64,000 nt of DNA, from contig UBQX01000011.1 of assembly GCA_900467685.1 (NCBI GenBank), positions 62,001 through 126,000 on the forward strand. The letters are read 5' to 3'. Below, one piece after another: positions 1 to 64,000 of the stretch. A program made the position numbers and the translations under genes. Source of the stretch: Hyphomicrobiales bacterium (lineage in GTDB: Bacteria > Pseudomonadota > Alphaproteobacteria > Rhizobiales > Rhizobiaceae). Within the stretch, counting starts at the first letter, position 1. Each line of letters starts with the position of its first letter. Under the pieces are notes generated by a model. It was not told the origin of the DNA, made no database searches, and worked only from the letters and a program-made list of their open reading frames with translations.

Positions 1-1
1 C

Positions 2-382
<381 letters not shown>

Positions 383-422
383 TCGCTGCGTCTCCCTTCT
401 GGGGAGGCCAAACCATACTCTC

Positions 423-546
423 CGTCATCCCGGAGCTGATCCGGGATCCAGCGCGCGATGTCCATCGCGCAAAAGGCTCTTCTTCAAGGGTGCCCTTCAG
501 CCCGCAGACGCGGGCTGGCTGGATGCCGGATCAAATCCGGCATGAC
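423..546. repeat. Dispersed palindromic element between pcaF and pcaB
   Basis: Two ~29-bp arms (about 423-452 and 518-546) are inverted copies with a few mismatches, each starting GTCAT and ending in a CCAGC-type core, around a ~65-bp centre that itself contains a short hairpin near 501-516. As RNA this forms a long stem. It resembles the REP-like intergenic elements scattered in rhizobial genomes and is built like the element at 8367-8470. It probably reduces read-through from pcaF into pcaB. Confidence 0.65.
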
Positions 547-635
547 TGAAGTCTAGGTACCGCGCATTGCGGCCCCTCATGCTTCGTGACATCCTCGACT
601 ACAGTATCAAACGCACGGCCCGTTCAGGACCCCCC

Positions 636-1694
636 ATGACCGAACTCTCGCCCACCTTCCTAAACGACCTGCTCCTCGACACCGACGTGGCCGCCCTCAT
701 CGGCACTGAAGCCGACCTGAAGGCCATGCTCACTTTCGAGGTGGCGCTGGGCGAGGCTGCGGCGAAGAACGGCTTCATCCCGCAGGAGCACGCCCGCGCG
801 CTGGCCGAAAAGGCCGCGACCTTCACCCCCGACCGTCTCTCGCTTCAAGCCTCGACGCTCAAGGACGGCGTCGTCATCCCCGACTATGTCCGCCAGCTGC
901 GCGACCATGTCGGCGGAGAAGCAGCGAAATCCGTCCACTTCGGCGCGACCAGCCAGGATGTCATCGACACTGCACTGGCGTTGAAGCTTCGCGACGTCTT
1001 CGATCTCTTCGAAGCCCGCCTGACCGGCATCGCCGCCCTGCTGGAAGGCCTGATCGAAACGTTTGGCGCAGTCGAAATCCCCGGCCGCACCCGCATGCAG
1101 TCGGCCATCCCGATCACCGCTGGCGACCGCATGCGTGTCTGGCTTGCCGGCGTCATGCAGGCGCTGGAGGCCTTGGAGGCCGTGCGCCGCGAAAATCTCA
1201 TCCTCTCGCTCGCCGGCGCTGCCGGCACGGCGGAGAAATATGGCGAAAAAATCGGCGCTGTTCGCGATGACCTCGCCCACGCCCTTGGCCTTGCGGTTCC
1301 CGCTTACGTTCCCCACGCCGCCCGCGGTCGCATTGCCGATCTCGGCAACTGGCAGTCGCGTGTCACGGGCGCACTCGGCAAGATCGGCCAGGACGTGGCG
1401 CTGATGGCGCAGAACGAAATGGCCGAAATCGCCCTCTCCGGCGGCGGCGCATCGTCGGCCATGCCTCACAAGCAGAACCCGGTGCGCGCCGAAGTGCTCG
1501 TCAGCCTCGCCCGCTTCAACGCAACGCAGGTCGCGGCCCTCCATCAGTCGCTTGTCCACGAACAGGAACGGTCGGGTGCGGCCTGGACGCTGGAATGGCT
1601 GGTCCTGCCGCCGATGCTGAATGCCACCGGCGTGTCGCTGAAACACGCCGTTGAGCTTCTGTCCGGCATCCGGCGCATCGGCAAGACGGGCTGA
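636..1694 (+). CDS. pcaB: 3-carboxy-cis,cis-muconate cycloisomerase
   Basis: A 352-residue member of the fumarase/aspartase superfamily. It converts 3-carboxy-cis,cis-muconate to gamma-carboxymuconolactone in the protocatechuate branch of the beta-ketoadipate pathway. Visible motifs are VHFGATSQDVIDTA (conserved region 1), the TRMQSAIP segment, and the superfamily signature GGGASSAMPHKQNPVRAE, with the Ser/Lys residues of the active site near residues 267-280. The start at 636 (MTELSPTF) fits the N-terminus of rhizobial PcaB; an upstream in-frame ATG at 567 would add 23 unconserved residues. The protein is shorter than the ~450-residue pseudomonad enzymes, as is usual in rhizobia. It probably acts together with the upstream thiolase. 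Confidence 0.9.
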   Translation: MTELSPTFLNDLLLDTDVAALIGTEADLKAMLTFEVALGEAAAKNGFIPQEHARALAEKAATFTPDRLSLQASTLKDGVVIPDYVRQLRDHVGGEAAKSVHFGATSQDVIDTALALKLRDVFDLFEARLTGIAALLEGLIETFGAVEIPGRTRMQSAIPITAGDRMRVWLAGVMQALEALEAVRRENLILSLAGAAGTAEKYGEKIGAVRDDLAHALGLAVPAYVPHAARGRIADLGNWQSRVTGALGKIGQDVALMAQNEMAEIALSGGGASSAMPHKQNPVRAEVLVSLARFNATQVAALHQSLVHEQERSGAAWTLEWLVLPPMLNATGVSLKHAVELLSGIRRIGKTG

Positions 1695-1728
1695 GGGCCC
1701 GACCTGCCGCGAGGCGGTTGAATGTCGC

Positions 1729-2544
1729 CTATTTCATTGCATCGAGCAGATGATTGGCCACAATGTCCTGGATGTGGCTGTTTTCCCAATAGGTCGTATG
1801 GCTCATGGGATTCCAGCCGGAGAAAAGATTGCCGACCGAAACCGGCACATCCTTGACCAACGACTTGTAGCCCTCGGAGAGCTGCTGCAGCGGATATCCG
1901 AGCACATCGTCCTTGTCATAATAGTTTTCCCAGACGAACTTGTCGTTCGGCCGTTTGATCGGATAGCGCTCCTTATAGGCGAGGCCGGTGGTGAATACCG
2001 GAATGTTGCATCCCGTCGTCACCAGTGTCCGTAACGTCTTCAGCTTCCGGAACTCGAGGTCGCCGGCAGAACCGGTTTCGGGAACGTCGAACCAGACCCC
2101 ATGCTTCTTGCCATCATCTGGCTTGTTGCCGTCCCAGATGTAGTTGGAAAGAACCTCGCAGCCAAGCGAATGGGCAAGGAACACCACCGGCAGAGCGCTC
2201 TTGCCCACCGCGCCATAGGCCGAGCCCAGCTCATCGAAAATGATCTTCTGCACCTGCTGATAGGGCCCGCCCGGCGTCGAACGGGAATATTCCAGACTGC
2301 CGGCATCAGCAAAGCCGTTGATCATCAGCTTGCGCAGCCAATGGCCCGAGACGAGATTCTGGACCGCGCCGAGATATTGATCCTCGTTCGGCTGCAGGAC
2401 TCGCTGATACTGGATCGCCCGGAATTCAACATTGTCCCATTTTGTCTTGAGACGCGCCTTCACGCCCGTCTTCATGTCGAGATAGTAATTGTCGTCCACC
2501 TCTCCCATTCCATGGATGGTGATGAATATCACTTTCTTGGTCAT
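1729..2544 (-). CDS. Alpha/beta hydrolase of unknown substrate
   Basis: A 271-residue protein starting MTKKVIFITIHGMGEVDDNY. The first strand plus HGMG is the oxyanion-hole region of an alpha/beta hydrolase, and VVFLAHSLGCEVLSNYIW carries the nucleophile elbow (H-S-L-G). No signal peptide is seen, so it is probably cytoplasmic. The start was set at 2544 because GGAGGG lies just upstream; an in-frame extension to 2634 adds 30 unlikely residues. The gene stands alone, convergent with pcaB and divergent from the AGE isomerase gene. The substrate cannot be told from sequence; an esterase or lipase-like role is inference. Confidence 0.75.
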   Translation of the reverse strand: MTKKVIFITIHGMGEVDDNYYLDMKTGVKARLKTKWDNVEFRAIQYQRVLQPNEDQYLGAVQNLVSGHWLRKLMINGFADAGSLEYSRSTPGGPYQQVQKIIFDELGSAYGAVGKSALPVVFLAHSLGCEVLSNYIWDGNKPDDGKKHGVWFDVPETGSAGDLEFRKLKTLRTLVTTGCNIPVFTTGLAYKERYPIKRPNDKFVWENYYDKDDVLGYPLQQLSEGYKSLVKDVPVSVGNLFSGWNPMSHTTYWENSHIQDIVANHLLDAMK

Positions 2545-2747
2545 GCTCCCTCCGAAGACAATTTTAACAAGAATTTTTTCATGAAAACATCTTTTGAGGG
2601 TATCCACAAGAGGAGACGCAGGTGCGCCCCGCAAATCCGATCCGCACTATCATCACGCTCTTGTCAAACTTGCCATTTAATCGATTGAGATCGCCGCCAG
2701 TTTCCGGCATGTATCGCCGCAACAATCGTTCGAAAGGGAGAGAGACC

Positions 2748-3974
2748 ATGTCCGCGACACTCGGAAAGAGCTGGCAGAAGAGGCAATTTCACCGCGACTG
2801 GCTGGCAGCAGAAGCCGTGAACCTTCTCGATTTCTTCAGCCTCAACGCCATCGACCCGGCCGGCGGCTTCTACGATCTCGACCGCGAGGGCGAGCCGATC
2901 GAAGGCCCCAAAGCGCTGCACGCCACAACCCGCATGGTTCATTGCCATGTCGTTGGCCACCTGCTCGGCCGCCCCGGTTCGGCAGAAATGATCGATCACG
3001 GCATGAACTTTCTGAAAAAGGGCCACCGCGACGAGAAGTTCGGCGGCTACCTGTGGTCGCTGGAAGACGGCCACCCGAAGGACGACACCAAGCAAGCCTA
3101 TGGTCACGCCTTCGTGCTTCTCGCCGCCTCCAGCGCCAAGCTTATCGGGCATCCGCTGGCGGACGAAATTCTGGCCGACGTCTCCGAAGTCCTCGACACG
3201 CGTTTCTGGGAAGAGGCAAACGGCGCGGTCTCGGAAGAATATCAGCGCGACTGGTCGGCAATTTCCGACTATCGCGGCCAGAATTCCAACATGCATCTGA
3301 CCGAAGCCCTCATGGCCGCTTATGAGGCGACGGGCGAGCGGCTTTACCTGACCCGCGCCGAGCGGATCGCCTCACTCATCATCGACAAGCATGCCCGTTC
3401 GCTCGGCTATCGCGTCGCTGAGCACTTCCACGCCGACTGGAGCCTCGACAATGCCTATTCCGGCAACGAGATGTTCCGCCCCTCGGGCTCGACGCCCGGC
3501 CACTGGCTGGAATGGGCGCGCCTGTGCCTCCAGCTCTGGGTGCTCGGCGGCAAGAAGCACGACTGGCTGAAGGACGCGGCCATTGCTCTCTTCAAGACCT
3601 CGATCGATCTCGGCTGGGACAAGGCCTATGGCGGCTTCTTCTACACGCTCGACTGGGACAACAATCCCAAGCGTCGCGAAAAGCTCTGGTGGCCGATCTC
3701 CGAAGGCATTGGCGCCGCCGCCTTCCTCAACGCCCATGCACCTTCCGATTTCCATGAGGAATGGTATCGCAAGCTCTGGGATTTCGCCGCCTCCAACCTG
3801 ATCGATCAGGATTTCGGCGGCTGGATGCCGGAACTGTCGGAAGAGCTCCAGCCGGAAGAAAACCTCTTCATTGGAAAGCCGGACATCTACCACGCTTTCC
3901 AGGCCTGCCTCATCCCGCTCTTCCCGGCCGAAGGCAGCCTGACAGCGATGATCATGGAAGAAAACAAGGCTTAA
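2748..3974 (+). CDS. AGE-family sugar epimerase/isomerase
   Basis: A 408-residue (alpha/alpha)6-barrel protein of the N-acylglucosamine 2-epimerase / mannose isomerase family. Conserved elements seen are an early CHVVGHLLGRPG segment, YRVAEHFHADWS, the TPGHWLEWARL motif (family HPGHxxEW) and WWPISEGIGAA (family WWxxxE), which carry the catalytic His residues and substrate-contacting acidic residues. The family interconverts aldoses and ketoses (mannose-fructose) or epimerises at C2; the substrate here is not resolved. The start at 2748 follows AAGGGAGAG. A long in-frame extension to 2622 was rejected because it overlaps the divergent promoter region. A terminator follows at about 4004-4036. 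Confidence 0.85.
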   Translation: MSATLGKSWQKRQFHRDWLAAEAVNLLDFFSLNAIDPAGGFYDLDREGEPIEGPKALHATTRMVHCHVVGHLLGRPGSAEMIDHGMNFLKKGHRDEKFGGYLWSLEDGHPKDDTKQAYGHAFVLLAASSAKLIGHPLADEILADVSEVLDTRFWEEANGAVSEEYQRDWSAISDYRGQNSNMHLTEALMAAYEATGERLYLTRAERIASLIIDKHARSLGYRVAEHFHADWSLDNAYSGNEMFRPSGSTPGHWLEWARLCLQLWVLGGKKHDWLKDAAIALFKTSIDLGWDKAYGGFFYTLDWDNNPKRREKLWWPISEGIGAAAFLNAHAPSDFHEEWYRKLWDFAASNLIDQDFGGWMPELSEELQPEENLFIGKPDIYHAFQACLIPLFPAEGSLTAMIMEENKA

Positions 3975-4003
3975 AACGGAACCAGAACCAGCGGTTAATC
4001 AGG

Positions 4004-4036
4004 CGCGGCGTCCGGAAACGGAGGCCGCGTTTTTTG
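4004..4036 (+). terminator. Intrinsic terminator after AGE isomerase
   Basis: GCGGC and GCCGC arms enclose an inner TCCG-gaaa-CGGA hairpin with a stable GAAA tetraloop, followed by a run of six T residues. It lies 30 bp past the stop codon of the isomerase gene. Confidence 0.8.
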
Positions 4037-4110
4037 TTGGGAGACGCGTGCCGCCGCGGACAGACGATCCTTGCAATCAGGGATCTAGGGGAAAAGACCT
4101 CCAGAATCGA

Positions 4111-4146
4111 AAAAGCCTGCCGCGGGAGGAGGTGCGGCAGGCTTTT
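4111..4146 (-). terminator. Terminator formed by the last CcsR-like hairpin
   Basis: A perfect 13-bp stem (4111-4123 with 4134-4146) carries the CCTCCTCCC loop. On the minus strand it ends in a T run (plus-strand AAAAA at 4110-4114). The last sRNA hairpin therefore seems to double as the rho-independent terminator of the DUF1127-sRNA transcript. Confidence 0.75.
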
Positions 4147-4265
4147 CGAAAAGAACCGAACAGCGACTGGGAGGAGGAGTGCCGCTGTTCCGACGGGGTC
4201 CCTGGGAGGAGGAGTAGGACCCGGTCACTCGAAGCTCTGCGGGAGGAGGTGCATCGCTTCGATGA
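4111..4265 (-). ncRNA. CcsR/cuckoo-like sRNA array: four hairpins with CCUCCUCCC loops
   Basis: Read on the minus strand, four consecutive stem-loops occur at 4228-4265, 4196-4222, 4158-4190 and 4111-4146. Each exposes CCTCCTCCC in the loop (plus-strand GGGAGGAGG at 4241-4249, 4204-4212, 4169-4177 and 4124-4132). The stems differ in sequence while the loops are identical, a pattern expected from selection on the loop. CCUCCUCCC is an anti-Shine-Dalgarno-like sequence. In Rhodobacter the stress-induced CcsR RNAs have this loop motif and are processed from the 3' UTR of a DUF1127 mRNA (ccaF). Here the array also lies directly downstream of a DUF1127 gene on the same strand. Whether this is four one-hairpin RNAs or two two-hairpin RNAs cannot be told by eye. 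Confidence 0.85.
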
Positions 4266-4377
4266 GTCTTATAATAGTGATTCCTGCTCCGCTTTGAAGC
4301 GATTTTGCTGCACTGCAGCTATGCATGAAATGCATATCGCAACTGCGAAGGAATTTTAGCGTATTTGGAACGAACAA

Positions 4378-4403
4378 GGCGCCGCTCCTTGGGAGACAGC
4401 GCC
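4378..4403 (-). other. Hairpin between DUF1127 stop codon and sRNA array
   Basis: GGCGC/GCGCC arms enclose an inner CTCC-ttg-GGAG stem. It lies ~30 nt downstream of the DUF1127 stop on the minus strand. Unlike the four following hairpins, its CTCC is base-paired and not exposed. It may be a processing or stabilising element between the coding part and the sRNAs. Confidence 0.5.
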
Positions 4404-4433
4404 TGGATCAAAGCCTTCGCGAGGCGAAATCAA

Positions 4434-4580
4434 TCAGCGAAGCGAACCGCCGCGGGCAACGCGCGGGATGTCGGCGCGGGTCAGGCCGAGGTCCTGCAGT
4501 TCGCGGTGGCTCATGCGGCCGAGTTCGTTAACGGTCTGACGATACTTGCGCCATTCATTGAAAGAGCGAGCGAGGTTCAT
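4434..4580 (-). CDS. DUF1127 small basic protein (CcaF-like)
   Basis: A 48-residue protein beginning MNLARSFNEWRKYRQTVNEL and continuing GRMSHRELQDLGLTRADIPRVARGGSLR. This is the compact DUF1127/YjiS-type domain (W-x3-R...L..L....L.DLGL.R.DI..V...). It is Arg-rich, short and without a membrane segment. In Rhodobacter the DUF1127 protein CcaF1 binds RNA and influences maturation of the CcsR sRNAs encoded in its own 3' UTR; that work concerns Rhodobacter, and transfer to this locus is inference. The ATG at 4580 has an AAAGGAAA ribosome site about 5 nt upstream. The gene is read toward the sRNA array. Confidence 0.9.
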   Translation of the reverse strand: MNLARSFNEWRKYRQTVNELGRMSHRELQDLGLTRADIPRVARGGSLR

Positions 4581-4651
4581 GGGTGTTTCCTTTCTGAGGT
4601 CTTGCTGACGTCAGCGGCTTAACTTCAAGTCCCGGCGTCTTTTCGATGACC

Positions 4652-4661
4652 CTCATATAGC
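4652..4661 (-). promoter_or_regulatory. Candidate -10 element for the DUF1127-sRNA transcript
   Basis: On the minus strand GCTATATGAG matches the rhizobial RpoH -10 consensus CYTATNTNNG except at its first base, and also looks like a CTATAT sigma-70 box. A matching CTTG -35 at normal spacing is not clear (only a T-rich TTTTTG). The start of transcription would leave a ~65-nt leader. A 7-bp inverted repeat (GTGCTGT/ACAGCAC, 4683-4702) lies just upstream. Heat or oxidative stress control would be expected by analogy with ccaF-ccsR but is not shown. Confidence 0.35.
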
Positions 4662-4789
4662 CCTCGCAAGCGCCTACAAAAAGTGCTGTTGCTGCACAGC
4701 ACCTATGCAGCCAGCGCAAATATGAGGCATTTCTCCTGTTGGAATGCACAGCCACAAGGCATCCGTTTTCGATCCGGCCTGAGGGGAAC

Positions 4790-4830
4790 GGAAAAAGGAA
4801 AGGGCGCACTCCCGGAAGGGGAGCACGCCC
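4790..4830 (-). terminator. Intrinsic terminator after phaR
   Basis: On the minus strand a GGGCG..CTCC/GGAG..CGCCC hairpin (4802-4830) is followed by TTTCCTTTTT. It sits ~50 bp downstream of the phaR stop codon and upstream of the DUF1127 promoter region. Confidence 0.75.
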
Positions 4831-4878
4831 AATATCAAAAACGCGGAAAAAACCTGCGCGAACCGCCAGCATCAGAAA

Positions 4879-5460
4879 TCAGAGACTGTCGAGCTTGGTC
4901 TGCAGCGCCTTCAGTTGCTGCTTCAGCTCTTCAAGATCGGAAGGCTCGGCCTTCTTGGCCGGCTTGACCTCCGGCTGTGCGACGCCGGAAAAGGGCGAGA
5001 ACATCTTCATCGCATTCTGGAAGATTTCCGTGTTGCGACGAACCTGCTCCTCGATCATCTGCATCGGGAGCTGGAGATTCTTTGTCAGAGGCGTCTCGCC
5101 GAAAGCCTTGGTGATCTGCTCCTGCATCTGCGCCTGCTGCTCGGCGAAGGATTGCATGGAATGTTCAAGGAAGCTCGGCACGACCATCTGCATCTGGTCG
5201 CCGTAGTAGGAAATAAGCTGGCGCAGGAATGAGATCGGCAGAAGCGTGTTGCCGGTCTTGGACTCCTGTTCGAAAATGATCTGCGTGAGGACCGAATGCG
5301 TGATGTCCTCGCCGGACTTGGCATCCTGAACCGCGAAATCCTCGCCGCGCTTGACCATGCCAGCCAGGTCGTCAAGCGTTACATAGGTGCTGGTGCCGGT
5401 ATTGTAGAGCCGCCGGTTGGCGTATTTCTTGATGACGATTTCACCGTCGTTCTTAGCCAT
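4879..5460 (-). CDS. phaR: Polyhydroxyalkanoate synthesis repressor PhaR
   Basis: A 193-residue protein with the PHB/PHA accumulation regulator DNA-binding domain at the N-terminus (IVIKKYANRRLYNT...STYVTLDDLA) followed by the PHB-binding repeat region (LRQLISYYGDQMQMVVPSFLEHSMQSF). The C-terminus (about residues 165-193) is a short Lys/Glu/Leu coiled coil. PhaR represses phasin and other PHA genes and is released when it binds nascent PHA granules; in Rhizobium etli the homologue AniA also affects carbon flux. It is encoded opposite to, and ~850 bp from, phaA-phaB, the genes for the first two steps of PHB synthesis. Confidence 0.93.
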   Translation of the reverse strand: MAKNDGEIVIKKYANRRLYNTGTSTYVTLDDLAGMVKRGEDFAVQDAKSGEDITHSVLTQIIFEQESKTGNTLLPISFLRQLISYYGDQMQMVVPSFLEHSMQSFAEQQAQMQEQITKAFGETPLTKNLQLPMQMIEEQVRRNTEIFQNAMKMFSPFSGVAQPEVKPAKKAEPSDLEELKQQLKALQTKLDSL

Positions 5461-5629
5461 TCAATCCTCCTCACCTCCAGCGTCTGTTGCGCTGCCGAAG
5501 AAGAGATTAAGCGGAGAGTGGCGGGGAACGCAATCGATTTGTGCATTGCCGCGAAAAGCGCTCGGGCGCGGAGGCAGAGCGCTTTTCGTTAACATTTACT
5601 TACATTAAAGGCGGCAGCCCCGCCGAGCC

Positions 5630-6007
5630 TTAGCGGCTTGTGCAGGCCCAGCGCACGACACGGCAATTATCGCCGTGGTTGTAGCAGGCGTCGAGAGCAT
5701 TGCTTTCTGCCGCATCGCGATCATCGCCCCAGTCCGCGCCCCACGCGCCGCCCGAACCGCGGGCGACTGCGCCACAGGCATTGTAGAAATAGGTCACGAC
5801 GCGGCAATCGCCTGCATAGCTGCGGCAATTGCCCATGGCGACCCGCTCGGCGCGACGGCGCGAAGGATGATCATAGGACCAGCCGACGGCCCCGGTTCTC
5901 GGCGAGTAGGCAATCGCGCCGTAATTGTCGGCGCGCGCCTCCGATACCCCGAAGGACGTGGCAAAGACAGCAGCCGCAGCAAGAGCGGCAACATGTAATC
6001 TGGACAT
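5630..6007 (-). CDS. Secreted DUF4189-domain protein
   Basis: A 125-residue protein with an N-terminal signal peptide (MSRLHVAALAAAAVFATSFG, probable cleavage after SEARA). The mature part has the DUF4189 pattern: NYGAIAYSPRTGAVGWSYDH, regularly spaced Cys residues and WGADWGDDRDAAESNALDAC. The Cys residues suggest disulfides and a periplasmic or extracellular place. The function of DUF4189 is unknown. The gene lies between phaR and phaA on the minus strand with its start facing phaA, so the two share the 6008-6310 intergenic region. No role in PHB storage is implied by the domain. Confidence 0.85.
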   Translation of the reverse strand: MSRLHVAALAAAAVFATSFGVSEARADNYGAIAYSPRTGAVGWSYDHPSRRRAERVAMGNCRSYAGDCRVVTYFYNACGAVARGSGGAWGADWGDDRDAAESNALDACYNHGDNCRVVRWACTSR

Positions 6008-6310
6008 AGAGTACTCCCCTCAAAATACGGGGGGGAAGCTTCCAGCATTCGTCCGAATTTTCAATGAACCTGGATTTGCGCCCAGAAATGTTTTCGCAAT
6101 ATTGGAAACGAGACACCGCATATGAGTAAGACTTTACTTACTTTAATGTTCCGAGTGTTTCGCGACCACCATTTGAGTCGGTCTCCACCCGTCCGAAATT
6201 CGATAGCTTTGCATCGGAATTCCCGTTTGACTCTTCTCGACGGGTTTGCAACGCTCACGTAAAACACGCAAAGGGCAAATCATGCCCAAAGGACGCGAGG
6301 AGACCAAGCC
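6008..6310. promoter_or_regulatory. Intergenic region with divergent promoters for DUF4189 gene and phaA
   Basis: This 303-bp gap holds no gene. A GTAAG/CTTAC inverted repeat lies at 6126-6141, overlapping a 14-bp motif (6133-6146) that is nearly repeated at 5595-5608 upstream of phaR. A TTGACT -35-like box at 6227-6232 faces phaA, but its -10 is poor. GCGAGGAGA just before 6311 is the phaA ribosome site. Confidence 0.4.
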
Positions 6311-7492
6311 GTGAGCACCCCTTCCATCGTTATCGCCAGCGCAGCCCGCACTGCAGTCGGTTCCTTCAACGGCGCTTTCGCCAACACCCCGGCCCATGAA
6401 CTGGGTGCTGCTGCCATCAAGGCCGCTCTCGAGCGCGCCGGCGTTTCGGCCTCTGAAGTCAACGAAGTCATCATGGGCCAGGTCCTTCCGGCCGGCGAAG
6501 GCCAGAACCCGGCCCGCCAGGCCGCGATGAAGGCCGGCATTCCGCAGGAAGCGACCGCCTGGGGCCTCAACCAGCTTTGCGGCTCGGGCCTTCGTTCTGT
6601 TGCCCTTGGCATGCAGCAGATCGCAATGGGCGATGCCTCGATCATCGTCGCCGGCGGCATGGAATCCATGTCCATGGCCCCGCATTGCGGCCACCTGCGC
6701 GGCGGCACGAAAATGGGTGATTTCAAGCTCGTTGACACGATGATCAAGGACGGCCTGACGGACGCCTTCTACGGCTACCATATGGGTACGACGGCCGAAA
6801 ACATCGCCAAGCAGTGGCAGCTGACCCGCAACGATCAGGACGAATTCGCCGTCTCCTCGCAGAACAAGGCCGAAGCTGCCCAGAAGGCCGGCCGCTTCAA
6901 GGACGAGATCGTCCCCTTCACGATTTCAACCCGCAAGGGCGACATCATCGTCGATGCCGACGAGTACATTCGCGCCGGCACGACCATCGACGCCATGACC
7001 AAGCTGAAGCCCGCCTTCGACAAGGAAGGCACCGTCACCGCGGGTAACGCTTCCGGCCTCAACGACGGCGCTGCTGCCACGGTTCTCATGTCGGAAGCCG
7101 AAGCAGGCCGCCGCGGCATCAAGCCGATGGCTCGCATTGTTTCCTGGGCCACCGCCGGCGTCGATCCGCGCATCATGGGCACGGGTCCGATCCCGGCCTC
7201 CCGCAAGGCGCTCGAGAAGGCCGGATGGTCGATCAACGACCTCGACCTCGTCGAAGCCAACGAAGCCTTTGCGGCCCAGGCCTGCGCCGTCAACAAGGAC
7301 CTCGGCTGGGACCCGTCAATCGTCAACGTGAACGGCGGCGCCATCGCCATCGGCCACCCGATTGGCGCATCGGGCGCCCGCATCCTCAACACGCTGCTCT
7401 TCGAAATGGCCCGCCGCGGCTCGAAGAAGGGTCTTGCCACGCTCTGCATCGGCGGCGGCATGGGCGTCGCCATGTGCGTCGAGGCGATGTAA
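6311..7492 (+). CDS. phaA: Acetyl-CoA acetyltransferase (PHB beta-ketothiolase)
   Basis: A full-length 393-residue thiolase that condenses two acetyl-CoA to acetoacetyl-CoA, the first step of polyhydroxybutyrate synthesis. All catalytic positions are visible: the nucleophilic Cys90 in [10 protein letters not shown], His349 in [10 protein letters not shown] and Cys379 in CIGGGMG. The start is GTG at 6311, supported by GAGGAG at the right distance and by the typical [18 protein letters not shown]-terminus. phaB follows 88 bp downstream on the same strand, with a stem-loop in the gap, so the two are probably one operon. The PHA synthase gene is not in this window. Confidence 0.95.
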
Positions 7493-7521
7493 TCGACCGG
7501 TGAACCGGCTCGACTGACAGG

Positions 7522-7546
7522 CCCGCGACCCCGGGAAGGTCGCGGG
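7522..7546 (+). other. Stem-loop between phaA and phaB
   Basis: A perfect 9-bp inverted repeat (CCCGCGACC / GGTCGCGGG) with a 7-nt loop, not followed by a T run. It is therefore more likely an mRNA processing or stabilising hairpin, or a leaky attenuator, than a terminator. Confidence 0.6.
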
Positions 7547-7580
7547 ATATAACAAAATCCATAAGCTTCTGGAGGACAAT

Positions 7581-8306
7581 ATGAGCAGAGTCGCACTCGT
7601 AACAGGTGGCTCGCGCGGCATTGGCGCGGCCATTTCCATCGCTCTCAAGAATGCAGGCTACAAGGTTGCCGCGACCTATGCCGGCAATGACGAGGCCGCC
7701 GCCGCCTTCACGAAGGAGACCGGCATCCATACCTACAAGTGGGACGTTTCGAATTACGAGGCCTGCGGCGAAGGCATCGCCAAGGTCGCAGCCGAACTTG
7801 GCCCGGTCGATATTCTCGTCAACAATGCCGGCATCACCCGCGACGCCATGTTCCACAAGATGACGCCGCAGCAGTGGAAGGAAGTCATCGACACCAACCT
7901 GACCGGCCTGTTCAACATGACGCATCAGGTCTGGGGCGGCATGCGCGACCGCTCTTTCGGCCGCATCGTCAACATCTCCTCGATCAACGGGCAGAAGGGC
8001 CAGGCGGGTCAGGCAAACTACTCCGCCGCCAAGGCCGGCGACATCGGCTTCACCAAGGCGCTGGCTCAGGAAGGGGCGATGAAGAACATCACCGTCAACG
8101 CCATCTGCCCAGGCTATATCGGCACGGAAATGGTCCGCGCGGTGCCGGAAAAGGTGCTCAACGAACGCATCATCCCGCAGATCCCGGTCGGTCGCCTCGG
8201 CGAGCCGGAAGAAATCGCCCGCTGCGTGGTCTTCCTCGTCGCCGACGATGCCGGCTTCATCACCGGCTCGACCATCACCGCGAATGGCGGACAATATGTC
8301 GCCTGA
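7581..8306 (+). CDS. phaB: Acetoacetyl-CoA reductase
   Basis: A 241-residue short-chain dehydrogenase that reduces acetoacetyl-CoA to (R)-3-hydroxybutyryl-CoA with NADPH, the second step of PHB synthesis. Features: Rossmann TGGSRGIG near residues 8-15, NNAGITRDAMFHKM, catalytic Ser in NISSINGQKGQAGQ and the YSAAK tetrad. The motif order and length match PhaB rather than FabG, and the gene follows phaA. GGAGG lies 6 nt before the ATG. Confidence 0.94.
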   Translation: MSRVALVTGGSRGIGAAISIALKNAGYKVAATYAGNDEAAAAFTKETGIHTYKWDVSNYEACGEGIAKVAAELGPVDILVNNAGITRDAMFHKMTPQQWKEVIDTNLTGLFNMTHQVWGGMRDRSFGRIVNISSINGQKGQAGQANYSAAKAGDIGFTKALAQEGAMKNITVNAICPGYIGTEMVRAVPEKVLNERIIPQIPVGRLGEPEEIARCVVFLVADDAGFITGSTITANGGQYVA

Positions 8307-8366
8307 TTATGAGTGGCCGGGCCGAATCTGAAGGCTCGGTCCATTCAAGCCGGAAACCTCAAACAC

Positions 8367-8470
8367 CGTCATGGTCGGGCCTGTCCCGACCATCTGCTAC
8401 GCCCAATTCCTGCCGCACCGTCAATTGCTCGGTTTCGTCAGCAGATCCTCGTGACAAGCACGAGGATGAC
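8367..8470. repeat. Dispersed palindromic element after phaB
   Basis: Inverted arms at about 8367-8397 (with an internal GGTCGGG/CCCGACC hairpin) and 8441-8470 (internal CCTCGTG/CACGAGG hairpin) share GTCAT and ATCTGC ends. The element lies between the convergent phaB and thioesterase genes and is built like the one at 423-546. It could end transcription from both sides. Confidence 0.65.
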
Positions 8471-8484
8471 GCCGAGAGTGGGGC

Positions 8485-8901
8485 TCACTCCTCCACCAGG
8501 TAAGCCTTCGCCCCCTCGGCCATTTCCGGCGGCAGCGGCGTCGATTTGCGCGCCACGAGGTCGAAGAGAATGGTCACCGCAGTGATTTCCGCCGAGAGCG
8601 TGCCCTTTTCCGAATTGTACATCGCATGATGCGTCGTCAGTGACGTGCGGCCCACCTTCAGGAAACGGCTGCGCACTTCGAAGAGACTGCCGACGGGTAG
8701 TTCGTCAATGAAGTCGATCTCATAGCGCCTGTCCGCCCAGCCCCAGTTGCGCTCCTTCAGCCAGGACGGCCTGTAGCCGATGGCGGCCACAAGATGCCAC
8801 CCGGCCTGATCGAATGCACCGATGTAATGCTGCACGTTCATGTGCCCCATGACATCGCATTGCACCGGATAGACGACGCCGCGATAGGTGACGAGTTCCA
8901 T
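8485..8901 (-). CDS. Hotdog-fold acyl-CoA thioesterase (4HBT family)
   Basis: A 138-residue protein with the 4-hydroxybenzoyl-CoA thioesterase pattern: YPVQCDVMGHMNVQHYIGAFDQAGW, in which Asp and the GHMN segment form the active site, then RRYEIDFIDELPVGSLFEVRSRFLKVGRTS. The start was placed at 8901 (MELVTYRG) because GGGGGAGGGAG precedes it; two further in-frame ATGs up to 8976 are less likely. It probably hydrolyses a short or aromatic acyl-CoA. Lying next to phaAB it might act on 3-hydroxyacyl-CoA, but that is only positional inference. Confidence 0.8.
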   Translation of the reverse strand: MELVTYRGVVYPVQCDVMGHMNVQHYIGAFDQAGWHLVAAIGYRPSWLKERNWGWADRRYEIDFIDELPVGSLFEVRSRFLKVGRTSLTTHHAMYNSEKGTLSAEITAVTILFDLVARKSTPLPPEMAEGAKAYLVEE

Positions 8902-9088
8902 CGCTCCCTCCCCCAAATTCATGCTGATTCCCTGAACCCCAACCAAAAAACAGAATGTTCGCGCCCGCAAGGGCAAAGGTTAACAAAAGCACCGTCAAGA
9001 GGCTTTGTTCGCACTCGCATCTATGGTTAACAAATTGTTTTTACACCACATATTGCGGTGAACAAACCGGGAAGACGACGAGGTCGGT

Positions 9089-9122
9089 GATTCGTCGATG
9101 ATTCGTTCCCGCTTTGGTTCGG
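9089..9122. repeat. GATTCG-type direct repeat, copy 1
   Basis: GATTCGTC-N3-GATTCGTTCC followed by GCTTTGGT. The two GATTC units are 11 bp apart (one helical turn). Copy 2 starts at 9301 and a degenerate copy 3 at 9549. Confidence 0.7.
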
Positions 9123-9300
9123 GGCTCCAAAAGTTAACGTCAGAGATAACTTACCGAATAATGAAGACGGCACTGAAATCGTTAACGCCGCCCAGTCACG
9201 CCGCCAAAAATAGAACGTCTCCGAATCGTTTCTATGCGCAGCCGACCACAAGACCCACCACATCTTGTGGAGAACAGACCCGCAACGAGAACAGATCTCT

Positions 9301-9334
9301 GATTCGTCGATGATTCGTTCCGGCTTTGGTCGAG
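9301..9334. repeat. GATTCG-type direct repeat, copy 2
   Basis: Identical to copy 1 over its first 21 bases and nearly so over ~30. A third, shorter relative with the same 11-bp GATTC spacing lies at 9549-9568. Confidence 0.7.
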
Positions 9335-9375
9335 GTGTTAACGGAGCCGCCGAAAACGCTCGAAATTGATCACAA

Positions 9376-9390
9376 TTAACAGTCTGTTAA
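9376..9390. promoter_or_regulatory. CtrA-type box upstream of helicase gene
   Basis: TTAA-N7-TTAA (second half TTAAC), the full consensus of the alphaproteobacterial cell-cycle regulator CtrA. It lies 330 bp upstream of the helicase start. Confidence 0.55.
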
Positions 9391-9718
9391 CCATAAATTC
9401 CAAACCCGCTTGCCAGCCCCTGCAAGCGATTGCCCACACCTCTCTCGACTCGAATCCGGATTCGCCAGCACGATTCAGGATGTGGAAATGAATCTGGGAT
9501 TCCAACTACATATGGTATAGAACAAATAAAGAACGAAGAAGAGTCATCGATTCGTCTCCGATTCGTTCGCAGGCTGTTCCGCGTCTTGCGAAACGCGGTC
9601 GCAGACGCCATCTGGAAGCCTTGTCCTCAACACCTTCGCCCTTGCACTTCCCCGTCCGAGCGGGCATGTCTCTGCACACGAGAGAAGCAAGGCCGGCCAA
9701 GCCGGGAACAACAACGAC

Positions 9719-12847
<3,129 letters not shown>

Positions 12848-12848
12848 T

Positions 12849-12893
12849 GCATGTCGCGCAGAAGTGTGCAGCGCTTTTGCGATCACGACATGC
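12849..12893. repeat. Dispersed 45-bp palindromic repeat (family shared with 47134-47179)
   Basis: GCATGTCG/CGACATGC arms enclose a core with GTGTGCAGCG and TTTTGCGAT. It begins just after the helicase stop codon. The copy at 47134-47179 has the same order of core segments, and such elements are common in rhizobial intergenic DNA. Confidence 0.65.
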
Positions 12894-12922
12894 GTCGAAC
12901 AAGGACTTGAGGCGAAGCCGCG

Positions 12923-13333
12923 ATGTCTGAGAACCAGTCGCTCGTTGCCGCGCGCCAGCGCATCGACAAGTGGCTGTTCTTCACGCGGGTCGCCAAGTCC
13001 CGCTCGCTCGCGCAGACGCTTGTCTCCGGCGGCAAGGTCACCGTGAACGGCCAGCGCATTGCTCAGCCCTCCGTGCAGGTGAAGCCTGGCGACATGATCG
13101 CCGTGACGTTGGAACGTCGAGACATTGTCCTGAAGGTTATCGCGCCAGGCGACCGCCGCGGACCTTACGAAGAGGCGAAGCTTCTCTATGAAGACCTCTC
13201 GCCCCCACCGCCGCCAAGAGACGTGATGACGCCCTTCGAACAGGCCCAGCGCGCAGCGGGAAGCGGCAGGCCGGAGAAGAAGGATCGTCGAGCCATCGAC
13301 CGGCTGAAGCGCAGCCTTTCAGACCCCGATTGA
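12923..13333 (+). CDS. S4-domain RNA-binding protein (Hsp15-like)
   Basis: A 136-residue protein with an S4 domain at about residues 12-75 (RIDKWLFFTRVAKSRSLAQTLVSGGKVTVNGQRI...VKPGDMIAV), the layout of heat shock protein 15, which binds stalled 50S-nascent chain complexes. A short Pro run and a basic Lys/Arg C-terminus follow. It lies 75 bp downstream of the helicase gene, separated by a palindromic repeat, so an RNA/ribosome-handling pair is plausible. A terminator follows at 13356. Confidence 0.85.
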   Translation: MSENQSLVAARQRIDKWLFFTRVAKSRSLAQTLVSGGKVTVNGQRIAQPSVQVKPGDMIAVTLERRDIVLKVIAPGDRRGPYEEAKLLYEDLSPPPPPRDVMTPFEQAQRAAGSGRPEKKDRRAIDRLKRSLSDPD

Positions 13334-13355
13334 AATCGGAGAATTTCATGCTCGC

Positions 13356-13381
13356 ACCTGCGGCAATTTCCGCAGGTTTTG
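13356..13381 (+). terminator. Intrinsic terminator after S4 protein
   Basis: ACCTGCGG/CCGCAGGT 8-bp stem with a 6-nt loop followed by TTTT, 23 bp past the stop codon. Confidence 0.8.
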
Positions 13382-13471
13382 CGCTTGCAATGGGATTTTA
13401 AAGCCGTTACCTGACTTCCGAAAAGATGGCGTCGATTGATTTGAGATCCGCCCGTTGAGCTGGAGTGCCGC

Positions 13472-13810
13472 ATGACCTATGTCGTGACTGACAATTGCGT
13501 TCGCTGCAAATACACCGATTGCGTCGAAGTATGCCCGGTCGATTGCTTCTATGAAGGCGAGAACTTCCTCGTCATCCATCCGGACGAGTGCATTGATTGC
13601 GGCGTGTGCGAGCCGGAATGTCCGGCCGAGGCCATCAAGCCGGACACAGAACCGGGCATGGAAAAGTGGCTGAAGGTCAATACCGAATTCGCCTCCATCT
13701 GGCCGAACATCACGGTGAAGCGCGACCCCATGCCGGAAGCCGAAAAGTTCGACGGCGAAGAAGGCAAGTTCGAGAAGTACTTCTCGCCGGAGCCGGGCCA
13801 GGGCAACTGA
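13472..13810 (+). CDS. fdxA: Seven-iron ferredoxin FdxA
   Basis: A 112-residue ferredoxin with two iron-sulfur binding sets: Cys9, Cys12, Cys17 and Cys21 ([15 protein letters not shown]) and Cys40, Cys43, Cys46 and Cys50 ([12 protein letters not shown]). The pattern and long C-terminal tail are those of the [3Fe-4S][4Fe-4S] FdxA group, soluble low-potential electron carriers. The order S4 protein, fdxA, carD is typical for rhizobia. FdxA has its own upstream gap and is closely preceded by a terminator, so it is probably transcribed alone. Confidence 0.92.
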
Positions 13811-14198
13811 GCCGTCCCGTTTCAGGCTGCGGCCCGAACGGAATCTATCGAAGCGCGGGTACCACCGTTTGAGGGTGGCTGCCCCGAATGCTATTCGGTT
13901 TCCATATCAAATCGTTGATTTCCTCAGTTTTTTGTGATAGGGTATGAATACTGACCCAAACGCGTGCCTTTTTGAACGCGCCAACCATCACGAAAGCAAC
14001 TGATCCTGAAAACGCGATCAAACATTTGAACAGCAACCGTCGCGTTGCTTATCGTGTTTTTGCGTTCAAGGATTTTGTTTTTGCGCCCGGCTGATGGGCC
14101 AGCCAGTGCCAACGACGGCTTTGCCGTCTACCCGGGCCGAACTGACCCGGCCTCGGCTCTCTCACGAGCCGGGGGAAAACAGGGAGTTTTTTTGACGC
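13811..14198. promoter_or_regulatory. carD upstream region
   Basis: This 388-bp gap holds no gene. The part nearest carD has three short hairpins: GACGGC/GCCGTC (14114-14128), a CCGG-type arm pair around 14132-14150, and GGCTC/GAGCC (14155-14170). They may form a structured 5' leader. GGGAG near 14191 is a distant ribosome site. No clear promoter boxes were assigned. Confidence 0.35.
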
Positions 14199-14777
14199 AT
14201 GACGATCCAGCAGAAAAAACCGGCAGCAATCAGACACGGCTTCAAGACGGGCGAGTCCATCGTATATCCCGCTCATGGCGTCGGTCAGATTGTGACAATT
14301 GAAGAGCAGGAAGTTGCGGGCATGAAGCTCGAGCTTTTTGTCATCGATTTCGAGAAAGACAAGATGCGGCTGAAGGTTCCGGTCGCTAAGGCCGTCAGCA
14401 TCGGCATGCGCAAGCTTTCCGAGAACGACAGCGTCGAGAAGGCTCTCAAGGTCGTTCAGGGCAAGGCCCGCGTCAAGCGCACCATGTGGTCGCGTCGTGC
14501 GCAGGAATATGATGCCAAGATCAATTCCGGTGACCTGATCGCAATCGCAGAAGTCGTGCGTGACCTGTACCGTGCTGAAAATCAGCCGGAACAGTCCTAT
14601 TCCGAGCGTCAGCTTTATGAAGCCGCCCTCGACCGCATGGCCCGCGAAATTGCGGCCGTGAACCGCACGTCCGAAACGGAAGCCGTGCGCCTCGTCGAGA
14701 CGAACCTGAACAAGGGTCCGAAGCGTGGCAAGGCCATCGAAGAGGACGACGCGGCAGAGGAAGAAGAAGCCGCATAA
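14199..14777 (+). CDS. CarD/CdnL-family RNA polymerase-binding regulator
   Basis: A 192-residue protein. Its N-terminal RNA-polymerase interaction domain (about 12-65: FKTGESIVYPAHGVGQIVTIEEQEVAGMKLELFVIDF) is the Tudor-like RID of CarD/CdnL, and the helical C-terminal part (about 70-165, with RVKRTMWSRRAQEYDAKI) is the DNA-contacting domain. The protein stabilises open complexes at promoters such as those for rRNA. The C-terminus ends in an acidic EEDDAAEEEEAA tail. A strong terminator follows at 14809. Confidence 0.92.
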   Translation: MTIQQKKPAAIRHGFKTGESIVYPAHGVGQIVTIEEQEVAGMKLELFVIDFEKDKMRLKVPVAKAVSIGMRKLSENDSVEKALKVVQGKARVKRTMWSRRAQEYDAKINSGDLIAIAEVVRDLYRAENQPEQSYSERQLYEAALDRMAREIAAVNRTSETEAVRLVETNLNKGPKRGKAIEEDDAAEEEEAA

Positions 14778-14808
14778 TCTGCGACGCTTCTCTCTGCAGG
14801 GAGTTCAG

Positions 14809-14838
14809 ACCCCGGTCGAAAGGCCGGGGTTTTTCTTT
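14809..14838 (+). terminator. Intrinsic terminator after carD
   Basis: ACCCCGG/CCGGGGT stem with a short loop, followed by TTTTCTTT. It lies between the convergent carD and protease genes. Confidence 0.85.
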
Positions 14839-14877
14839 GGGAGCTCCAGCGACTCAAGGTCTGCCGGAGGCCAACAC

Positions 14878-16419
14878 CTATTCGGAAATGATCTTGAACT
14901 TGTCGCCGGGACGAACCGGGCTGAAGGCTGTCATCGCATTGAGCAGGCGGAAGAGATCCGCCTTGCGGTCCGTGCCCATCATGCGGGACGACAACGTGTC
15001 CACCGTGTCCTTCGGACCAGCGGTGATCACCCGGACGCGCAACGGCTTCAGCGAGGCAATCTCGCTCGGCGTCATGCGGCGGAAGGACTCCCGGATTTCG
15101 CCAGCAACCTCTTCAAGCTTCGGATCGCCCTTCGGGACCGCCGTCAGGAAGCGGTAGATCTGCGAGCCTGACCGGATGACGGTGACGTCGAAATCCCACT
15201 TCTGCGCCGAGGCACGGGCCGTGGCGGCATCCATTCCATTGACCTTGACGGCGCGGATGGAAGATTTGTCGAGCCCGGTCACCCAACCGCTGGCGATATA
15301 GTCTGTAAGCGAGATCTGCGTCTGCCCCGAAACGCCGTCGAAGCGGACTGCAATGTCGCCCGGCCCGGTCGCCAGCACCGCTTCCGCCTTGTTGTCGATC
15401 TGGAAGCCTTCCGGCACATCAAACCGGATGCCGAGATTGGCATGGAGGAAGGTGGTGCCGCGCACATAGCCTTCCTTCGGACTGTCGCCGAAGAGTAGGC
15501 CGTCGATGCCGGCGAGATAATAGTCGCGCCCCTTGTCGCCAACGGTTCCCTCCTGTCCGAACCGGCGGGCATGCTGGCGCGCCAGTTCCACGCGCTGCGG
15601 CGCGCTCGGATGGCTCGAAAGGAAGTCGAGGCTCTGGTCGTCGCCGTTGACGGCGGTGAAGCGACCGTAATTTTCCATCGAGGTGAGGAAGCGAGCGGCG
15701 GCGTAAGGGTCGTAGCCCGCCTCGCCCAGCATGCGCACGCCGATCTCGTCCGCCTGGAGCTCCTGGTTGCGCGAGAAGGCGGCCAAACGCAGCTTGCCAC
15801 GGGCGATCGCCTGCTGGCCGGCCATGTCGTTCTGCAGGACCTCGGAAACGACCTGACTCGCGATCTGCTCGGCCTCTTCCTTCTGCTGGCGCAGAATGCC
15901 GTGGTTTGCGGTCACGTGGGCCATTTCATGCGCCAACACCGCCGCCACTTCCGAGGCGTCGTTGGCCAGCGCCAGAAGACCGCGCGTCACATAGAGATAG
16001 CCGCCGGGCAGCGCGAAGGCGTTGATGGCGGGAGAGTTGAGAATGGTGATGCGATAGGACTGTTTCGGGTTCTCCGAAACGGCGGTCAGCGAACCGGCAA
16101 TGCGGGCGACCAGCTTTTCCGTCTTCTCATCATTATATTCCCCGCCATAGGTCGCCAGAATGCGCGGATGCTCGCGCGCGCCCATGGACGCGTTCGGATC
16201 GTTCTTCTGGGCTTCGGAAAAGACCTGCGGATTGCTCGACGGGCCGATCGCATTCGCACTTGCGGCAGTATCGGCAACGATACTCTGGCAGGAAGACAGG
16301 GCTATACTGGCAGACAGCATGACGACCAAAGGCACGCGTCTGGCGAGGCCTGCGGACAGGCGACGCGCCCTGACGCCTTCAGCAAACAAAAACAATGCCT
16401 TGTTCATCTCGTTCCGCAT
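14878..16419 (-). CDS. M48-family metalloprotease, probable lipoprotein (BepA/LoiP type)
   Basis: A 513-residue protein if started at 16419 (MRNEMNKAL). A hydrophobic segment ends in the lipobox LSSC (Cys44), so it is probably a lipoprotein. The zinc motif HEMAH is at about 164-168, followed by the third-ligand region RNQELQADEIG and SSHPSAPQRVE, all standard for M48 peptidases of the BepA kind that act in the periplasm on outer-membrane proteins. The C-terminal ~200 residues are a second domain ending with a LysM-like stretch (VITAGPKDTVDTLSSRM...FKIISE). Another start at 16407 is equally possible; the in-frame extension to 16515 is unlikely. Confidence 0.85.
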   Translation of the reverse strand: MRNEMNKALFLFAEGVRARRLSAGLARRVPLVVMLSASIALSSCQSIVADTAASANAIGPSSNPQVFSEAQKNDPNASMGAREHPRILATYGGEYNDEKTEKLVARIAGSLTAVSENPKQSYRITILNSPAINAFALPGGYLYVTRGLLALANDASEVAAVLAHEMAHVTANHGILRQQKEEAEQIASQVVSEVLQNDMAGQQAIARGKLRLAAFSRNQELQADEIGVRMLGEAGYDPYAAARFLTSMENYGRFTAVNGDDQSLDFLSSHPSAPQRVELARQHARRFGQEGTVGDKGRDYYLAGIDGLLFGDSPKEGYVRGTTFLHANLGIRFDVPEGFQIDNKAEAVLATGPGDIAVRFDGVSGQTQISLTDYIASGWVTGLDKSSIRAVKVNGMDAATARASAQKWDFDVTVIRSGSQIYRFLTAVPKGDPKLEEVAGEIRESFRRMTPSEIASLKPLRVRVITAGPKDTVDTLSSRMMGTDRKADLFRLLNAMTAFSPVRPGDKFKIISE

Positions 16420-16599
16420 TCCCGCCTGAAGCCGGCCAGCCTTTGCTTCGCGAGGCCCGTTCTTCGCTTTTGCAGCATGGCAAGCCCGGTCTAGCCGATT
16501 GACCCTCGGTTGCATAGACTTTTACACAGAAAGATGCCGCAGATTTGCCCTCTGTTGCAGAGCCGCATCGCATTGCCTGCTGTCAGAATTGTGGCGCCT

Positions 16600-17280
16600 T
16601 CAGCCCACGCGGTCTCCTTGAAGATCGGCAATCGCGCCCTGCCCTGCAACGTGCCCTGCCTCGACCAGGACGAACCGGTCGGCCAGCCGCCGAGCCTCGT
16701 CCGGGTCATGCGTGATCATCAGCACGGTAAAGCCTTCGTCACGGTGCAGTGCGGCCAGAAGATCGCCCATCTGATGCCGCAGGGCAGGATCGAGGGCCGC
16801 AAAGGGCTCATCAAGCAACATGATCGGCCGCTTGCGCACCAGCGCCCGGGCAAAGGCCACCCGCTGCTTTTCGCCACCAGACAAGGTCGCCGGCATGCGC
16901 GTCTCAAAGCCACCGAGACCGACGCGGGAGAGTGCCGAGGACACCGCTGACCGTTCCGCCGCATTTAGCCGCAACGAGGGGTTTACGCCCAGCGCGACAT
17001 TGGTGAAGATATCCAGATGGGCGAAGAGATTGTTGTCCTGGAAGACCAGGGATACGGGCCGCGCACCCGGTGCGGTCGCCGCCACGTCCCGCCCGCCGAG
17101 AAGCACCCGGCCGGCATCCGGCGTTTCGAAGCCTGCGATGATATTGAAGAGCGTGCTCTTGCCCGAACCCGAGGGGCCGGTCACCGCTGTGAAGGAACCG
17201 GGGGCAACTTCGAGATCGAAGCCGAAGCGGTGGCTGCCGAGTGTCAGGGCGACGCCATCGAGTTCAATGGCCCGCGTCAT
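16600..17280 (-). CDS. thiQ: Thiamine ABC transporter ATP-binding protein
   Basis: A 226-residue ABC ATPase: Walker A GPSGSGKST at 35-43, Q-loop VFQDNNLF near 79-85, signature LSGGEKQR at 133-140 and Walker B IMLLDEP at 153-159. It energises import of thiamine and its phosphates with ThiB and ThiP. The ATG at 17278-17280 overlaps the thiP stop codon (ATGA), so the pair is translationally coupled. The reading frame stays open far upstream, but that part is the shadow of thiP. Confidence 0.92.
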   Translation of the reverse strand: MTRAIELDGVALTLGSHRFGFDLEVAPGSFTAVTGPSGSGKSTLFNIIAGFETPDAGRVLLGGRDVAATAPGARPVSLVFQDNNLFAHLDIFTNVALGVNPSLRLNAAERSAVSSALSRVGLGGFETRMPATLSGGEKQRVAFARALVRKRPIMLLDEPFAALDPALRHQMGDLLAALHRDEGFTVLMITHDPDEARRLADRFVLVEAGHVAGQGAIADLQGDRVG

Positions 17281-18863
17281 CGTCCCGCCTCCCCTTGCCG
17301 CCGGTCCGACGGCGTGCCCAGCACCGCAAAGACCATGCAGACGACGGCCAGAATGAGCGTCAGCGCCGCCGCATCCGTGGTACGATAGCTTCCGAGCCGC
17401 GCATAGATAAGCCAGGGCAGCGTGACCAACCCTTCGCCGCCAAACAGCGCCACCGCCCCGAGATCGCCGAGCGACAGCGACAGCGCGAAGAAGAAGGCCA
17501 TGAACAGCGGCCGCGACAGCGCCGGCCCATCGATGATGCGAAGCCGCTGGAAGCCGTTCAAGCCCAGGCTTTCGGACAGCCGCCGCGTCCGCTCGACATG
17601 GCTGCGCACCGCCGGCTGCAGCACGCGCAGTGCAAAGGGCAGCGCCATCAGCGCATTGATGATCGCGACAAGGACGTAGGGAGCGAAGCCGCCGCCACCC
17701 TTGAGCCACAGGAACCAGCCGGTCGACAGCACGATGGGCGGCGTGAGCAGGATCAGCGAGCCGCCTGCATCGAGCCCGCCGGCGAAGATAAGGGATCTGG
17801 TAGAGACGCGAGCCATCGCAATCAGCCAGGAGAGCAGAACGGCCAGCAGCGCCGCCGAAAGCCCCAGCACGGCGCTGGTCTGAAGCGCCTGCCAGAACAG
17901 TCGATCGGCGAGGAGATGCGGGAAGTCCGCCCGCACCCCATCGATCAGGATGGCCACGAAGGGCGCCCCGCAGAACAGGAGGAAAGCGGCGATGACGAGG
18001 CCGTCCCAAAGCTTTGAGGCGAGCGACCCTCCATCGAAGCGGCGCGCCTCTGCCCCTTGCTGCGCCCGCTCTTCGGCAGGTGCCGGGAAGGCAGCGAGGA
18101 AGGCAAGCACCAGCCCGGTCAGCACGACCTGCACCAGAACCAGAAACACCGCCCGCCCCGGCTCGAAATCGAATTTCAGCGCCTGATAAATCGCCACTTC
18201 CAGCGTGGTCGCTGCCGGCCCGCCCCCTAGAGTCAGGACCAGCGTGAAGCTTGTGGCGCAAAGCATGAAGATCAGCCCCGCTACGCCGGGGAGCGCGGCC
18301 ATCAGCGCGGGGCCTTCAACAAAGCGGAAGAGGGAGATGCGCCCGAGCCCAAGATTGGCGGCAAGTTTCCAATAGGTCGGCGGAAAGCGATCGAGCGCGG
18401 CGGTGAAGAGCCGCGCCGCCAGCGGAATATTGAAGAAGGTGTGGGCAATCAGGATGCCCGTCATCCCGTAGACATTGAACTTCGTGCCCACCCCGAAGAA
18501 AGATAGCACACTATTTAATGTACCTTCCCGTCCCCAGACGGCGAGCACCCCAAAGGCGGCTGCCAGCGCCGGCAGGCCCATGGGCGCGGCCATAAAGCGC
18601 AGCAGCCAGACCCAGCCCTTGAAATGCGGCCGACGCGCTACAGAAAGCGCGACGACAGCTCCAAAGGCGACGGAGAGCAGCGTGGACAACGAGGCTTGCC
18701 ACAGCGTGAAAGCCAGCACGCCGGCAAGCTGCGGATCGACCCCGCCCGCCCCGCCAAAGCGGAGGAGCGGGGCGAGCGCCAGCGCGACAAAACCGAGGAT
18801 GAAGGCAAGTGCGAAAGCCCCACCAACACGCTCCCCGCTCATGCCGCGCCAAGCATCCATCAA
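17277..18863 (-). CDS. thiP: Thiamine ABC transporter permease
   Basis: A 528-residue integral membrane protein with about twelve hydrophobic segments in two homologous halves, each with a permease EAA-type loop (AANLGLGRISLFRFVEGPALMAALPG and SESLGLNGFQRLRIIDGPALSRPLF). This doubled architecture is that of ThiP. It forms the channel for thiamine import, between ThiB in the periplasm and ThiQ in the cytoplasm. It starts 6 bp after the thiB stop and overlaps thiQ by the ATGA tetranucleotide. Confidence 0.92.
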   Translation of the reverse strand: MMDAWRGMSGERVGGAFALAFILGFVALALAPLLRFGGAGGVDPQLAGVLAFTLWQASLSTLLSVAFGAVVALSVARRPHFKGWVWLLRFMAAPMGLPALAAAFGVLAVWGREGTLNSVLSFFGVGTKFNVYGMTGILIAHTFFNIPLAARLFTAALDRFPPTYWKLAANLGLGRISLFRFVEGPALMAALPGVAGLIFMLCATSFTLVLTLGGGPAATTLEVAIYQALKFDFEPGRAVFLVLVQVVLTGLVLAFLAAFPAPAEERAQQGAEARRFDGGSLASKLWDGLVIAAFLLFCGAPFVAILIDGVRADFPHLLADRLFWQALQTSAVLGLSAALLAVLLSWLIAMARVSTRSLIFAGGLDAGGSLILLTPPIVLSTGWFLWLKGGGGFAPYVLVAIINALMALPFALRVLQPAVRSHVERTRRLSESLGLNGFQRLRIIDGPALSRPLFMAFFFALSLSLGDLGAVALFGGEGLVTLPWLIYARLGSYRTTDAAALTLILAVVCMVFAVLGTPSDRRQGEAGR

Positions 18864-18869
18864 CGATCC

Positions 18870-19874
18870 TTACTTCGCGCCCATCGCGGCGACCCACTCA
18901 TCCACCCAGGCCTTGCGATTCTTCTGAACCTCGTCCGGCGACATGAGGAAGGTCTTGGCCGGCTGCACAAGCTTGTTGAAGGCGTCGGGAAGCGGCTGGT
19001 CCATCTTGGCGGCCGGCAGCATCCAGTTGGTCGTCGGAATGATGTCCTGGAAGGCGGGACCCACCATGAAGGAGAGGAAGGACTTAGCCAGCGCCGGATC
19101 CTTCGAGGTCGCTGTCATGCCGGCGACTTCGATCTGGATATAATGCCCTTCCGAGAAGCTGGCCGCCTGATAGCGCGAGGTCTTTTCTTCCATTTCGTGA
19201 TAGGCCGGTGAGGTCGTGTAGGAGAGCACCATAGGCGCCTCACCCTTCGTGAAGAGGCCATAGGCTTCCGACCAGCCGGGCGTGACGGTCAGCACACGCT
19301 TGGAAAGCTTCTTCCAGGCGTCGGAGGCCTTGTCGCCATAGACCGACTTCATCCAGAGCAGCAGGCCAAGGCCCGGCGTTGAGGTGCGCGGATCTTCGAT
19401 GACGATCTTCTCGTCCGGATTGCCGTTGACCAGTTCGTCCAGGCTCTTCGGCGGCGTCTTCATCTTCTCGGTGTCATAAACGACGGCGAAGTGGCCGTAA
19501 TCATAGGGCAGGAAGACGTCATCCTTGAAATCGCCCGGCACCTTGACGGCAGCGGCATCTACAGCGCTGGCCGCAAACAGCCCGGTCGCCTTGGCATCGG
19601 CCACGAGGCCCGTGTCAAGACCCAGCACGACATCGGCCTTGGTGTCCTTGCCTTCCAGCTTCAGCCGGTTGAGCAGCGCGACGCCATCCTCGACAGAGAC
19701 ATAATTCACCGTGCAGCCGCAGGTCTTCTCGAATGCCGCCTTGACCTTCGGCCCCGGACCCCATTCGGCCGTGAAGCTCTCATAGGTATAGACGGTGAGG
19801 GTCTTGTCGGCCGCGAATGCGGATGTCGAGGAAAGTAGAGCGGCCATGGCCGCCAGAAGAACTGTCTTGCGCAT
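18870..19874 (-). CDS. thiB: Thiamine-binding periplasmic protein
   Basis: A 334-residue solute-binding protein of the thiamine/iron family. The signal peptide [21 protein letters not shown] is followed by [33 protein letters not shown], typical of ThiB. The segment [17 protein letters not shown] and YTTSPAYHE (aromatic thiamine-stacking region) also fit. The start at 19874 has AAGGAGG about 6 nt upstream; an in-frame extension upstream runs through the riboswitch and was rejected. It is the first gene of thiBPQ and lies under a TPP riboswitch. Confidence 0.93.
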
Positions 19875-19926
19875 CTGCGCCTCCTTGGTTTCGAATACAG
19901 GGGAAGAGGCGCTTGATCGCGAGCCG

Positions 19927-20018
19927 TCTAATCCCTCCGCCGGTGCTAACCGGATCAGGTTCTTCGGGTTGGCACTGAAGCCTCTCAGCCATTTCTGTCG
20001 AAACAGCACCCCGTTAGA
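19927..20018 (-). promoter_or_regulatory. TPP riboswitch (THI element) upstream of thiBPQ
   Basis: On the minus strand the conserved THI-box segments appear in order: GGGGTGC, then CTGAGA, then GAACCTGATCCGGTTAG and ACCGGCGGAGGGA. These are the TPP-binding core helices P2-P5. The element ends ~50 nt before the thiB ATG. By its class it shuts off thiamine import when TPP is plentiful; no clear terminator was seen before thiB, so control of translation initiation is the more likely mode. Confidence 0.93.
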
Positions 20019-20113
20019 GCAGGTTGACATTTAAGGGGTTGGGGGAATTGTGACAAGGTTTTTGTCAGGCTCACGCCTTCCGGCCAGCCCCATTTTCAGC
20101 TATCAGCCCAGCC

Positions 20114-20758
20114 ATGAGCCTTTTCACCATTCTTCTTGCCGGCGACCTCGCCATTACCGACCGTCTGGCCGCGCAGGTGGCCGGCACGCGCGTGATCGCG
20201 GCCGATGGCGGCATGCGCCATGCACGCGGCTTAGGCGTGACCCCCGAACTCTGGGTCGGTGATTTCGATTCCGCCCCGGAAGCGCTGCTTGACGAATGGC
20301 AGGGCATCGAGCGCCAGCCCCATCCCCGCGCCAAGAACGCCACCGATGGCGAGATCGCCGTCGACACGGCGCTGGGCCGCGGTGCGACATCGCTGGTGAT
20401 TGCCGGCGCACTCGGTGGCGAGCGGACCGACCATGCGGTGATGCATCTGCTTCTCGCGCTTTCGCTGACCGAGCGCGGCATCCCGACGCTGCTGACGACC
20501 GGCGAGGAAGAGGCCCGCGCCCATCTCGGCGGGCAGATGCGCTTCGATCTGCCGCAAGGCGCGCTCTTCTCGATCCTGCCCTTTTCCGCGCTGTCGGGCC
20601 TGACCATCGAAGGCGCGCGCTATCCGCTGGATCGCGCCGAGATCGATAGCGGCTCGTCGCGCACCGTTTCCAATGTCGCCGAAGGTCCGGTGACGATTAC
20701 GCTTCAATCCGGCCGCGCGATGGTCATCGCAAGGCCCGCAGACATGTCTGGAGGCTGA
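20114..20758 (+). CDS. thiN: Thiamine pyrophosphokinase
   Basis: A 214-residue protein that pyrophosphorylates thiamine with ATP to give TPP. Conserved blocks: ADGGMRHARGLGVTPELWVGDFDSAP (catalytic Asp cluster), PRAKNATDGEIAVDTAL (KxxTDxE-type motif) and GALGGERTDHAVMHLLLAL (GGxxDH). A C-terminal beta domain follows with SSRTVSNVAEGPVTITLQSG. It is divergent from the thiamine importer genes, so uptake and activation of the vitamin are neighbours. Its stop codon is one base before the next gene, which points to a two-gene operon. Confidence 0.92.
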   Translation: MSLFTILLAGDLAITDRLAAQVAGTRVIAADGGMRHARGLGVTPELWVGDFDSAPEALLDEWQGIERQPHPRAKNATDGEIAVDTALGRGATSLVIAGALGGERTDHAVMHLLLALSLTERGIPTLLTTGEEEARAHLGGQMRFDLPQGALFSILPFSALSGLTIEGARYPLDRAEIDSGSSRTVSNVAEGPVTITLQSGRAMVIARPADMSGG

Positions 20759-20759
20759 C

Positions 20760-22583
<1,824 letters not shown>

Positions 22584-22660
22584 AAGCCTCTTTCGTTCAA
22601 GCTTGCACAAATTTGGCGCGCTGGTTAGGCTGACCCCCAAGAGAGGGCAGCATTCGGAGC

Positions 22661-22791
22661 GCCCCCTCATCCGGCCCTTCGGGCCACCTTCTCCCCATTG
22701 GGGAGAAGAGGGAGCAAGCCGCGGCCTCTCGGACATCCTCGCCCCTCCGGGGAGAGGTTCGCCGGGCAAAGCGGAGGCGGGGTGAGGGGAA
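22661..22791. repeat. Dispersed CCCCTCATCCGGCC-type repeat element
   Basis: The left part CCCCCTCATCCGGCC-cttcg-GGCC-accttctcccc and the right part (GGAGGCGGGGTGAGGGG) are inverted, and internal hairpins GGCCcttcGGGCC and CTCCCC/GGGGAG are visible. This is a very common type of intergenic repeat in Rhizobiales. It lies between the ABC-F and MoxR genes. Confidence 0.65.
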
Positions 22792-22827
22792 GCTTGCGCC
22801 GACCCGCAATACGGAGAGCAAGATCGC

Positions 22828-23673
22828 ATGACCATGCAGTTTCAAGGCACCGAGACCTACGTCGCCGAAAAGGATCTGATGATTGCGGTCAATGCCGCGA
22901 TCAGGCTGGAGCGGCCATTGCTGGTCAAGGGGGAGCCCGGCACCGGCAAGACGGAACTGGCGCGGCAGATTGCCAGTGGTCTCGGCCTTAGGATGATCGA
23001 GTGGAACATCAAGTCCACCACCAAGGCGCAGCAGGGCCTCTATGAATATGACGCCGTGTCGCGATTGCGCGATAGCCAGTTGGGCGACGAGCGCTTCAAC
23101 GACATTTCCAACTACATCCGCAAGGGCAAGCTCTGGGAGGCCTTCTCGGCCGACGAGAAGACCGTGCTGCTGATCGACGAGATCGACAAGGCGGATATCG
23201 AGTTTCCGAACGACCTGCTGCAGGAACTCGACCGCATGGAATTCCATGTCTACGAGACCGGCGAAACGATCCGCGCCAAGGTGCGCCCTATTGTCATCAT
23301 CACCTCGAACAACGAGAAGGAACTGCCGGATGCATTTCTGCGCCGCTGCTTCTTCCACTATATCCGCTTCCCCGAGGCCGAAACGCTGATGAAGATCGTC
23401 GACGTCCACTATCCGGGCATCCGTCAGGATCTGGTGCGCGCGGCCCTCACCCGCTTCTTCGAAATCCGCAACGTGCCGGGCATTAAGAAGAAACCCTCGA
23501 CGTCGGAAGCGCTCGACTGGATCCGCCTTCTGGTGGCCGACGATATCGACCCCGCCGATCTCTCGGCAGACGCCAAGACCATCCTGCCGAAGCTGCACGG
23601 CGCGCTGCTGAAGAACGAGCAGGATGTGCATCTTTTCGAACGGCTGGCCTTCATGTCGCGCCGGGAGAATTGA
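22828..23673 (+). CDS. MoxR-family AAA+ ATPase
   Basis: A 281-residue AAA+ protein: Walker A GEPGTGKT at 35-42, Walker B VLLIDEIDKAD near 113-123, sensor 1 ITSNNEKELPDAFLRR. MoxR ATPases act as chaperones that, with a von Willebrand factor A protein, mature or load cofactors into protein complexes. The VWA/CoxE-like partner is normally adjacent; here it is found 3 kb downstream at 26726. A dispersed repeat begins immediately after the stop codon. Confidence 0.9.
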   Translation: MTMQFQGTETYVAEKDLMIAVNAAIRLERPLLVKGEPGTGKTELARQIASGLGLRMIEWNIKSTTKAQQGLYEYDAVSRLRDSQLGDERFNDISNYIRKGKLWEAFSADEKTVLLIDEIDKADIEFPNDLLQELDRMEFHVYETGETIRAKVRPIVIITSNNEKELPDAFLRRCFFHYIRFPEAETLMKIVDVHYPGIRQDLVRAALTRFFEIRNVPGIKKKPSTSEALDWIRLLVADDIDPADLSADAKTILPKLHGALLKNEQDVHLFERLAFMSRREN

Positions 23674-23731
23674 GCATTTCCAGGAAAAGTGGGAACCGGT
23701 TTTCCGTCCGGAAATGCGCAAAGCAAAAGAC
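23674..23731. repeat. Dispersed rhizobial repeat GCATTTCC..GGAAATGC, copy 1
   Basis: GCATTTCC/GGAAATGC arms enclose AAGTGGGAACCGGTTTTCCGT, followed by an A-rich CAAAGCAAAA tail. It sits at the moxR stop codon. A second copy in the same orientation (26653-26709) precedes the VWA gene, so the two copies bracket a 2.9-kb segment. Confidence 0.75.
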
Positions 23732-23855
23732 TAGCAGGGGAACCAAGTACTCCCAAAGAAGTTACATCTCTGCAGCTTGAACTGCGCGGAGAGAGGCTTT
23801 GGGGGACATAGCACCAAATGCCCATCTTCCGTCCTGAACAATCATGGAGGTAACA

Positions 23856-23933
23856 ATGGGTCGCGGTATTCTTCTCTGGCTTCTTGGCATTCCCCTGCCG
23901 CTCGTCATCCTGCTCGTCCTCTTCATGCGATAG
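23856..23933 (+). CDS. 25-residue single-pass membrane peptide
   Basis: Too short for usual gene callers: MGRGILLWLLGIPLPLVILL then VLFMR. Nearly the whole peptide is one hydrophobic segment with a Pro-kinked centre (GIPLPL) and Arg at both ends. GGAGG lies 5 nt before the ATG, and the stop codon is 8 bp before the next membrane protein gene, so the two are probably cotranslated. Small peptides of this type with an LLWLLGIP core occur in rhizobia; no function is known to me. It may be a partner of the downstream membrane protein. Confidence 0.6.
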   Translation: MGRGILLWLLGIPLPLVILLVLFMR

Positions 23934-23941
23934 GTGGTGTC

Positions 23942-24835
23942 ATGACATCCACCGATTTCGCAACAACCGCCACGCCGGTCGAATCGAGCCGGTCGGCGCT
24001 CGCCTGGGGACCGGTCATTGGCGGGGCCTTCGCCGCTGTGGCCACCAGCCTCATCCTCCTCTTCCTCGGTTCCGGCGTCGGCCTGACCATGGTGTCGCCG
24101 ACATCCGATAATAATTTCAGCCTCGCCACGCTCGGCGTCACGGCCGCCATCTGGTTTGTCGTCGTGCAATGGCTGTCCTCGGCGCTCGGCGGCTACCTCA
24201 CAGGGCGGCTCCGCACGAAGTGGGCGGCCGTGCACACCGACGAGGTCTTCTTCCGCGACACCGCGCACGGCTTCCTCAGCTGGGCGATCGCAACCGTGTT
24301 CGTCGTCGGTTTCCTCTCGACGTCGATGGGGGCCCTGCTGGGCGCCGGTGCCACGGTAGCGGCCAATACTGCCGGGGCGGCAGGTGCAGCAGCAGCCAGC
24401 GCCGCCGGGCCGGCCAACAACGACATGTCGACCAACTACTTCAGCGAATTGTTGCTGAGGCCGGCGCCCAACAAACCGGCCCCCGCCAACGCCAATGGCG
24501 CCGCAGTCTCCGCCAGCGTCACCAACATTCTGCTGAACGGCGCGGCAAATGGACAGGTTCCAGACGAAGACAAGGCCTATCTCGCCAGCGTCGTCGCGTC
24601 CCAGACCGGCCTGTCGCAGGAGGAAGCGACGGCCCGCGTCAATACCGTCCTGAAACGCATTGACGACGCCAAGGAGGCCGCCAAGGCCGCCGCTGAAAAG
24701 GCACGCAAGGCAGCGGCGACTGCTTCCCTGATTGCAGCCGCCTCGCTTCTCGTCGGCGCCTTCATCGCTTCCGCTGCCGCCGCACTCGGCGGTTCGCAGC
24801 GCGACGAGGAAGAAGACTTGCTCGTCGTTCGGTAA
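23942..24835 (+). CDS. Membrane protein of unknown function
   Basis: A 297-residue protein. The first ~150 residues carry three or four membrane segments (ALAWGPVIGGAFAAVATSLILLFLGSGVGL, LGVTAAIWFVVVQWLSSALGGYLTGRL, FLSWAIATVFVVGFLST). A hydrophilic Ala/Asn-rich section follows, then an Ala/Lys helix (AKEAAKAAAEKARKAAATAS), one more membrane segment (AAASLLVGAFIASAAAALGG) and an acidic tail. The N-terminal pattern with GxYLTGRLR resembles a family of uncharacterised alphaproteobacterial membrane proteins. The start at 23942 (MTSTDF) follows AGGTGGTG; the frame is open further upstream but crosses the small peptide gene. A terminator follows at 24864. Confidence 0.75.
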   Translation: MTSTDFATTATPVESSRSALAWGPVIGGAFAAVATSLILLFLGSGVGLTMVSPTSDNNFSLATLGVTAAIWFVVVQWLSSALGGYLTGRLRTKWAAVHTDEVFFRDTAHGFLSWAIATVFVVGFLSTSMGALLGAGATVAANTAGAAGAAAASAAGPANNDMSTNYFSELLLRPAPNKPAPANANGAAVSASVTNILLNGAANGQVPDEDKAYLASVVASQTGLSQEEATARVNTVLKRIDDAKEAAKAAAEKARKAAATASLIAAASLLVGAFIASAAAALGGSQRDEEEDLLVVR

Positions 24836-24863
24836 GTCTGCAAGAACACACATCGAGATCAAG

Positions 24864-24891
24864 CGGCCGCTCTACAAGGGCGGCCGTTTTT
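24864..24891 (+). terminator. Intrinsic terminator after membrane protein gene
   Basis: CGGCCGC/GCGGCCG stem with a ~9-nt loop followed by TTTTT, 28 bp past the stop codon. Confidence 0.85.
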
Positions 24892-24955
24892 GCGTGATGC
24901 CGCCTCTGATTTCGTGAATTGATTCCGAATTCGAAAGGAACTAGATACTACACGT

Positions 24956-25012
24956 CCCGTGGTGATTTGCCGGCCGGCTTGCAGCCACGTAAAAGAAGTC
25001 GCTAAAATGGGC
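24956..25012 (+). promoter_or_regulatory. SAM-II riboswitch upstream of metA
   Basis: The compact SAM-II (metA motif) pseudoknot is recognisable: CCCGTGGTGATTTG, a GCCGGCCGGC-type insert, TTGCAGCCACGTAAA, then GCTAAAATGGG. CGTGG pairs with CCACG as P1, and the last conserved segment forms the pseudoknot. It binds S-adenosylmethionine and lowers metA expression in alphaproteobacteria. A terminator follows directly (25034-25063), so transcription attenuation is possible. Confidence 0.88.
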
Positions 25013-25033
25013 CCAGATGACAGTTCTGTCTGG

Positions 25034-25063
25034 AACCGGTAGCGATTTCGCCGCCGGTTTTTT
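25034..25063 (+). terminator. Intrinsic terminator/attenuator between SAM-II riboswitch and metA
   Basis: ACCGG/CCGGT stem with an inner GCG-attt-CGC hairpin followed by six T residues. It lies between the riboswitch and the metA ribosome site (GAAGAGAGAAGACC), which makes it the likely output of the switch. Confidence 0.7.
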
Positions 25064-25084
25064 GCGTTTGGAAGAGAGAAGACC

Positions 25085-26023
25085 ATGCCGATCAAGATTC
25101 CCGATGGATTGCCCGCCCAGGAAACCCTTGTGAACGAAGGCGTGCGCGTGATGACGGAGGCCGTCGCCATCCGTCAGGACATCCGCCCGCTGCGCTTTGG
25201 CCTGCTCAATCTCATGCCGAACAAGATCAAGACCGAGTTGCAATTCGCCCGCCTGCTCGGCGCGTCTCCGCTGCAGATCGAGCTGACGCTCGTTCGCGTC
25301 GGCGGCCACAAGGCCAAGAACACTTCGGAAGAGCATCTGCTCGCCTTTTACAACACCTGGGAAGAGGTGAAGGACCAGAAGTTCGACGGCTTCATCATCA
25401 CCGGCGCGCCCATCGAGACGCTCGAATTCCAGGACGTGACCTACTGGAACGAGATGGAACAGATTCTCGACTGGACGACCACGAACGTCCACTCGACGAT
25501 GAACATCTGCTGGGGCGGCATGGCCGCCATCTGGCACTTCAATGGCGTCCCCAAGCACACACTCGATCACAAGGCCTTTGGCGTCTACCGCCACCTGAAC
25601 CTCGCCCCCGCCTCGCCTTATCTCAACGGCTTCTCGGACGATTTCCAGATCCCCGTCTCGCGCTGGACGGAAGTGCGCCGCGCCGATATCGAAAAGGTAC
25701 CCGGCCTCGAAATCCTGATGGAATCGCCCGAAACCGGTGTCTGCATCGTGCATGAACGCAAGTGCAACCGGCTCTATGTGTTCAACCACATCGAATATGA
25801 TTCCACGACGCTGGCGGATGAGTATTTCCGCGACGTGCAGGCAGGCTCCGCGATCGAAGTGCCGCACAACTATTTCCCCGAGGATGACCCGGCCAAGAAG
25901 CCGCTCAACCGATGGAAGAGCCACGCCCATCTACTTTTCGGCAACTGGATCAACAACATCTACCAGACGACGCCCTATGACATGGCGAAGATCGGCGAGA
26001 TCGAACACAACCCCGGATATTGA
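25085..26023 (+). CDS. metA: Homoserine O-acyltransferase, predicted acetyl-CoA specific
   Basis: A 312-residue MetA that acylates homoserine, the first committed step of methionine synthesis. The catalytic Cys142 is in NICWGG, and the conserved blocks [27 protein letters not shown] and [15 protein letters not shown] are present. Residue 111 is Glu. In the MetA family Glu at this position goes with acetyl-CoA use and Gly with succinyl-CoA, so homoserine O-acetyltransferase activity is expected. This is inference from one known specificity residue. The gene is preceded by a SAM-II riboswitch and a terminator, giving feedback by the end product SAM. Confidence 0.92.
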
Positions 26024-26047
26024 TCCGGGTTGTGGCGGATTTCATTT

Positions 26048-26087
26048 TGTATCACACTGGTCGTCTTGCACGATTAAATGTGATACA
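26048..26087. promoter_or_regulatory. Inverted-repeat operator before brnTA
   Basis: A perfect 9-bp inverted repeat, TGTATCACA (26048-26056) and TGTGATACA (26079-26087), brackets the likely promoter just upstream of the brnT TTG codon. BrnT-BrnA complexes repress their own operon, so this is the likely operator. Confidence 0.6.
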
Positions 26088-26092
26088 TTAAA

Positions 26093-26362
26093 TTGAAGAT
26101 CGTCTGGGATGAAAACAAGCGACGCAGCAATCTGGCCAAGCACGGGCTGGATTTTGCCGATTTGACGCTGGAGTTTTTCGATGACGCCTTGATCGTCCCG
26201 AGCCATTCCGGACGGCTGAAGGCTATAGGTCGCCTGACGGATGGGAAGACCGCCATCATCTTCTTCCCATTGGGCAGAGAGGCAATCTCGTTGATCTCTA
26301 TGCGCAGCGCGAGCAAGCAGGAAAGGAGACTTTATGACCGACATAGACAAACGTCTTCATGA
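26093..26362 (+). CDS. brnT: BrnT family type II toxin
   Basis: An 89-residue RelE-fold ribonuclease toxin of the BrnT family: KIVWDENKRRSNLAKHGLDFADLTLEFFDD near the start, GRLTDGKTAIIFFPLG and ISLISMRSASKQERRLYDRHR at the end (family ISARxAxxxERxxYE). The start is TTG at 26093, required because the conserved WDxxK block begins four residues later; no Shine-Dalgarno is seen, so translation may be weak or leaderless. It overlaps brnA by 29 bp in another frame. Metal-free mRNA cleavage is the known activity of the family. Confidence 0.88.
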   Translation: MKIVWDENKRRSNLAKHGLDFADLTLEFFDDALIVPSHSGRLKAIGRLTDGKTAIIFFPLGREAISLISMRSASKQERRLYDRHRQTSS

Positions 26363-26654
26363 CCTTTCCGACGAAGAGGAGGCGCGAATCCAGAAGGGCA
26401 TTGCTGAAGACCCTGACAATCCCGAATGGACCGAAGAGGACTTCAAACGCGCCAGACCCTTTCGCGAAGCCTTCCCCGATCTCGCCGCCGCCATCGATCG
26501 CGAGCTTTCCCGACGCGGCCGGCCGCCGGTCGAAAATCCGCGCCGGCAGGTGTCGATCCGGCTGGACCCGGAGGTGCTGGACTATTACAAATCGACGGGC
26601 AAGGGCTGGCAATCGAGGGTCAACGACGCCTTGAGGAAAGCCGCCGGGCTGTAA
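26334..26654 (+). CDS. brnA: BrnA family antitoxin
   Basis: A 106-residue antitoxin. The N-terminal part (about 5-50) is acidic and binds toxin (DLSDEEEARIQKGIAEDPDNPEWTEEDF); the C-terminal ribbon-helix-helix (RRQVSIRLDPEVLDYYKSTGKGWQSRVNDALRKAAG) binds DNA. AAAGGAG lies 6 nt before the ATG. Overlap with brnT implies translational coupling. The pair sits between metA and the VWA gene. Confidence 0.9.
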   Translation: MTDIDKRLHDLSDEEEARIQKGIAEDPDNPEWTEEDFKRARPFREAFPDLAAAIDRELSRRGRPPVENPRRQVSIRLDPEVLDYYKSTGKGWQSRVNDALRKAAGL

Positions 26655-26709
26655 GCAATTCCAGTGAAAGTGGGAACCGGTTTCACGTCCGGAATTGCGA
26701 CAAACAAAA
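26653..26709. repeat. Dispersed rhizobial repeat, copy 2
   Basis: GCAATTCC/GGAATTGC arms with AAGTGGGAACCGGTTTCACGT in the centre and an A-rich CAAACAAAAC tail. It matches copy 1 at 23674-23731 in sequence and orientation, and overlaps the brnA stop codon. Confidence 0.75.
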
Positions 26710-26725
26710 CTAGGGTTCACCGCCG

Positions 26726-27913
26726 ATGTTCATACCCTTCTTCCTCGAACTGAAGGCCGCGAAGGTTCCCGTTTCGCTGCGGGAATATCTGACGCTGCTG
26801 GAAGGGATGAAGGAAGGGCTGGTCGATTTCGACGTCGAGGGCTTCTACTATCTCTCCCGCGCCACGCTGGTGAAGGACGAGCGCTTCATCGATCGTTTCG
26901 ACCAGGTCTTTTCGCAGGTCTTCAAAGGCCTTGAGGCGGTTTCCGGCAGCGCCGATGCCGTCGATCCCACCGACATTCCCGACGAATGGCTGCGCCGCAT
27001 GGCGGAGAAGTTTCTGACCGAGGAGGAAAAGGCGCTGGTGAAATCGCTGGGCGGTTTCGAGGCGCTGATGGAAACGCTGAAACAGCGCTTGGCGGAACAG
27101 CAGGGCCGTCACCAGGGCGGCAATAAATGGATCGGCACGGCCGGCACCTCCCCCTTCGGCGCCTATGGCTATAACCCGGAGGGCGTGCGCATCGGTCAGG
27201 ACAAGTCGCGCAACCGGCGCGCCGTGAAGGTCTGGGACCGTCGCGATTTCAAGAACCTCGATGACAATGTCGAGATCGGCACTCGCAACATCAAGGTCGC
27301 GCTGAAGCGCCTGCGCAAATGGATAAGGCAGGGTGCGGACGAGGAACTGGATTTGGGCGGCACGATCCGCTCCACGGCCGAACACGGCTATCTGGATGTG
27401 AAGACGCGCCCTGAGCGGCGTAACGCGGTCAAGCTCTTGATGTTCTTCGACATCGGCGGCTCGATGGACGACCATATCAAGGTGGCGGAAGAGCTGTTTT
27501 CGGCGGCGAAGTCCGAATTCAAGCATATGGAGTATTTCTACTTCCACAATTGCGTCTACGAGGGCGTGTGGAAGGACAACAAGCGCCGCCGCGTCGATGT
27601 CACCTCGACTTTCGACGTGATCCGCACCTTCGGCTCCGACTACAAGGCGATCTTCGTCGGCGATGCCGCCATGGCGCCTTACGAAATTTCCCACCCCGGC
27701 GGCTCCGTGGAGCACTGGAATGCCGAAGCCGGCGCCGTCTGGCTCGACCGGCTGACCAGCCACTTCAGCAAGAGCGTCTGGATCAACCCGGTGAAAGAAG
27801 AATATTGGGGCTACAGCCAGTCCACGCAGATGCTACACAAGCTGATGAATGGTCGCATGTATCCGCTCACCCTCGGGGGCCTGGAAAATGCGACCCGCGA
27901 ACTCTCGCGGTAA
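26726..27913 (+). CDS. VWA-domain (CoxE-like) protein, MoxR partner
   Basis: A 395-residue protein. The N-terminal ~200 residues are helical (FIPFFLELKAAKVPVSLREYLTLLEGM is the typical start of CoxE-like proteins) and the C-terminal half is a von Willebrand factor A domain with a modified MIDAS motif D242-I-G-G-S246, where the usual pattern is DxSxS. In MoxR systems this protein works with the AAA+ ATPase. Its gene lies 3 kb from moxR instead of next to it. galM follows 29 bp downstream, so the four genes to 31237 may be cotranscribed. Confidence 0.87.
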   Translation: MFIPFFLELKAAKVPVSLREYLTLLEGMKEGLVDFDVEGFYYLSRATLVKDERFIDRFDQVFSQVFKGLEAVSGSADAVDPTDIPDEWLRRMAEKFLTEEEKALVKSLGGFEALMETLKQRLAEQQGRHQGGNKWIGTAGTSPFGAYGYNPEGVRIGQDKSRNRRAVKVWDRRDFKNLDDNVEIGTRNIKVALKRLRKWIRQGADEELDLGGTIRSTAEHGYLDVKTRPERRNAVKLLMFFDIGGSMDDHIKVAEELFSAAKSEFKHMEYFYFHNCVYEGVWKDNKRRRVDVTSTFDVIRTFGSDYKAIFVGDAAMAPYEISHPGGSVEHWNAEAGAVWLDRLTSHFSKSVWINPVKEEYWGYSQSTQMLHKLMNGRMYPLTLGGLENATRELSR

Positions 27914-27942
27914 GATTTCACTGACATCAAGGAATGACCAAA

Positions 27943-28956
27943 ATGGACGCTGAACTGTTCGGCAAGACGGCCAAAGGCGAAGATGTGCATCGCGTGACGA
28001 TCACCGGAGGCGGCCTGACGGCCCATGTCATGACCTGGGGCGCCGTCATTCAGGACCTGCGGCTGGAGGGCCATGATGCGCCGCTGTCGCTCGGCTTCGA
28101 AAAGTTCGAGGACTATCCGCTTCACTCCTCCTATTTCGGCGCAACGCCCGGCCGCTGCTCCAACCGGATCGCCGGCGGCAAGTTCACGCTCGACGGCCAG
28201 ACGATCCAGCTGGAAAAGAACGAGAAAGGCATCGGCCACCTGCATGGCGGCTCGGACGGTATCGCCAAGCGCGTCTGGATCATTGAAAGCCTGACGGCCA
28301 ATTCTGTAACACTGAGCATTCTCGACCCAGACGGCCGCGCCGGTTATCCGGGCAACGCCAAGATCAAGGCGATCTTCACGCTGAAGGAGGGCGGCTGCCT
28401 CTCCATCGTCTACGAATCGACGACGGATGCGCCGAACCCGGTCAACATCTGCAATCACAGCTATTTCAATCTTGATGGCGGCGAGACCATCATCGACCAT
28501 GAACTGCAGATCGATGCCTACAGCTATCTGCCGACCGATGCGGCGCAGATCCCGACCGGCGAGACGCCGGACATTGCCGGCACGGGCTATGACTTCCGTG
28601 ACCTGCGCCCGATCCGCAAGATAGAGAATGGCGAGCAGGTCCTCTACGACCACAATTTCTGCCTCTCGAAGGAGCGCGTCGCCAAACGCAAGGTCGCAAC
28701 ACTGAAGAGCCCGAAGTCCGGCGTCTCGATGGACGTCCTGACGACGGAGCCGGGCGTTCAGGTCTACGCCGCCTTCAAGCTTGACGTGCCGGTTCCGGGT
28801 CTCGGTGGCCGTCATTACGGCCCCTATGCCGGGCTTTGCATGGAAACGCAGGTCTGGCCGGATGCGGTCAACCACGCGAACTTCCCCAACGCCATCCTCC
28901 GCCCCGGCGAGGTTCTGCGGCAGGAAACGGATTACGTGTTCAAGAAGCACGCCTGA
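27943..28956 (+). CDS. galM: Aldose 1-epimerase
   Basis: A 337-residue beta-sandwich mutarotase that interconverts alpha and beta anomers of aldoses such as glucose or galactose. Motifs: GATPGRCSNRIAGGKFTLDG with the Asn-Arg substrate contact, GIGHLHGGSDGIAKRVW (catalytic His), NICNHSYFNLDGGETIIDHELQIDA (second His), and AGLCMETQVWPDAVNHANFP with the catalytic Glu. The start at 27943 was preferred because AAGGA lies 8 nt upstream; an in-frame ATG at 27934 directly abuts that ribosome site. Confidence 0.92.
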   Translation: MDAELFGKTAKGEDVHRVTITGGGLTAHVMTWGAVIQDLRLEGHDAPLSLGFEKFEDYPLHSSYFGATPGRCSNRIAGGKFTLDGQTIQLEKNEKGIGHLHGGSDGIAKRVWIIESLTANSVTLSILDPDGRAGYPGNAKIKAIFTLKEGGCLSIVYESTTDAPNPVNICNHSYFNLDGGETIIDHELQIDAYSYLPTDAAQIPTGETPDIAGTGYDFRDLRPIRKIENGEQVLYDHNFCLSKERVAKRKVATLKSPKSGVSMDVLTTEPGVQVYAAFKLDVPVPGLGGRHYGPYAGLCMETQVWPDAVNHANFPNAILRPGEVLRQETDYVFKKHA

Positions 28957-28968
28957 TCGGATACCAAG

Positions 28969-30630
28969 ATGGGTGAAGCAGCGGCAACCAGCGGCAGTCT
29001 GAAAAAACCCGACAGCCGCGACATAGTTTCGGGTCTCTCCATCGCCGGTCTGCTGCTTCCGGAAGCCGTCGCCTATGCAACGATCGCCGGCCTGCCACCG
29101 GGCCGGGCGATCTATGCGGCGGTGGCCGGTTGCTTCGTCTATGCCTTCATCGGACGCAGCCGCTTTGCGGTCGTCTCGGCGACCTCCTCTTCCGCCGCTA
29201 TCCTTGCCGCCATGCTGGCGACCTTTCCGGGCGATGCGGCAACCAAATCGGTGCTGGCGACGCTTGCGATTGCCATTGCCGGTCTCGTTTTTCTGGCTGC
29301 GAGACTCTTTCGGCTTGGGCTCCTGACCGGCTTCATAGCAAGGCCGGTCCTACGCGGCTTCGCCTTTGGGCTTGCCGTGTCGATTATCCTGCATCAACTG
29401 CCTTCGATCACCGGCGTGCCTGTCAAGGCGGACGATATCTTCGACTTCGTCGCGGGAGTTGCGAAAACCATTCCGGAATGGAAGCCGGCCGGCCTCATTG
29501 CCGCGGCCCTGTCGCTTGCCGTTCTCTTTGGCACGCGCCGCTGGCCGCTGTTTCCGGCAGCCTTCGCTGTTGTCATTGTCGGCGCCAGCCTGTCGCTGGC
29601 CTTCGATCTTCCCCGCTATGGGCTTAAGGAAACGGGGCTCTTGTCCCTAACGCTCGAATGGCCTCATTGGCCGAACCTAGCGCTGGACGACCTCTCGCGT
29701 CTGATCCAACTGACCTTGCCTCTTGTGCTGATCCTCTTTGCCGAAAGCTGGGGCACGATGCGGGCGCTGGCGCTCCGGCATGGCGACACGATCGAACCCG
29801 ACCGCGAACTGGCGGCACTCGGCGTTTCCAACCTCGCCGCAGCGCTGGTTCAGGGCATGCCCGTGGGTGCCGGCTTTTCGGCGGGAAACGCCAATGAGGC
29901 GGCGGGCGCGCAAAGCCGCTGGTCGAGCCTGATTGCCGCCGGCGCCTTGGCCGTTCTGGTCGTGGTCGCGTCCGGCTTGATTGCGCATCTGCCGGAAGCA
30001 GTACTTGCCGCCATCGTCATTTCGGCGCTCGCCCACGCACTCGACCCCTCGCCGCTCATCCGGCTCTGGAAGATCGATCGCGACCAGTGGATTGCGCTTG
30101 CCGCTGCCGCCGGCGTTCTCGTCTTCGGCGTCGTCGACGGCATGCTGCTGGCGGTTGCCTTCTCGGTCGCCGCCCTTATGAGCCGGCTGGCCCTGCCGCA
30201 GATCGCAAGGCTTGGCCGCCTGCCGGGCACGCGCGATTTTGCCGACATTGCCCGTCATCCCGAAGCGCAGGTGCCCGAACATGTCGGCATCTGGCGACCC
30301 TCCGAAGCGCTCTTCTTCGCCAATGCCGAGCGGACGCTCGCCACCATTGCAGCAGAAGCAGAGAAGGACCCCGCGATACAAGTCGTGATCCTCAGCCTTG
30401 AGGAGACCTTCAATCTGGACAGCACCGCGCTGGAAGCGATCCAGGAGACCGACAGGCGTGTTGCCGCTACGGGGCGAACCTTCCTGCTGGCCCGCGCCCG
30501 CGATCCGGTGCGCGATGTCCTGAGTGCCGCCGGGGCTGACAATCTGGTGAGTCGCGCCTATTACAGCGTCGAAGATACCGCCGAAGCGGCGCGCAAGGTT
30601 GTCACGGAGGCATTGCGCCATGAGCCATGA
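28969..30630 (+). CDS. SulP-family anion transporter with STAS domain
   Basis: A 553-residue membrane protein with about 10-12 hydrophobic segments over the first ~410 residues, beginning with the SulP hallmark DIVSGLSIAGLLLPEAVAYATIAGLPPGRAIYAA. A C-terminal STAS domain (about 430-550) ends with the helix region FNLDSTALEAIQETDRRVAATGRTFLLARA. SulP proteins carry sulfate, bicarbonate or dicarboxylates; the ion cannot be told here. It starts 12 bp after galM, and its last 11 bp overlap the next gene, so it is part of an operon. Confidence 0.9.
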   Translation: MGEAAATSGSLKKPDSRDIVSGLSIAGLLLPEAVAYATIAGLPPGRAIYAAVAGCFVYAFIGRSRFAVVSATSSSAAILAAMLATFPGDAATKSVLATLAIAIAGLVFLAARLFRLGLLTGFIARPVLRGFAFGLAVSIILHQLPSITGVPVKADDIFDFVAGVAKTIPEWKPAGLIAAALSLAVLFGTRRWPLFPAAFAVVIVGASLSLAFDLPRYGLKETGLLSLTLEWPHWPNLALDDLSRLIQLTLPLVLILFAESWGTMRALALRHGDTIEPDRELAALGVSNLAAALVQGMPVGAGFSAGNANEAAGAQSRWSSLIAAGALAVLVVVASGLIAHLPEAVLAAIVISALAHALDPSPLIRLWKIDRDQWIALAAAAGVLVFGVVDGMLLAVAFSVAALMSRLALPQIARLGRLPGTRDFADIARHPEAQVPEHVGIWRPSEALFFANAERTLATIAAEAEKDPAIQVVILSLEETFNLDSTALEAIQETDRRVAATGRTFLLARARDPVRDVLSAAGADNLVSRAYYSVEDTAEAARKVVTEALRHEP

Positions 30631-31237
30631 TTTTGAACCGAGGCTTCATCCCGTCCCGATCGAAGATATTCGCCCGACGCAGATGACCGTGGGCATGCGC
30701 GAGGTCTATCGCAAGCGCCGCGAATGGCGCGACATGGCGCCGGGCCAGGACTCCGATTTTCTCGGTCACCACATGCTGCCCGCTGTGGTCGGCCCCAAGC
30801 AACGCTTCTGGATTGTCGATCATCACCATCTGGCGCTGGCCCTGCACAAGGAGGGCGTCAAGAGCGTGCTGGTATCGCCGATTGCCGACCTCAGCGATCT
30901 CGGCAAGGACGAGTTCCTGACCTTCATGGAAAACCGCAACTGGCTTCATGTCTTTGATGAGCAGGGTGAGCGTCGTCCTTTGAAGGACCTGCCCAAACGC
31001 ATCTGGGACCTGAAGGATGACCCGTTCCGTTCGCTGGCCGGCGCCGTGCGCGAGGCGGGTGGCTATGCCAAGGTCGACACACCTTACACGGAATTCCTCT
31101 GGGCCGATTTCTATCGCCGCCGCATGAAGCGGCCGGAAACCGACGACGAATTCGACGATGCGGCGGAAAAAGCGATCAGGCTGTCGCGCAGCAAGGATGC
31201 CAAGCATCTGCCCGGATGGGTTGATGGCGGAAAATAA
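30620..31237 (+). CDS. ParB/sulfiredoxin-fold protein (ParBc_2 type)
   Basis: A 205-residue protein starting MSHDFEPRLHPVPIEDIRPTQ. The ParB-like segment PTQMTVGMREVYRKRREW and WIVDHHHLALALHKEGVKSV place it with the putative ParB-like nuclease (ParBc_2) group, which shares its fold with sulfiredoxin. There is no HTH segment, so it is not a partition protein. The remaining C-terminal part is basic and unassigned. The start codon lies inside the sulP stop region (11-bp overlap), which means translational coupling with an anion transporter. The function is unknown. Confidence 0.75.
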   Translation: MSHDFEPRLHPVPIEDIRPTQMTVGMREVYRKRREWRDMAPGQDSDFLGHHMLPAVVGPKQRFWIVDHHHLALALHKEGVKSVLVSPIADLSDLGKDEFLTFMENRNWLHVFDEQGERRPLKDLPKRIWDLKDDPFRSLAGAVREAGGYAKVDTPYTEFLWADFYRRRMKRPETDDEFDDAAEKAIRLSRSKDAKHLPGWVDGGK

Positions 31238-31270
31238 AGAAGCCGGTCCGCATCGCTACGGGCCGGCTTC
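31226..31270 (-). terminator. Intrinsic terminator after gabD (bidirectional shape)
   Basis: GAAGCCGG/CCGGCTTC stem (31239-31270). Read on the minus strand it is followed by TTTATTTT, so it fits gabD best; it also lies right after the ParB-like gene on the plus strand. Confidence 0.75.
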
Positions 31271-31290
31271 TCGCATTCATAGTACCTGTC

Positions 31291-32769
31291 TCAGATGCTG
31301 AGGCAGAGATACTTGATCTCGGTATAGTCGTCGATGCCGTATTTGGAGCCTTCACGGCCCTGGCCCGACTGCTTGACGCCGCCGAAGGGCGCGACTTCCG
31401 TGGAAATCAGGCCGGTATTGATGCCGACCATGCCATATTCCAGCGCTTCCGCCACCCGGAAGATCTTCGAGACGTCCTTCGAGTAGAAGTAGGACGCGAG
31501 GCCGAACTCGGTATCGTTCGCCATCTCGATCACATCGTCTTCCGTCTCGAACTTGAAGAGCGGCGCGACGGGACCGAAGGTTTCTTCGCGAGCGATCTTC
31601 ATCTCGGTCGTGACACCGGTCAGAACCGTCGGCTGGAAGAAGAGGCCGCCGCGCGCATCCGGCTTGCCGCCGAGCTTGACCGCGGCACCCTTGGACAGCG
31701 CGTCCGCAATGTGATCCTCCACCTTTTCCATCGCCTTCTCGGTGATCAGCGGACCGGCGTTGACGCCCTCTTCAAAGCCGTCGCCGACCTTGATCTGCGA
31801 AACGCGGGCAGCCAGCTTTTCGGCAAAGGCATCATAGACGCCCGACTGCACATAAAGCCGGTTGGCGCAAACGCAGGTCTGGCCGTTGTTGCGATACTTG
31901 GACACGATCGCGCCTTCGACAGCCGCATCGAGATCCGCATCGTCGAACACGATGAACGGTGCATTGCCGCCAAGCTCCAGGCCGAGCTTCATGATCTGGT
32001 CGGAGGCCTGACGCATCAGGATTCGACCGACATTGGTCGAGCCTGTGAAGGTCAGCTTGCGCACCTTCTCGTTCTCAGTGAACTCCTTGCCGATGGACGA
32101 GGAATCCTTGCCGGTGATGACGTTGAAGATGCCGGCCGGCACACCTGCACGCTCGGCAAGGATCGCCAGCGACAGCGCCGAAAGCGGCGTTTCGGCCGCA
32201 GGCTTCGACACCATGGCGCAACCGACGGCAATGGCGGGTGCCATCTTGCGGGCGAGCATGGCGTTCGGGAAGTTCCACGGCGTGATCGATGCCACGACGC
32301 CGATCGGCTGCTTGATGATGATGATCCGCTTGTCGCCCTGGTGGCCGGGGATCGTGTCGCCATAGACGCGCTTGGCCTCTTCGCCGAACCATTCGACGTA
32401 GGATGCGCCATAGAGGATTTCGCCGCGCGCTTCCGCCCACGGCTTGCCCATTTCCATCGTGAGGATCGTGGCAAGATCGTCGGCATTGGCGACCATCAGG
32501 TCGAAGAGCTTGCGCAGCACCGCCGCGCGCTCCTTGCCCGTCTTCTTCGCCCAGGCCTTCTGCGCCTTGTAGGCGGCGTCAACGGCGCGTGCAGCTTCCG
32601 CGCGGCCCATGTCGGGCAGCGTGGCGACATGTTCGCCGGTCGACGGGTTGGTGACGTCGAAGGTCTTGCCGCTATCGCTCTTGGCCAGCCATTCGCCGCC
32701 GATGACAGCCTTGTCTGTGACAAGGCTCGCATCCTTCAGCTTGGCAATCAGCTTGTCTGAAATCGCCAT
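31291..32769 (-). CDS. gabD: Succinate-semialdehyde dehydrogenase
   Basis: A 492-residue aldehyde dehydrogenase that oxidises succinic semialdehyde to succinate with NAD(P)+. Motifs: PWNFPNAMLARKMAPAIAVGC, the cofactor loop FTGSTNVGR, LELGGNAPFIVFDDADLDAAV with the general base Glu, and the catalytic Cys in NNGQTCVCANR, where Cys-x-Cys is the pair seen in redox-regulated GabD. PFGGVKQSGQGREGSKYG closes the active site. It follows gabT by 4 bp, forming the GABA shunt operon gabTD. Confidence 0.95.
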   Translation of the reverse strand: MAISDKLIAKLKDASLVTDKAVIGGEWLAKSDSGKTFDVTNPSTGEHVATLPDMGRAEAARAVDAAYKAQKAWAKKTGKERAAVLRKLFDLMVANADDLATILTMEMGKPWAEARGEILYGASYVEWFGEEAKRVYGDTIPGHQGDKRIIIIKQPIGVVASITPWNFPNAMLARKMAPAIAVGCAMVSKPAAETPLSALSLAILAERAGVPAGIFNVITGKDSSSIGKEFTENEKVRKLTFTGSTNVGRILMRQASDQIMKLGLELGGNAPFIVFDDADLDAAVEGAIVSKYRNNGQTCVCANRLYVQSGVYDAFAEKLAARVSQIKVGDGFEEGVNAGPLITEKAMEKVEDHIADALSKGAAVKLGGKPDARGGLFFQPTVLTGVTTEMKIAREETFGPVAPLFKFETEDDVIEMANDTEFGLASYFYSKDVSKIFRVAEALEYGMVGINTGLISTEVAPFGGVKQSGQGREGSKYGIDDYTEIKYLCLSI

Positions 32770-32773
32770 CTAT

Positions 32774-34054
32774 TCACGCCTCCTTCGCGCATTCGATGAG
32801 AGTGGTTTCCAGAATGTCGAGCGCTTCGGCGAAGACATCGTCCGGAATGGTCAGTGGTGCCAGGAAGCGGATGACATTGCCATACACGCCGCAGGTCAAG
32901 AGGATCAGGCCCTTTTCCAGCGCCTTCTCGCGCACCTTGTTGGTGAACTCCGGGCTGGGCGTCTTCGTTCCGGCGACGTTGAATTCGACAGCGTTCATGA
33001 AGCCCGGACCGCGGATGTCGGCGATCTGCGGAACCGACGACGACAGCGACGACAGGCGCTGCTTGAGGCGGTTGCCGAGCAGGGTCGCACGGTCGCAGAG
33101 GTTCTCGTCCTTGATGACGTCGAGAACGGCAAGACCCGCTGCAACGCCGATCGGGTTGCCGCCATAGGTGCCGCCGAGGCCGCCGGGGCCGGGTGCATCC
33201 ATGAGATCGGCGCGGCCGGTGACGGCTGCAATCGGGAAGCCGCCGCCCAGGCCCTTGGCCATGGTGGTGATGTCGGCGACAACGTCATATTTTTCCATGG
33301 CGAACAGCGAGCCCGTGCGGGCAAAGCCGGTCTGCACTTCGTCGGCGATCAGCACGATGCCGTATTTGTCGGCGATTTCGCGCAGCTTCTGCATGAACGC
33401 GCGCGGCACTTCATAGAAACCGCCCTCGCCCTGAACCGGCTCGACGATGAAGGCGGCGACGCGGCTCGGATCGACATCGGCCTTGAAGAGCTTTTCGAGA
33501 ACGCTGAGCGAATCTTCCATCGTGGTGCCATGCAGCTCGACCGGGAAGGGAACGTGGAAGACATCCGGCATCATGGCGCCGAAACCGACCTTGTAGGGCT
33601 GGACCTTGCCGGTCAGCGTCATGCCCATGAAGGTGCGGCCGTGGAAGGCACCCGTAAAAGCAACGATGGCGGAGCGGTTGGTGGCGGCGCGCGCGATCTT
33701 CACGGCGTTTTCGACCGCTTCTGCACCCGTCGTCACGAAGATCGTCTTCTTCTTGAAATTGCCCGGAACGGCATCGTTCAGGCGCTCGGCCAGCTCGACA
33801 TAATTCTCATACGGCACGACCTGGTGGCAGGTATGCGTGAAGCTGTCGAGCTGCGCCTTGACGGCCTCGATGACGCGCGGATGGCGGTGGCCGGTGTTGA
33901 CGACGGCGATGCCGGCAGCAAAGTCGATGTAGCGGCGGCCCTCGATATCCCAGATCTCGGCGTTTTCTGCCTTCTGGGCATAGACCTGCGTGGTCACGCC
34001 CACGCCGCGCGAAATGGCATCAGCCCGGCGGGCCGCAACTTCAGTATTCTGCAT
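32774..34054 (-). CDS. gabT: 4-aminobutyrate aminotransferase
   Basis: A 426-residue class III PLP aminotransferase that transfers the amino group of GABA to 2-oxoglutarate, giving succinic semialdehyde. Motifs: TTGAEAVENAVKIARAAT (PLP phosphate), AFHGRTFMGMTLTGK, VEPVQGEGGFYEVP, LIADEVQTGFARTG and the PLP Lys in TTMAKGLGGG. The start at 34054 (MQNTEVAAR) was chosen because GGAG lies 6 nt upstream; an ATG four codons earlier overlaps that site. gabD follows after 4 bp. A hairpin at 34081-34105 precedes the ribosome site. Confidence 0.94.
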   Translation of the reverse strand: MQNTEVAARRADAISRGVGVTTQVYAQKAENAEIWDIEGRRYIDFAAGIAVVNTGHRHPRVIEAVKAQLDSFTHTCHQVVPYENYVELAERLNDAVPGNFKKKTIFVTTGAEAVENAVKIARAATNRSAIVAFTGAFHGRTFMGMTLTGKVQPYKVGFGAMMPDVFHVPFPVELHGTTMEDSLSVLEKLFKADVDPSRVAAFIVEPVQGEGGFYEVPRAFMQKLREIADKYGIVLIADEVQTGFARTGSLFAMEKYDVVADITTMAKGLGGGFPIAAVTGRADLMDAPGPGGLGGTYGGNPIGVAAGLAVLDVIKDENLCDRATLLGNRLKQRLSSLSSSVPQIADIRGPGFMNAVEFNVAGTKTPSPEFTNKVREKALEKGLILLTCGVYGNVIRFLAPLTIPDDVFAEALDILETTLIECAKEA

Positions 34055-34080
34055 CGTCGTCTCCAAAGGGATGGGGAAAT

Positions 34081-34105
34081 CTTGTCGCCTCCTCGGCGCG
34101 ACAAA
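34081..34105 (-). promoter_or_regulatory. Leader hairpin before gabT holding GAGGAGG
   Basis: On the minus strand TTGTCGCGCC/GGCGACAA arms flank GAGGAGG, a near-perfect Shine-Dalgarno sequence that precedes no gene and lies ~30 nt before the real gabT ribosome site. It is in the presumed gabTD leader and might be a standby ribosome site or an antisense-RNA target. Confidence 0.4.
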
Positions 34106-34189
34106 AACTTTGCATTTTTTCTGTAGACTTGCAATATGGTCTGGAGGATATTTTTCCCGTAGAGGGTATCGGACAACCGAGGCGGTGAG

Positions 34190-35008
34190 ATGACGGAAAC
34201 GGTGCGATTCAAGATTGCCGAAGCGGCCCGCATGGCCGGCGTTTCAGCCTCGACGCTGCGCCTTTGGGAAAGCCAGGGGCTCATCGAGCCGGTACGCACC
34301 GAAACCGGCCAGCGCCTTTATGAGCAGGCGCATATCGACCGCCTGAAGAAGATCAGCTGGCTGCGCAGCGAAAAGGGCATCAACCCCGCCGCCATCCGCG
34401 ACAATCTCGCCGCCGAAGACCCGCAACCGGTACAGCCCAAGAAGGCCCCACGCCGCACGCCGTCCCAGCAGATGGGCGCAAAAATTCGGAAACTTCGCCG
34501 CGACGCCGGCGAAACACTGGACAAGGTCTCGCAGGAGACCGGCATTTCCGCCTCCCTGCTCTCGACCTTCGAGCGCACGTCGCAGGGCCTGTCGCTGAAA
34601 TCGCTGCACGACCTCGCCCACCATTTCGGCACGTCGTTTTCGGCACTCAGCGGCACCGGTGGCACCCGCACCGCCGAATCGCTGATCCGCAAGAACCGCT
34701 GGACCTCATGGCCGGCCACGACAACCGGCGTCAGCGTTCAGGTACTCGCCGAAGGCCGCAACATGATGGACTGTCACCGCTTCGTGCTGGCCCCCGGCGC
34801 CACCAGCGAAGGCGCCTATGCCCACGAAGGCGAGGAATTCATCCACGTGCTCACCGGCTCCATGGAAATCGTCCTCGACGACGACCGCTTTTTCATCCTC
34901 TCGGAGGGCGACAGCTTCTACTTCGAAAGCCGCCGGCCGCATTCGTGGCGGAATTTGAGCGAGGGGGAGACAGTTCTGTTGTGGATTAATACGCCGGCTT
35001 CGTTCTGA
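34190..35008 (+). CDS. Triple-domain regulator: MerR HTH + XRE HTH + cupin, divergent from gabTD
   Basis: A 272-residue protein with three domains in order. Residues ~6-75 are a MerR-type winged helix (FKIAEAARMAGVSASTLRLWESQGLIEP...RLYEQAHIDRLKKI). Residues ~95-152 are an XRE/Cro HTH (MGAKIRKLRRDAGETLDKVSQETGISASLLSTFERTSQGLS). Residues ~195-268 are a cupin (APGATSEGAYAHEGEEFIHVLTGSMEIVLDD..EGDSFYFESRRPHSWRN) that could bind a small ligand. XRE-cupin regulators often control amine and GABA-related catabolism; the extra MerR head is unusual. It is transcribed away from gabT over a 135-bp gap, so it is probably the local regulator of gabTD, though this is inference. Confidence 0.88.
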   Translation: MTETVRFKIAEAARMAGVSASTLRLWESQGLIEPVRTETGQRLYEQAHIDRLKKISWLRSEKGINPAAIRDNLAAEDPQPVQPKKAPRRTPSQQMGAKIRKLRRDAGETLDKVSQETGISASLLSTFERTSQGLSLKSLHDLAHHFGTSFSALSGTGGTRTAESLIRKNRWTSWPATTTGVSVQVLAEGRNMMDCHRFVLAPGATSEGAYAHEGEEFIHVLTGSMEIVLDDDRFFILSEGDSFYFESRRPHSWRNLSEGETVLLWINTPASF

Positions 35009-35018
35009 GAGGAATTGG

Positions 35019-35402
35019 CTACCGAGCCGAAGATATGTCCGTCTGCGCAAAGTCGTCACCCACATAAAGGAGTGGCACAGCCCGCTCGCTTGCCAGAGCG
35101 TAGGCAAAACAGTCTCCGAAATTCAATCCGGCCGGGTGAGTGCCTTTGCCCCACCGCGCATAGGCGTCGGCCACCAACCGCGCCGAAGCCGGCGTGACGG
35201 GCGCTATCTCGAAACCAAGACCATCGAGAAGGCGGCGCATTTCCTCGCCAACGCCGCGGCGATCGGCAACAATCAACGCCTCTGCCACCGTGCCAGCCGA
35301 AATCACAAGCGCCTCGGCTCCCTCCAGGACATCCATGCAAGCACTGGAATCAACTTCGCCCAAGAGAACCGCCATGAGGGCGGACGTATCCACGACAATC
35401 AT
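35019..35402 (-). CDS. PIN-domain toxin (VapC-like)
   Basis: A 127-residue PIN-fold ribonuclease. Acidic residues of the metal site are visible: Asp5 in MIVVDTSALMAVLL, Glu in GTVAEALIVADRRG, Asp in LNFGDCFAYALA and the final GDDFAQTD. VapC-type toxins cleave RNA when free of antitoxin. The start overlaps the stop of the upstream antitoxin gene by 4 bp (ATGA). The gene ends 11 bp from the convergent MerR-XRE-cupin gene. Confidence 0.9.
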   Translation of the reverse strand: MIVVDTSALMAVLLGEVDSSACMDVLEGAEALVISAGTVAEALIVADRRGVGEEMRRLLDGLGFEIAPVTPASARLVADAYARWGKGTHPAGLNFGDCFAYALASERAVPLLYVGDDFAQTDISSAR

Positions 35403-35656
35403 CGCGGCATCCCATCCTCACCATAAAGATCGTCCTGGCTCCGGGCGGCATCGGGTCCGGATGCCGCTTTTCTCGTCCCGATCGAGCGAAGTTCTTCCAT
35501 CAGCGCACGCCGCTCGGCGGCGTCCGGGGTTCGATGAACAGCCACAAGTCGAGCCGCCGCGCGGCCGTGCCGTGTCAGGACGACTTCATCGCCAGCCTCT
35601 GCCCGGCGGACGAGCTCAGTCAATTGACCCTTCGCGTCTGAAACGGAAATCCGCAT
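35399..35656 (-). CDS. Phd/YefM-type antitoxin
   Basis: An 85-residue antitoxin. The N-terminal DNA-binding fold is MRISVSDAKGQLTELVRRAEAGDEVVLTRHGRAAARLVAV, typical of Phd/YefM, and the C-terminal ~40 residues are polar and would wrap the toxin. It precedes and overlaps the PIN toxin gene, the usual order of vapBC-like operons. The pair lies between the gab locus and tRNA-Gly. Confidence 0.88.
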   Translation of the reverse strand: MRISVSDAKGQLTELVRRAEAGDEVVLTRHGRAAARLVAVHRTPDAAERRALMEELRSIGTRKAASGPDAARSQDDLYGEDGMPR

Positions 35657-35777
35657 AACCTGTCCTCGCTAGCATGCGATCGTTTCCCAAAAATAGACCA
35701 TTCAATAGTCCAATTCAATCGGGAGATTCTGGCGCAGCGGAGCAAGTTCGGTAACAGGACGATAAAAGGCGCTGGGA

Positions 35778-35807
35778 TAAGAACAAACGAACGTAACCCG
35801 TTCGGTT
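35778..35807 (-). terminator. Intrinsic terminator after tRNA-Gly
   Basis: On the minus strand a CGAACG/CGTTCG stem (35788-35804) is followed by TTTGTTCTTAT, about 40 nt past the 3' end of the tRNA. Confidence 0.6.
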
Positions 35808-35843
35808 ATTTCCAACGCTTCATCTATGTCGTCTTGAGAAAAT

Positions 35844-35918
35844 TGGAGCGGGCGAAGGGGTTCGAACCCTCGACCCCAACCTTGGCAAGGTTGTGCTCTA
35901 CCACTGAGCTACACCCGC
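35844..35918 (-). tRNA. tRNA-Gly (anticodon GCC)
   Basis: On the minus strand the sequence folds as a cloverleaf: acceptor GCGGGTG pairing with CGCCCGC, D-arm AGCTCAGTGGTAGAGC, anticodon stem CAACC-ttGCCaa-GGTTG, T-arm with GGTTCGAACCC. The discriminator is T and the CCA end is encoded (35844-35846). Gly-GCC reads GGC/GGT codons. No integrase or att duplication is seen beside it. Confidence 0.95.
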
Positions 35919-36164
35919 TCATCCAACGGCCTAGGTGGTAGGTGACCGTGGAAGCGTCCCCGACTTGCGGCGACGGGCGCTATATGGCCCAAGCCCTTTT
36001 CAAATGCAACAGGGAAAATTGCTTTCGGTGAAGATTTTTTGACGAAAGCGTTTTGTGAAGGAAGATCAAGGGCAACCGGACGAGGTGCGGAACGATTGCA
36101 TCAAAAGGCTTTGCGGCCTATTGGGGATGCTCCAATTCAAAACCTCATGCGCGGGACTTCATTG

Positions 36165-36671
36165 ATGAGCGGCACGCCGAAAACCGACAAGGACCTGTTC
36201 GAATTTCTCGACGGCCTTGGCATCGACTATGTCAACCACGAGCACCGGCCGGTCTTCACCGTGGCGGAAGGCCAGGACCTGCGTGACGCGATCCCCGGCG
36301 GGCACACGAAGAACCTCTTCATCAAGGACAAGAAGAGCCGCTATTTCCTGCTGACCGTCGAGGAACATGCGACGGTCGACCTGAAGTCGGTGCATAACCT
36401 CATCGGCGGTTCCGGCCGCGTCTCCTTCGGTTCGGCGGAAAAGCTGATGGAATATCTCGGCGTCGTGCCGGGCTCGGTGACGGCGCTCGGCGCCATTAAC
36501 GATACCGAACATCAGGTGACGTTCATTCTCGATGCCGACCTCATGAAAGAGGCGATCATCAATTGCCATCCTCTCAGAAACAGCGCGACAACGTCGATCA
36601 AGCGCGACGATTTGCTGCGTTTCATGGAAGCGACAGGACATGAAGCCATTGTCTTGAAAGTCACCGAGTGA
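36165..36671 (+). CDS. YbaK/PrdX-type aminoacyl-tRNA deacylase
   Basis: A 168-residue protein of the YbaK/EbsC fold. HTKNLFIKDKKSRYFLLTVEEHATVDLKSV and the GAINDTEHQVTFILDADL segment are characteristic of PrdX/ProXp-type free-standing editing domains, which hydrolyse mischarged tRNA (for example Ala-tRNA-Pro). The start at 36165 (MSGTPKTD) is a choice based on family N-termini; an ATG at 36147 and a longer frame from 36039 have no better ribosome site. thioredoxin-like gene follows 57 bp downstream. Confidence 0.87.
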   Translation: MSGTPKTDKDLFEFLDGLGIDYVNHEHRPVFTVAEGQDLRDAIPGGHTKNLFIKDKKSRYFLLTVEEHATVDLKSVHNLIGGSGRVSFGSAEKLMEYLGVVPGSVTALGAINDTEHQVTFILDADLMKEAIINCHPLRNSATTSIKRDDLLRFMEATGHEAIVLKVTE

Positions 36672-36728
36672 CATACGATTTGTAGCACAGAAAATGTCCG
36701 TGCGGATGGGCGCGGAGGGAGCACTTCG

Positions 36729-37718
36729 ATGAGCGGCGATTATAATCCTTACGGTTCTTCTTATGGCAGCACGATGAGTGGCTCCGCCTCCTATGGCGGC
36801 AAGCCAGCGGCGGCATCCCCTGCTGCGGCCGGTGGCGGCGACCTGATCAAGGAGACGACGACGGCGGCCTTCTCGCGCGACGTCATCGAGGAATCGAAGA
36901 ACCAGCCGGTTCTGGTTGATTTCTGGGCACCTTGGTGCGGCCCCTGCCGCCAGCTGACGCCGATCATCGAGCGCGTCGTCAAGGAAGCCGGCGGCCGCGT
37001 CAAGCTGGTCAAGATGAACATCGACGACCATCCGGAATATGCCGGCCAGATGGGCATCCAGTCGATCCCGGCCGTCGTTGCCTTCGTCAACGGCCGCCCG
37101 GCCGATGGCTTCATGGGCGCGATCCCGGAAAGCCAGATCCGCCAGTTCATCGACAAGATCGCAGGCGCCGCCCCCGGCGACGATCAGGCCGAAGCCATTG
37201 CCGAAACGCTCGCGCAGGCCGGCGAACTGCTTGCTGCCCGTGATGCCAGCGGTGCCGCCTCGCTTTACGCGGCGGTCCTCCAGGCCGATCCGGAGAATAT
37301 CGCGGCGCTTGCCGGCATGGCGCAATGCATGATCCTCGCCGGCCAGCACGACCGCGCGCTCGGCCTCATCGACAGTCTCGACGACGAGAAGAAGGCCGAT
37401 CCGGCGATCCTCGCGGTGCGCAAGTCGCTGGAACAGTATGAAGAGGCTCGCAAGCTCGGCGATCCGGCAGCGCTGGAACACGAACTGGTGATGAACCCGG
37501 ACAATCACGAGGCGCGCATGAAGCTCGCCAAGATCGCCAATGTTCAGGGCAACCGCCAGGACGCCGCCGACCATCTGCTCTACATCATGAAGAAGGACCG
37601 CACCTTCGATGATGACGGAGCGCGGCGGGAACTGCTGAATTTCTTCGATGTTTGGGGTCCTAAGGAACCTGCGACGGCTTACGCCCGCCGCAAGATGTCC
37701 TCGATCCTGTTTTCGTGA
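36729..37718 (+). CDS. Thioredoxin-TPR co-chaperone (CnoX/YbbN-like)
   Basis: A 329-residue protein. After a Gly/Ser/Tyr-rich N-terminal stretch (1-36) comes a thioredoxin domain (about 42-140) with the active site WCGPC, followed by TPR-like helices (about 155-310: LAQAGELLAARDASGAASLYAAVLQADPENIAALAGMAQ). This is the layout of CnoX (YbbN). The CGPC active site is intact, unlike E. coli YbbN (SQHC), so it may also be a true thiol reductase. It is followed closely by the LON-domain and Trm112-like genes in one strand. Confidence 0.9.
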   Translation: MSGDYNPYGSSYGSTMSGSASYGGKPAAASPAAAGGGDLIKETTTAAFSRDVIEESKNQPVLVDFWAPWCGPCRQLTPIIERVVKEAGGRVKLVKMNIDDHPEYAGQMGIQSIPAVVAFVNGRPADGFMGAIPESQIRQFIDKIAGAAPGDDQAEAIAETLAQAGELLAARDASGAASLYAAVLQADPENIAALAGMAQCMILAGQHDRALGLIDSLDDEKKADPAILAVRKSLEQYEEARKLGDPAALEHELVMNPDNHEARMKLAKIANVQGNRQDAADHLLYIMKKDRTFDDDGARRELLNFFDVWGPKEPATAYARRKMSSILFS

Positions 37719-37759
37719 TTGGGCTTCGGCCTGAAGGGCCAAGGCTGCAAGGAGTGACG

Positions 37760-38428
37760 ATGCAAGTCGGTAACGCACGCTATCTGACCGAAAACGATCT
37801 TCCGAAAACGCTTGCGGTGTTTCCGCTGACCGGCGCGCTACTGCTGCCCGGCGCGCAATTGCCGCTGAATATCTTCGAGCCGCGTTATCTCGCCATGTTC
37901 GACGATGCACTGGCGAGCCATCGTCTGATCGGCATGATCCAGCCCGCGCTGGATGCCAGCGAGTCCGATCCGAAGCCGGAACTCGCCAAGGTCGGCTGCA
38001 TCGGCCGCATCACCTCCTTCGGCGAAACCGGTGACGGGCGCTATATTCTGTCGCTGACCGGGGTGACGCGTTTCCGCGTGCTGGAAGAGCTCTCCGTCAT
38101 GACGCCCTACCGGCAAGTCAAGCTTGCGCCCTTCCTCACCGATCTTGAGCCGGTGGATGAGGAAAGTGTCGACCGCAAGGGCCTGCTGCAGGCGTTCCGC
38201 GACTATCTCGACGCCAACAGCCTGGAAGCCGACTGGGAAAACATCTCCCGCGCCAGTAATTCGACGCTGGTGAATTCCATGTCGATGATGTCGCCTTATG
38301 GGCCGGCGGAAAAGCAGGCGCTGCTGGAAGCCCCGGACCTGAAGACGCGGGCTGAAACCTTGATTGCCATCACTGAAATCGCACTGGCCAAGGCCGGATC
38401 CGATGGGAACGGCAGCACATTGCAATAA
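37760..38428 (+). CDS. LON substrate-binding domain protein
   Basis: A 222-residue protein formed by a stand-alone LON N-terminal domain (TLAVFPLTGALLLPGAQLPLNIFEPRYLAMFDDAL...IGRITSFGETGDGRYILSLTGVTRFRV). No AAA+ or protease domain follows. Such proteins may help recognise substrates, but the function is unknown. AAGGAG lies 7 nt before the ATG at 37760; an in-frame ATG at 37715 was rejected. It sits 41 bp after the CnoX-like gene, which also concerns protein quality. Confidence 0.88.
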   Translation: MQVGNARYLTENDLPKTLAVFPLTGALLLPGAQLPLNIFEPRYLAMFDDALASHRLIGMIQPALDASESDPKPELAKVGCIGRITSFGETGDGRYILSLTGVTRFRVLEELSVMTPYRQVKLAPFLTDLEPVDEESVDRKGLLQAFRDYLDANSLEADWENISRASNSTLVNSMSMMSPYGPAEKQALLEAPDLKTRAETLIAITEIALAKAGSDGNGSTLQ

Positions 38429-38437
38429 GAGGCTGCC

Positions 38438-38626
38438 ATGAGCGCGCGCACCAGCGGCATCGATCCGAAAATGCTGGAACTGCTGGTCTGCCCGCTCACC
38501 AAGGGCCGGCTGAGCTTCGATGCCGAGCGCAACGAACTGATCTCGGAGAAGGCGAAGCTCGCCTACCCCGTGCGCGATGGCATTCCGATCATGCTGATGT
38601 CGGAAGCGCGCAAGATTCTGGACTGA
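38438..38626 (+). CDS. Trm112-family small protein
   Basis: A 62-residue protein with the Trm112/YcaR pattern: [18 protein letters not shown]...[29 protein letters not shown]. Family members in eukaryotes and archaea activate methyltransferases; bacterial ones are poorly known. Only one Cys (CPLT) is present where zinc-binding forms have four. It starts 10 bp after the LON-domain gene, so it is in the same operon. Confidence 0.88.
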
Positions 38627-38636
38627 TTGTCAGCGA

Positions 38637-39851
38637 TCAGATCGGCTGGCCGCCAAGAAGCTTCGGATCGCCCGAACCGCCGACGGATGAAGCCTGGCGG
38701 ATGAAGAAATTCTTCAGGCCCGGCAAGCGATCCACGACGCTCAGGCCGAAATCGCGCGCCATGCGCATCGGCGTGAAATCGTTGGAGAACATGCGGTTGA
38801 GGACATCCGTGGTCACGCCCATGCGGAACGTGTCGAACCGTCGCCATTCCTGATAGCGCTCCAGAATGTTGAGCTGCCCGAAATCGATCCCCAGCCGATC
38901 GGCCTCGACAATCGTCTCGGCGAGCGCGGCCACATCCTTGAAGCCGAGATTGAGGCCCTGGCCCGAAATCGGGTGAATCCCATGCGCGGCATCGCCAGCA
39001 AGCGCGAAGCGGGGAGCAACGAAATCCCGTGCCAGCGTCAGCGCAAAGGGGAAGGCGCGCTTGCCGCCCACCACCTTGATCGCGCCGAGCTTGTGGCCGA
39101 AACGGCGCTCCAGCTCTTCCTCGAACACCAGATCGTCCGCCTTCAGCAGCGCATCTGCATCCGCCGTCCGTTCGTTCCAGACGAGCGAGGATCGGTTGTT
39201 CTTGAGCGGCAGAGTCGCAAACGGCCCCGCGGGAAGGAAATGCTCCTCGGCAATGCCCTCATGCGGGCGTTCATGCTCGATGGTCGTCACGATGCCGGAC
39301 TGGCCGTAGTCGAAGCGCACCGTCTTGATGCCGGCAATGTCGCGCAGCTTCGAGCGCACGCCGTCACAGGCGACCAGCAGCCGGGCGTCTATAGTCTCGC
39401 CATTGGAGAGCGTCACGGTCTGGCAGGCATCCCCCGTCTTGAAATCGACCGCCGAAACGCCCTGCCGGATTTCGATCCCCAACGCATCGGCGCGTTTCCT
39501 CAGCGCCCGCACCATGGCGGGGTTCGGCACCATATAGGCGAAAGGCTCGCCGGCCTCCGCCTCGCCGTCGAAGGTGAGGAAGACCGGGCGAACCGGATCA
39601 GCCGTCTTCGAATCGGTGATGATCATCTTGCGGATCGGCTCGGACTCGGGCGCAATCTCGTCCCAGGCGCCGAGAACCGTCAGAAGGCGCTTGGCACCGG
39701 CCGCGATCGCCGAGGCGCGCTCGTCCTTTTCCCACACGCCTTCGGGCGCCGCGTCATACACGCGCACATCCAGATGCGGCGCTGCCGACTTCACGGCCAC
39801 CGCCAGCGAAAGCCCGACATAGCCACCGCCCGCAATAAGGATATCAATCAT
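38637..39851 (-). CDS. FAD-dependent ubiquinone biosynthesis hydroxylase (UbiH/UbiF/UbiL family)
   Basis: A 404-residue flavoprotein monooxygenase. The N-terminal FAD site IDILIAGGGYVGLSLAVAVK (GxGxxG), the DG motif VACDGVRSKLRDIAGI and the second FAD motif ALAGDAAHGIHPISGQGLNLGFKDVAAL are intact, the last being typical of UbiH/F-type enzymes. It hydroxylates the ring of a ubiquinone precursor; alphaproteobacteria use UbiL or related members with different positions, so the exact site is left open. The start at 39851 has the conserved N-terminus; the frame upstream is open but unconserved. It is convergent with the Trm112-like gene. Confidence 0.87.
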   Translation of the reverse strand: MIDILIAGGGYVGLSLAVAVKSAAPHLDVRVYDAAPEGVWEKDERASAIAAGAKRLLTVLGAWDEIAPESEPIRKMIITDSKTADPVRPVFLTFDGEAEAGEPFAYMVPNPAMVRALRKRADALGIEIRQGVSAVDFKTGDACQTVTLSNGETIDARLLVACDGVRSKLRDIAGIKTVRFDYGQSGIVTTIEHERPHEGIAEEHFLPAGPFATLPLKNNRSSLVWNERTADADALLKADDLVFEEELERRFGHKLGAIKVVGGKRAFPFALTLARDFVAPRFALAGDAAHGIHPISGQGLNLGFKDVAALAETIVEADRLGIDFGQLNILERYQEWRRFDTFRMGVTTDVLNRMFSNDFTPMRMARDFGLSVVDRLPGLKNFFIRQASSVGGSGDPKLLGGQPI

Positions 39852-39964
39852 CGCGCCAACCTCGCTGGTATTCCTGCCCTTGAGCAAACTTCGTGACCTA
39901 TATAGATGATGGAAAACGCCATTCCTACCATCGAGCCCATTCTTACCCTTGAGAAGGATCAAAC

Positions 39965-40849
39965 ATGTCGGCCGAAGCAGGCAATTTTTCGCCCATGCAG
40001 GAACTGATCGCCACGCTCGATCTGGAAAAGCTGGAGGAAAACCTGTTTCGCGGTACCAGCCCGCAGGTCGGCTGGCAGCGTGTTTTCGGCGGACAGGTGA
40101 TCGCACAGGCGCTTGTTGCCGCCCAGCGAACGGTGGAAGACGAGCGTTTCGTCCACTCGCTGCATGCCTATTTCATGCGCCCGGGCGACCCCTCGATCCC
40201 GATCGTCTATGAGGTTGATCGGATCCGCGACGGCAAGAGCTTCACCACGCGGCGCGTCGTGGCAGTTCAGCACGGCAAGGCGATCTTCTCGCTATCGGCC
40301 TCCTTCCAGGAAGACGAGGACGGCTTCGAGCACCAGCAGACCATTCCTCCGGTGCCGACGCCGGAACAGCTGGGCGGTGAGGGCGACATCGTGTCGCGCT
40401 ATGTCGAGAACGCGCCGGAAGCAATTCGCCGCTACTGGCTGCGCCCTCGCCCGATTGAATTCTGCCCCGCCTATCCGGAGGACTATTTCAATCGCCAGCA
40501 GCTGGAGCCAGTGCAGAACGTCTGGGTACGCACGACCGGCCCTTCGCCGGACGACCGCCGCCTCCGCGCGGCGATCCTCGCCTATCTGTCCGACATGACA
40601 CTGCTCGACACCTCGCTTTACGCACACGGAACCTCGGTCTTCGACAGCAGGCTTCAGGTTGCCAGCCTCGACCACGCCATGTGGTTTCACCGGGATTTCT
40701 CGCTGGATGACTGGCTGCTCTACGTGCAGGACAGCCCGAGCGCTTCGGGCGCGCGGGGCATGACACGCGGCAGCCTTTATGACCGCTCCGGCGTGCTGAT
40801 CGCTTCGGTGGCACAGGAAGGTTTGATTCGGAAACGTGCAACTGCATAA
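39965..40849 (+). CDS. tesB: Acyl-CoA thioesterase II
   Basis: A 294-residue double hotdog thioesterase. Motifs: FRGTSPQVGWQRVFGGQVIAQALVAAQRTV near the start, VHSLHAYFMRPGDPSIPIVYEV, and in the second half MTLLDTSLYAHG (catalytic Asp-Thr region) with SLDHAMWFHRDFSLDDWLLY. It hydrolyses medium to long acyl-CoA. AGAAGGATC precedes the ATG. The stop codon lies inside an 11-bp AT-rich inverted repeat. Confidence 0.93.
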   Translation: MSAEAGNFSPMQELIATLDLEKLEENLFRGTSPQVGWQRVFGGQVIAQALVAAQRTVEDERFVHSLHAYFMRPGDPSIPIVYEVDRIRDGKSFTTRRVVAVQHGKAIFSLSASFQEDEDGFEHQQTIPPVPTPEQLGGEGDIVSRYVENAPEAIRRYWLRPRPIEFCPAYPEDYFNRQQLEPVQNVWVRTTGPSPDDRRLRAAILAYLSDMTLLDTSLYAHGTSVFDSRLQVASLDHAMWFHRDFSLDDWLLYVQDSPSASGARGMTRGSLYDRSGVLIASVAQEGLIRKRATA

Positions 40850-40875
40850 ATAAAATGCATTTTTTTATTTATGCC
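40844..40875 (+). terminator. AT-rich hairpin at the tesB stop codon
   Basis: GCATAAATAAA pairs perfectly with TTTATTTATGC across a ~10-nt loop, and includes the TAA stop of tesB. T-rich sequence follows. It is a probable terminator although the stem is AT-rich. Confidence 0.5.
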
Positions 40876-40982
40876 TATTTTTTATGCGGACAACCGCTCC
40901 ACATTTTCGCCAATTTTTGGCCAAGAACCGAATCGGTCATTTTTTCTTAATAAAAACAGTAAGTTACACTTAATTTCGAATC

Positions 40983-40998
40983 TGGCACGGACCTTGAA
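40983..40998 (+). promoter_or_regulatory. Sigma-54 (RpoN) promoter of glnK-amtB
   Basis: TGGCACG-N4-TTGAA: the -24 GG is at 40984-40985 and the -12 G at 40996, with the invariant 10-nt spacing. The -12 element is TTGA where consensus is TTGC. The gene pair glnK-amtB is a classic NtrC/RpoN target; no confident NtrC site was picked out in the AT-rich upstream DNA. Confidence 0.8.
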
Positions 40999-41041
40999 TG
41001 TGTCAACGCGGTCCCGGACGGATAACCGGCCGGCGGCATGA

Positions 41042-41428
<387 letters not shown>

Positions 41429-41454
41429 GCGTTGCGTTCAGGGAGTTAATATCT

Positions 41455-42819
41455 ATGTCCTCTTCGAAGCTTTCCATTCTCGGCCGCGCAGGCCTCGCAG
41501 CGACGGCGCTTCTTGCGCCCGTCGTCGCCTTTGCGCAGGATGCCGCAGCGCCTGCAGCAGCCGCAGCAGCCGCTGCCGACCCAATCCCGAACAAGGGCGA
41601 CACCGCCTTCATGTTCATCTCGACCCTGCTCGTTCTGTTCATGATAGTTCCGGGCCTGGCCCTGTTCTACGGCGGCCTGATCCGCGGCAAGAACATGCTG
41701 TCGATGCTGATGCAGACGACGGTCGTCGGTTGCACCGTGATGCTGCTGTGGGTTCTCTACGGCTACTCCTTCGCATTCGGCGGCGGCGAGAACGCCTTCT
41801 TCGGCGGCACCGCCAAGATGTTCCTGGCCGGCGTGACCACGTCGTCCACGGCCGCTACCTTCACCAAGGGCGTCGTCATTCCTGAAATGATCTTCATGCT
41901 CTTCCAGATGACCTTCGCGGCCATCACGCCTGCCCTGATCCTCGGTGCCTTCGCCGAGCGCATCAAGTTTGGCGCAGCCGTTCTCTTCTGCGGCCTCTGG
42001 GCAACCTTCGTCTACTTCCCGGTCGCTCACATGGTCTGGGATGCCAACGGCTTCCTCTTCAAGCTCGGCGCCCTCGACTTCGCTGGCGGCACGGTTGTTC
42101 ACATCAACGCCGGTGTTGCCGGCCTGATCGGCGCAATCATGGTCGGCAAGCGCATCGGCTACGGCAAGGACATGATGGCTCCGCACTCGCTGACGCTCTC
42201 CATGGTCGGCGCTGCGATGCTCTGGTTCGGCTGGTTCGGCTTCAACGCCGGCTCCAACCTCGAAGCGTCGGGCGGTGCAATGCTCGCAACCGTCAACACC
42301 TTCGTGGCAACGGCTGCTGCAACGCTCTCCTGGTCGCTGGTTGAAAAGATCGTCCGCGGCAAGGCCTCCATGCTCGGCGCCATCTCCGGCATGGTCGCAG
42401 GCCTCGTTGCCGTCACCCCGGCCGCGGGCATTGCCGGCCCGATGGGCGCCATCGTCCTCGGCATCCTCGTCTCGCCGCTCTGCTTCTTCTTCGTCTCCGT
42501 GGTTAAGAACAAGTTCGGCTATGACGACACCGCAGACGTCTTCGGCGTTCACGGCATCGGCGGCATGTTCGGCGCCATCGGCACGGGCGTTCTGGCCTCG
42601 GCCAGCCTCGGCGGCATCGGCTATGCAGAAGGCGTGACCATGGGTCATCAGGTCTGGGTTCAGATCGAAGCCGTTCTGACGACAATCGCCTGGACCGGTA
42701 TCGGCTCGATCATCCTCTACAAGGTGACCGACCTCATCATCGGCCTGCGCGTTGCGCCGGAAGCCGAGCGCGAAGGTCTCGACCTCTCGTCCCACGGCGA
42801 AGCTGCCTACCACAACTAA
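41455..42819 (+). CDS. amtB: Ammonium transporter AmtB
   Basis: A 454-residue transporter with an N-terminal signal peptide (cleavage likely after VVAFA) and eleven membrane segments. Family motifs: PGLALFYGGLIRGKNMLS, FAAITPALILGAFAERIKFGAA, and DFAGGTVVHINAGVAGL with the first pore His; the twin His partner is in DDTADVFGVHGIGGMFG. It conducts ammonium across the inner membrane and is gated by GlnK, its upstream neighbour. A terminator follows at 42889. Confidence 0.95.
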   Translation: MSSSKLSILGRAGLAATALLAPVVAFAQDAAAPAAAAAAAADPIPNKGDTAFMFISTLLVLFMIVPGLALFYGGLIRGKNMLSMLMQTTVVGCTVMLLWVLYGYSFAFGGGENAFFGGTAKMFLAGVTTSSTAATFTKGVVIPEMIFMLFQMTFAAITPALILGAFAERIKFGAAVLFCGLWATFVYFPVAHMVWDANGFLFKLGALDFAGGTVVHINAGVAGLIGAIMVGKRIGYGKDMMAPHSLTLSMVGAAMLWFGWFGFNAGSNLEASGGAMLATVNTFVATAAATLSWSLVEKIVRGKASMLGAISGMVAGLVAVTPAAGIAGPMGAIVLGILVSPLCFFFVSVVKNKFGYDDTADVFGVHGIGGMFGAIGTGVLASASLGGIGYAEGVTMGHQVWVQIEAVLTTIAWTGIGSIILYKVTDLIIGLRVAPEAEREGLDLSSHGEAAYHN

Positions 42820-42888
42820 GATTACGGGCCGCGCGGATCAAAGTCCGCGCACCTCTCGATCCCGTCGCAGTCTTGGGACTGCACGTTT

Positions 42889-42918
42889 GCCCGGGCCTCG
42901 CGGTCCGGGCTTTTTTAT
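42889..42918 (+). terminator. Intrinsic terminator after amtB
   Basis: GCCCGG/CCGGGC stem with a ~10-nt loop followed by TTTTTTATTT. It separates amtB from the second amt gene. Confidence 0.9.
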
Positions 42919-43016
42919 TTGCACATGCCGAAACCAGCGGCACAGAATGCGCAAATTTTCGGCAAAACAATCGCCACAGGAGGGCTGTAAAGCCCAAATT
43001 TCAGAACATGCCCATT

Positions 43017-43032
43017 TGGCATGCATCTTGAT
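43017..43032 (+). promoter_or_regulatory. Sigma-54 promoter of second amt gene
   Basis: TGGCATG-N4-TTGAT with the -24 GG at 43018-43019 and the -12 G at 43030, 10-nt spacing. It has the same TTGA variant of the -12 element as the glnK promoter. The expected transcript start is ~30 nt before the ATG at 43074. Confidence 0.78.
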
Positions 43033-43073
43033 TACATCTGCCGCAACAAGAGAATAAAATTTGGGCGGATACC

Positions 43074-44297
43074 ATGGAGCATACTCATATCGGCGGCGAC
43101 GTCTTCTTTCTGCTGACGGGCGCGATTCTCGTCTTTGCCATGCATGGCGGGTTCGCGTTCCTTGAGGCCGGCACGGTGCGGCACAAGAATCAGGTCAACG
43201 CGCTGGTGAAGATCCTTGTCGACTTCGCATTGTCGACACTGGCCTACTTCGCCCTCGGGTTTCCGATCGCCTATGGCATATCCTTCTTCGTGAACGCTCA
43301 TGAACTTGCCGGTCTTGCGGGTGGCACCGTCTTCGGCGCGCAGGGGCTCACGCTGGTCAAGTTCTTCTTCCTGGCGACCTTCGCTGCAGCCGTGCCGGCC
43401 ATCATTTCCGGCGGCATTGCGGAGCGGATGAAATTCCTGCCGCAGAGCATCGCGACACTGGCGCTTGTCGGCCTTCTCTATCCGCTGGTTGAAGGCATCG
43501 TCTGGAACGGGAATTACGGCATCCAGGCCACCATCGAATCCCTGACGGGCGCAAAGCTGCATGACTTTGCCGGCTCTCTGGTCGTCCACGCCTTCGGCGG
43601 CTGGGTCGCGCTCGGGGCCGTCATCACCCTCGGCCCGCGCAAGGGCCGCTACACGGCCAACGGTCGCTCGCATCCCTTCCCGCCTTCCTCTATCCTCTGG
43701 CTCTCGCTTGGCTCCTGGCTGCTCTGCACCGGCTGGTTCGGCTTCAACGTCATGAGCGCGCAGTCGCTGAATAGCGTCTCCGGCCTCGTCGCCATCAACT
43801 CGCTGATGGCCATGGTCGGCGGCATCGTGACGGCCGCCATCATGGGCCGCAACGATCCAGGCTTCGTCCATAACGGCGCGCTCGCCGGCCTCGTCGCCGT
43901 CTGCGCCGGCTCGGATGTCTTCCATCCCATCGGCGCGCTCATCACCGGCGGCATTGCCGGCATCATCTTCGTGCGCGGCTTTCACATCTGCCAGGAGCGC
44001 CTGCGGATCGACGACGTTCTGGGCGTCTGGCCGTTGCACGGGCTTTGCGGCCTCTGGGGTGGCATCGCCTGCGGCATATTCGGGCTGGAACGTCTCGGCG
44101 GCATGGGCGGCGTGTCACCTGTCGCGCAGATTATCGGCTCACTCGTCGTCGCCGCCTTCGGCGCGATTGCAGGCTTTGCCGTCTACGGCATCCTGAAGTC
44201 CACCATCGGCATCCGTCTGGACGAAGAGCAGGAATATCGCGGCGCAGACCTTTCGATCCACAAGATCGGCGCCTCGCCGGAAGCCGAGATCCGCTGA
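43074..44297 (+). CDS. Second ammonium transporter (Amt/Rh family)
   Basis: A 407-residue Amt-family protein, shorter than AmtB and without a signal peptide. It starts MEHTHIGGDVFFLLTGAILVFAMHGGFAFLEAG. Motifs: AAAVPAIISGGIAERMKF, LHDFAGSLVVHAFGGWVALGAV (first pore His) and DDVLGVWPLHGLCGLWGGIACG (second pore His). Conserved pore residues point to a working ammonium or methylammonium channel, but the sequence is quite diverged from AmtB. It has its own sigma-54 promoter and no own glnK, so it is nitrogen-regulated independently; regulation by the neighbouring GlnK is possible. Confidence 0.9.
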   Translation: MEHTHIGGDVFFLLTGAILVFAMHGGFAFLEAGTVRHKNQVNALVKILVDFALSTLAYFALGFPIAYGISFFVNAHELAGLAGGTVFGAQGLTLVKFFFLATFAAAVPAIISGGIAERMKFLPQSIATLALVGLLYPLVEGIVWNGNYGIQATIESLTGAKLHDFAGSLVVHAFGGWVALGAVITLGPRKGRYTANGRSHPFPPSSILWLSLGSWLLCTGWFGFNVMSAQSLNSVSGLVAINSLMAMVGGIVTAAIMGRNDPGFVHNGALAGLVAVCAGSDVFHPIGALITGGIAGIIFVRGFHICQERLRIDDVLGVWPLHGLCGLWGGIACGIFGLERLGGMGGVSPVAQIIGSLVVAAFGAIAGFAVYGILKSTIGIRLDEEQEYRGADLSIHKIGASPEAEIR

Positions 44298-44349
44298 CCC
44301 CTCGGCGGGTGCGACTTTCAAAAGGAAAACAGTTTCTGAAGGCGGATGG

Positions 44350-44364
44350 TTAAAGGGGCTTTAA
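44350..44364. promoter_or_regulatory. CtrA-type box upstream of ftsK
   Basis: TTAA-N7-TTAA, extended to a GTTAA...TTAAC dyad, 86 bp before the ftsK start. This is the full CtrA consensus, placed where a regulator of a division gene would bind. Confidence 0.6.
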
Positions 44365-44449
44365 CTCTCCGCCTGCTAACGTCGGCTCAACATGGCATCG
44401 CTGCGACCGGCGATGCACAATCGTGATTTGAGTAAACGAGCTGGATTCC

Positions 44450-47131
44450 ATGGCACGGACGACGGTAGCGCTGGATGGCAGGCCTCAGGGCTTTGTACTT
44501 TCAACCTTCATCATCAGGCAGGCGGGCCTTGCCGCTGGCATTGTGATCTTCGGATTGCTGGCGCTGGGCGTCGCCGCCATGTCGACGTGGAACGTCACCG
44601 ATCCGAGCCTGAGCTTTGCCACCGGCAAGCCGGCCACAAACATTCTCGGCTATCCGGGCGCCGTCTTCGCAGATATCATCATGCAGTTCTTCGGGCTGGC
44701 GAGCGTCATTTCGCTGCTGCCGCCACTGTGCCTTGCCATCGCACTGATGTTCCATCGCAGCATCAACCGGCTGCCGCAGCGCTTTGCGGCCTGGTTCGGC
44801 GGGTCCGTTCTGGCATCCGCTGCCGTCGGCTGCGTTCCGCCGCCCATCACCTGGCCGCTGCCCAATGGCGCCGGCGGCGTTGCCGGCGACCTGATTCTCC
44901 GCCTCCCCGCCCTTTTTGCGGGCGCCTATCCCAGCGGCACGTTCGGCCTCATCCTCGCCATCCTTCTCGCCGTGCCGGCCGGCTGGCTTCTGATGATCGC
45001 CTGCGGTCTCCTGCTGCGCAACCCGCCCGAGCGTGCACTCAAGGCGTCCGCTGCCTCCAACGCCCGCACGGTCGCTCAAGGCCAGGCCGATGCACGCGAC
45101 GATGGCGAGGACGACGAAAGCTATTCGCCGATCGCCGTGTTCTTCGGCGGCGCCGCGCACCACTGGTATAATCTGCAGGCCCGCTTCCGCCGCATCTTCG
45201 GCATCCAGACCTCCAGCCGCAGCGGTGGTCATATCGAAGAACCCTACGACTTCAACGAATACGAAGATGCATCCATCGATCCGGCAGCCGCGGAAATCGA
45301 CGAAGCGCCCTATTCGCCCGTACACGAGGATCGCCCGGTCCAAGCCGCCGCCGTGCAGCGCCGCGTGATCGCGGCTCCCCCTGCCGATCCCTATTTCGAC
45401 GAGGACGACGACGCACCCTTCGACATCGACGTGCCGCAGGCTCGTCCCGTTGCCGCAAGCCCGCGCGTCTCGATGCCGCCGCAGCCGCAGCGCGCCGCAG
45501 CACCCCAGCACCAGCCCGCCGCGGAGGCGCCGCGCCCTGCTCCGATGCGGACCACCTCGCGCGCACCGGCCCCGACGCCGCGCGCCCATGGCGGCAATGA
45601 CGGCTTCATCCTGCCCTCCACCGAGTTGCTCGCCGAGCCGAAATCCACCGGCCGCGATTCGACGCTTTCCCCGGAAGCGCTGGAACACAATGCCCGTCTT
45701 CTCGAAGGCGTGCTTGATGACTTCGGCGTCAAGGGCGAGATCATCCATGTCCGCCCCGGCCCAGTCGTCACGCTTTACGAACTGGAGCCGGCCCCCGGCA
45801 TCAAGTCATCGCGCGTCATCGGCCTTGCCGACGATATCGCCCGCTCGATGAGCGCGATCGCCGCCCGCGTGGCCGTCGTGCAGGGACGCAACGCCATCGG
45901 TATCGAGCTTCCAAACCAGAAGCGCGAGATGGTTTATCTGCGCGAACTGATCGAAAACCAGGAATTCCACGACGCCAAGGGCAAGCTGGCGCTTTCGCTC
46001 GGCAAGACGATCGGCGGCGAGCCGGTCATTGCCGACCTTGCCAAGATGCCTCACCTGCTCGTGGCCGGTACCACCGGCTCGGGTAAGTCGGTTGCCATCA
46101 ACACGATGATTCTGTCGTTGCTCTACCGTCTTTCGCCGGAAAAGTGCCGCCTGATCATGATCGACCCCAAGATGCTGGAACTGTCCGTCTATGACGGCAT
46201 TCCGCATCTCCTCTCGCCGGTCGTGACCGACCCGAAGAAGGCCGTCGTCGCGCTCAAGTGGACCGTGCGCGAGATGGAAGACCGCTACAAGAAGATGTCG
46301 AAGATCGGTGTGCGCAACATCGACGGCTTCAACACGCGCGTAGAGCAGGCGCTTCAGTCCGGCGAGGCGATCACCCGCACTGTGCAGACCGGCTTCGACC
46401 GCGAAACCGGCGAAGCCGTCTACGAGACGGAAGAATTTGCCCTGAAGCCGCTGCCCTATATCGTCGTCATCATCGACGAAATGGCCGACCTGATGATGGT
46501 GGCCGGCAAGGACATCGAAGGCGCCGTCCAGCGTCTTGCCCAGATGGCCCGCGCCGCCGGCATCCACGTGATCATGGCCACGCAGCGTCCCTCGGTCGAC
46601 GTCATCACCGGCACGATCAAGGCGAACTTCCCGACGCGCATCTCCTTCCAGGTCACGTCGAAGATCGACAGCCGCACCATCTTGGGCGAACAGGGCGCCG
46701 AACAGCTGCTCGGCCAGGGCGACATGCTCTACATGGCCGGCGGCGGCCGCATCCAGCGCGTCCACGGCCCCTTCGTGTCGGACCACGAGGTCGAGGACAT
46801 TGTCGCGTACCTCAAGACGCAAGGCGTGCCGCAATATCTCGACGCCATCACCGAGGATGACGAGGACGGCGAAGGCGATCATGGCGGCGGCCCGGCCGGC
46901 ACGTCGAACCTCGCCGACTCCGACGACCCCTACGATCAGGCTGTGGCCGTGGTGCTGCGCGACGGCAAGGCCTCGACCTCCTATATCCAGCGCCGCCTCG
47001 GCATCGGCTACAACCGCGCCGCCTCGATCATCGAACGCATGGAGCAGGAAGGCATCGTCGGCCCGGCGAACCATGCCGGAAAACGCGAAATCCTCGTTCC
47101 AACCGAATCGGATATCACGGGCGGGGTCTGA
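44450..47131 (+). CDS. ftsK: DNA translocase FtsK
   Basis: An 893-residue protein. Four hydrophobic segments in the first ~185 residues anchor it at the septum; a Pro/Ala/Asp-rich linker runs from ~200 to 400. The motor has Walker A GTTGSGKS at ~540-547 and Walker [13 protein letters not shown] at ~671-682, with FtsK-specific [28 protein letters not shown]. The gamma winged helix that reads KOPS sites is at the C-terminus ([40 protein letters not shown]). It pumps chromosome termini into daughter cells and activates XerCD. A CtrA box lies upstream. Confidence 0.94.
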
Positions 47132-47133
47132 CA

Positions 47134-47179
47134 GGCATGCCTCGCAAACGTGTGAAGCGTTTTGCGATAACGGCATGCC
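47134..47179. repeat. Dispersed 45-bp palindromic repeat after ftsK
   Basis: GGCATGCC/GGCATGCC arms with GTGTGAAGCG and TTTTGCGATAACG in the core. It begins 2 bp after the ftsK stop codon, as the related copy at 12849 begins right after the helicase stop codon. Confidence 0.65.
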
Positions 47180-47254
47180 CAGGCACAGAAGCGGAACCCG
47201 CCTTGAAGGCGCCGCGTTTGCCTGAGAGACAAAGGAAGATTCGAGGAGACGAGA

Positions 47255-47911
47255 ATGAAATTCCTGAAAGTTTTGGCGGGCATGGCTGGATTGAAGCGCC
47301 CGTTCGGCATCATCCTTCCCATCCTGGCGGTTGCGCTTGGCCTCACGGCCGCACCCGCCGGCGCGCAGAACAACAAGGCGCAGGAAATTGCCAACCACTT
47401 CTCCGGCATCAAGACCATGATGGGCGATTTCGTCCAGTTCGGTCCGCGCGGCGACCAGACGGGCGGCAAGTTCTATATCTCGCGTCCCGGCAAGGTGCGC
47501 TTCAATTATGATGCACCGTCGCCGATGCGTGTGATTTCGGATGGCCGCACGCTCGTCGTCGGCAACATGAAGCTGGGCACCTGGGACCAGTATCCGCTCT
47601 CCAAGACCCCGCTCGCGCTGCTGCTTGACGACAAGATCGACCTCACCGGCAAGATGGTGCGCAGCGTCAAGGAGGATCCGGACCTCGTCACGATCGTTCT
47701 CGGCGACAAGTCGATCTTCGGCGATTCGACCATCACCATGATGTTCGACCCGGCGACGAACGATCTGCGCCAGTGGACGATCACGGACGCGCAAGGCAAG
47801 GAAACCTCGGTCATGATCTACAACGTCAAGGCCGGTGTCGATTTTGCGGCGAGCGTCTTCGCGCTGCCCTACGACCAGATGAAGAGCCCTGCCGCCGGCA
47901 AGCAGCCTTGA
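47255..47911 (+). CDS. lolA: Outer-membrane lipoprotein carrier protein LolA
   Basis: A 218-residue periplasmic protein. A long signal peptide (hydrophobic GIILPILAVALGLTAAP, cleavage likely after AGA) is followed by the LolA fold: IANHFSGIKTMMGDFVQFGPRGDQTGGKFYISRPGKVRFNYDAPSP. It carries lipoproteins from the LolCDE complex to the outer membrane. The gene follows ftsK, the same order as in many proteobacteria. A terminator follows at 47952. Confidence 0.9.
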   Translation: MKFLKVLAGMAGLKRPFGIILPILAVALGLTAAPAGAQNNKAQEIANHFSGIKTMMGDFVQFGPRGDQTGGKFYISRPGKVRFNYDAPSPMRVISDGRTLVVGNMKLGTWDQYPLSKTPLALLLDDKIDLTGKMVRSVKEDPDLVTIVLGDKSIFGDSTITMMFDPATNDLRQWTITDAQGKETSVMIYNVKAGVDFAASVFALPYDQMKSPAAGKQP

Positions 47912-47951
47912 TCGTCAGCGAATTTGTTGGACATCCGCGCCATCACAAATT

Positions 47952-47986
47952 AGGTCCTGCGGGGAGCCCCCCTGCAGGACCTTTTT
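47952..47986 (+). terminator. Intrinsic terminator after lolA
   Basis: AGGTCCTGC/GCAGGACCT 9-bp stem followed by TTTTT. It ends only 4 bp before the xth start codon. Confidence 0.85.
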
Positions 47987-47990
47987 CATC

Positions 47991-48794
47991 ATGACCTTCA
48001 CGCTTGCGACCTGGAACATCAACTCCGTGCGGCTGAGAATGCCGATCGTTGCGCAGTTTCTCACACGCTGCCAGCCCGACATCCTTTGCCTGCAGGAAAT
48101 CAAGTGCCGCGACGAAGAGTTTCCCTATGAAGCCTTTCGCGAACTCGGCTATGTCCACACTGCGGTGAGCGGCCAGAAGGGCTATCACGGTGTGGCCACC
48201 GTCGCGAAGGCGAAGATCGACATCCACGAGACGCGCGATTTCTGCGGCGTCGGCGACAAGCGGCATCTGTCGGTCGATTTCGAACATGCCGGCCGCACAA
48301 TCCGCCTGCACAATTTCTACGTTCCCGCCGGCGGCGACGAGCCGGACCGCACGATCAACCCGAAATTCGGCCACAAGCTCGATTTCATCGAGGAAATGCG
48401 GGCCATGCGCGCGCTCGACGGTTCAGGCCGTTCCTCGATCCTCGTCGGCGATCTCAATATCGCGCCGCTCGAACATGACGTCTGGTCGCACAAGCAACTG
48501 CTCAAGATCGTCAGCCACACGCCGGTGGAGACCGACGGCATGAAGGCCGTCATCGCCGAAGGTGGCTGGTCGGACCTGATGCGGGAAAAGTTCCCCGAGC
48601 CGCAGAAGCTCTACACCTGGTGGAGCTACCGCGCCAAGGACTGGGACGCCGCCGATAAGGGCCGCCGGCTCGACCATATCTGGTCGTCTCCCGATCTCGC
48701 GCCGCATGTGACCGACATCGAAATCCTGCGCGAGGCACGCGGCTGGACGCAGCCGTCGGACCACGTTCCGGTCATTGCCCGCTTTGCATTTTGA
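47991..48794 (+). CDS. xth: Exodeoxyribonuclease III
   Basis: A 267-residue AP endonuclease/3'-exonuclease of the EEP fold. Active-site motifs: TLATWNINSVRLR (Asn), LCLQEIKCRDEEFP (metal-binding Glu), the HNFYVPAG segment, ILVGDLNIAPLEHDV (Asp/Asn pair), and the C-terminal PSDHVPVIARF (Asp-His). It repairs abasic sites and blocked 3' ends. The start codon follows the lolA terminator almost directly, so its promoter must overlap that terminator or lolA itself. Confidence 0.92.
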   Translation: MTFTLATWNINSVRLRMPIVAQFLTRCQPDILCLQEIKCRDEEFPYEAFRELGYVHTAVSGQKGYHGVATVAKAKIDIHETRDFCGVGDKRHLSVDFEHAGRTIRLHNFYVPAGGDEPDRTINPKFGHKLDFIEEMRAMRALDGSGRSSILVGDLNIAPLEHDVWSHKQLLKIVSHTPVETDGMKAVIAEGGWSDLMREKFPEPQKLYTWWSYRAKDWDAADKGRRLDHIWSSPDLAPHVTDIEILREARGWTQPSDHVPVIARFAF

Positions 48795-48858
48795 AGCCCG
48801 GAAAATATTGACTCTTCCCCAAAAGAGCGTATGAGCAGCGGCAGAAAAGGACGGGCCT

Positions 48859-48975
48859 ATGCTTTCGTGTGACCATCACATGTCCGGCATGATCGACGCA
48901 GCGCTTTGCGACTGCGAATGCCCCCGTTCTTTCGATTCCAAAACCAAGGCCAAAACGACGACGAAAACCGTCTGA
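48859..48975 (+). CDS. Candidate 38-residue leader peptide upstream of asd
   Basis: A short ORF with an AAGGA ribosome site 8 nt upstream and a plausible promoter (TTGACT, 16-bp gap, TATGAG, 48809-48836). The peptide reads MLSCDHHMSGMIDAALCDCE, then CPRSFDS, and ends KTKAKTTTKTV. Ten of the last eleven residues before the final Val are Lys, Thr or Ala, with nine of them Lys or Thr. Asd, encoded 108 bp downstream, makes the common precursor of Lys, Thr and Met, so Lys/Thr codon runs before a stop look like an attenuating leader. Two hairpins follow (48997-49015 and 49022-49039). Chance occurrence is possible. Confidence 0.4.
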   Translation: MLSCDHHMSGMIDAALCDCECPRSFDSKTKAKTTTKTV

Positions 48976-49083
48976 CGTCTCTGGCCTGCCGCTCTCTCCC
49001 CGGCCCGGCCGGGGACAGGATACCTGATGCCCATCAGGTTCCCCCCTCACCGGACGAGGAGAGAAAAGAAAGAGAGCGAAGAC

Positions 49084-50118
49084 ATGGGTTTCAAGATTGC
49101 AATCGCGGGCGCAACCGGCAACGTGGGCCGGGAAATGCTCAACATTCTGTCCGAACGCGGCTTTCCGGCCGATGAGGTCGTGGCGCTGGCATCCAGCCGT
49201 TCCGTCGGCACGGAAGTCTCCTTTGGCGACAAGACGCTGCGGGTTTCCAATCTTGAGAATTACGATTTTTCCGACACCGATATCTGCCTGATGTCGGCCG
49301 GCGGCGACGTCTCCAAGCGGATGTCTCCGAAGATCGGCGCTCAAGGATGCGTCGTCATCGACAACTCGTCCGCATGGCGGTACGACCAGGAAGTTCCGCT
49401 GATCGTTCCGGAAGTGAACCCCGACGCCGTCGAAGGCTTCACCAAGAAGAACATCATTGCCAACCCGAACTGCTCGACCGCCCAGCTCGTCGTAGCGCTG
49501 AAGCCGCTGCATGACGTCGCGAAGATCAAGCGCGTCGTCGTCTCGACCTACCAGTCGGTTTCCGGCGCCGGCAAGGACGGCATGGACGAGCTGTTCAACC
49601 AGACCCGCGCCGTCTTCGTTGCCGATCCGATCGAGAACAAGAAGTTCACCAAGCGCATCGCCTTCAACGTCATTCCGCACATCGATACGTTCATGGAAGA
49701 CGGCTACACGAAGGAAGAGTGGAAGGTTCTGGCCGAAACCAAGAAGATGCTCGACCCGAAGATCAAGGTGACATGCACGGCCGTGCGCGTTCCCGTCTTC
49801 ATCGGCCACTCGGAATCGGTCAACATCGAGTTCGAAAACGAGATCACCGCCGACCAGGCACGCGACATTCTGCGCGAAGCACCGGGCTGCCTCGTCATCG
49901 ACAAGCATGAAAACGGCGGCTACATCACGCCTTACGAATGCGCCGGCGAAGACGCGACCTATATCTCGCGCATCCGCGAAGATGCCACCGTCGAGAACGG
50001 CCTCAACATGTGGGTCGTTTCCGACAACCTGCGCAAGGGCGCAGCGCTGAACGCCGTCCAGATTGCCGAGCTTCTCGTCAATCGCGGCCTGATCAAGGCC
50101 AAGAAGAAGGCTGCCTGA
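49084..50118 (+). CDS. asd: Aspartate-semialdehyde dehydrogenase
   Basis: A 344-residue enzyme that reduces aspartyl phosphate to aspartate semialdehyde, the branch-point of Lys/diaminopimelate, Thr and Met synthesis. Motifs: FKIAIAGATGNVGREML (NADP binding), SSRSVGTEVSF, and the catalytic Cys130 in NPNCSTAQL, with a His in the CTAVRVPVFIGHSESVNIEFE region. The start at 49084 (MGFKIA) fits the family; an in-frame ATG at 49027 lies inside a leader hairpin. A structured leader with a candidate small ORF precedes it. Confidence 0.94.
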   Translation: MGFKIAIAGATGNVGREMLNILSERGFPADEVVALASSRSVGTEVSFGDKTLRVSNLENYDFSDTDICLMSAGGDVSKRMSPKIGAQGCVVIDNSSAWRYDQEVPLIVPEVNPDAVEGFTKKNIIANPNCSTAQLVVALKPLHDVAKIKRVVVSTYQSVSGAGKDGMDELFNQTRAVFVADPIENKKFTKRIAFNVIPHIDTFMEDGYTKEEWKVLAETKKMLDPKIKVTCTAVRVPVFIGHSESVNIEFENEITADQARDILREAPGCLVIDKHENGGYITPYECAGEDATYISRIREDATVENGLNMWVVSDNLRKGAALNAVQIAELLVNRGLIKAKKKAA

Positions 50119-50133
50119 TCCGCAATCCTTTTT

Positions 50134-50164
50134 TCCGCCCCGCGGCAAATGTCGGCGGGGCGGA
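50134..50164 (+). other. GC-rich hairpin after asd
   Basis: CCGCCCCGC/GCGGGGCGG-type stem with a ~12-nt loop, 17 bp past the asd stop. No T run follows on the plus strand, so it is a weak or rho-assisted terminator or a 3'-end stabiliser. Confidence 0.5.
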
Positions 50165-50328
50165 AGTCACTGAAATGTGATGGCCCCGCCGGCAGGCCAT
50201 GTTGCGAAAAGCCACCATCTTCGCTCAATGAAGATAATCCATTGTCCCTGCGGACATTGAGTCGGTTGAATGACAGTCATTGCGAAAAATGGGCGCAGCT
50301 GCGCCGATATTCAGAACGGGGGCGTTGA

Positions 50329-51147
50329 ATGAAATTCACGAAATGGTTGGGCCTTTCTGCTGCGCTGGCTACGGTGGTCACCTTTGCCAATCCTGCCTTT
50401 GCCGCCAAATGCGGGAACAACAGCGCCGGCTTTGAAGCCTGGGTGCAGGAGTTCAAGGCGGAAGCGGCCAGAAACGGTATCAAGCCCTCTGTCCTCGACA
50501 CCGTTTTCTCGAGCGTGGATTACAACGTCCCCACCATTCGGGCCGACCGTGGGCAGCACAGCTTCAAGCTCTCGCTCGACGCGTTCATGAAGAAGCGCGG
50601 TTCTGCCGGCATCGTTTCCCGCGGCCGCAGCCTCCTGAAATCCAATGCCGCCCTGTTCAACAGCATCCAGAGCCGTTTCGGCGTCCCGCCGGGCCCGCTG
50701 ATCGCCATCTGGGGCATGGAAACCGGCTTCGGCAGCTATATGGGCGACCAGAATACGCTGTCTGCCGTCTCCACGCTCGCCTATGACTGCCGCCGCACCG
50801 CATATTTTACCGACCAGCTCTACGCCGCACTGAAGCTCGTTCAGGTAGGCACGCTCTCCGTCAATTCCAGGGGCGCAGCCCATGGTGAAGTCGGCCAGAC
50901 GCAGTTCCTGCCCAAGAACGTCCTGCTCTATGGCGTCGACGGCGACGGTGACGGCCGCATCAATCTGGCCGGCTCCAAGGCCGACGCACTGGCCTCGACT
51001 GCCAACTTCCTCAAGGGGCACGGCTGGCGCGCCGGTGCAGGCTATCAGCCTGGCGAGCCGAACTTCTCCGCCATCCAGGGCTGGAATGCCGCGACCGTCT
51101 ACCAGCAGGCCATCGCCATCATGGGCAAGCAGATCGACGGCAACTGA
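50329..51147 (+). CDS. Lytic murein transglycosylase (SLT_2/MltB family)
   Basis: A 272-residue periplasmic protein with a signal peptide (MKFTKWLGLSAALATVVTFA, cleavage after AFA). The MltB-type domain is clear: FEAWVQEFKAEAARNGI, then GVPPGPLIAIWGMETGFGSYMGDQNTLSAVSTLAYDCRR, where the Glu of the METGFG motif is the catalytic acid, and HGEVGQTQFLPKNVLLYGVDGDGDG. It cleaves peptidoglycan to 1,6-anhydro products. There is no lipobox, so it is soluble in the periplasm. A bidirectional terminator follows. Confidence 0.9.
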   Translation: MKFTKWLGLSAALATVVTFANPAFAAKCGNNSAGFEAWVQEFKAEAARNGIKPSVLDTVFSSVDYNVPTIRADRGQHSFKLSLDAFMKKRGSAGIVSRGRSLLKSNAALFNSIQSRFGVPPGPLIAIWGMETGFGSYMGDQNTLSAVSTLAYDCRRTAYFTDQLYAALKLVQVGTLSVNSRGAAHGEVGQTQFLPKNVLLYGVDGDGDGRINLAGSKADALASTANFLKGHGWRAGAGYQPGEPNFSAIQGWNAATVYQQAIAIMGKQIDGN

Positions 51148-51179
51148 TCCTGCCCGACCCGGCTTCCGAACAGAAAAAC

Positions 51180-51226
51180 GCCCGGTGACCTCAGGTCGGT
51201 GACCTCAGGTCATCGGGCTTTCTTTT
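51180..51226. terminator. Terminator built on a tandem 14-bp duplication, bidirectional
   Basis: GCCCGGTGACCT and AGGTCATCGGGC pair as the outer stem, followed by TTTCTTTTT; the minus strand also has a short T run (plus-strand GAAAAAC). The 14-mer GGTGACCTCAGGTC occurs twice in direct tandem (51184-51197 and 51198-51211). It separates the convergent transglycosylase and carbonic anhydrase genes. Confidence 0.8.
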
Positions 51227-51246
51227 TGAGCCGGGGCCGTATCGGG

Positions 51247-51888
51247 TTAAAGCTTCGGCCGGATAAAATCGCCGCTGGCCGAATCCATGATCCAGAGTTC
51301 GCCGGTCGAAATGTCGAACCAGGCGCCATGAAGGCGCATCTTGCCTGCATCTTCCAGGATTTTCACGCAGGGAAAGGTCCGCAGGTTCTGCAGCGAATTG
51401 CGCACCGAAACGCGCTCGAGAGCCCGCTGCCGCTCGGCCGCCGTCAGGATCCCGGCATTGCGGATCTGTTCAGCAGGCTCGTCCAGAAGACCCATCCACT
51501 TGCCGATAAAATCGCCGGGAGAGAGTGGCTCGGTCGAGGGCGCAAGGGCGGCGCTGATGCCTCCGCAGCGCCCGTGACCCATGACCACGATGTCCCGGAT
51601 CTTCAGGCCCTGCACGGCGAATTCGAGCGCCGCAGACGTGGAATGGTAATTGCCGTCGGGCTCATAGGGCGGCACGAGGTTGGCGACGTTTCGGACGACG
51701 AAAAGCTCGCCGGGACCGCAGTCGAAAATTGTCTCGGGTGCCGCACGGGAATCGCAACAGGCCACCACCATCGCCTTTGGCTTCTGCCCCTCTTTGGCGA
51801 GGTTCTGATAGCGGTCACTTTCTTCGCGATAACGGCCATTCATGAAATCGCGATAGCCGTTCAGAAGTTCGTCGGGAAACTGCGCCAA
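51247..51888 (-). CDS. Beta-class carbonic anhydrase
   Basis: A 213-residue beta-carbonic anhydrase interconverting CO2 and bicarbonate. Zinc ligands and dyad are visible: Cys45-Asp46-Ser47-Arg48 in VVACCDSRAAP, His105 and Cys108 in VVMGHGRCGGI. VVRNVANLVPPYEPDGNYHSTSAALEFAV is also typical. It probably supplies bicarbonate for carboxylases. The gene has no operon partner. Confidence 0.94.
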   Translation of the reverse strand: MAQFPDELLNGYRDFMNGRYREESDRYQNLAKEGQKPKAMVVACCDSRAAPETIFDCGPGELFVVRNVANLVPPYEPDGNYHSTSAALEFAVQGLKIRDIVVMGHGRCGGISAALAPSTEPLSPGDFIGKWMGLLDEPAEQIRNAGILTAAERQRALERVSVRNSLQNLRTFPCVKILEDAGKMRLHGAWFDISTGELWIMDSASGDFIRPKL

Positions 51889-51947
51889 GGGGATCCGCCT
51901 GTGCTGAGATGAAGCCAGTCATCCTTAGCATCCGCAGCAAACGTCAA

Positions 51948-52856
51948 TCAAGGCGCGGCTTCATTATCAAGGGGCGTTATCGCATGAACGTGCTTGCGGC
52001 GCGAACCGGGGCTGACGAGATGACGGATCGCGACGCTCGCCATAGGCGTGGTCAAGGAAGCGGCCTCGGCCTGCAGCAGCAATTCGTCCGCGCCGGCACG
52101 GATCGAGCGCGCCGCAATCTCGAAGACGCTGGAAGAGGAAAGGCGAAGCGCCTCCTCCGCCGTTCGGCCTTGAACGACATGCGACAGGAGAAGCGCCGAA
52201 AACAGGTCGCCAAGCCCGTTCGGGGCCGCCTCGAGCGCCTGATGTTCGGCCAGTACCTGCCGGTCGCCCTCGACAAGGAGATTGGCGATCGCACCCTTCA
52301 TCATCGCGTGCGCCGAGGTGGAGACGAGACGGCCTATACCGATGCGCCGCGCGGCGGCGGCAATGGCGGCATTGTCATCGACGGGAGCATCGGCAAGCCA
52401 GCCCAGTTCGAACCGGTTGGGCGTTGCAAGATCGGCGAGCGGCAGCAACTGGTCGCGAATGGCGGACGCAACTGCCTCGGCCACATAAAGCCCGCCCGCA
52501 TCGCCAATGACCGGATCGCAGAGATAGAGGAAATCCGGATCGGCCGCCTTGAAGGCGCGAATGAGATCGGCGGCTGCTTGAACCTGCCCCGCATCGGCAA
52601 AATAACCGGTCATCGCGGCCCGCACCTCGCCGCGCCACTTCGAACCCTTGAGGTCTTCGAGCGCATTTGCAAAGGCGGTTGTATCCACCGCAATGCGTGT
52701 CGAGCGCCCATGCCCGGGATGCCACGGAAGGATCACCGTCGGGACCGACCAGACCGCGTGACCGCGCGCTTCCAGCGCAAAGACGGCGGCGCGATTGCCC
52801 ACACCGCCCCGCATGACGTGGCTCGAAATCGACAGGATCGTCTTCTGCTGGTCCAA
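51948..52856 (-). CDS. pdxY: Pyridoxal kinase
   Basis: A 302-residue ribokinase-fold enzyme phosphorylating pyridoxal to PLP. Conserved: KTILSISSHVMRGGVGNRAAVFALEARGH at the N-terminus (family ILSIQSHVxxGxVGN), YLCDPVIGDAGGLYV, the TPNRFELGWL segment and the GxGD motif in APNGLGDLFSALLL with the catalytic Asp. The start is TTG at 52856, required because the conserved block begins at residue 5; GGAG lies ~8 nt upstream. Weak initiation from TTG may hold expression low. Confidence 0.9.
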   Translation of the reverse strand: MDQQKTILSISSHVMRGGVGNRAAVFALEARGHAVWSVPTVILPWHPGHGRSTRIAVDTTAFANALEDLKGSKWRGEVRAAMTGYFADAGQVQAAADLIRAFKAADPDFLYLCDPVIGDAGGLYVAEAVASAIRDQLLPLADLATPNRFELGWLADAPVDDNAAIAAAARRIGIGRLVSTSAHAMMKGAIANLLVEGDRQVLAEHQALEAAPNGLGDLFSALLLSHVVQGRTAEEALRLSSSSVFEIAARSIRAGADELLLQAEAASLTTPMASVAIRHLVSPGSRRKHVHAITPLDNEAAP

Positions 52857-53111
52857 ACGCGCAACTCCGCTTCAGGGCTTTCGTGATCACCCGTCCCACG
52901 ACGCATGTCAACGTTTCCGCATTATTGCAGTTCACGCAAAAAATGCCTGCGCCGATGCGAAAATGCTGAAAATCGCTCCGGAATCGCCCAAAATTTTATG
53001 AAACGCGGGCAAAAATCGATGCAAAGTTACAAATTTGGCCGATTCTCACATTCGGCTCAAAAAATTCGGGATTTCTGATATTGTTCGCGCAAATCATCGG
53101 GAGGACGTTTC

Positions 53112-56100
53112 ATGGCAGGCCGCAGCAACCCCAAACGCGACAAGGTTCTGGAGGCGGCACGGCAGGCCGCGAAGGCCTCAGAGGTTCCTGCGATCGACCC
53201 TAGCCTGCTCTACGGCCGGGCAAGCGCCGACGATATAGAGGCCTATACCCCTGACATGCTCGCCGCGGGCGGCATGCATGCGGCCGCTGAACTCTCCGCC
53301 TGGAACGGCAAGGGTGCCCGCGTGACGGTCGCCAATCTGGACGCCATTGCGCCCGACGGGATCGCAACCTCGGTCCTCTCAGTTACCGATCGCAACATGC
53401 CCTTCCTGTTCGACTCCGTCATGGGCGAACTGACCAGCACCCACCGCGACGTCTTCATGGTGGTCCATCCGATCCTGATCGTGGAAGAGGGCAAGGAGCC
53501 CCGTCTTCATGTCAGCGATGACGGCAGCGCCCCGGAAAGCCGCGTCAGCCACATTCAGATCCATCTGGCGCGGGTTTTGCCGGAAACCGGCAAGGCGCTC
53601 GTCAAACGCATCGAATATGTTCTGGAGCAGGTTCACCTGTCCGTGCGCGACTGGCGCAAGATGGTGGCGACGCTCGACCAGGCCGTCGAAGGCATTCGCG
53701 CGCAGGACGGCAAACGCCGCGAAAAGGAAGAATCGCTCGCCTTCCTCGACTGGCTGCGCGCCGACAATTTCACCTTCCTCGGCATGCGCGAATATACCTA
53801 TTCCGGCAAGGGCGCGGAGGCGACCGTCGAACGCGGCAAGGGCACCGGCCTTGGTATCCTCTCGGACCCCGAAGTGCGCGTGCTGCGTCTCGGCAAGGAC
53901 GCCGTCACGACGACACCTGAAATCATCGAATTCCTGGAAGGCCCGGATTATCTCATCGTCACCAAGGCGAACGTGAAATCGGTCATCCACCGCCGCGCCT
54001 ATATGGACTATGTCGGCATCAAGCGCTTCGACAAGCATGGCAATGTCATCGGAGAATTGCGGATCGTCGGCCTCTTCACCTCCACGGCCTATACACAAGG
54101 AGCATCGCAGATCCCGCTTCTGCGCTCCAAGGTCGACAAAGTGGTGCGCCACTTCGGCTATGCGCCGGACAGCCATTCCGGCAAGACGCTGATGAACGTG
54201 CTGGAATCCTATCCCCGCGACGATCTCTTCCAGATCGACAGCAGCCTGCTCGCCAGCTTCTGCGAGCAGATCATGGATCTCTCCGACCGGCCGCGTGTGC
54301 GGGTTCTCGCCCGCATCGACCATTTCGATCGTTTCGTCTCGCTGCTCGTCTATGTGCCCCGCGAGCAATACGATTCCGAAGTGCGCGAGAAGATCGGCAA
54401 CTATTTCAAGACCGTCTATGACGGCCGCGTTTCGGCCTATTATCCGGCCTTCCCCGAGGGCGGCGTGGCGCGCGTGCACTTCATCATCGGCCGCTCCGGC
54501 GGCAAGACGCCGCGCATCTCTCAAGGAGAGCTGGAACGGGAAGTGCGCAATATCGCCACCTCCTGGGAGGAGCGCTTCAGCGCGCTGGCAGGCAGCCACG
54601 ATTGCGCGCTTTCGACCGGCCCCGATTTCCAGGCCGCCTTCGAGCCGAAGGACGCCTTTGCCGATCTCTCCAAGATCAAGCAGGCCGTTACCCATGACGT
54701 GTCGGTGGAATTCTACCGCGCCGGCGGCGAAGCCTCGGAGGTCAGCCTGAAGATTTTCCATGCGGGCTCCCCGCTGTCGCTGTCGCGCCGCGTGCCGCTT
54801 CTGGAAAATCTCGGCTTCCAGGTCATTGCCGAGAGCACCTACGAGTTCATGCTGCGCGATGGCACGGAAACCGCACCCGTCGTCCTGCACGACATGGAAC
54901 TCGCGCATGCCGGTGGCCGCGCGATCGACTTGGCGGCGGAACGAAAGCCGCTGGAAGAAGCACTCCTCGCCGCCTTCAGTGGCGCCATCGACAATGACAG
55001 CTTCAACCGGCTCGTGCTCACAAGCGGTCTGACAGCCCGCGAAGTCATGGTGATGCGCGCCTATGCGCGTTATCTCCGCCAGACCCGGATCGCCTATTCG
55101 CAGGGCTATATCGCCGATACGCTTGTGCGCTATTCCGAGATCGCAGCCCAGCTCTTTTCCCTCTTCGTGACCCGGCTCGATCCGGCTGGCTCCAGCAAGC
55201 AGCGCGGCAAGCGCGAGGATGAGATCGTCGCGGATATCGAAGAGCGGCTCTCCTCGGTGCCAAGCCTCGATGACGATCGCATTCTGCGCCGCTACATGAA
55301 CGTGATCCGCGCCACGCTACGCACCAACTATTTCCAGAAGGGGCCGTTCGGCCTGCCCCGCGCCACGCTCGCCTTCAAGCTCAATCCGCATGAGATCGAT
55401 GGCCTGCCCGAGCCCAAGCCCTTCCGCGAAATCTTCGTCTACGGCGCCGAAGTGGAAGGCATACACCTGCGCTTCGGCAAGGTCGCCCGCGGCGGTATCC
55501 GCTGGTCGGACCGCGCGGAAGATTACCGCACCGAAGTTCTGGGCCTCGTCAAAGCGCAGCAGGTCAAGAATGCGGTCATCGTACCCGTCGGCGCCAAGGG
55601 TGGCTTCTATCCGAAGCGCCTGCCCGCAGGCGGCAGCCGCGACGCAGTCTTTGCCGCCGGGACAGAAGCCTACAAGACCTATATCCGCACGCTCCTCTCG
55701 GTCACCGACAATCTCGACAGTTCGGGGATCGTTCCACCGGAACGGACCATCCGCCACGATGGTGACGACCCCTATTTCGTCGTCGCCGCTGACAAAGGCA
55801 CGGCGACCTTCTCCGATACGGCAAACGCGCTGGCGCAGGAGGCCGGCTTCTGGCTCGACGATGCCTTCGCCTCCGGCGGCTCAGCCGGCTACGACCACAA
55901 GAAAATGGGCATCACCGCGCGTGGCGCCTGGGAAACCGTCAAGCGCCATTTCCGCGAAATGGATATCGACATCCAGTCGACGCCCTTCACGGTCGCCGGC
56001 GTCGGCGACATGTCGGGTGACGTCTTCGGCAACGGCATGCTGCTCTCGCGCAAGATCCGTCTCGTCGCCGTCTTCGACCATCGCGACATCTTCATCGACC

Positions 56101-57884
56101 CCGATCCCGACATGGCGGCTTCGTTCGCCGAACGCCAGCGCCTCTTCAACCTGCCCCGTTCGAGCTGGCAGGACTATGACCGCTCCAAGATTTCCAAGGG
56201 CGGCATGATCGTCTCGCGCAACGAGAAATCGGTCAGCCTGACGGCGGAGGCGGCGGCCGTGATCGGCCTCCCGAAGGGGTCGGCCACGCCTTATGAAATC
56301 ATGACCGCAATCCTCAAGGCACCGGTCGATCTTCTCTGGTTCGGCGGCATCGGCACCTATGTCCGTGCAGCCTCGGAAACCGACGCCGATGTCGGCGACC
56401 GCGCCAATGATCCGATCCGCGTCGCGGCAGCCGAGGTGCGCGCCAAGGTCATCGGCGAAGGCGCCAATCTGGGCGTGACGCAGAAGGGCCGCATCGCCTT
56501 CGGCCTCAAGGGCGGCCGCTGCAATTCCGACGCGATCGACAATTCGGCCGGCGTCAACACCTCCGACGTCGAGGTCAATATCAAGATCGCGCTCGCCAGC
56601 GCCATGCGCGAGGATCGGTTGACGCGACCGAAGCGCAACAAGCTGCTCGCCTCGATGACCGACGAGGTCGCCGAACTCGTGCTGCGCAACAACTACCTGC
56701 AATCGCTGGCCATTTCGCTGACAGGCCGGCGTGGTCTGGCGAATGGCCGGGAACTCGGCCGCTTCATGAACCGCCTGGAGGCTGACGGCAGGCTCGACCG
56801 AAAGGTCGAGAACCTGCCCGACGAACAGACCATGACGGAGCGCTACGCCTCGGGCCACCCGCTGACCCGCGCCGAAATCGGTGTGCTGCTTTCCTATGCC
56901 AAGATCGTGCTCTTCGACGAACTGGTCGCGAGCAACCTGCCGGACGATCCGTGGCTTGGCGGACTTCTGTCGGATTACTTCCCGGCCGGCATGCGCAAGG
57001 CCTTCGCGGATGATATCGCCGCGCATCGTCTGCGCCGCGAAATCATCGCCACCGTGCTTGCCAACCATGTGATCAACCGCGGCGGCCCGGCCTTCGTGAC
57101 GACGCTCATGGACGCGACGGGTGCGAGCCCGGCCGATATCGTGAAAGCCGCAATCATTGTCCGCGACGGCTTCGGCCTGCCGGCGATCTGGCGCGAGATC
57201 GACGCACTCGACACCCTCATTCCCGGCAATCGCCAGAACGAGCTTTATGCACTGACCGAAGAGGTCTACCGCACCGCGACCCGTCTGGTGCTGAAGGCGG
57301 GCATGATCTCCGGTTCGCTGGAAGAAGCAGCCGGCCGTTTGCAGAAGACGATGAAGGCTCTGAGAGCCAAGGCCCTCACCCTACTTTCGCCCGCCGCTCG
57401 CCGCGATGCGGAAGACAGCAAGGTACGGCTGATAGAGATCGGCGTGCCGGAGGCACTCGCCCACGATCTCACAGGCCTGAAAGCCCTCGTACTGGTTCCG
57501 GAAATCGCTCAGGTGGCAGAAGCTTCGGGCGACAATCTCGAGCGCGCCGCCGACACCTTCACCGGCGTCACCGAGACGTTGCGCATCGGCCGGCTGCTTT
57601 CGCCCGCCAATCCCGTCACCGCCGCCGACATGTATGAGGAACAGGCACTGGCCCGCAGCCTCGACGACATTTCGGCTGCACGTCGCGCCATCGCCGTGCA
57701 GGTTCTCAACGACGCAAAAGGTAGCAAAACGCCGCTGCATCAATGGCTTCTGGCGCATGAGACGACGCTTTCCCGCATCACCGGTCAGCTCTCGGCCATC
57801 ACCGAAAGCGGCGACCTGACACTGGCCCGCTATGTGCTCGCCGCAAGCCTCCTCAACGACCTTGCGGTCGGCAAGGCGGCGTGA
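53112..57884 (+). CDS. gdhZ: NAD-specific glutamate dehydrogenase, large (180 kDa) class
   Basis: A 1590-residue NAD-glutamate dehydrogenase of the L_180 class (Bac_GDH), which deaminates glutamate to 2-oxoglutarate. The N-terminal ~700 residues hold ACT-like regulatory modules (for example MPFLFDSVMGELTSTHRDVFMVVHPIL). The catalytic domain begins with GGIRWSDRAEDYRTEVLGLVKAQQVKNAVIVPVGAKGGFYPKRLP near residues 793-838, including the catalytic Lys, and VAGVGDMSGDVFGNGMLLS near 962-980 is the NAD-binding region. The gene stands at the end of a 255-bp AT-rich gap and overlaps or abuts the next gene, depending on the start of that gene. Confidence 0.93.
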   Translation: MAGRSNPKRDKVLEAARQAAKASEVPAIDPSLLYGRASADDIEAYTPDMLAAGGMHAAAELSAWNGKGARVTVANLDAIAPDGIATSVLSVTDRNMPFLFDSVMGELTSTHRDVFMVVHPILIVEEGKEPRLHVSDDGSAPESRVSHIQIHLARVLPETGKALVKRIEYVLEQVHLSVRDWRKMVATLDQAVEGIRAQDGKRREKEESLAFLDWLRADNFTFLGMREYTYSGKGAEATVERGKGTGLGILSDPEVRVLRLGKDAVTTTPEIIEFLEGPDYLIVTKANVKSVIHRRAYMDYVGIKRFDKHGNVIGELRIVGLFTSTAYTQGASQIPLLRSKVDKVVRHFGYAPDSHSGKTLMNVLESYPRDDLFQIDSSLLASFCEQIMDLSDRPRVRVLARIDHFDRFVSLLVYVPREQYDSEVREKIGNYFKTVYDGRVSAYYPAFPEGGVARVHFIIGRSGGKTPRISQGELEREVRNIATSWEERFSALAGSHDCALSTGPDFQAAFEPKDAFADLSKIKQAVTHDVSVEFYRAGGEASEVSLKIFHAGSPLSLSRRVPLLENLGFQVIAESTYEFMLRDGTETAPVVLHDMELAHAGGRAIDLAAERKPLEEALLAAFSGAIDNDSFNRLVLTSGLTAREVMVMRAYARYLRQTRIAYSQGYIADTLVRYSEIAAQLFSLFVTRLDPAGSSKQRGKREDEIVADIEERLSSVPSLDDDRILRRYMNVIRATLRTNYFQKGPFGLPRATLAFKLNPHEIDGLPEPKPFREIFVYGAEVEGIHLRFGKVARGGIRWSDRAEDYRTEVLGLVKAQQVKNAVIVPVGAKGGFYPKRLPAGGSRDAVFAAGTEAYKTYIRTLLSVTDNLDSSGIVPPERTIRHDGDDPYFVVAADKGTATFSDTANALAQEAGFWLDDAFASGGSAGYDHKKMGITARGAWETVKRHFREMDIDIQSTPFTVAGVGDMSGDVFGNGMLLSRKIRLVAVFDHRDIFIDPDPDMAASFAERQRLFNLPRSSWQDYDRSKISKGGMIVSRNEKSVSLTAEAAAVIGLPKGSATPYEIMTAILKAPVDLLWFGGIGTYVRAASETDADVGDRANDPIRVAAAEVRAKVIGEGANLGVTQKGRIAFGLKGGRCNSDAIDNSAGVNTSDVEVNIKIALASAMREDRLTRPKRNKLLASMTDEVAELVLRNNYLQSLAISLTGRRGLANGRELGRFMNRLEADGRLDRKVENLPDEQTMTERYASGHPLTRAEIGVLLSYAKIVLFDELVASNLPDDPWLGGLLSDYFPAGMRKAFADDIAAHRLRREIIATVLANHVINRGGPAFVTTLMDATGASPADIVKAAIIVRDGFGLPAIWREIDALDTLIPGNRQNELYALTEEVYRTATRLVLKAGMISGSLEEAAGRLQKTMKALRAKALTLLSPAARRDAEDSKVRLIEIGVPEALAHDLTGLKALVLVPEIAQVAEASGDNLERAADTFTGVTETLRIGRLLSPANPVTAADMYEEQALARSLDDISAARRAIAVQVLNDAKGSKTPLHQWLLAHETTLSRITGQLSAITESGDLTLARYVLAASLLNDLAVGKAA

Positions 57885-57925
57885 CACAGTCCCCGCAATT
57901 CCAGAGGGGTTGCGGGGATAAAGAC

Positions 57926-59317
57926 ATGGTCAGCGAAGCGGTGAAAGTCATTGAGGACGCACCGAAAACAACCCGCCGGGGCATTCTCGGCTGGATGTTT
58001 TTCGACTGGGCCGCGCAACCTTATTTCACCGTCGTCACCACCTTCATCTTCGGCCCCTATTTCGTTTCCCGACTGACCGACGACCCGATCTCCGCCCAGA
58101 CCCACTGGAGCAATGCGGCGACGATTGCGAGTTTCATCATCGCGATCTTCTCCCCCATTCTCGGCTCGATTGCCGATGCCACGGGTGCGAAGAAGAAATG
58201 GATCGGCTTCTTCGCCGTCATCCAGATCGTTTCGCTGACCATGCTCTGGTTTGCCGCTCCCGGCTCGCCCATCGTCTATCCGATGATCTTCTGGATTCTC
58301 GCGACGCTGGCGGCCGAATTCTCCATCGTTTTCAACGATTCCATGATGCCGCGCCTGATCCCGGAAAAGGATGTCGGCAAGATTTCCAATCTCGCATGGG
58401 GGCTGGGCTATCTCGGCGGCATGATCGCGCTCTTCGCCGTCATCCTGTTTCTGGCCGGCGACCCTGCAACCGACAAGACACTGATCGGCATGAAGCCGCT
58501 CTTCGGGCTTGATCCGAAACAGGGCGAAGACGCGCGCATCACCGGCCCGCTTTCCGCGCTGTGGTATTTCATCTTCATCCTGCCGATGTTCTTCTTCACG
58601 CCCGACGTCAAAAGCACCGGTGTCAGCATGGCAAAGGCGGTGAAGGACGGCCTGGTCGAGCTTAAATTCTCGCTGGGCGAATTGTTGCGCACGCGCCGCC
58701 ACCTCGCCCGCTTCCTCGTCGGCCGCATGATCTACCAGGATGGCGTCAACGCCCTCATCGTGCTGGGCGGCGCCTTCGCAGCCGGCATGTTCGGCTGGGC
58801 AACCATCGAGATCGGCATCTACGGGATCATCCTCAACATCGTGGCGATTGCAAGCAATGTCGTGGCCGGCTGGCTGGATGGCAAGCTCGGCTCCAAGCGT
58901 GTCGTGGTGCTGAGCCTCATCAGCCTGCTTCTCGCCACCATTGGCATTATCTCGACCGACAAGGGCTCGACCCTCTTCGGCCTCTTCACGCTATCGACAG
59001 TCGATGCCGGCGGCCTCTTCGGCACAGCTGCCGAAAAGGTCTTCATCCTCTACGGCCTGCTGATCGGAATCGCCTTTGGTCCGGTTCAGGCCTCGTCGCG
59101 CTCCTTCATGTCGCGCAGCATCAAGCCGGAAGAGGCGGGCCGCTATTTCGGCATCTACGCGCTTTCCGGCCGCGCCACGAGCTTCATGGCCACGCTCGCC
59201 TTCTCCATCGTCACCGCCGCCAGCGGCTCCGCCCATCTCGGCATGGCAACCATCATCGTCTTCCTCGTCGTCGGCCTCGGCTTCCTCCTGGCGACGCCTT
59301 ATCCGGCGAAGAACTGA
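57926..59317 (+). CDS. UMF1-type MFS transporter (Atg22-like)
   Basis: A 463-residue membrane protein with 12 hydrophobic segments. RRGILGWMFFDWAAQPYFTVVTTFIFGPYF is the hallmark N-terminal motif of the UMF1/Atg22 branch of MFS, followed by SPILGSIADATGAKKKWIGFF (MFS loop 2-3). Yeast Atg22 exports amino acids from the vacuole; bacterial substrates are unknown. Standing 41 bp after gdhZ, it may carry amino acids, which is only inference. The start at 57926 follows GGGGAT; a GTG start at 57881 overlapping the gdhZ stop (GTGA) would add 15 residues. Confidence 0.87.
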   Translation: MVSEAVKVIEDAPKTTRRGILGWMFFDWAAQPYFTVVTTFIFGPYFVSRLTDDPISAQTHWSNAATIASFIIAIFSPILGSIADATGAKKKWIGFFAVIQIVSLTMLWFAAPGSPIVYPMIFWILATLAAEFSIVFNDSMMPRLIPEKDVGKISNLAWGLGYLGGMIALFAVILFLAGDPATDKTLIGMKPLFGLDPKQGEDARITGPLSALWYFIFILPMFFFTPDVKSTGVSMAKAVKDGLVELKFSLGELLRTRRHLARFLVGRMIYQDGVNALIVLGGAFAAGMFGWATIEIGIYGIILNIVAIASNVVAGWLDGKLGSKRVVVLSLISLLLATIGIISTDKGSTLFGLFTLSTVDAGGLFGTAAEKVFILYGLLIGIAFGPVQASSRSFMSRSIKPEEAGRYFGIYALSGRATSFMATLAFSIVTAASGSAHLGMATIIVFLVVGLGFLLATPYPAKN

Positions 59318-59321
59318 GACG

Positions 59322-59347
59322 AAAAAGGCGACCCGAAGGCCGCCTTT
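59322..59347. terminator. Bidirectional terminator between UMF1 and ispG genes
   Basis: AAAGGCG (59324-59330) pairs with CGCCTTT (59341-59347), with A and T flanks on both sides, so it can work in both directions for these convergent genes. Confidence 0.7.
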
Positions 59348-59376
59348 GAATTCTCGCCAGACAAACAGAAACCCGT

Positions 59377-60624
59377 TCACTCAGCCGCTTGCGTCTTCCG
59401 GCCGAACCGTTTCTCGATATAGTCGGCCACCAGCCCTTCGAACTCCGCGGCGATATTCGTTCCACGCAGCGTCATCGCCTTCTGTCCGTCGATGAAGACC
59501 GGCGCGGCCGGCGTTTCGCCGGTGCCGGGAAGCGAGATGCCGATATCCGCATGTTTCGACTCACCCGGACCATTGACGATACAGCCCATGACGGCGACGT
59601 TCAGCGCTTCGACACCCGGATATTTCTCGCGCCAGACCGGCATGTTCTTGCGCAGATCGCCCTCGATCTTCTGGGCCAGCTCCTGGAAGACGGTCGAGGT
59701 CGTGCGGCCGCAGCCGGGGCAGGCGGCCACCACCGGCAGGAACTGGCGGAAGCCCATGACCTGCAGGAGTTCCTGCGCGACGATGACCTCGCGCGTGCGA
59801 TCGCCGCCGGGCTCGGGGGTGAGCGAAACGCGGACCGTATCGCCGATCCCCTGCTGCAGCAGATAGCCCATGGAGGCGGACGAGGCGACTATGCCCTTTG
59901 AGCCCATCCCGGCCTCGGTGAGACCCAGATGCAGCGCATGGTCCGAGCGTTCGGAAAGCATGGAATAGACGGCGATGAGGTCCTGCACCTGGCTGACCTT
60001 GGCCGAGAGAATGATCTTGTTGCGCGGCAGGCCGATTTCTTCCGCCAGCTCGGCGGAGAGAAGCGCCGACTGCACGATCGCCTCGCGCGTCACCTCGCGT
60101 GCCGTGAGCGGCGAGCCGTTCGAAGCGTTTTCGTCCATCAGCCGGGTCAAGAGTTCCTGATCGAGCGAACCCCAGTTGACGCCGATGCGCACCGGCTTGT
60201 TGTAAGCGATGGCTTTCTCGACGATCTCGGCGAACTGCTTGTCCTTCTTGTCCTTGAAACCGACATTGCCTGGATTGATGCGGTATTTCGCCAGCGCCTC
60301 GGCGCAGGCAGGATGATCGGCCAGCAGCTTGTGGCCGATATAATGGAAATCGCCGACCAGCGGCACATCAAGGCCGAGGCGCTCCAGCCGTTCGCGGATC
60401 TTCGGTACGGCAGCGGCGCTTTCATCACGGTCGACGGTGATGCGGACGATTTCGGAACCGGCGCGATGAAGCGCTGCGACCTGCGCCACCGTACCGTCGA
60501 TATCGGCCGTATCGGTATTGGTCATCGACTGCACGACGACCGGCGCGCCACCGCCCACAATGACACCGCCCACTTCGACGGCAACGGAGGCACGGCGCGG
60601 TTTCGGATCGAACGGATTGCTCAT
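59377..60624 (-). CDS. ispG: 4-hydroxy-3-methylbut-2-enyl diphosphate synthase (flavodoxin)
   Basis: A 415-residue MEP-pathway enzyme converting MEcPP to HMBPP with a [4Fe-4S] cluster. Motifs: [22 protein letters not shown] at the N-terminus, [14 protein letters not shown] in the TIM barrel, and the cluster ligands in [14 protein letters not shown] and [25 protein letters not shown]. The start at 60624 ([11 protein letters not shown]) was preferred to an in-frame ATG at 60672. No signal peptide; cytoplasmic. Confidence 0.94.
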
Positions 60625-60723
60625 GGCTCGGGCTTTCAACTGAAACGGATGCTGTTCAGGTGGATCAAACATGGGCCGATGTCAACATCGTGACAAGGAC
60701 GGGCGTCGACCGGCCATAAGGGA

Positions 60724-61329
60724 TCAGGCGGACGGGACGCCAAGCGGCCCGATCATCAGCCGGATAAAGGTCTCCAGCCGCCGCGCAAGCTCCTCCGCCG
60801 AGGTCATCCGCAGCTTGAACCCTTCTGCCCCATCCGTGATCATCGCCGCGATCTCGGCGGCACTCACGCCCGCAGCACCCAGCGTGATGCGCCCGCCAGC
60901 ATCCTCCTGCTTCAAAATCTCGGCAATCGTCGCCTCAATCAGCTTCATCCAGTCTCGAAAGAGATCGGCGCCAATCTCGGACTTCAGGGCGAAAAGCTCG
61001 TCCGCATGAGCCGAGGCCCCGATGGTTTCATGGGGCTCGACAATGCCTGCGCGCGCCACCTGCATGATCCGCGCTTCCGCCGACCCCGTAGTCGAGGCTA
61101 TGCCGGCAAGCCGCTCGCGCAGATCGTCCATCATCGAGAGGACGCAGGCGCGGAAGATATCCGCCTTGTTCTTGTAGACCAGATAAAGCGCCGGCCGCGA
61201 CATGCCCGCCGCCCGGGCAATATCGTCCATCGTGGCGCGCTTCACGCCATATTGGAAAAAGGTCTGGAAGGCGGCTTCGAGGATTGCCGCAGCCTTGGGA
61301 TCGCGGTCTCTGGCTTGCATGATTGACAT
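60724..61329 (-). CDS. TetR-family transcriptional regulator
   Basis: A 201-residue repressor-type protein. The N-terminal HTH (about 12-60: [47 protein letters not shown]) is TetR; the helical C-terminal part would bind a ligand. Starts at 61329 or 61320 are both possible. It is divergent from the molybdenum oxidoreductase genes over a 70-bp gap in which the promoters overlap, so it probably regulates them and itself. Confidence 0.88.
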
Positions 61330-61355
61330 ACTGACATATTTCGTTATTTTGTCAA
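61323..61355. promoter_or_regulatory. Overlapping divergent promoters, TetR gene / oxidoreductase genes
   Basis: Plus strand: TTGACA (61323-61328), 16-bp gap, TATTTT (61345-61350). Minus strand: a perfect TTGACA (61350-61355) facing the tetR gene. A direct repeat TGACATAcTGACATA (61324-61338) in the overlap may be the operator. Confidence 0.5.
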
Positions 61356-61399
61356 GAACTGATTGCTTCGGTGCCATGTTACAGGGAGGGCGCGCAAAA

Positions 61400-61861
61400 A
61401 TGAAACTGCAAGTCAACGGAACCGTCCATGAGCTCGACATCGAGCCGGACATGCCGCTACTCTGGGCGCTGCGCGACGAACTGAACATCAAGGGCCCGAA
61501 ATTCGGCTGTGGCGCAGGCCTTTGCGGCGCCTGCACCGTGATCATTGATGGACAGGCAACGCGCGCCTGCCAGACGGCGGTCGGCGATGTGACGGCGAAC
61601 GTAAGAACCATCGACGGACTCGGCGCGCCGGATGCGCTGCACCGCGTCCAGCAGGCCTGGCTCGATGAACAGGTCGTGCAATGCGGCTATTGTCAGGCCG
61701 GGCAGATCATGAATGCGGTCGCCCTTCTCGAAGCGAACCCGACGCCGTCCGACAAGGATATCGATGACGCCATGAGCGGCAATCTCTGTCGTTGCGGCAC
61801 CTATCCGCGCATCCGCGCCGCCATCAAACGCGCCGCCAGCGGCCAACAGACGGGGGCTTGA
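61400..61861 (+). CDS. [2Fe-2S] subunit of a xanthine oxidase-family oxidoreductase (IorA-like)
   Basis: A 153-residue iron-sulfur subunit. The plant-type [2Fe-2S] site is [18 protein letters not shown] with a fourth Cys in RACQTAV, and the second cluster lies in [19 protein letters not shown] and [16 protein letters not shown]. It passes electrons from the molybdopterin subunit encoded 5 bp downstream. The two-subunit form without an FAD subunit resembles isoquinoline 1-oxidoreductase and some membrane-linked aldehyde dehydrogenases. GGGAGG lies ~12 nt before the ATG. Confidence 0.9.
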
Positions 61862-61866
61862 AGACC

Positions 61867-64000
61867 ATGGCATCCATCGGAAAAATCGCCCGCCGCACCT
61901 TTCTTGTTGGCGCTGCTGCCGTCGCCGGGGGCGTCGCCTTCGGCTACTATAAATACAAGCAGCCGCTTGAAAACCCGCTGAAGAAGGGGCTCGCTGAAGG
62001 CGAGGCGACCTTCAATCCCTACGTCAAGATCGGCACGGACAACCGCATCACCGTGATCGTCCCGCGCGCCGAAATGGGCCAGGGCGCCTTCACGACGCTC
62101 GCCGCCCTCGTCGCGGAAGAGCTGGATGTCACGCTCGACCAGATCGCCATCGAACACGGGCCAGCAGCCCCCGCCTATTACAATGACGCGGCACTGCGCG
62201 AAGGCGCGCCCTTCCCCGCTTTCGATCATTCCATGGTCGCCGAAACCGTGCGCAACGCCATGGGCGTCGTCGGCAAGTTTCTGGCGCTTCAGATGACTGG
62301 CGGGTCCTCCTCGCTCGCCGACGGTTACGAAAAGATGCGCCTTGCCGGCGCGACCGCTCGCGAAACGTTGAAGGCCGCAGCAGCCCAGAAGCTCGGCGTC
62401 TCCGCAGGCTCGTTGAAAACCGAAGCCGGGAAGGTGATAGACACCAAATCCGGCAAGAGCCTGACCTATGGCGAACTGGCGCTCGACGCCGCGAAGATCG
62501 ATCCGCCTTCCGACGTCGCGCTGAAGCCGCGCGCGCAGTGGAAGCTTCTCGGCAAGCCGCAGCCGCGCAAGGATATGCCGGCCAAGGTTACGGGCCAGCC
62601 GATCTTCGGCATCGATGTGCAATTGCCGGACATGCTCTACGCGACCGTGCGGATGAACCCGCAGCCCGGCGGCGCGATGAAGAGCTTCGATGCGTCAGAG
62701 GCTCTCAAGATGCGCGGCGTGAAGAAGGTCATCGCCATCGATAGCCTCTACGGCAAGGGCTTTGCCGTGATCGCCGACAACACCTGGCGCGCCTTCAAGG
62801 CGGCTGACGCCGTCAAGGTCGTCTGGGCCGACGGTCCCGGACATCGCGACGATGCGGAGGCGAAGAAGATCCTCGCCAGCACGATTGCCGCCGGCGGCGG
62901 CTTCTCGCTGCGCTCCGCGGGCGATCCGGATAAGGCTTTCGCCGACGCACCGCGCGAAAAGCTGGTCGAGGCAGAATATTACGCACCCTTCCTGTCGCAT
63001 GCGACGATGGAGCCGATGAACGCCACGGCCCGTCTCAAGGACGGCGTGCTAGACGTCTGGTCGCCCAATCAGGCACCCAGCGTCATCAAGATCATCGGCG
63101 CGCGGCTGACCAATCTCGCGGACGACAAGATCAACGTCCACACAACCTTCCTCGGCGGCGGTTTCGGCCGGCGCATCGAACCGGATTTCTCCGACTATGC
63201 GATCCGCATCGCCATGGAAACGGAAGGCCGTCCGGTGAAGGTCACCTGGACCCGCGAGGAGGATATCAGCCACGGGCCTTATCGCCCGGCAGCGCTTGCC
63301 CGCTACCGCGCCCGCCTCGGCAATGACGGCCTGCCCGTCGCCATTCATGGCTCGGTGGCCTCGCCTTCCGTCATGGCCGGCATGGTGGGGCGCATCATGC
63401 CGGGCCTGCCAACGGCGGGTCCCGACAATCTGATCGTCGACGGGGCCTATAACCAGCCCTACACGATCCCGAATGAGCGGATCGACGGCTACAAGGCCCC
63501 ACTTTCGACGCCCGTCGCGTCGTGGCGCTCGGTCGGCAATTCGTTCAATGCCTTCATGCATGAAAGCTTCGTGGACGAGCTCGCCCATGCCGGCAAAATC
63601 GATCCGATGGAGTTTCGCCGCAAGCTGATGGCCGATTATCCGACCGCGATTGCGATCCTCGACAAGCTCAAGACGCTCTCCGACTGGGGCAAGCCGATCG
63701 ACAAGACCCGCGCGCAAGGGATTGCCTTCACGCTTTCCTTCGGCACATGGGTCGGCGAGGTCGTGCAGGTGAAGGACGAAAACGGGTCCATCCGCGTCGA
63801 AAAGATCTGGATCGTTGCCGATCCGGGGATGGTGCTCGACCCGCTGAACTTCAAGGCGCAGATGATGTCGGGGGCGATCTACGGCCTCTCCGCTGCGATC
63901 GGCCAGCAGATCAGCTTTGCCGACGGCGCGCCGCAACAGTCGAATTTCAGCGACTATGACGCCATGCGGATGAACCAGTGCCCGGACATCGTGATCGAGA
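61867..64000 (+). CDS. Molybdopterin-binding subunit of xanthine oxidase-family oxidoreductase (IorB-like), 3' truncated by window edge
   Basis: The frame is open from ATG 61867 to the window end (711 codons), so the C-terminus is missing. The N-terminus IARRTFLVGAAAVAGGVAFG is a Tat signal (RRTFL), so the folded complex is exported to the periplasm. Motifs of the molybdenum domain: PRAEMGQGAFTTLAALVAEEL, SHATMEPMNATA, TTFLGGGFGRRIEPDFSDYA and VASWRSVGNSFNAF. With the small subunit it would hydroxylate an N-heterocycle or oxidise an aldehyde; the substrate is unknown. A TetR regulator is divergent. Confidence 0.92.
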   Translation, partial: MASIGKIARRTFLVGAAAVAGGVAFGYYKYKQPLENPLKKGLAEGEATFNPYVKIGTDNRITVIVPRAEMGQGAFTTLAALVAEELDVTLDQIAIEHGPAAPAYYNDAALREGAPFPAFDHSMVAETVRNAMGVVGKFLALQMTGGSSSLADGYEKMRLAGATARETLKAAAAQKLGVSAGSLKTEAGKVIDTKSGKSLTYGELALDAAKIDPPSDVALKPRAQWKLLGKPQPRKDMPAKVTGQPIFGIDVQLPDMLYATVRMNPQPGGAMKSFDASEALKMRGVKKVIAIDSLYGKGFAVIADNTWRAFKAADAVKVVWADGPGHRDDAEAKKILASTIAAGGGFSLRSAGDPDKAFADAPREKLVEAEYYAPFLSHATMEPMNATARLKDGVLDVWSPNQAPSVIKIIGARLTNLADDKINVHTTFLGGGFGRRIEPDFSDYAIRIAMETEGRPVKVTWTREEDISHGPYRPAALARYRARLGNDGLPVAIHGSVASPSVMAGMVGRIMPGLPTAGPDNLIVDGAYNQPYTIPNERIDGYKAPLSTPVASWRSVGNSFNAFMHESFVDELAHAGKIDPMEFRRKLMADYPTAIAILDKLKTLSDWGKPIDKTRAQGIAFTLSFGTWVGEVVQVKDENGSIRVEKIWIVADPGMVLDPLNFKAQMMSGAIYGLSAAIGQQISFADGAPQQSNFSDYDAMRMNQCPDIVIE

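Follow-up and report, generated by a model that had tools for sequence, protein, structure and literature searches.

A DUF1127 gene and a four-hairpin cuckoo-type RNA as probable neighbouring units of a LysR-type regulon in a Rhizobiaceae genome

The minus strand of the window (that is, the whole stretch of 64,000 nt that was analysed) carries, between positions 4107 and 4708, a short DUF1127 gene followed by an array of four hairpins. We propose, with a probability of roughly 0.73, that the two are neighbouring members of a single LysR-type regulon, each a unit of its own, and that the RNA silences mRNAs at their ribosome-binding sites. The upstream unit would be a short DUF1127 mRNA ending at the hairpin at 4403-4378, and the downstream unit a trans-acting small RNA of ~155 nt, with four hairpins, of the alpha-r14/cuckoo family. 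Both would have their own sigma-70-type promoter with a VtlR/LsrB (LysR-type) box in front, so that they would be switched on together. Structure, covariation, family membership, linkage with DUF1127 and the conservation and position of the boxes were computed directly. The features of the locus are as follows.

4696-4708, minus strand: VtlR/LsrB-type box GCATAGGTGCTGT, an exact fit to the literature consensus, with its GCAT at -128 from the DUF1127 ATG
4655-4660, minus strand: CTATAT, read by eye as the probable -10 element of the DUF1127 promoter, with a weak -35 element (CTTTTT)
4434-4580, minus strand: DUF1127 gene, 48 aa (open reading frame and Pfam)
4378-4403, minus strand: fifth hairpin, probable (weak) DUF1127 terminator, GGCGC...GCGCC in the five of five genus members that have the locus
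4312-4324, minus strand: second VtlR/LsrB-type box GCATAGCTGCAGT, an exact fit to the consensus, with its GCAT 62 nt ahead of hairpin 1
4271-4298, minus strand: sigma-70-like promoter TTCAAA-N16-TATTAT (promoter scan)
4229-4262, minus strand: hairpin 1, loop CCUCCUCCC at 4241-4249
4191-4227, minus strand: hairpin 2, loop CCUCCUCCC at 4204-4212, inside the Rfam ar14 match at 4108-4232
4158-4190, minus strand: hairpin 3, loop CCUCCUCCC at 4169-4177, covered by the ar14 match
4107-4149, minus strand: hairpin 4, probable small-RNA terminator, loop CCUCCUCCC at 4124-4132, T-run at 4114-4110, covered by the ar14 match

The locus is flanked upstream by phaR (4879-5460), also on the minus strand, and downstream by a convergent GlcNAc 2-epimerase gene (2622-3974). 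The DUF1127 stop codon is separated from the array by a 171-nt gap that carries the fifth hairpin, then the second box and then the promoter-like site. According to Rfam, the window also holds a SAM_alpha riboswitch (24949-25026, plus strand), a TPP riboswitch (19915-20023, minus strand) and a tRNA (35847-35918, minus strand).

An initial annotation made from the sequence had described a 48-residue minus-strand DUF1127 gene followed by four hairpins with identical loops and differing stems, and the open reading frame, the Pfam match, the fold and the motif counts all agree with that description. The predicted fold of 4105-4265 contains four hairpins whose stems differ from one another and in which every CCUCCUCCC is unpaired; its free energy of -73.4 kcal/mol corresponds to a z-score of -7.4, and none of 200 shuffles was equally stable. 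Exactly four copies of CCTCCTCCC occur in the 64-kb window, all of them on the minus strand at 4124-4249 (within 126 nt), where chance predicts 0.61 per whole window and four or more copies appeared in one of 100 shuffles. Across the genome (5.05 Mb), the 9-mer gave 53 matches versus 64 for a reversed control and hence shows no enrichment, so that the signal resides in its clustering and hairpin context. The last hairpin, proposed to double as a terminator, ends in TTTTTCG and by eye looks like an intrinsic terminator; it is absent from the terminator-scan list because the scan takes loops of 3-8 only.

The stems were then compared among 18 four-hairpin arrays out of 26 extracted. The four-hairpin fold was recovered in all 18 with the motif in the loops, where 71 of the 72 motifs (8-nt core) were fully unpaired and the remaining one was unpaired at 7 of 8 positions; one loop motif, in locus L230, reads UUCCUCCC. 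Two-sided changes occurred in 20 of 45 stem pairs versus 9.6 in shuffles, none of 500 of which, ignoring relatedness as they do, gave a value as high, and slid controls brought the figure down to 4-12 pairs. A measure based on further pair types was weaker (50 versus 45.2 in shuffles, 16 of 500 as high). The least variable stem was that of the terminator hairpin, hairpin 4, in which 7 of 14 pairs never vary, and the most variable were those of the middle two hairpins, which have no invariant pairs. The initial annotation had staked its reading on loop conservation in relatives, and this conservation was found: the locus is present in five of the six genomes of the genus, with all four loops unchanged. 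In a comparison of the six genomes, the conserved blocks corresponded to the promoter islands, the gene and the hairpin array, with drifting spacers in between and diverging flanks.

A chance or low-complexity repeat, or else a coding frame (plus-strand ORF 3761-4297 or minus-strand ORF 4085-4228), might account for the array, given that such ORFs exist mechanically and that the 9-mer lacks genome-wide enrichment. However, we rejected a chance repeat on the grounds of the clustering, the fold z-score and the covariation, to which the Rfam score described below adds; coding is likewise contradicted by the covariation, and persistence in five of six genus genomes amid diverging flanks speaks against both. 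We regard this explanation as extremely improbable.

The covariance search that had been suggested for the locus placed the array in a known family. Rfam ar14 (RF02344) matched hairpins 2-4 over the full model (1-123) with 108.5 bits against a cut-off of 58.8. The array thus combines a score above the gathering cut-off with CCUCCUCCC unpaired in loops on variable stems, the model covering the last three of the four hairpins. Four ar14 matches, three of them above cut-off, are present in the same genome. RNAs of this kind, known as alpha-r14/NfeR1 or ‘cuckoo’ RNAs, have three or four anti-Shine-Dalgarno hairpins. The idea that four hairpins would be a new number was rejected, since four-hairpin RNAs have been in print since 2011 (PMC3927594, section 2.7). 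The term ‘CIN1 locus’ designates a short DUF1127 gene beside CcsR-like RNAs (PMC10253847), and the window, with a short DUF1127 gene adjacent to a cuckoo RNA, answers to that definition. The kind of RNA, its four-hairpin form and its link with DUF1127 are all already in print. In the literature searched we found no statement that both the DUF1127 gene and the cuckoo RNA have a VtlR/LsrB box of their own, a search that did not extend to the 2015 cuckoo and 2021 CcaF1 papers, and we make no claim of priority.

The array resembles alpha-r14/NfeR1 in its identical CCUCCUCCC anti-Shine-Dalgarno loops on variable stems, in the use of the last hairpin as terminator, in the LsrB/VtlR-type box upstream and in the presence of several copies per genome, but it has four hairpins instead of three and lies behind a DUF1127 gene next to phaR. 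It shares four hairpins, the loop motif and variable stems with the RFMSmelA099 RNAs of Rhizobiales, a likeness of features; section 2.7 of the paper describing them (PMC3927594) makes no mention of DUF1127 or of a regulator box. With AbcR1/AbcR2 (alpha-r15) the common traits are a box of this type ~61 nt upstream (in two of the four ar15 genes of this genome) and anti-Shine-Dalgarno targeting, whereas the RNA fold and family are different.

We examined how general the association between DUF1127 and these RNAs is within the family. Among 41 family genomes, ar14 was found in 40 and DUF1127 matches were found in 40. At least 63 of 140 ar14 matches, in at least 35 of the 40 ar14-bearing genomes, had a same-strand DUF1127 match no more than 1 kb upstream, where the rough chance of such linkage is ~0.0004 per RNA, and 32 of these at least 63 linked matches lie 28-42 nt behind the end of the DUF1127 domain match. 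When grouped, the ar14 matches of the 41 genomes formed 114 clusters: 39 tight behind DUF1127 (38 of them at most 100 nt from the DUF1127 stop codon, one assigned by domain match), four with a gap, which is the type of the window, and 71 without DUF1127. A second set comprised 69 named DUF1127 loci (L175-L244 minus L238, out of 74 returned, with L245-L248 left out). Many of these are close relatives, so that counts drawn from them are not independent events. Arrays of at least two hairpins were present in 14 of the 69, from Rhizobium (e.g. R. rhizogenes, R. miluonense and R. altiplani) and Agrobacterium, at 155-237 nt behind the gene in 13 and at 84 nt in one (L185). In 53 of the other 55 (e.g. 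in Shinella and Sinorhizobium) there was a box but no array of at least two within the 700 nt searched; among the 55, L184 runs into the contig end and L194, L199 and L242 show one loop.

The position beside phaR appears to be peculiar to the genus of the window, where the DUF1127-cuckoo insertion was found in five of six genomes. Outside the genus, 67 phaR loci (27 + 40), drawn from 131 non-genus genomes with a phaR match, were inspected, and in none of them did the downstream region show a DUF1127-like motif or more than one loop. Since the pair was seen next to phaR in this genus only, it seems to move between genera. Large tandem cuckoo arrays were also encountered, with 11 (L309, genome G023), 7 (L321, G027) and 9 (L361, G040) counted hairpins; in L321 and L361 the array comes immediately after DUF1127.

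Regulatory signals were evaluated using the published VtlR/LsrB consensus GCAT-N3-TG-N3-T (PMC7486931; PMC8844928), which is matched exactly at 4708-4696, inside an island conserved in five of six genus genomes, and again at 4324-4312. This literature pattern, untrained on our data, occurred upstream of DUF1127 at 66 of the 69 named loci, between -118 and -145 from the start codon, with 0.036 expected per locus. In 13 of the 14 array-bearing named loci a box was found in the gap, 58-62 nt before the first counted hairpin in 11 of them, at 70 nt in one and at 102 nt in one; the exception is L236, whose array has no exact gap box. At L185 the box ahead of DUF1127 is missing and the gap measures just 84 nt. 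When the 114 clusters were scanned at -75 to -50 from the array, the literature box was present in 0 of 39 tight, 3 of 4 gap-type and 13 of 71 DUF1127-free arrays (0.17, 0.02 and 0.3 expected), L269 being the gap-type array without a near box. Farther upstream (-300 to -240), it was present in 10 of the 39 tight arrays, with 0.39 expected. The exact near box is thus missing in 58 of 71 arrays without DUF1127, and the exact far box in 29 of 39 tight arrays. A trained matrix found an upstream box without a near box in 29 of the 39 tight arrays, and a near box in 18 of the 71 arrays without DUF1127, but this constitutes weaker evidence than the untrained literature pattern because the matrix was trained on named loci of like kind. 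Taken together, spacing and box position point to two architectures, either one box with a joint transcript or two boxes with two units, and as judged from its spacing and boxes the window is of the two-box, two-unit architecture.

The same genome offers an internal control: of its four ar15 (AbcR-type) genes above cut-off, the two best-scoring have a box 61 nt upstream and the other two have none, while in the literature the abcR1 site spans -61 to -49 and no site is present at S. meliloti abcR2 (PMC7486931; PMC8844928). A whole-genome pattern written from the window locus gave two perfect matches, both at this locus, which is partly so by construction, and 18 matches with one mismatch, of which one precedes an ar15 gene and another the second four-loop array of the genome, on contig C41. 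The promoter scan of 4000-4900 returned the sigma-70-like site at 4298-4271 as its sole promoter, with 0.2 expected, and did not list the CTATAT site ahead of DUF1127; the by-eye fits of the latter (-10 CTATAT, -35 CTTTTT) do not separate sigma-70 from RpoH. Precedents exist for the regulator. Promoters bound by VtlR include those of abcR1 and a DUF1127-type gene (PMC7486931), LsrB binds and activates NfeR1 (PMC10746234), and in Brucella VtlR activates three DUF1127 genes and AbcR2, while a fourth DUF1127 gene, which lacks the motif, rises in the mutant (PMC12595884). The activator of the DUF1127-RNA locus is likely to be a LysR-type regulator, with a heat-shock sigma factor as a possible alternative. 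A pattern search for lsrB beside the AbcR genes of this genome found no LysR-like frame at the five loci covered.

The initial annotation had interpreted the locus as a rhizobial counterpart of CcaF-CcsR; this is supported for the kind of locus, DUF1127 with cuckoo/CcsR-type RNAs being published, but not for a single unit. Under the latter reading, one transcript from the DUF1127 promoter would be cut by RNase E, with help from the DUF1127 protein, to release the hairpins from the 3′ UTR. The gene order is indeed identical, with Rhodobacter as precedent (PMC8625941; PMC10253847); 39 of the 114 clusters of the family are tight behind DUF1127 with a near box in none of the 39; and the window's fifth hairpin would be a weak terminator. 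However, the CcaF1-CcsR RNAs lie in the 3′ UTR without start signals of their own, whereas here the 171-nt gap contains a promoter-like site and a second conserved box, the latter spaced as in arrays without DUF1127, and relatives have terminators in the gap. Compared with CcaF1-CcsR1-4 of Rhodobacter sphaeroides, and CIN1 loci, the window likewise has a short DUF1127 gene with CcsR-like RNAs and a terminator behind it in the same orientation, and differs in encoding 48 aa instead of 71, in a gap that carries a box and a promoter-like site of its own, in having four single hairpins in one array and in a LysR-type box where an RpoH promoter has been demonstrated. Processing from a joint transcript is consequently considered unlikely.

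The fifth hairpin (4403-4378), which the initial annotation had noted next to the ORF as a variant of the hairpin set, is present, but it occupies the position of the DUF1127 terminator of relatives. We folded the gap in 8 of the 14 array loci and found a strong GC hairpin with a T-run after DUF1127 in six (L179, L195, L230, L231, L236 and L237), the other two being L175, with the genus-type hairpin, and the short gap of L185, without a hairpin. On this positional match the fifth hairpin was rejected as part of the small RNA, weak though it is in the window, and it is probably a weak DUF1127 terminator from which leakage is possible. Its T-run is poor, its 75-nt fold is unexceptional when taken alone (z = -1.56) and it is missing from the terminator-scan list, so that transcription may run on from DUF1127 into the RNA. 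Attenuation by a uORF, as modelled for S. meliloti duf1127-1, was also rejected, because that model deals with a leader of 279 nt that precedes a DUF1127 gene (PMC12218461); none of six cuckoo-related terms appears in the text of that paper.

As for function, transcription starts and ends, LysR binding and target silencing are the parts of the two-unit model that we infer. NfeR1, a three-loop RNA of this type, silences ntrB together with two transporter mRNAs. Its loops pair at the ntrB translation start and are redundant, and when they are mutated a target reporter is no longer regulated (PMC10746234). By analogy, each of the four single-stranded CCUCCUCCC loops would base-pair with Shine-Dalgarno regions in target mRNAs and thereby prevent translation, rigid covarying stems would hold the loops open and hairpin 4 would stop transcription; NfeR1-like silencing would be the most economical mechanism for the RNA of the window. 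The DUF1127 protein, assigned by its match to Pfam PF06568 (E = 1.7e-15), may aid maturation or turnover of the RNA, as CcaF1 does, or may work through other partners: CcaF1 binds RNA and helps CcsR maturation, and Agrobacterium and Salmonella DUF1127 proteins have been reported to act via protein partners (PMC12501420; PMC8625941). Titration of ribosome sites or of a protein had been put forward initially. Such a sponge, in which four identical loops would soak up ribosomes or some RNA-binding protein, perhaps the DUF1127 protein, without silencing chosen mRNAs, fits one motif repeated identically in open loops as well as the RNA binding of CcaF1 (PMC12501420). It is possible, but the tested mechanism of the sibling NfeR1 is direct mRNA pairing, with redundancy of the loops in base pairing and loss of reporter regulation upon loop mutation (PMC10746234), and we rank it slightly below processing from a joint transcript.

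Beyond the two-unit reading of the window, a broader proposal falls somewhat short of an even chance: that a single LysR-type regulator (VtlR/LsrB) drives the entire anti-Shine-Dalgarno programme, made up of cuckoo/alpha-r14, AbcR, DUF1127 and a second, unnamed DUF1127-like family, with the DUF1127-cuckoo pair existing in a one-promoter 3′-UTR form and in the two-promoter form of the window. In A. tumefaciens, a search with a 15-bp VtlR consensus gave only a single site (vrsA) in addition to abcR1 and atu1667, and many other promoters that were tested were not bound by VtlR (PMC7486931), which argues for a narrow regulon. If the proposal were true, the two-promoter form would uncouple the dose of RNA from that of protein under a common input. 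DUF1127 proteins and cuckoo RNAs are repeatedly seen side by side, and a common, position-fixed box would place both in an established regulon that serves nutrient uptake, redox and host interaction. Spacing and box position alone would then predict which arrays derive from 3′ UTRs and which have their own start.

The second family named above consists of Arg-rich small proteins of ~50-57 aa with the signature RERQVRRYVNGALL-LDD--LK-LG-(T/S)REELRR (L251, on contig C39 of the same genome, L280, L390/L435 and L397/L424). It had no Pfam match in two members from the genus and sub-cut-off matches or none in four others, and no NCBIfam match in two members. The family was matched in 100 of 151 family genomes, although the weakest matches may be cross-matches to DUF1127 (one overlaps a DUF1127 match). 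At 26 of 30 fetched loci (four had no frame), a matrix-scored VtlR-type box was found in 19, between -99 and -124 relative to the start, and a three-loop cuckoo array lay downstream in 4 of the 26. An hhalign alignment with DUF1127 that spans 31 columns (probability 84.5) suggests that the family is a distant look-alike of DUF1127.

Two further RNA loci of the same genome were recorded. At C13:52071-53159 (L001, L249), another ar14 RNA lies beside what by eye appear to be a tRNA-Leu gene and a trigger-factor-like frame, with two further DUF1127 genes downstream on the same strand. The second four-loop array, without DUF1127, is at C41:110386-110524 (L003, L252) and adjoins what, again by eye, appears to be a transporter binding-protein gene; the loop of its hairpin 2 has diverged, and a VtlR-type box is located at -61.
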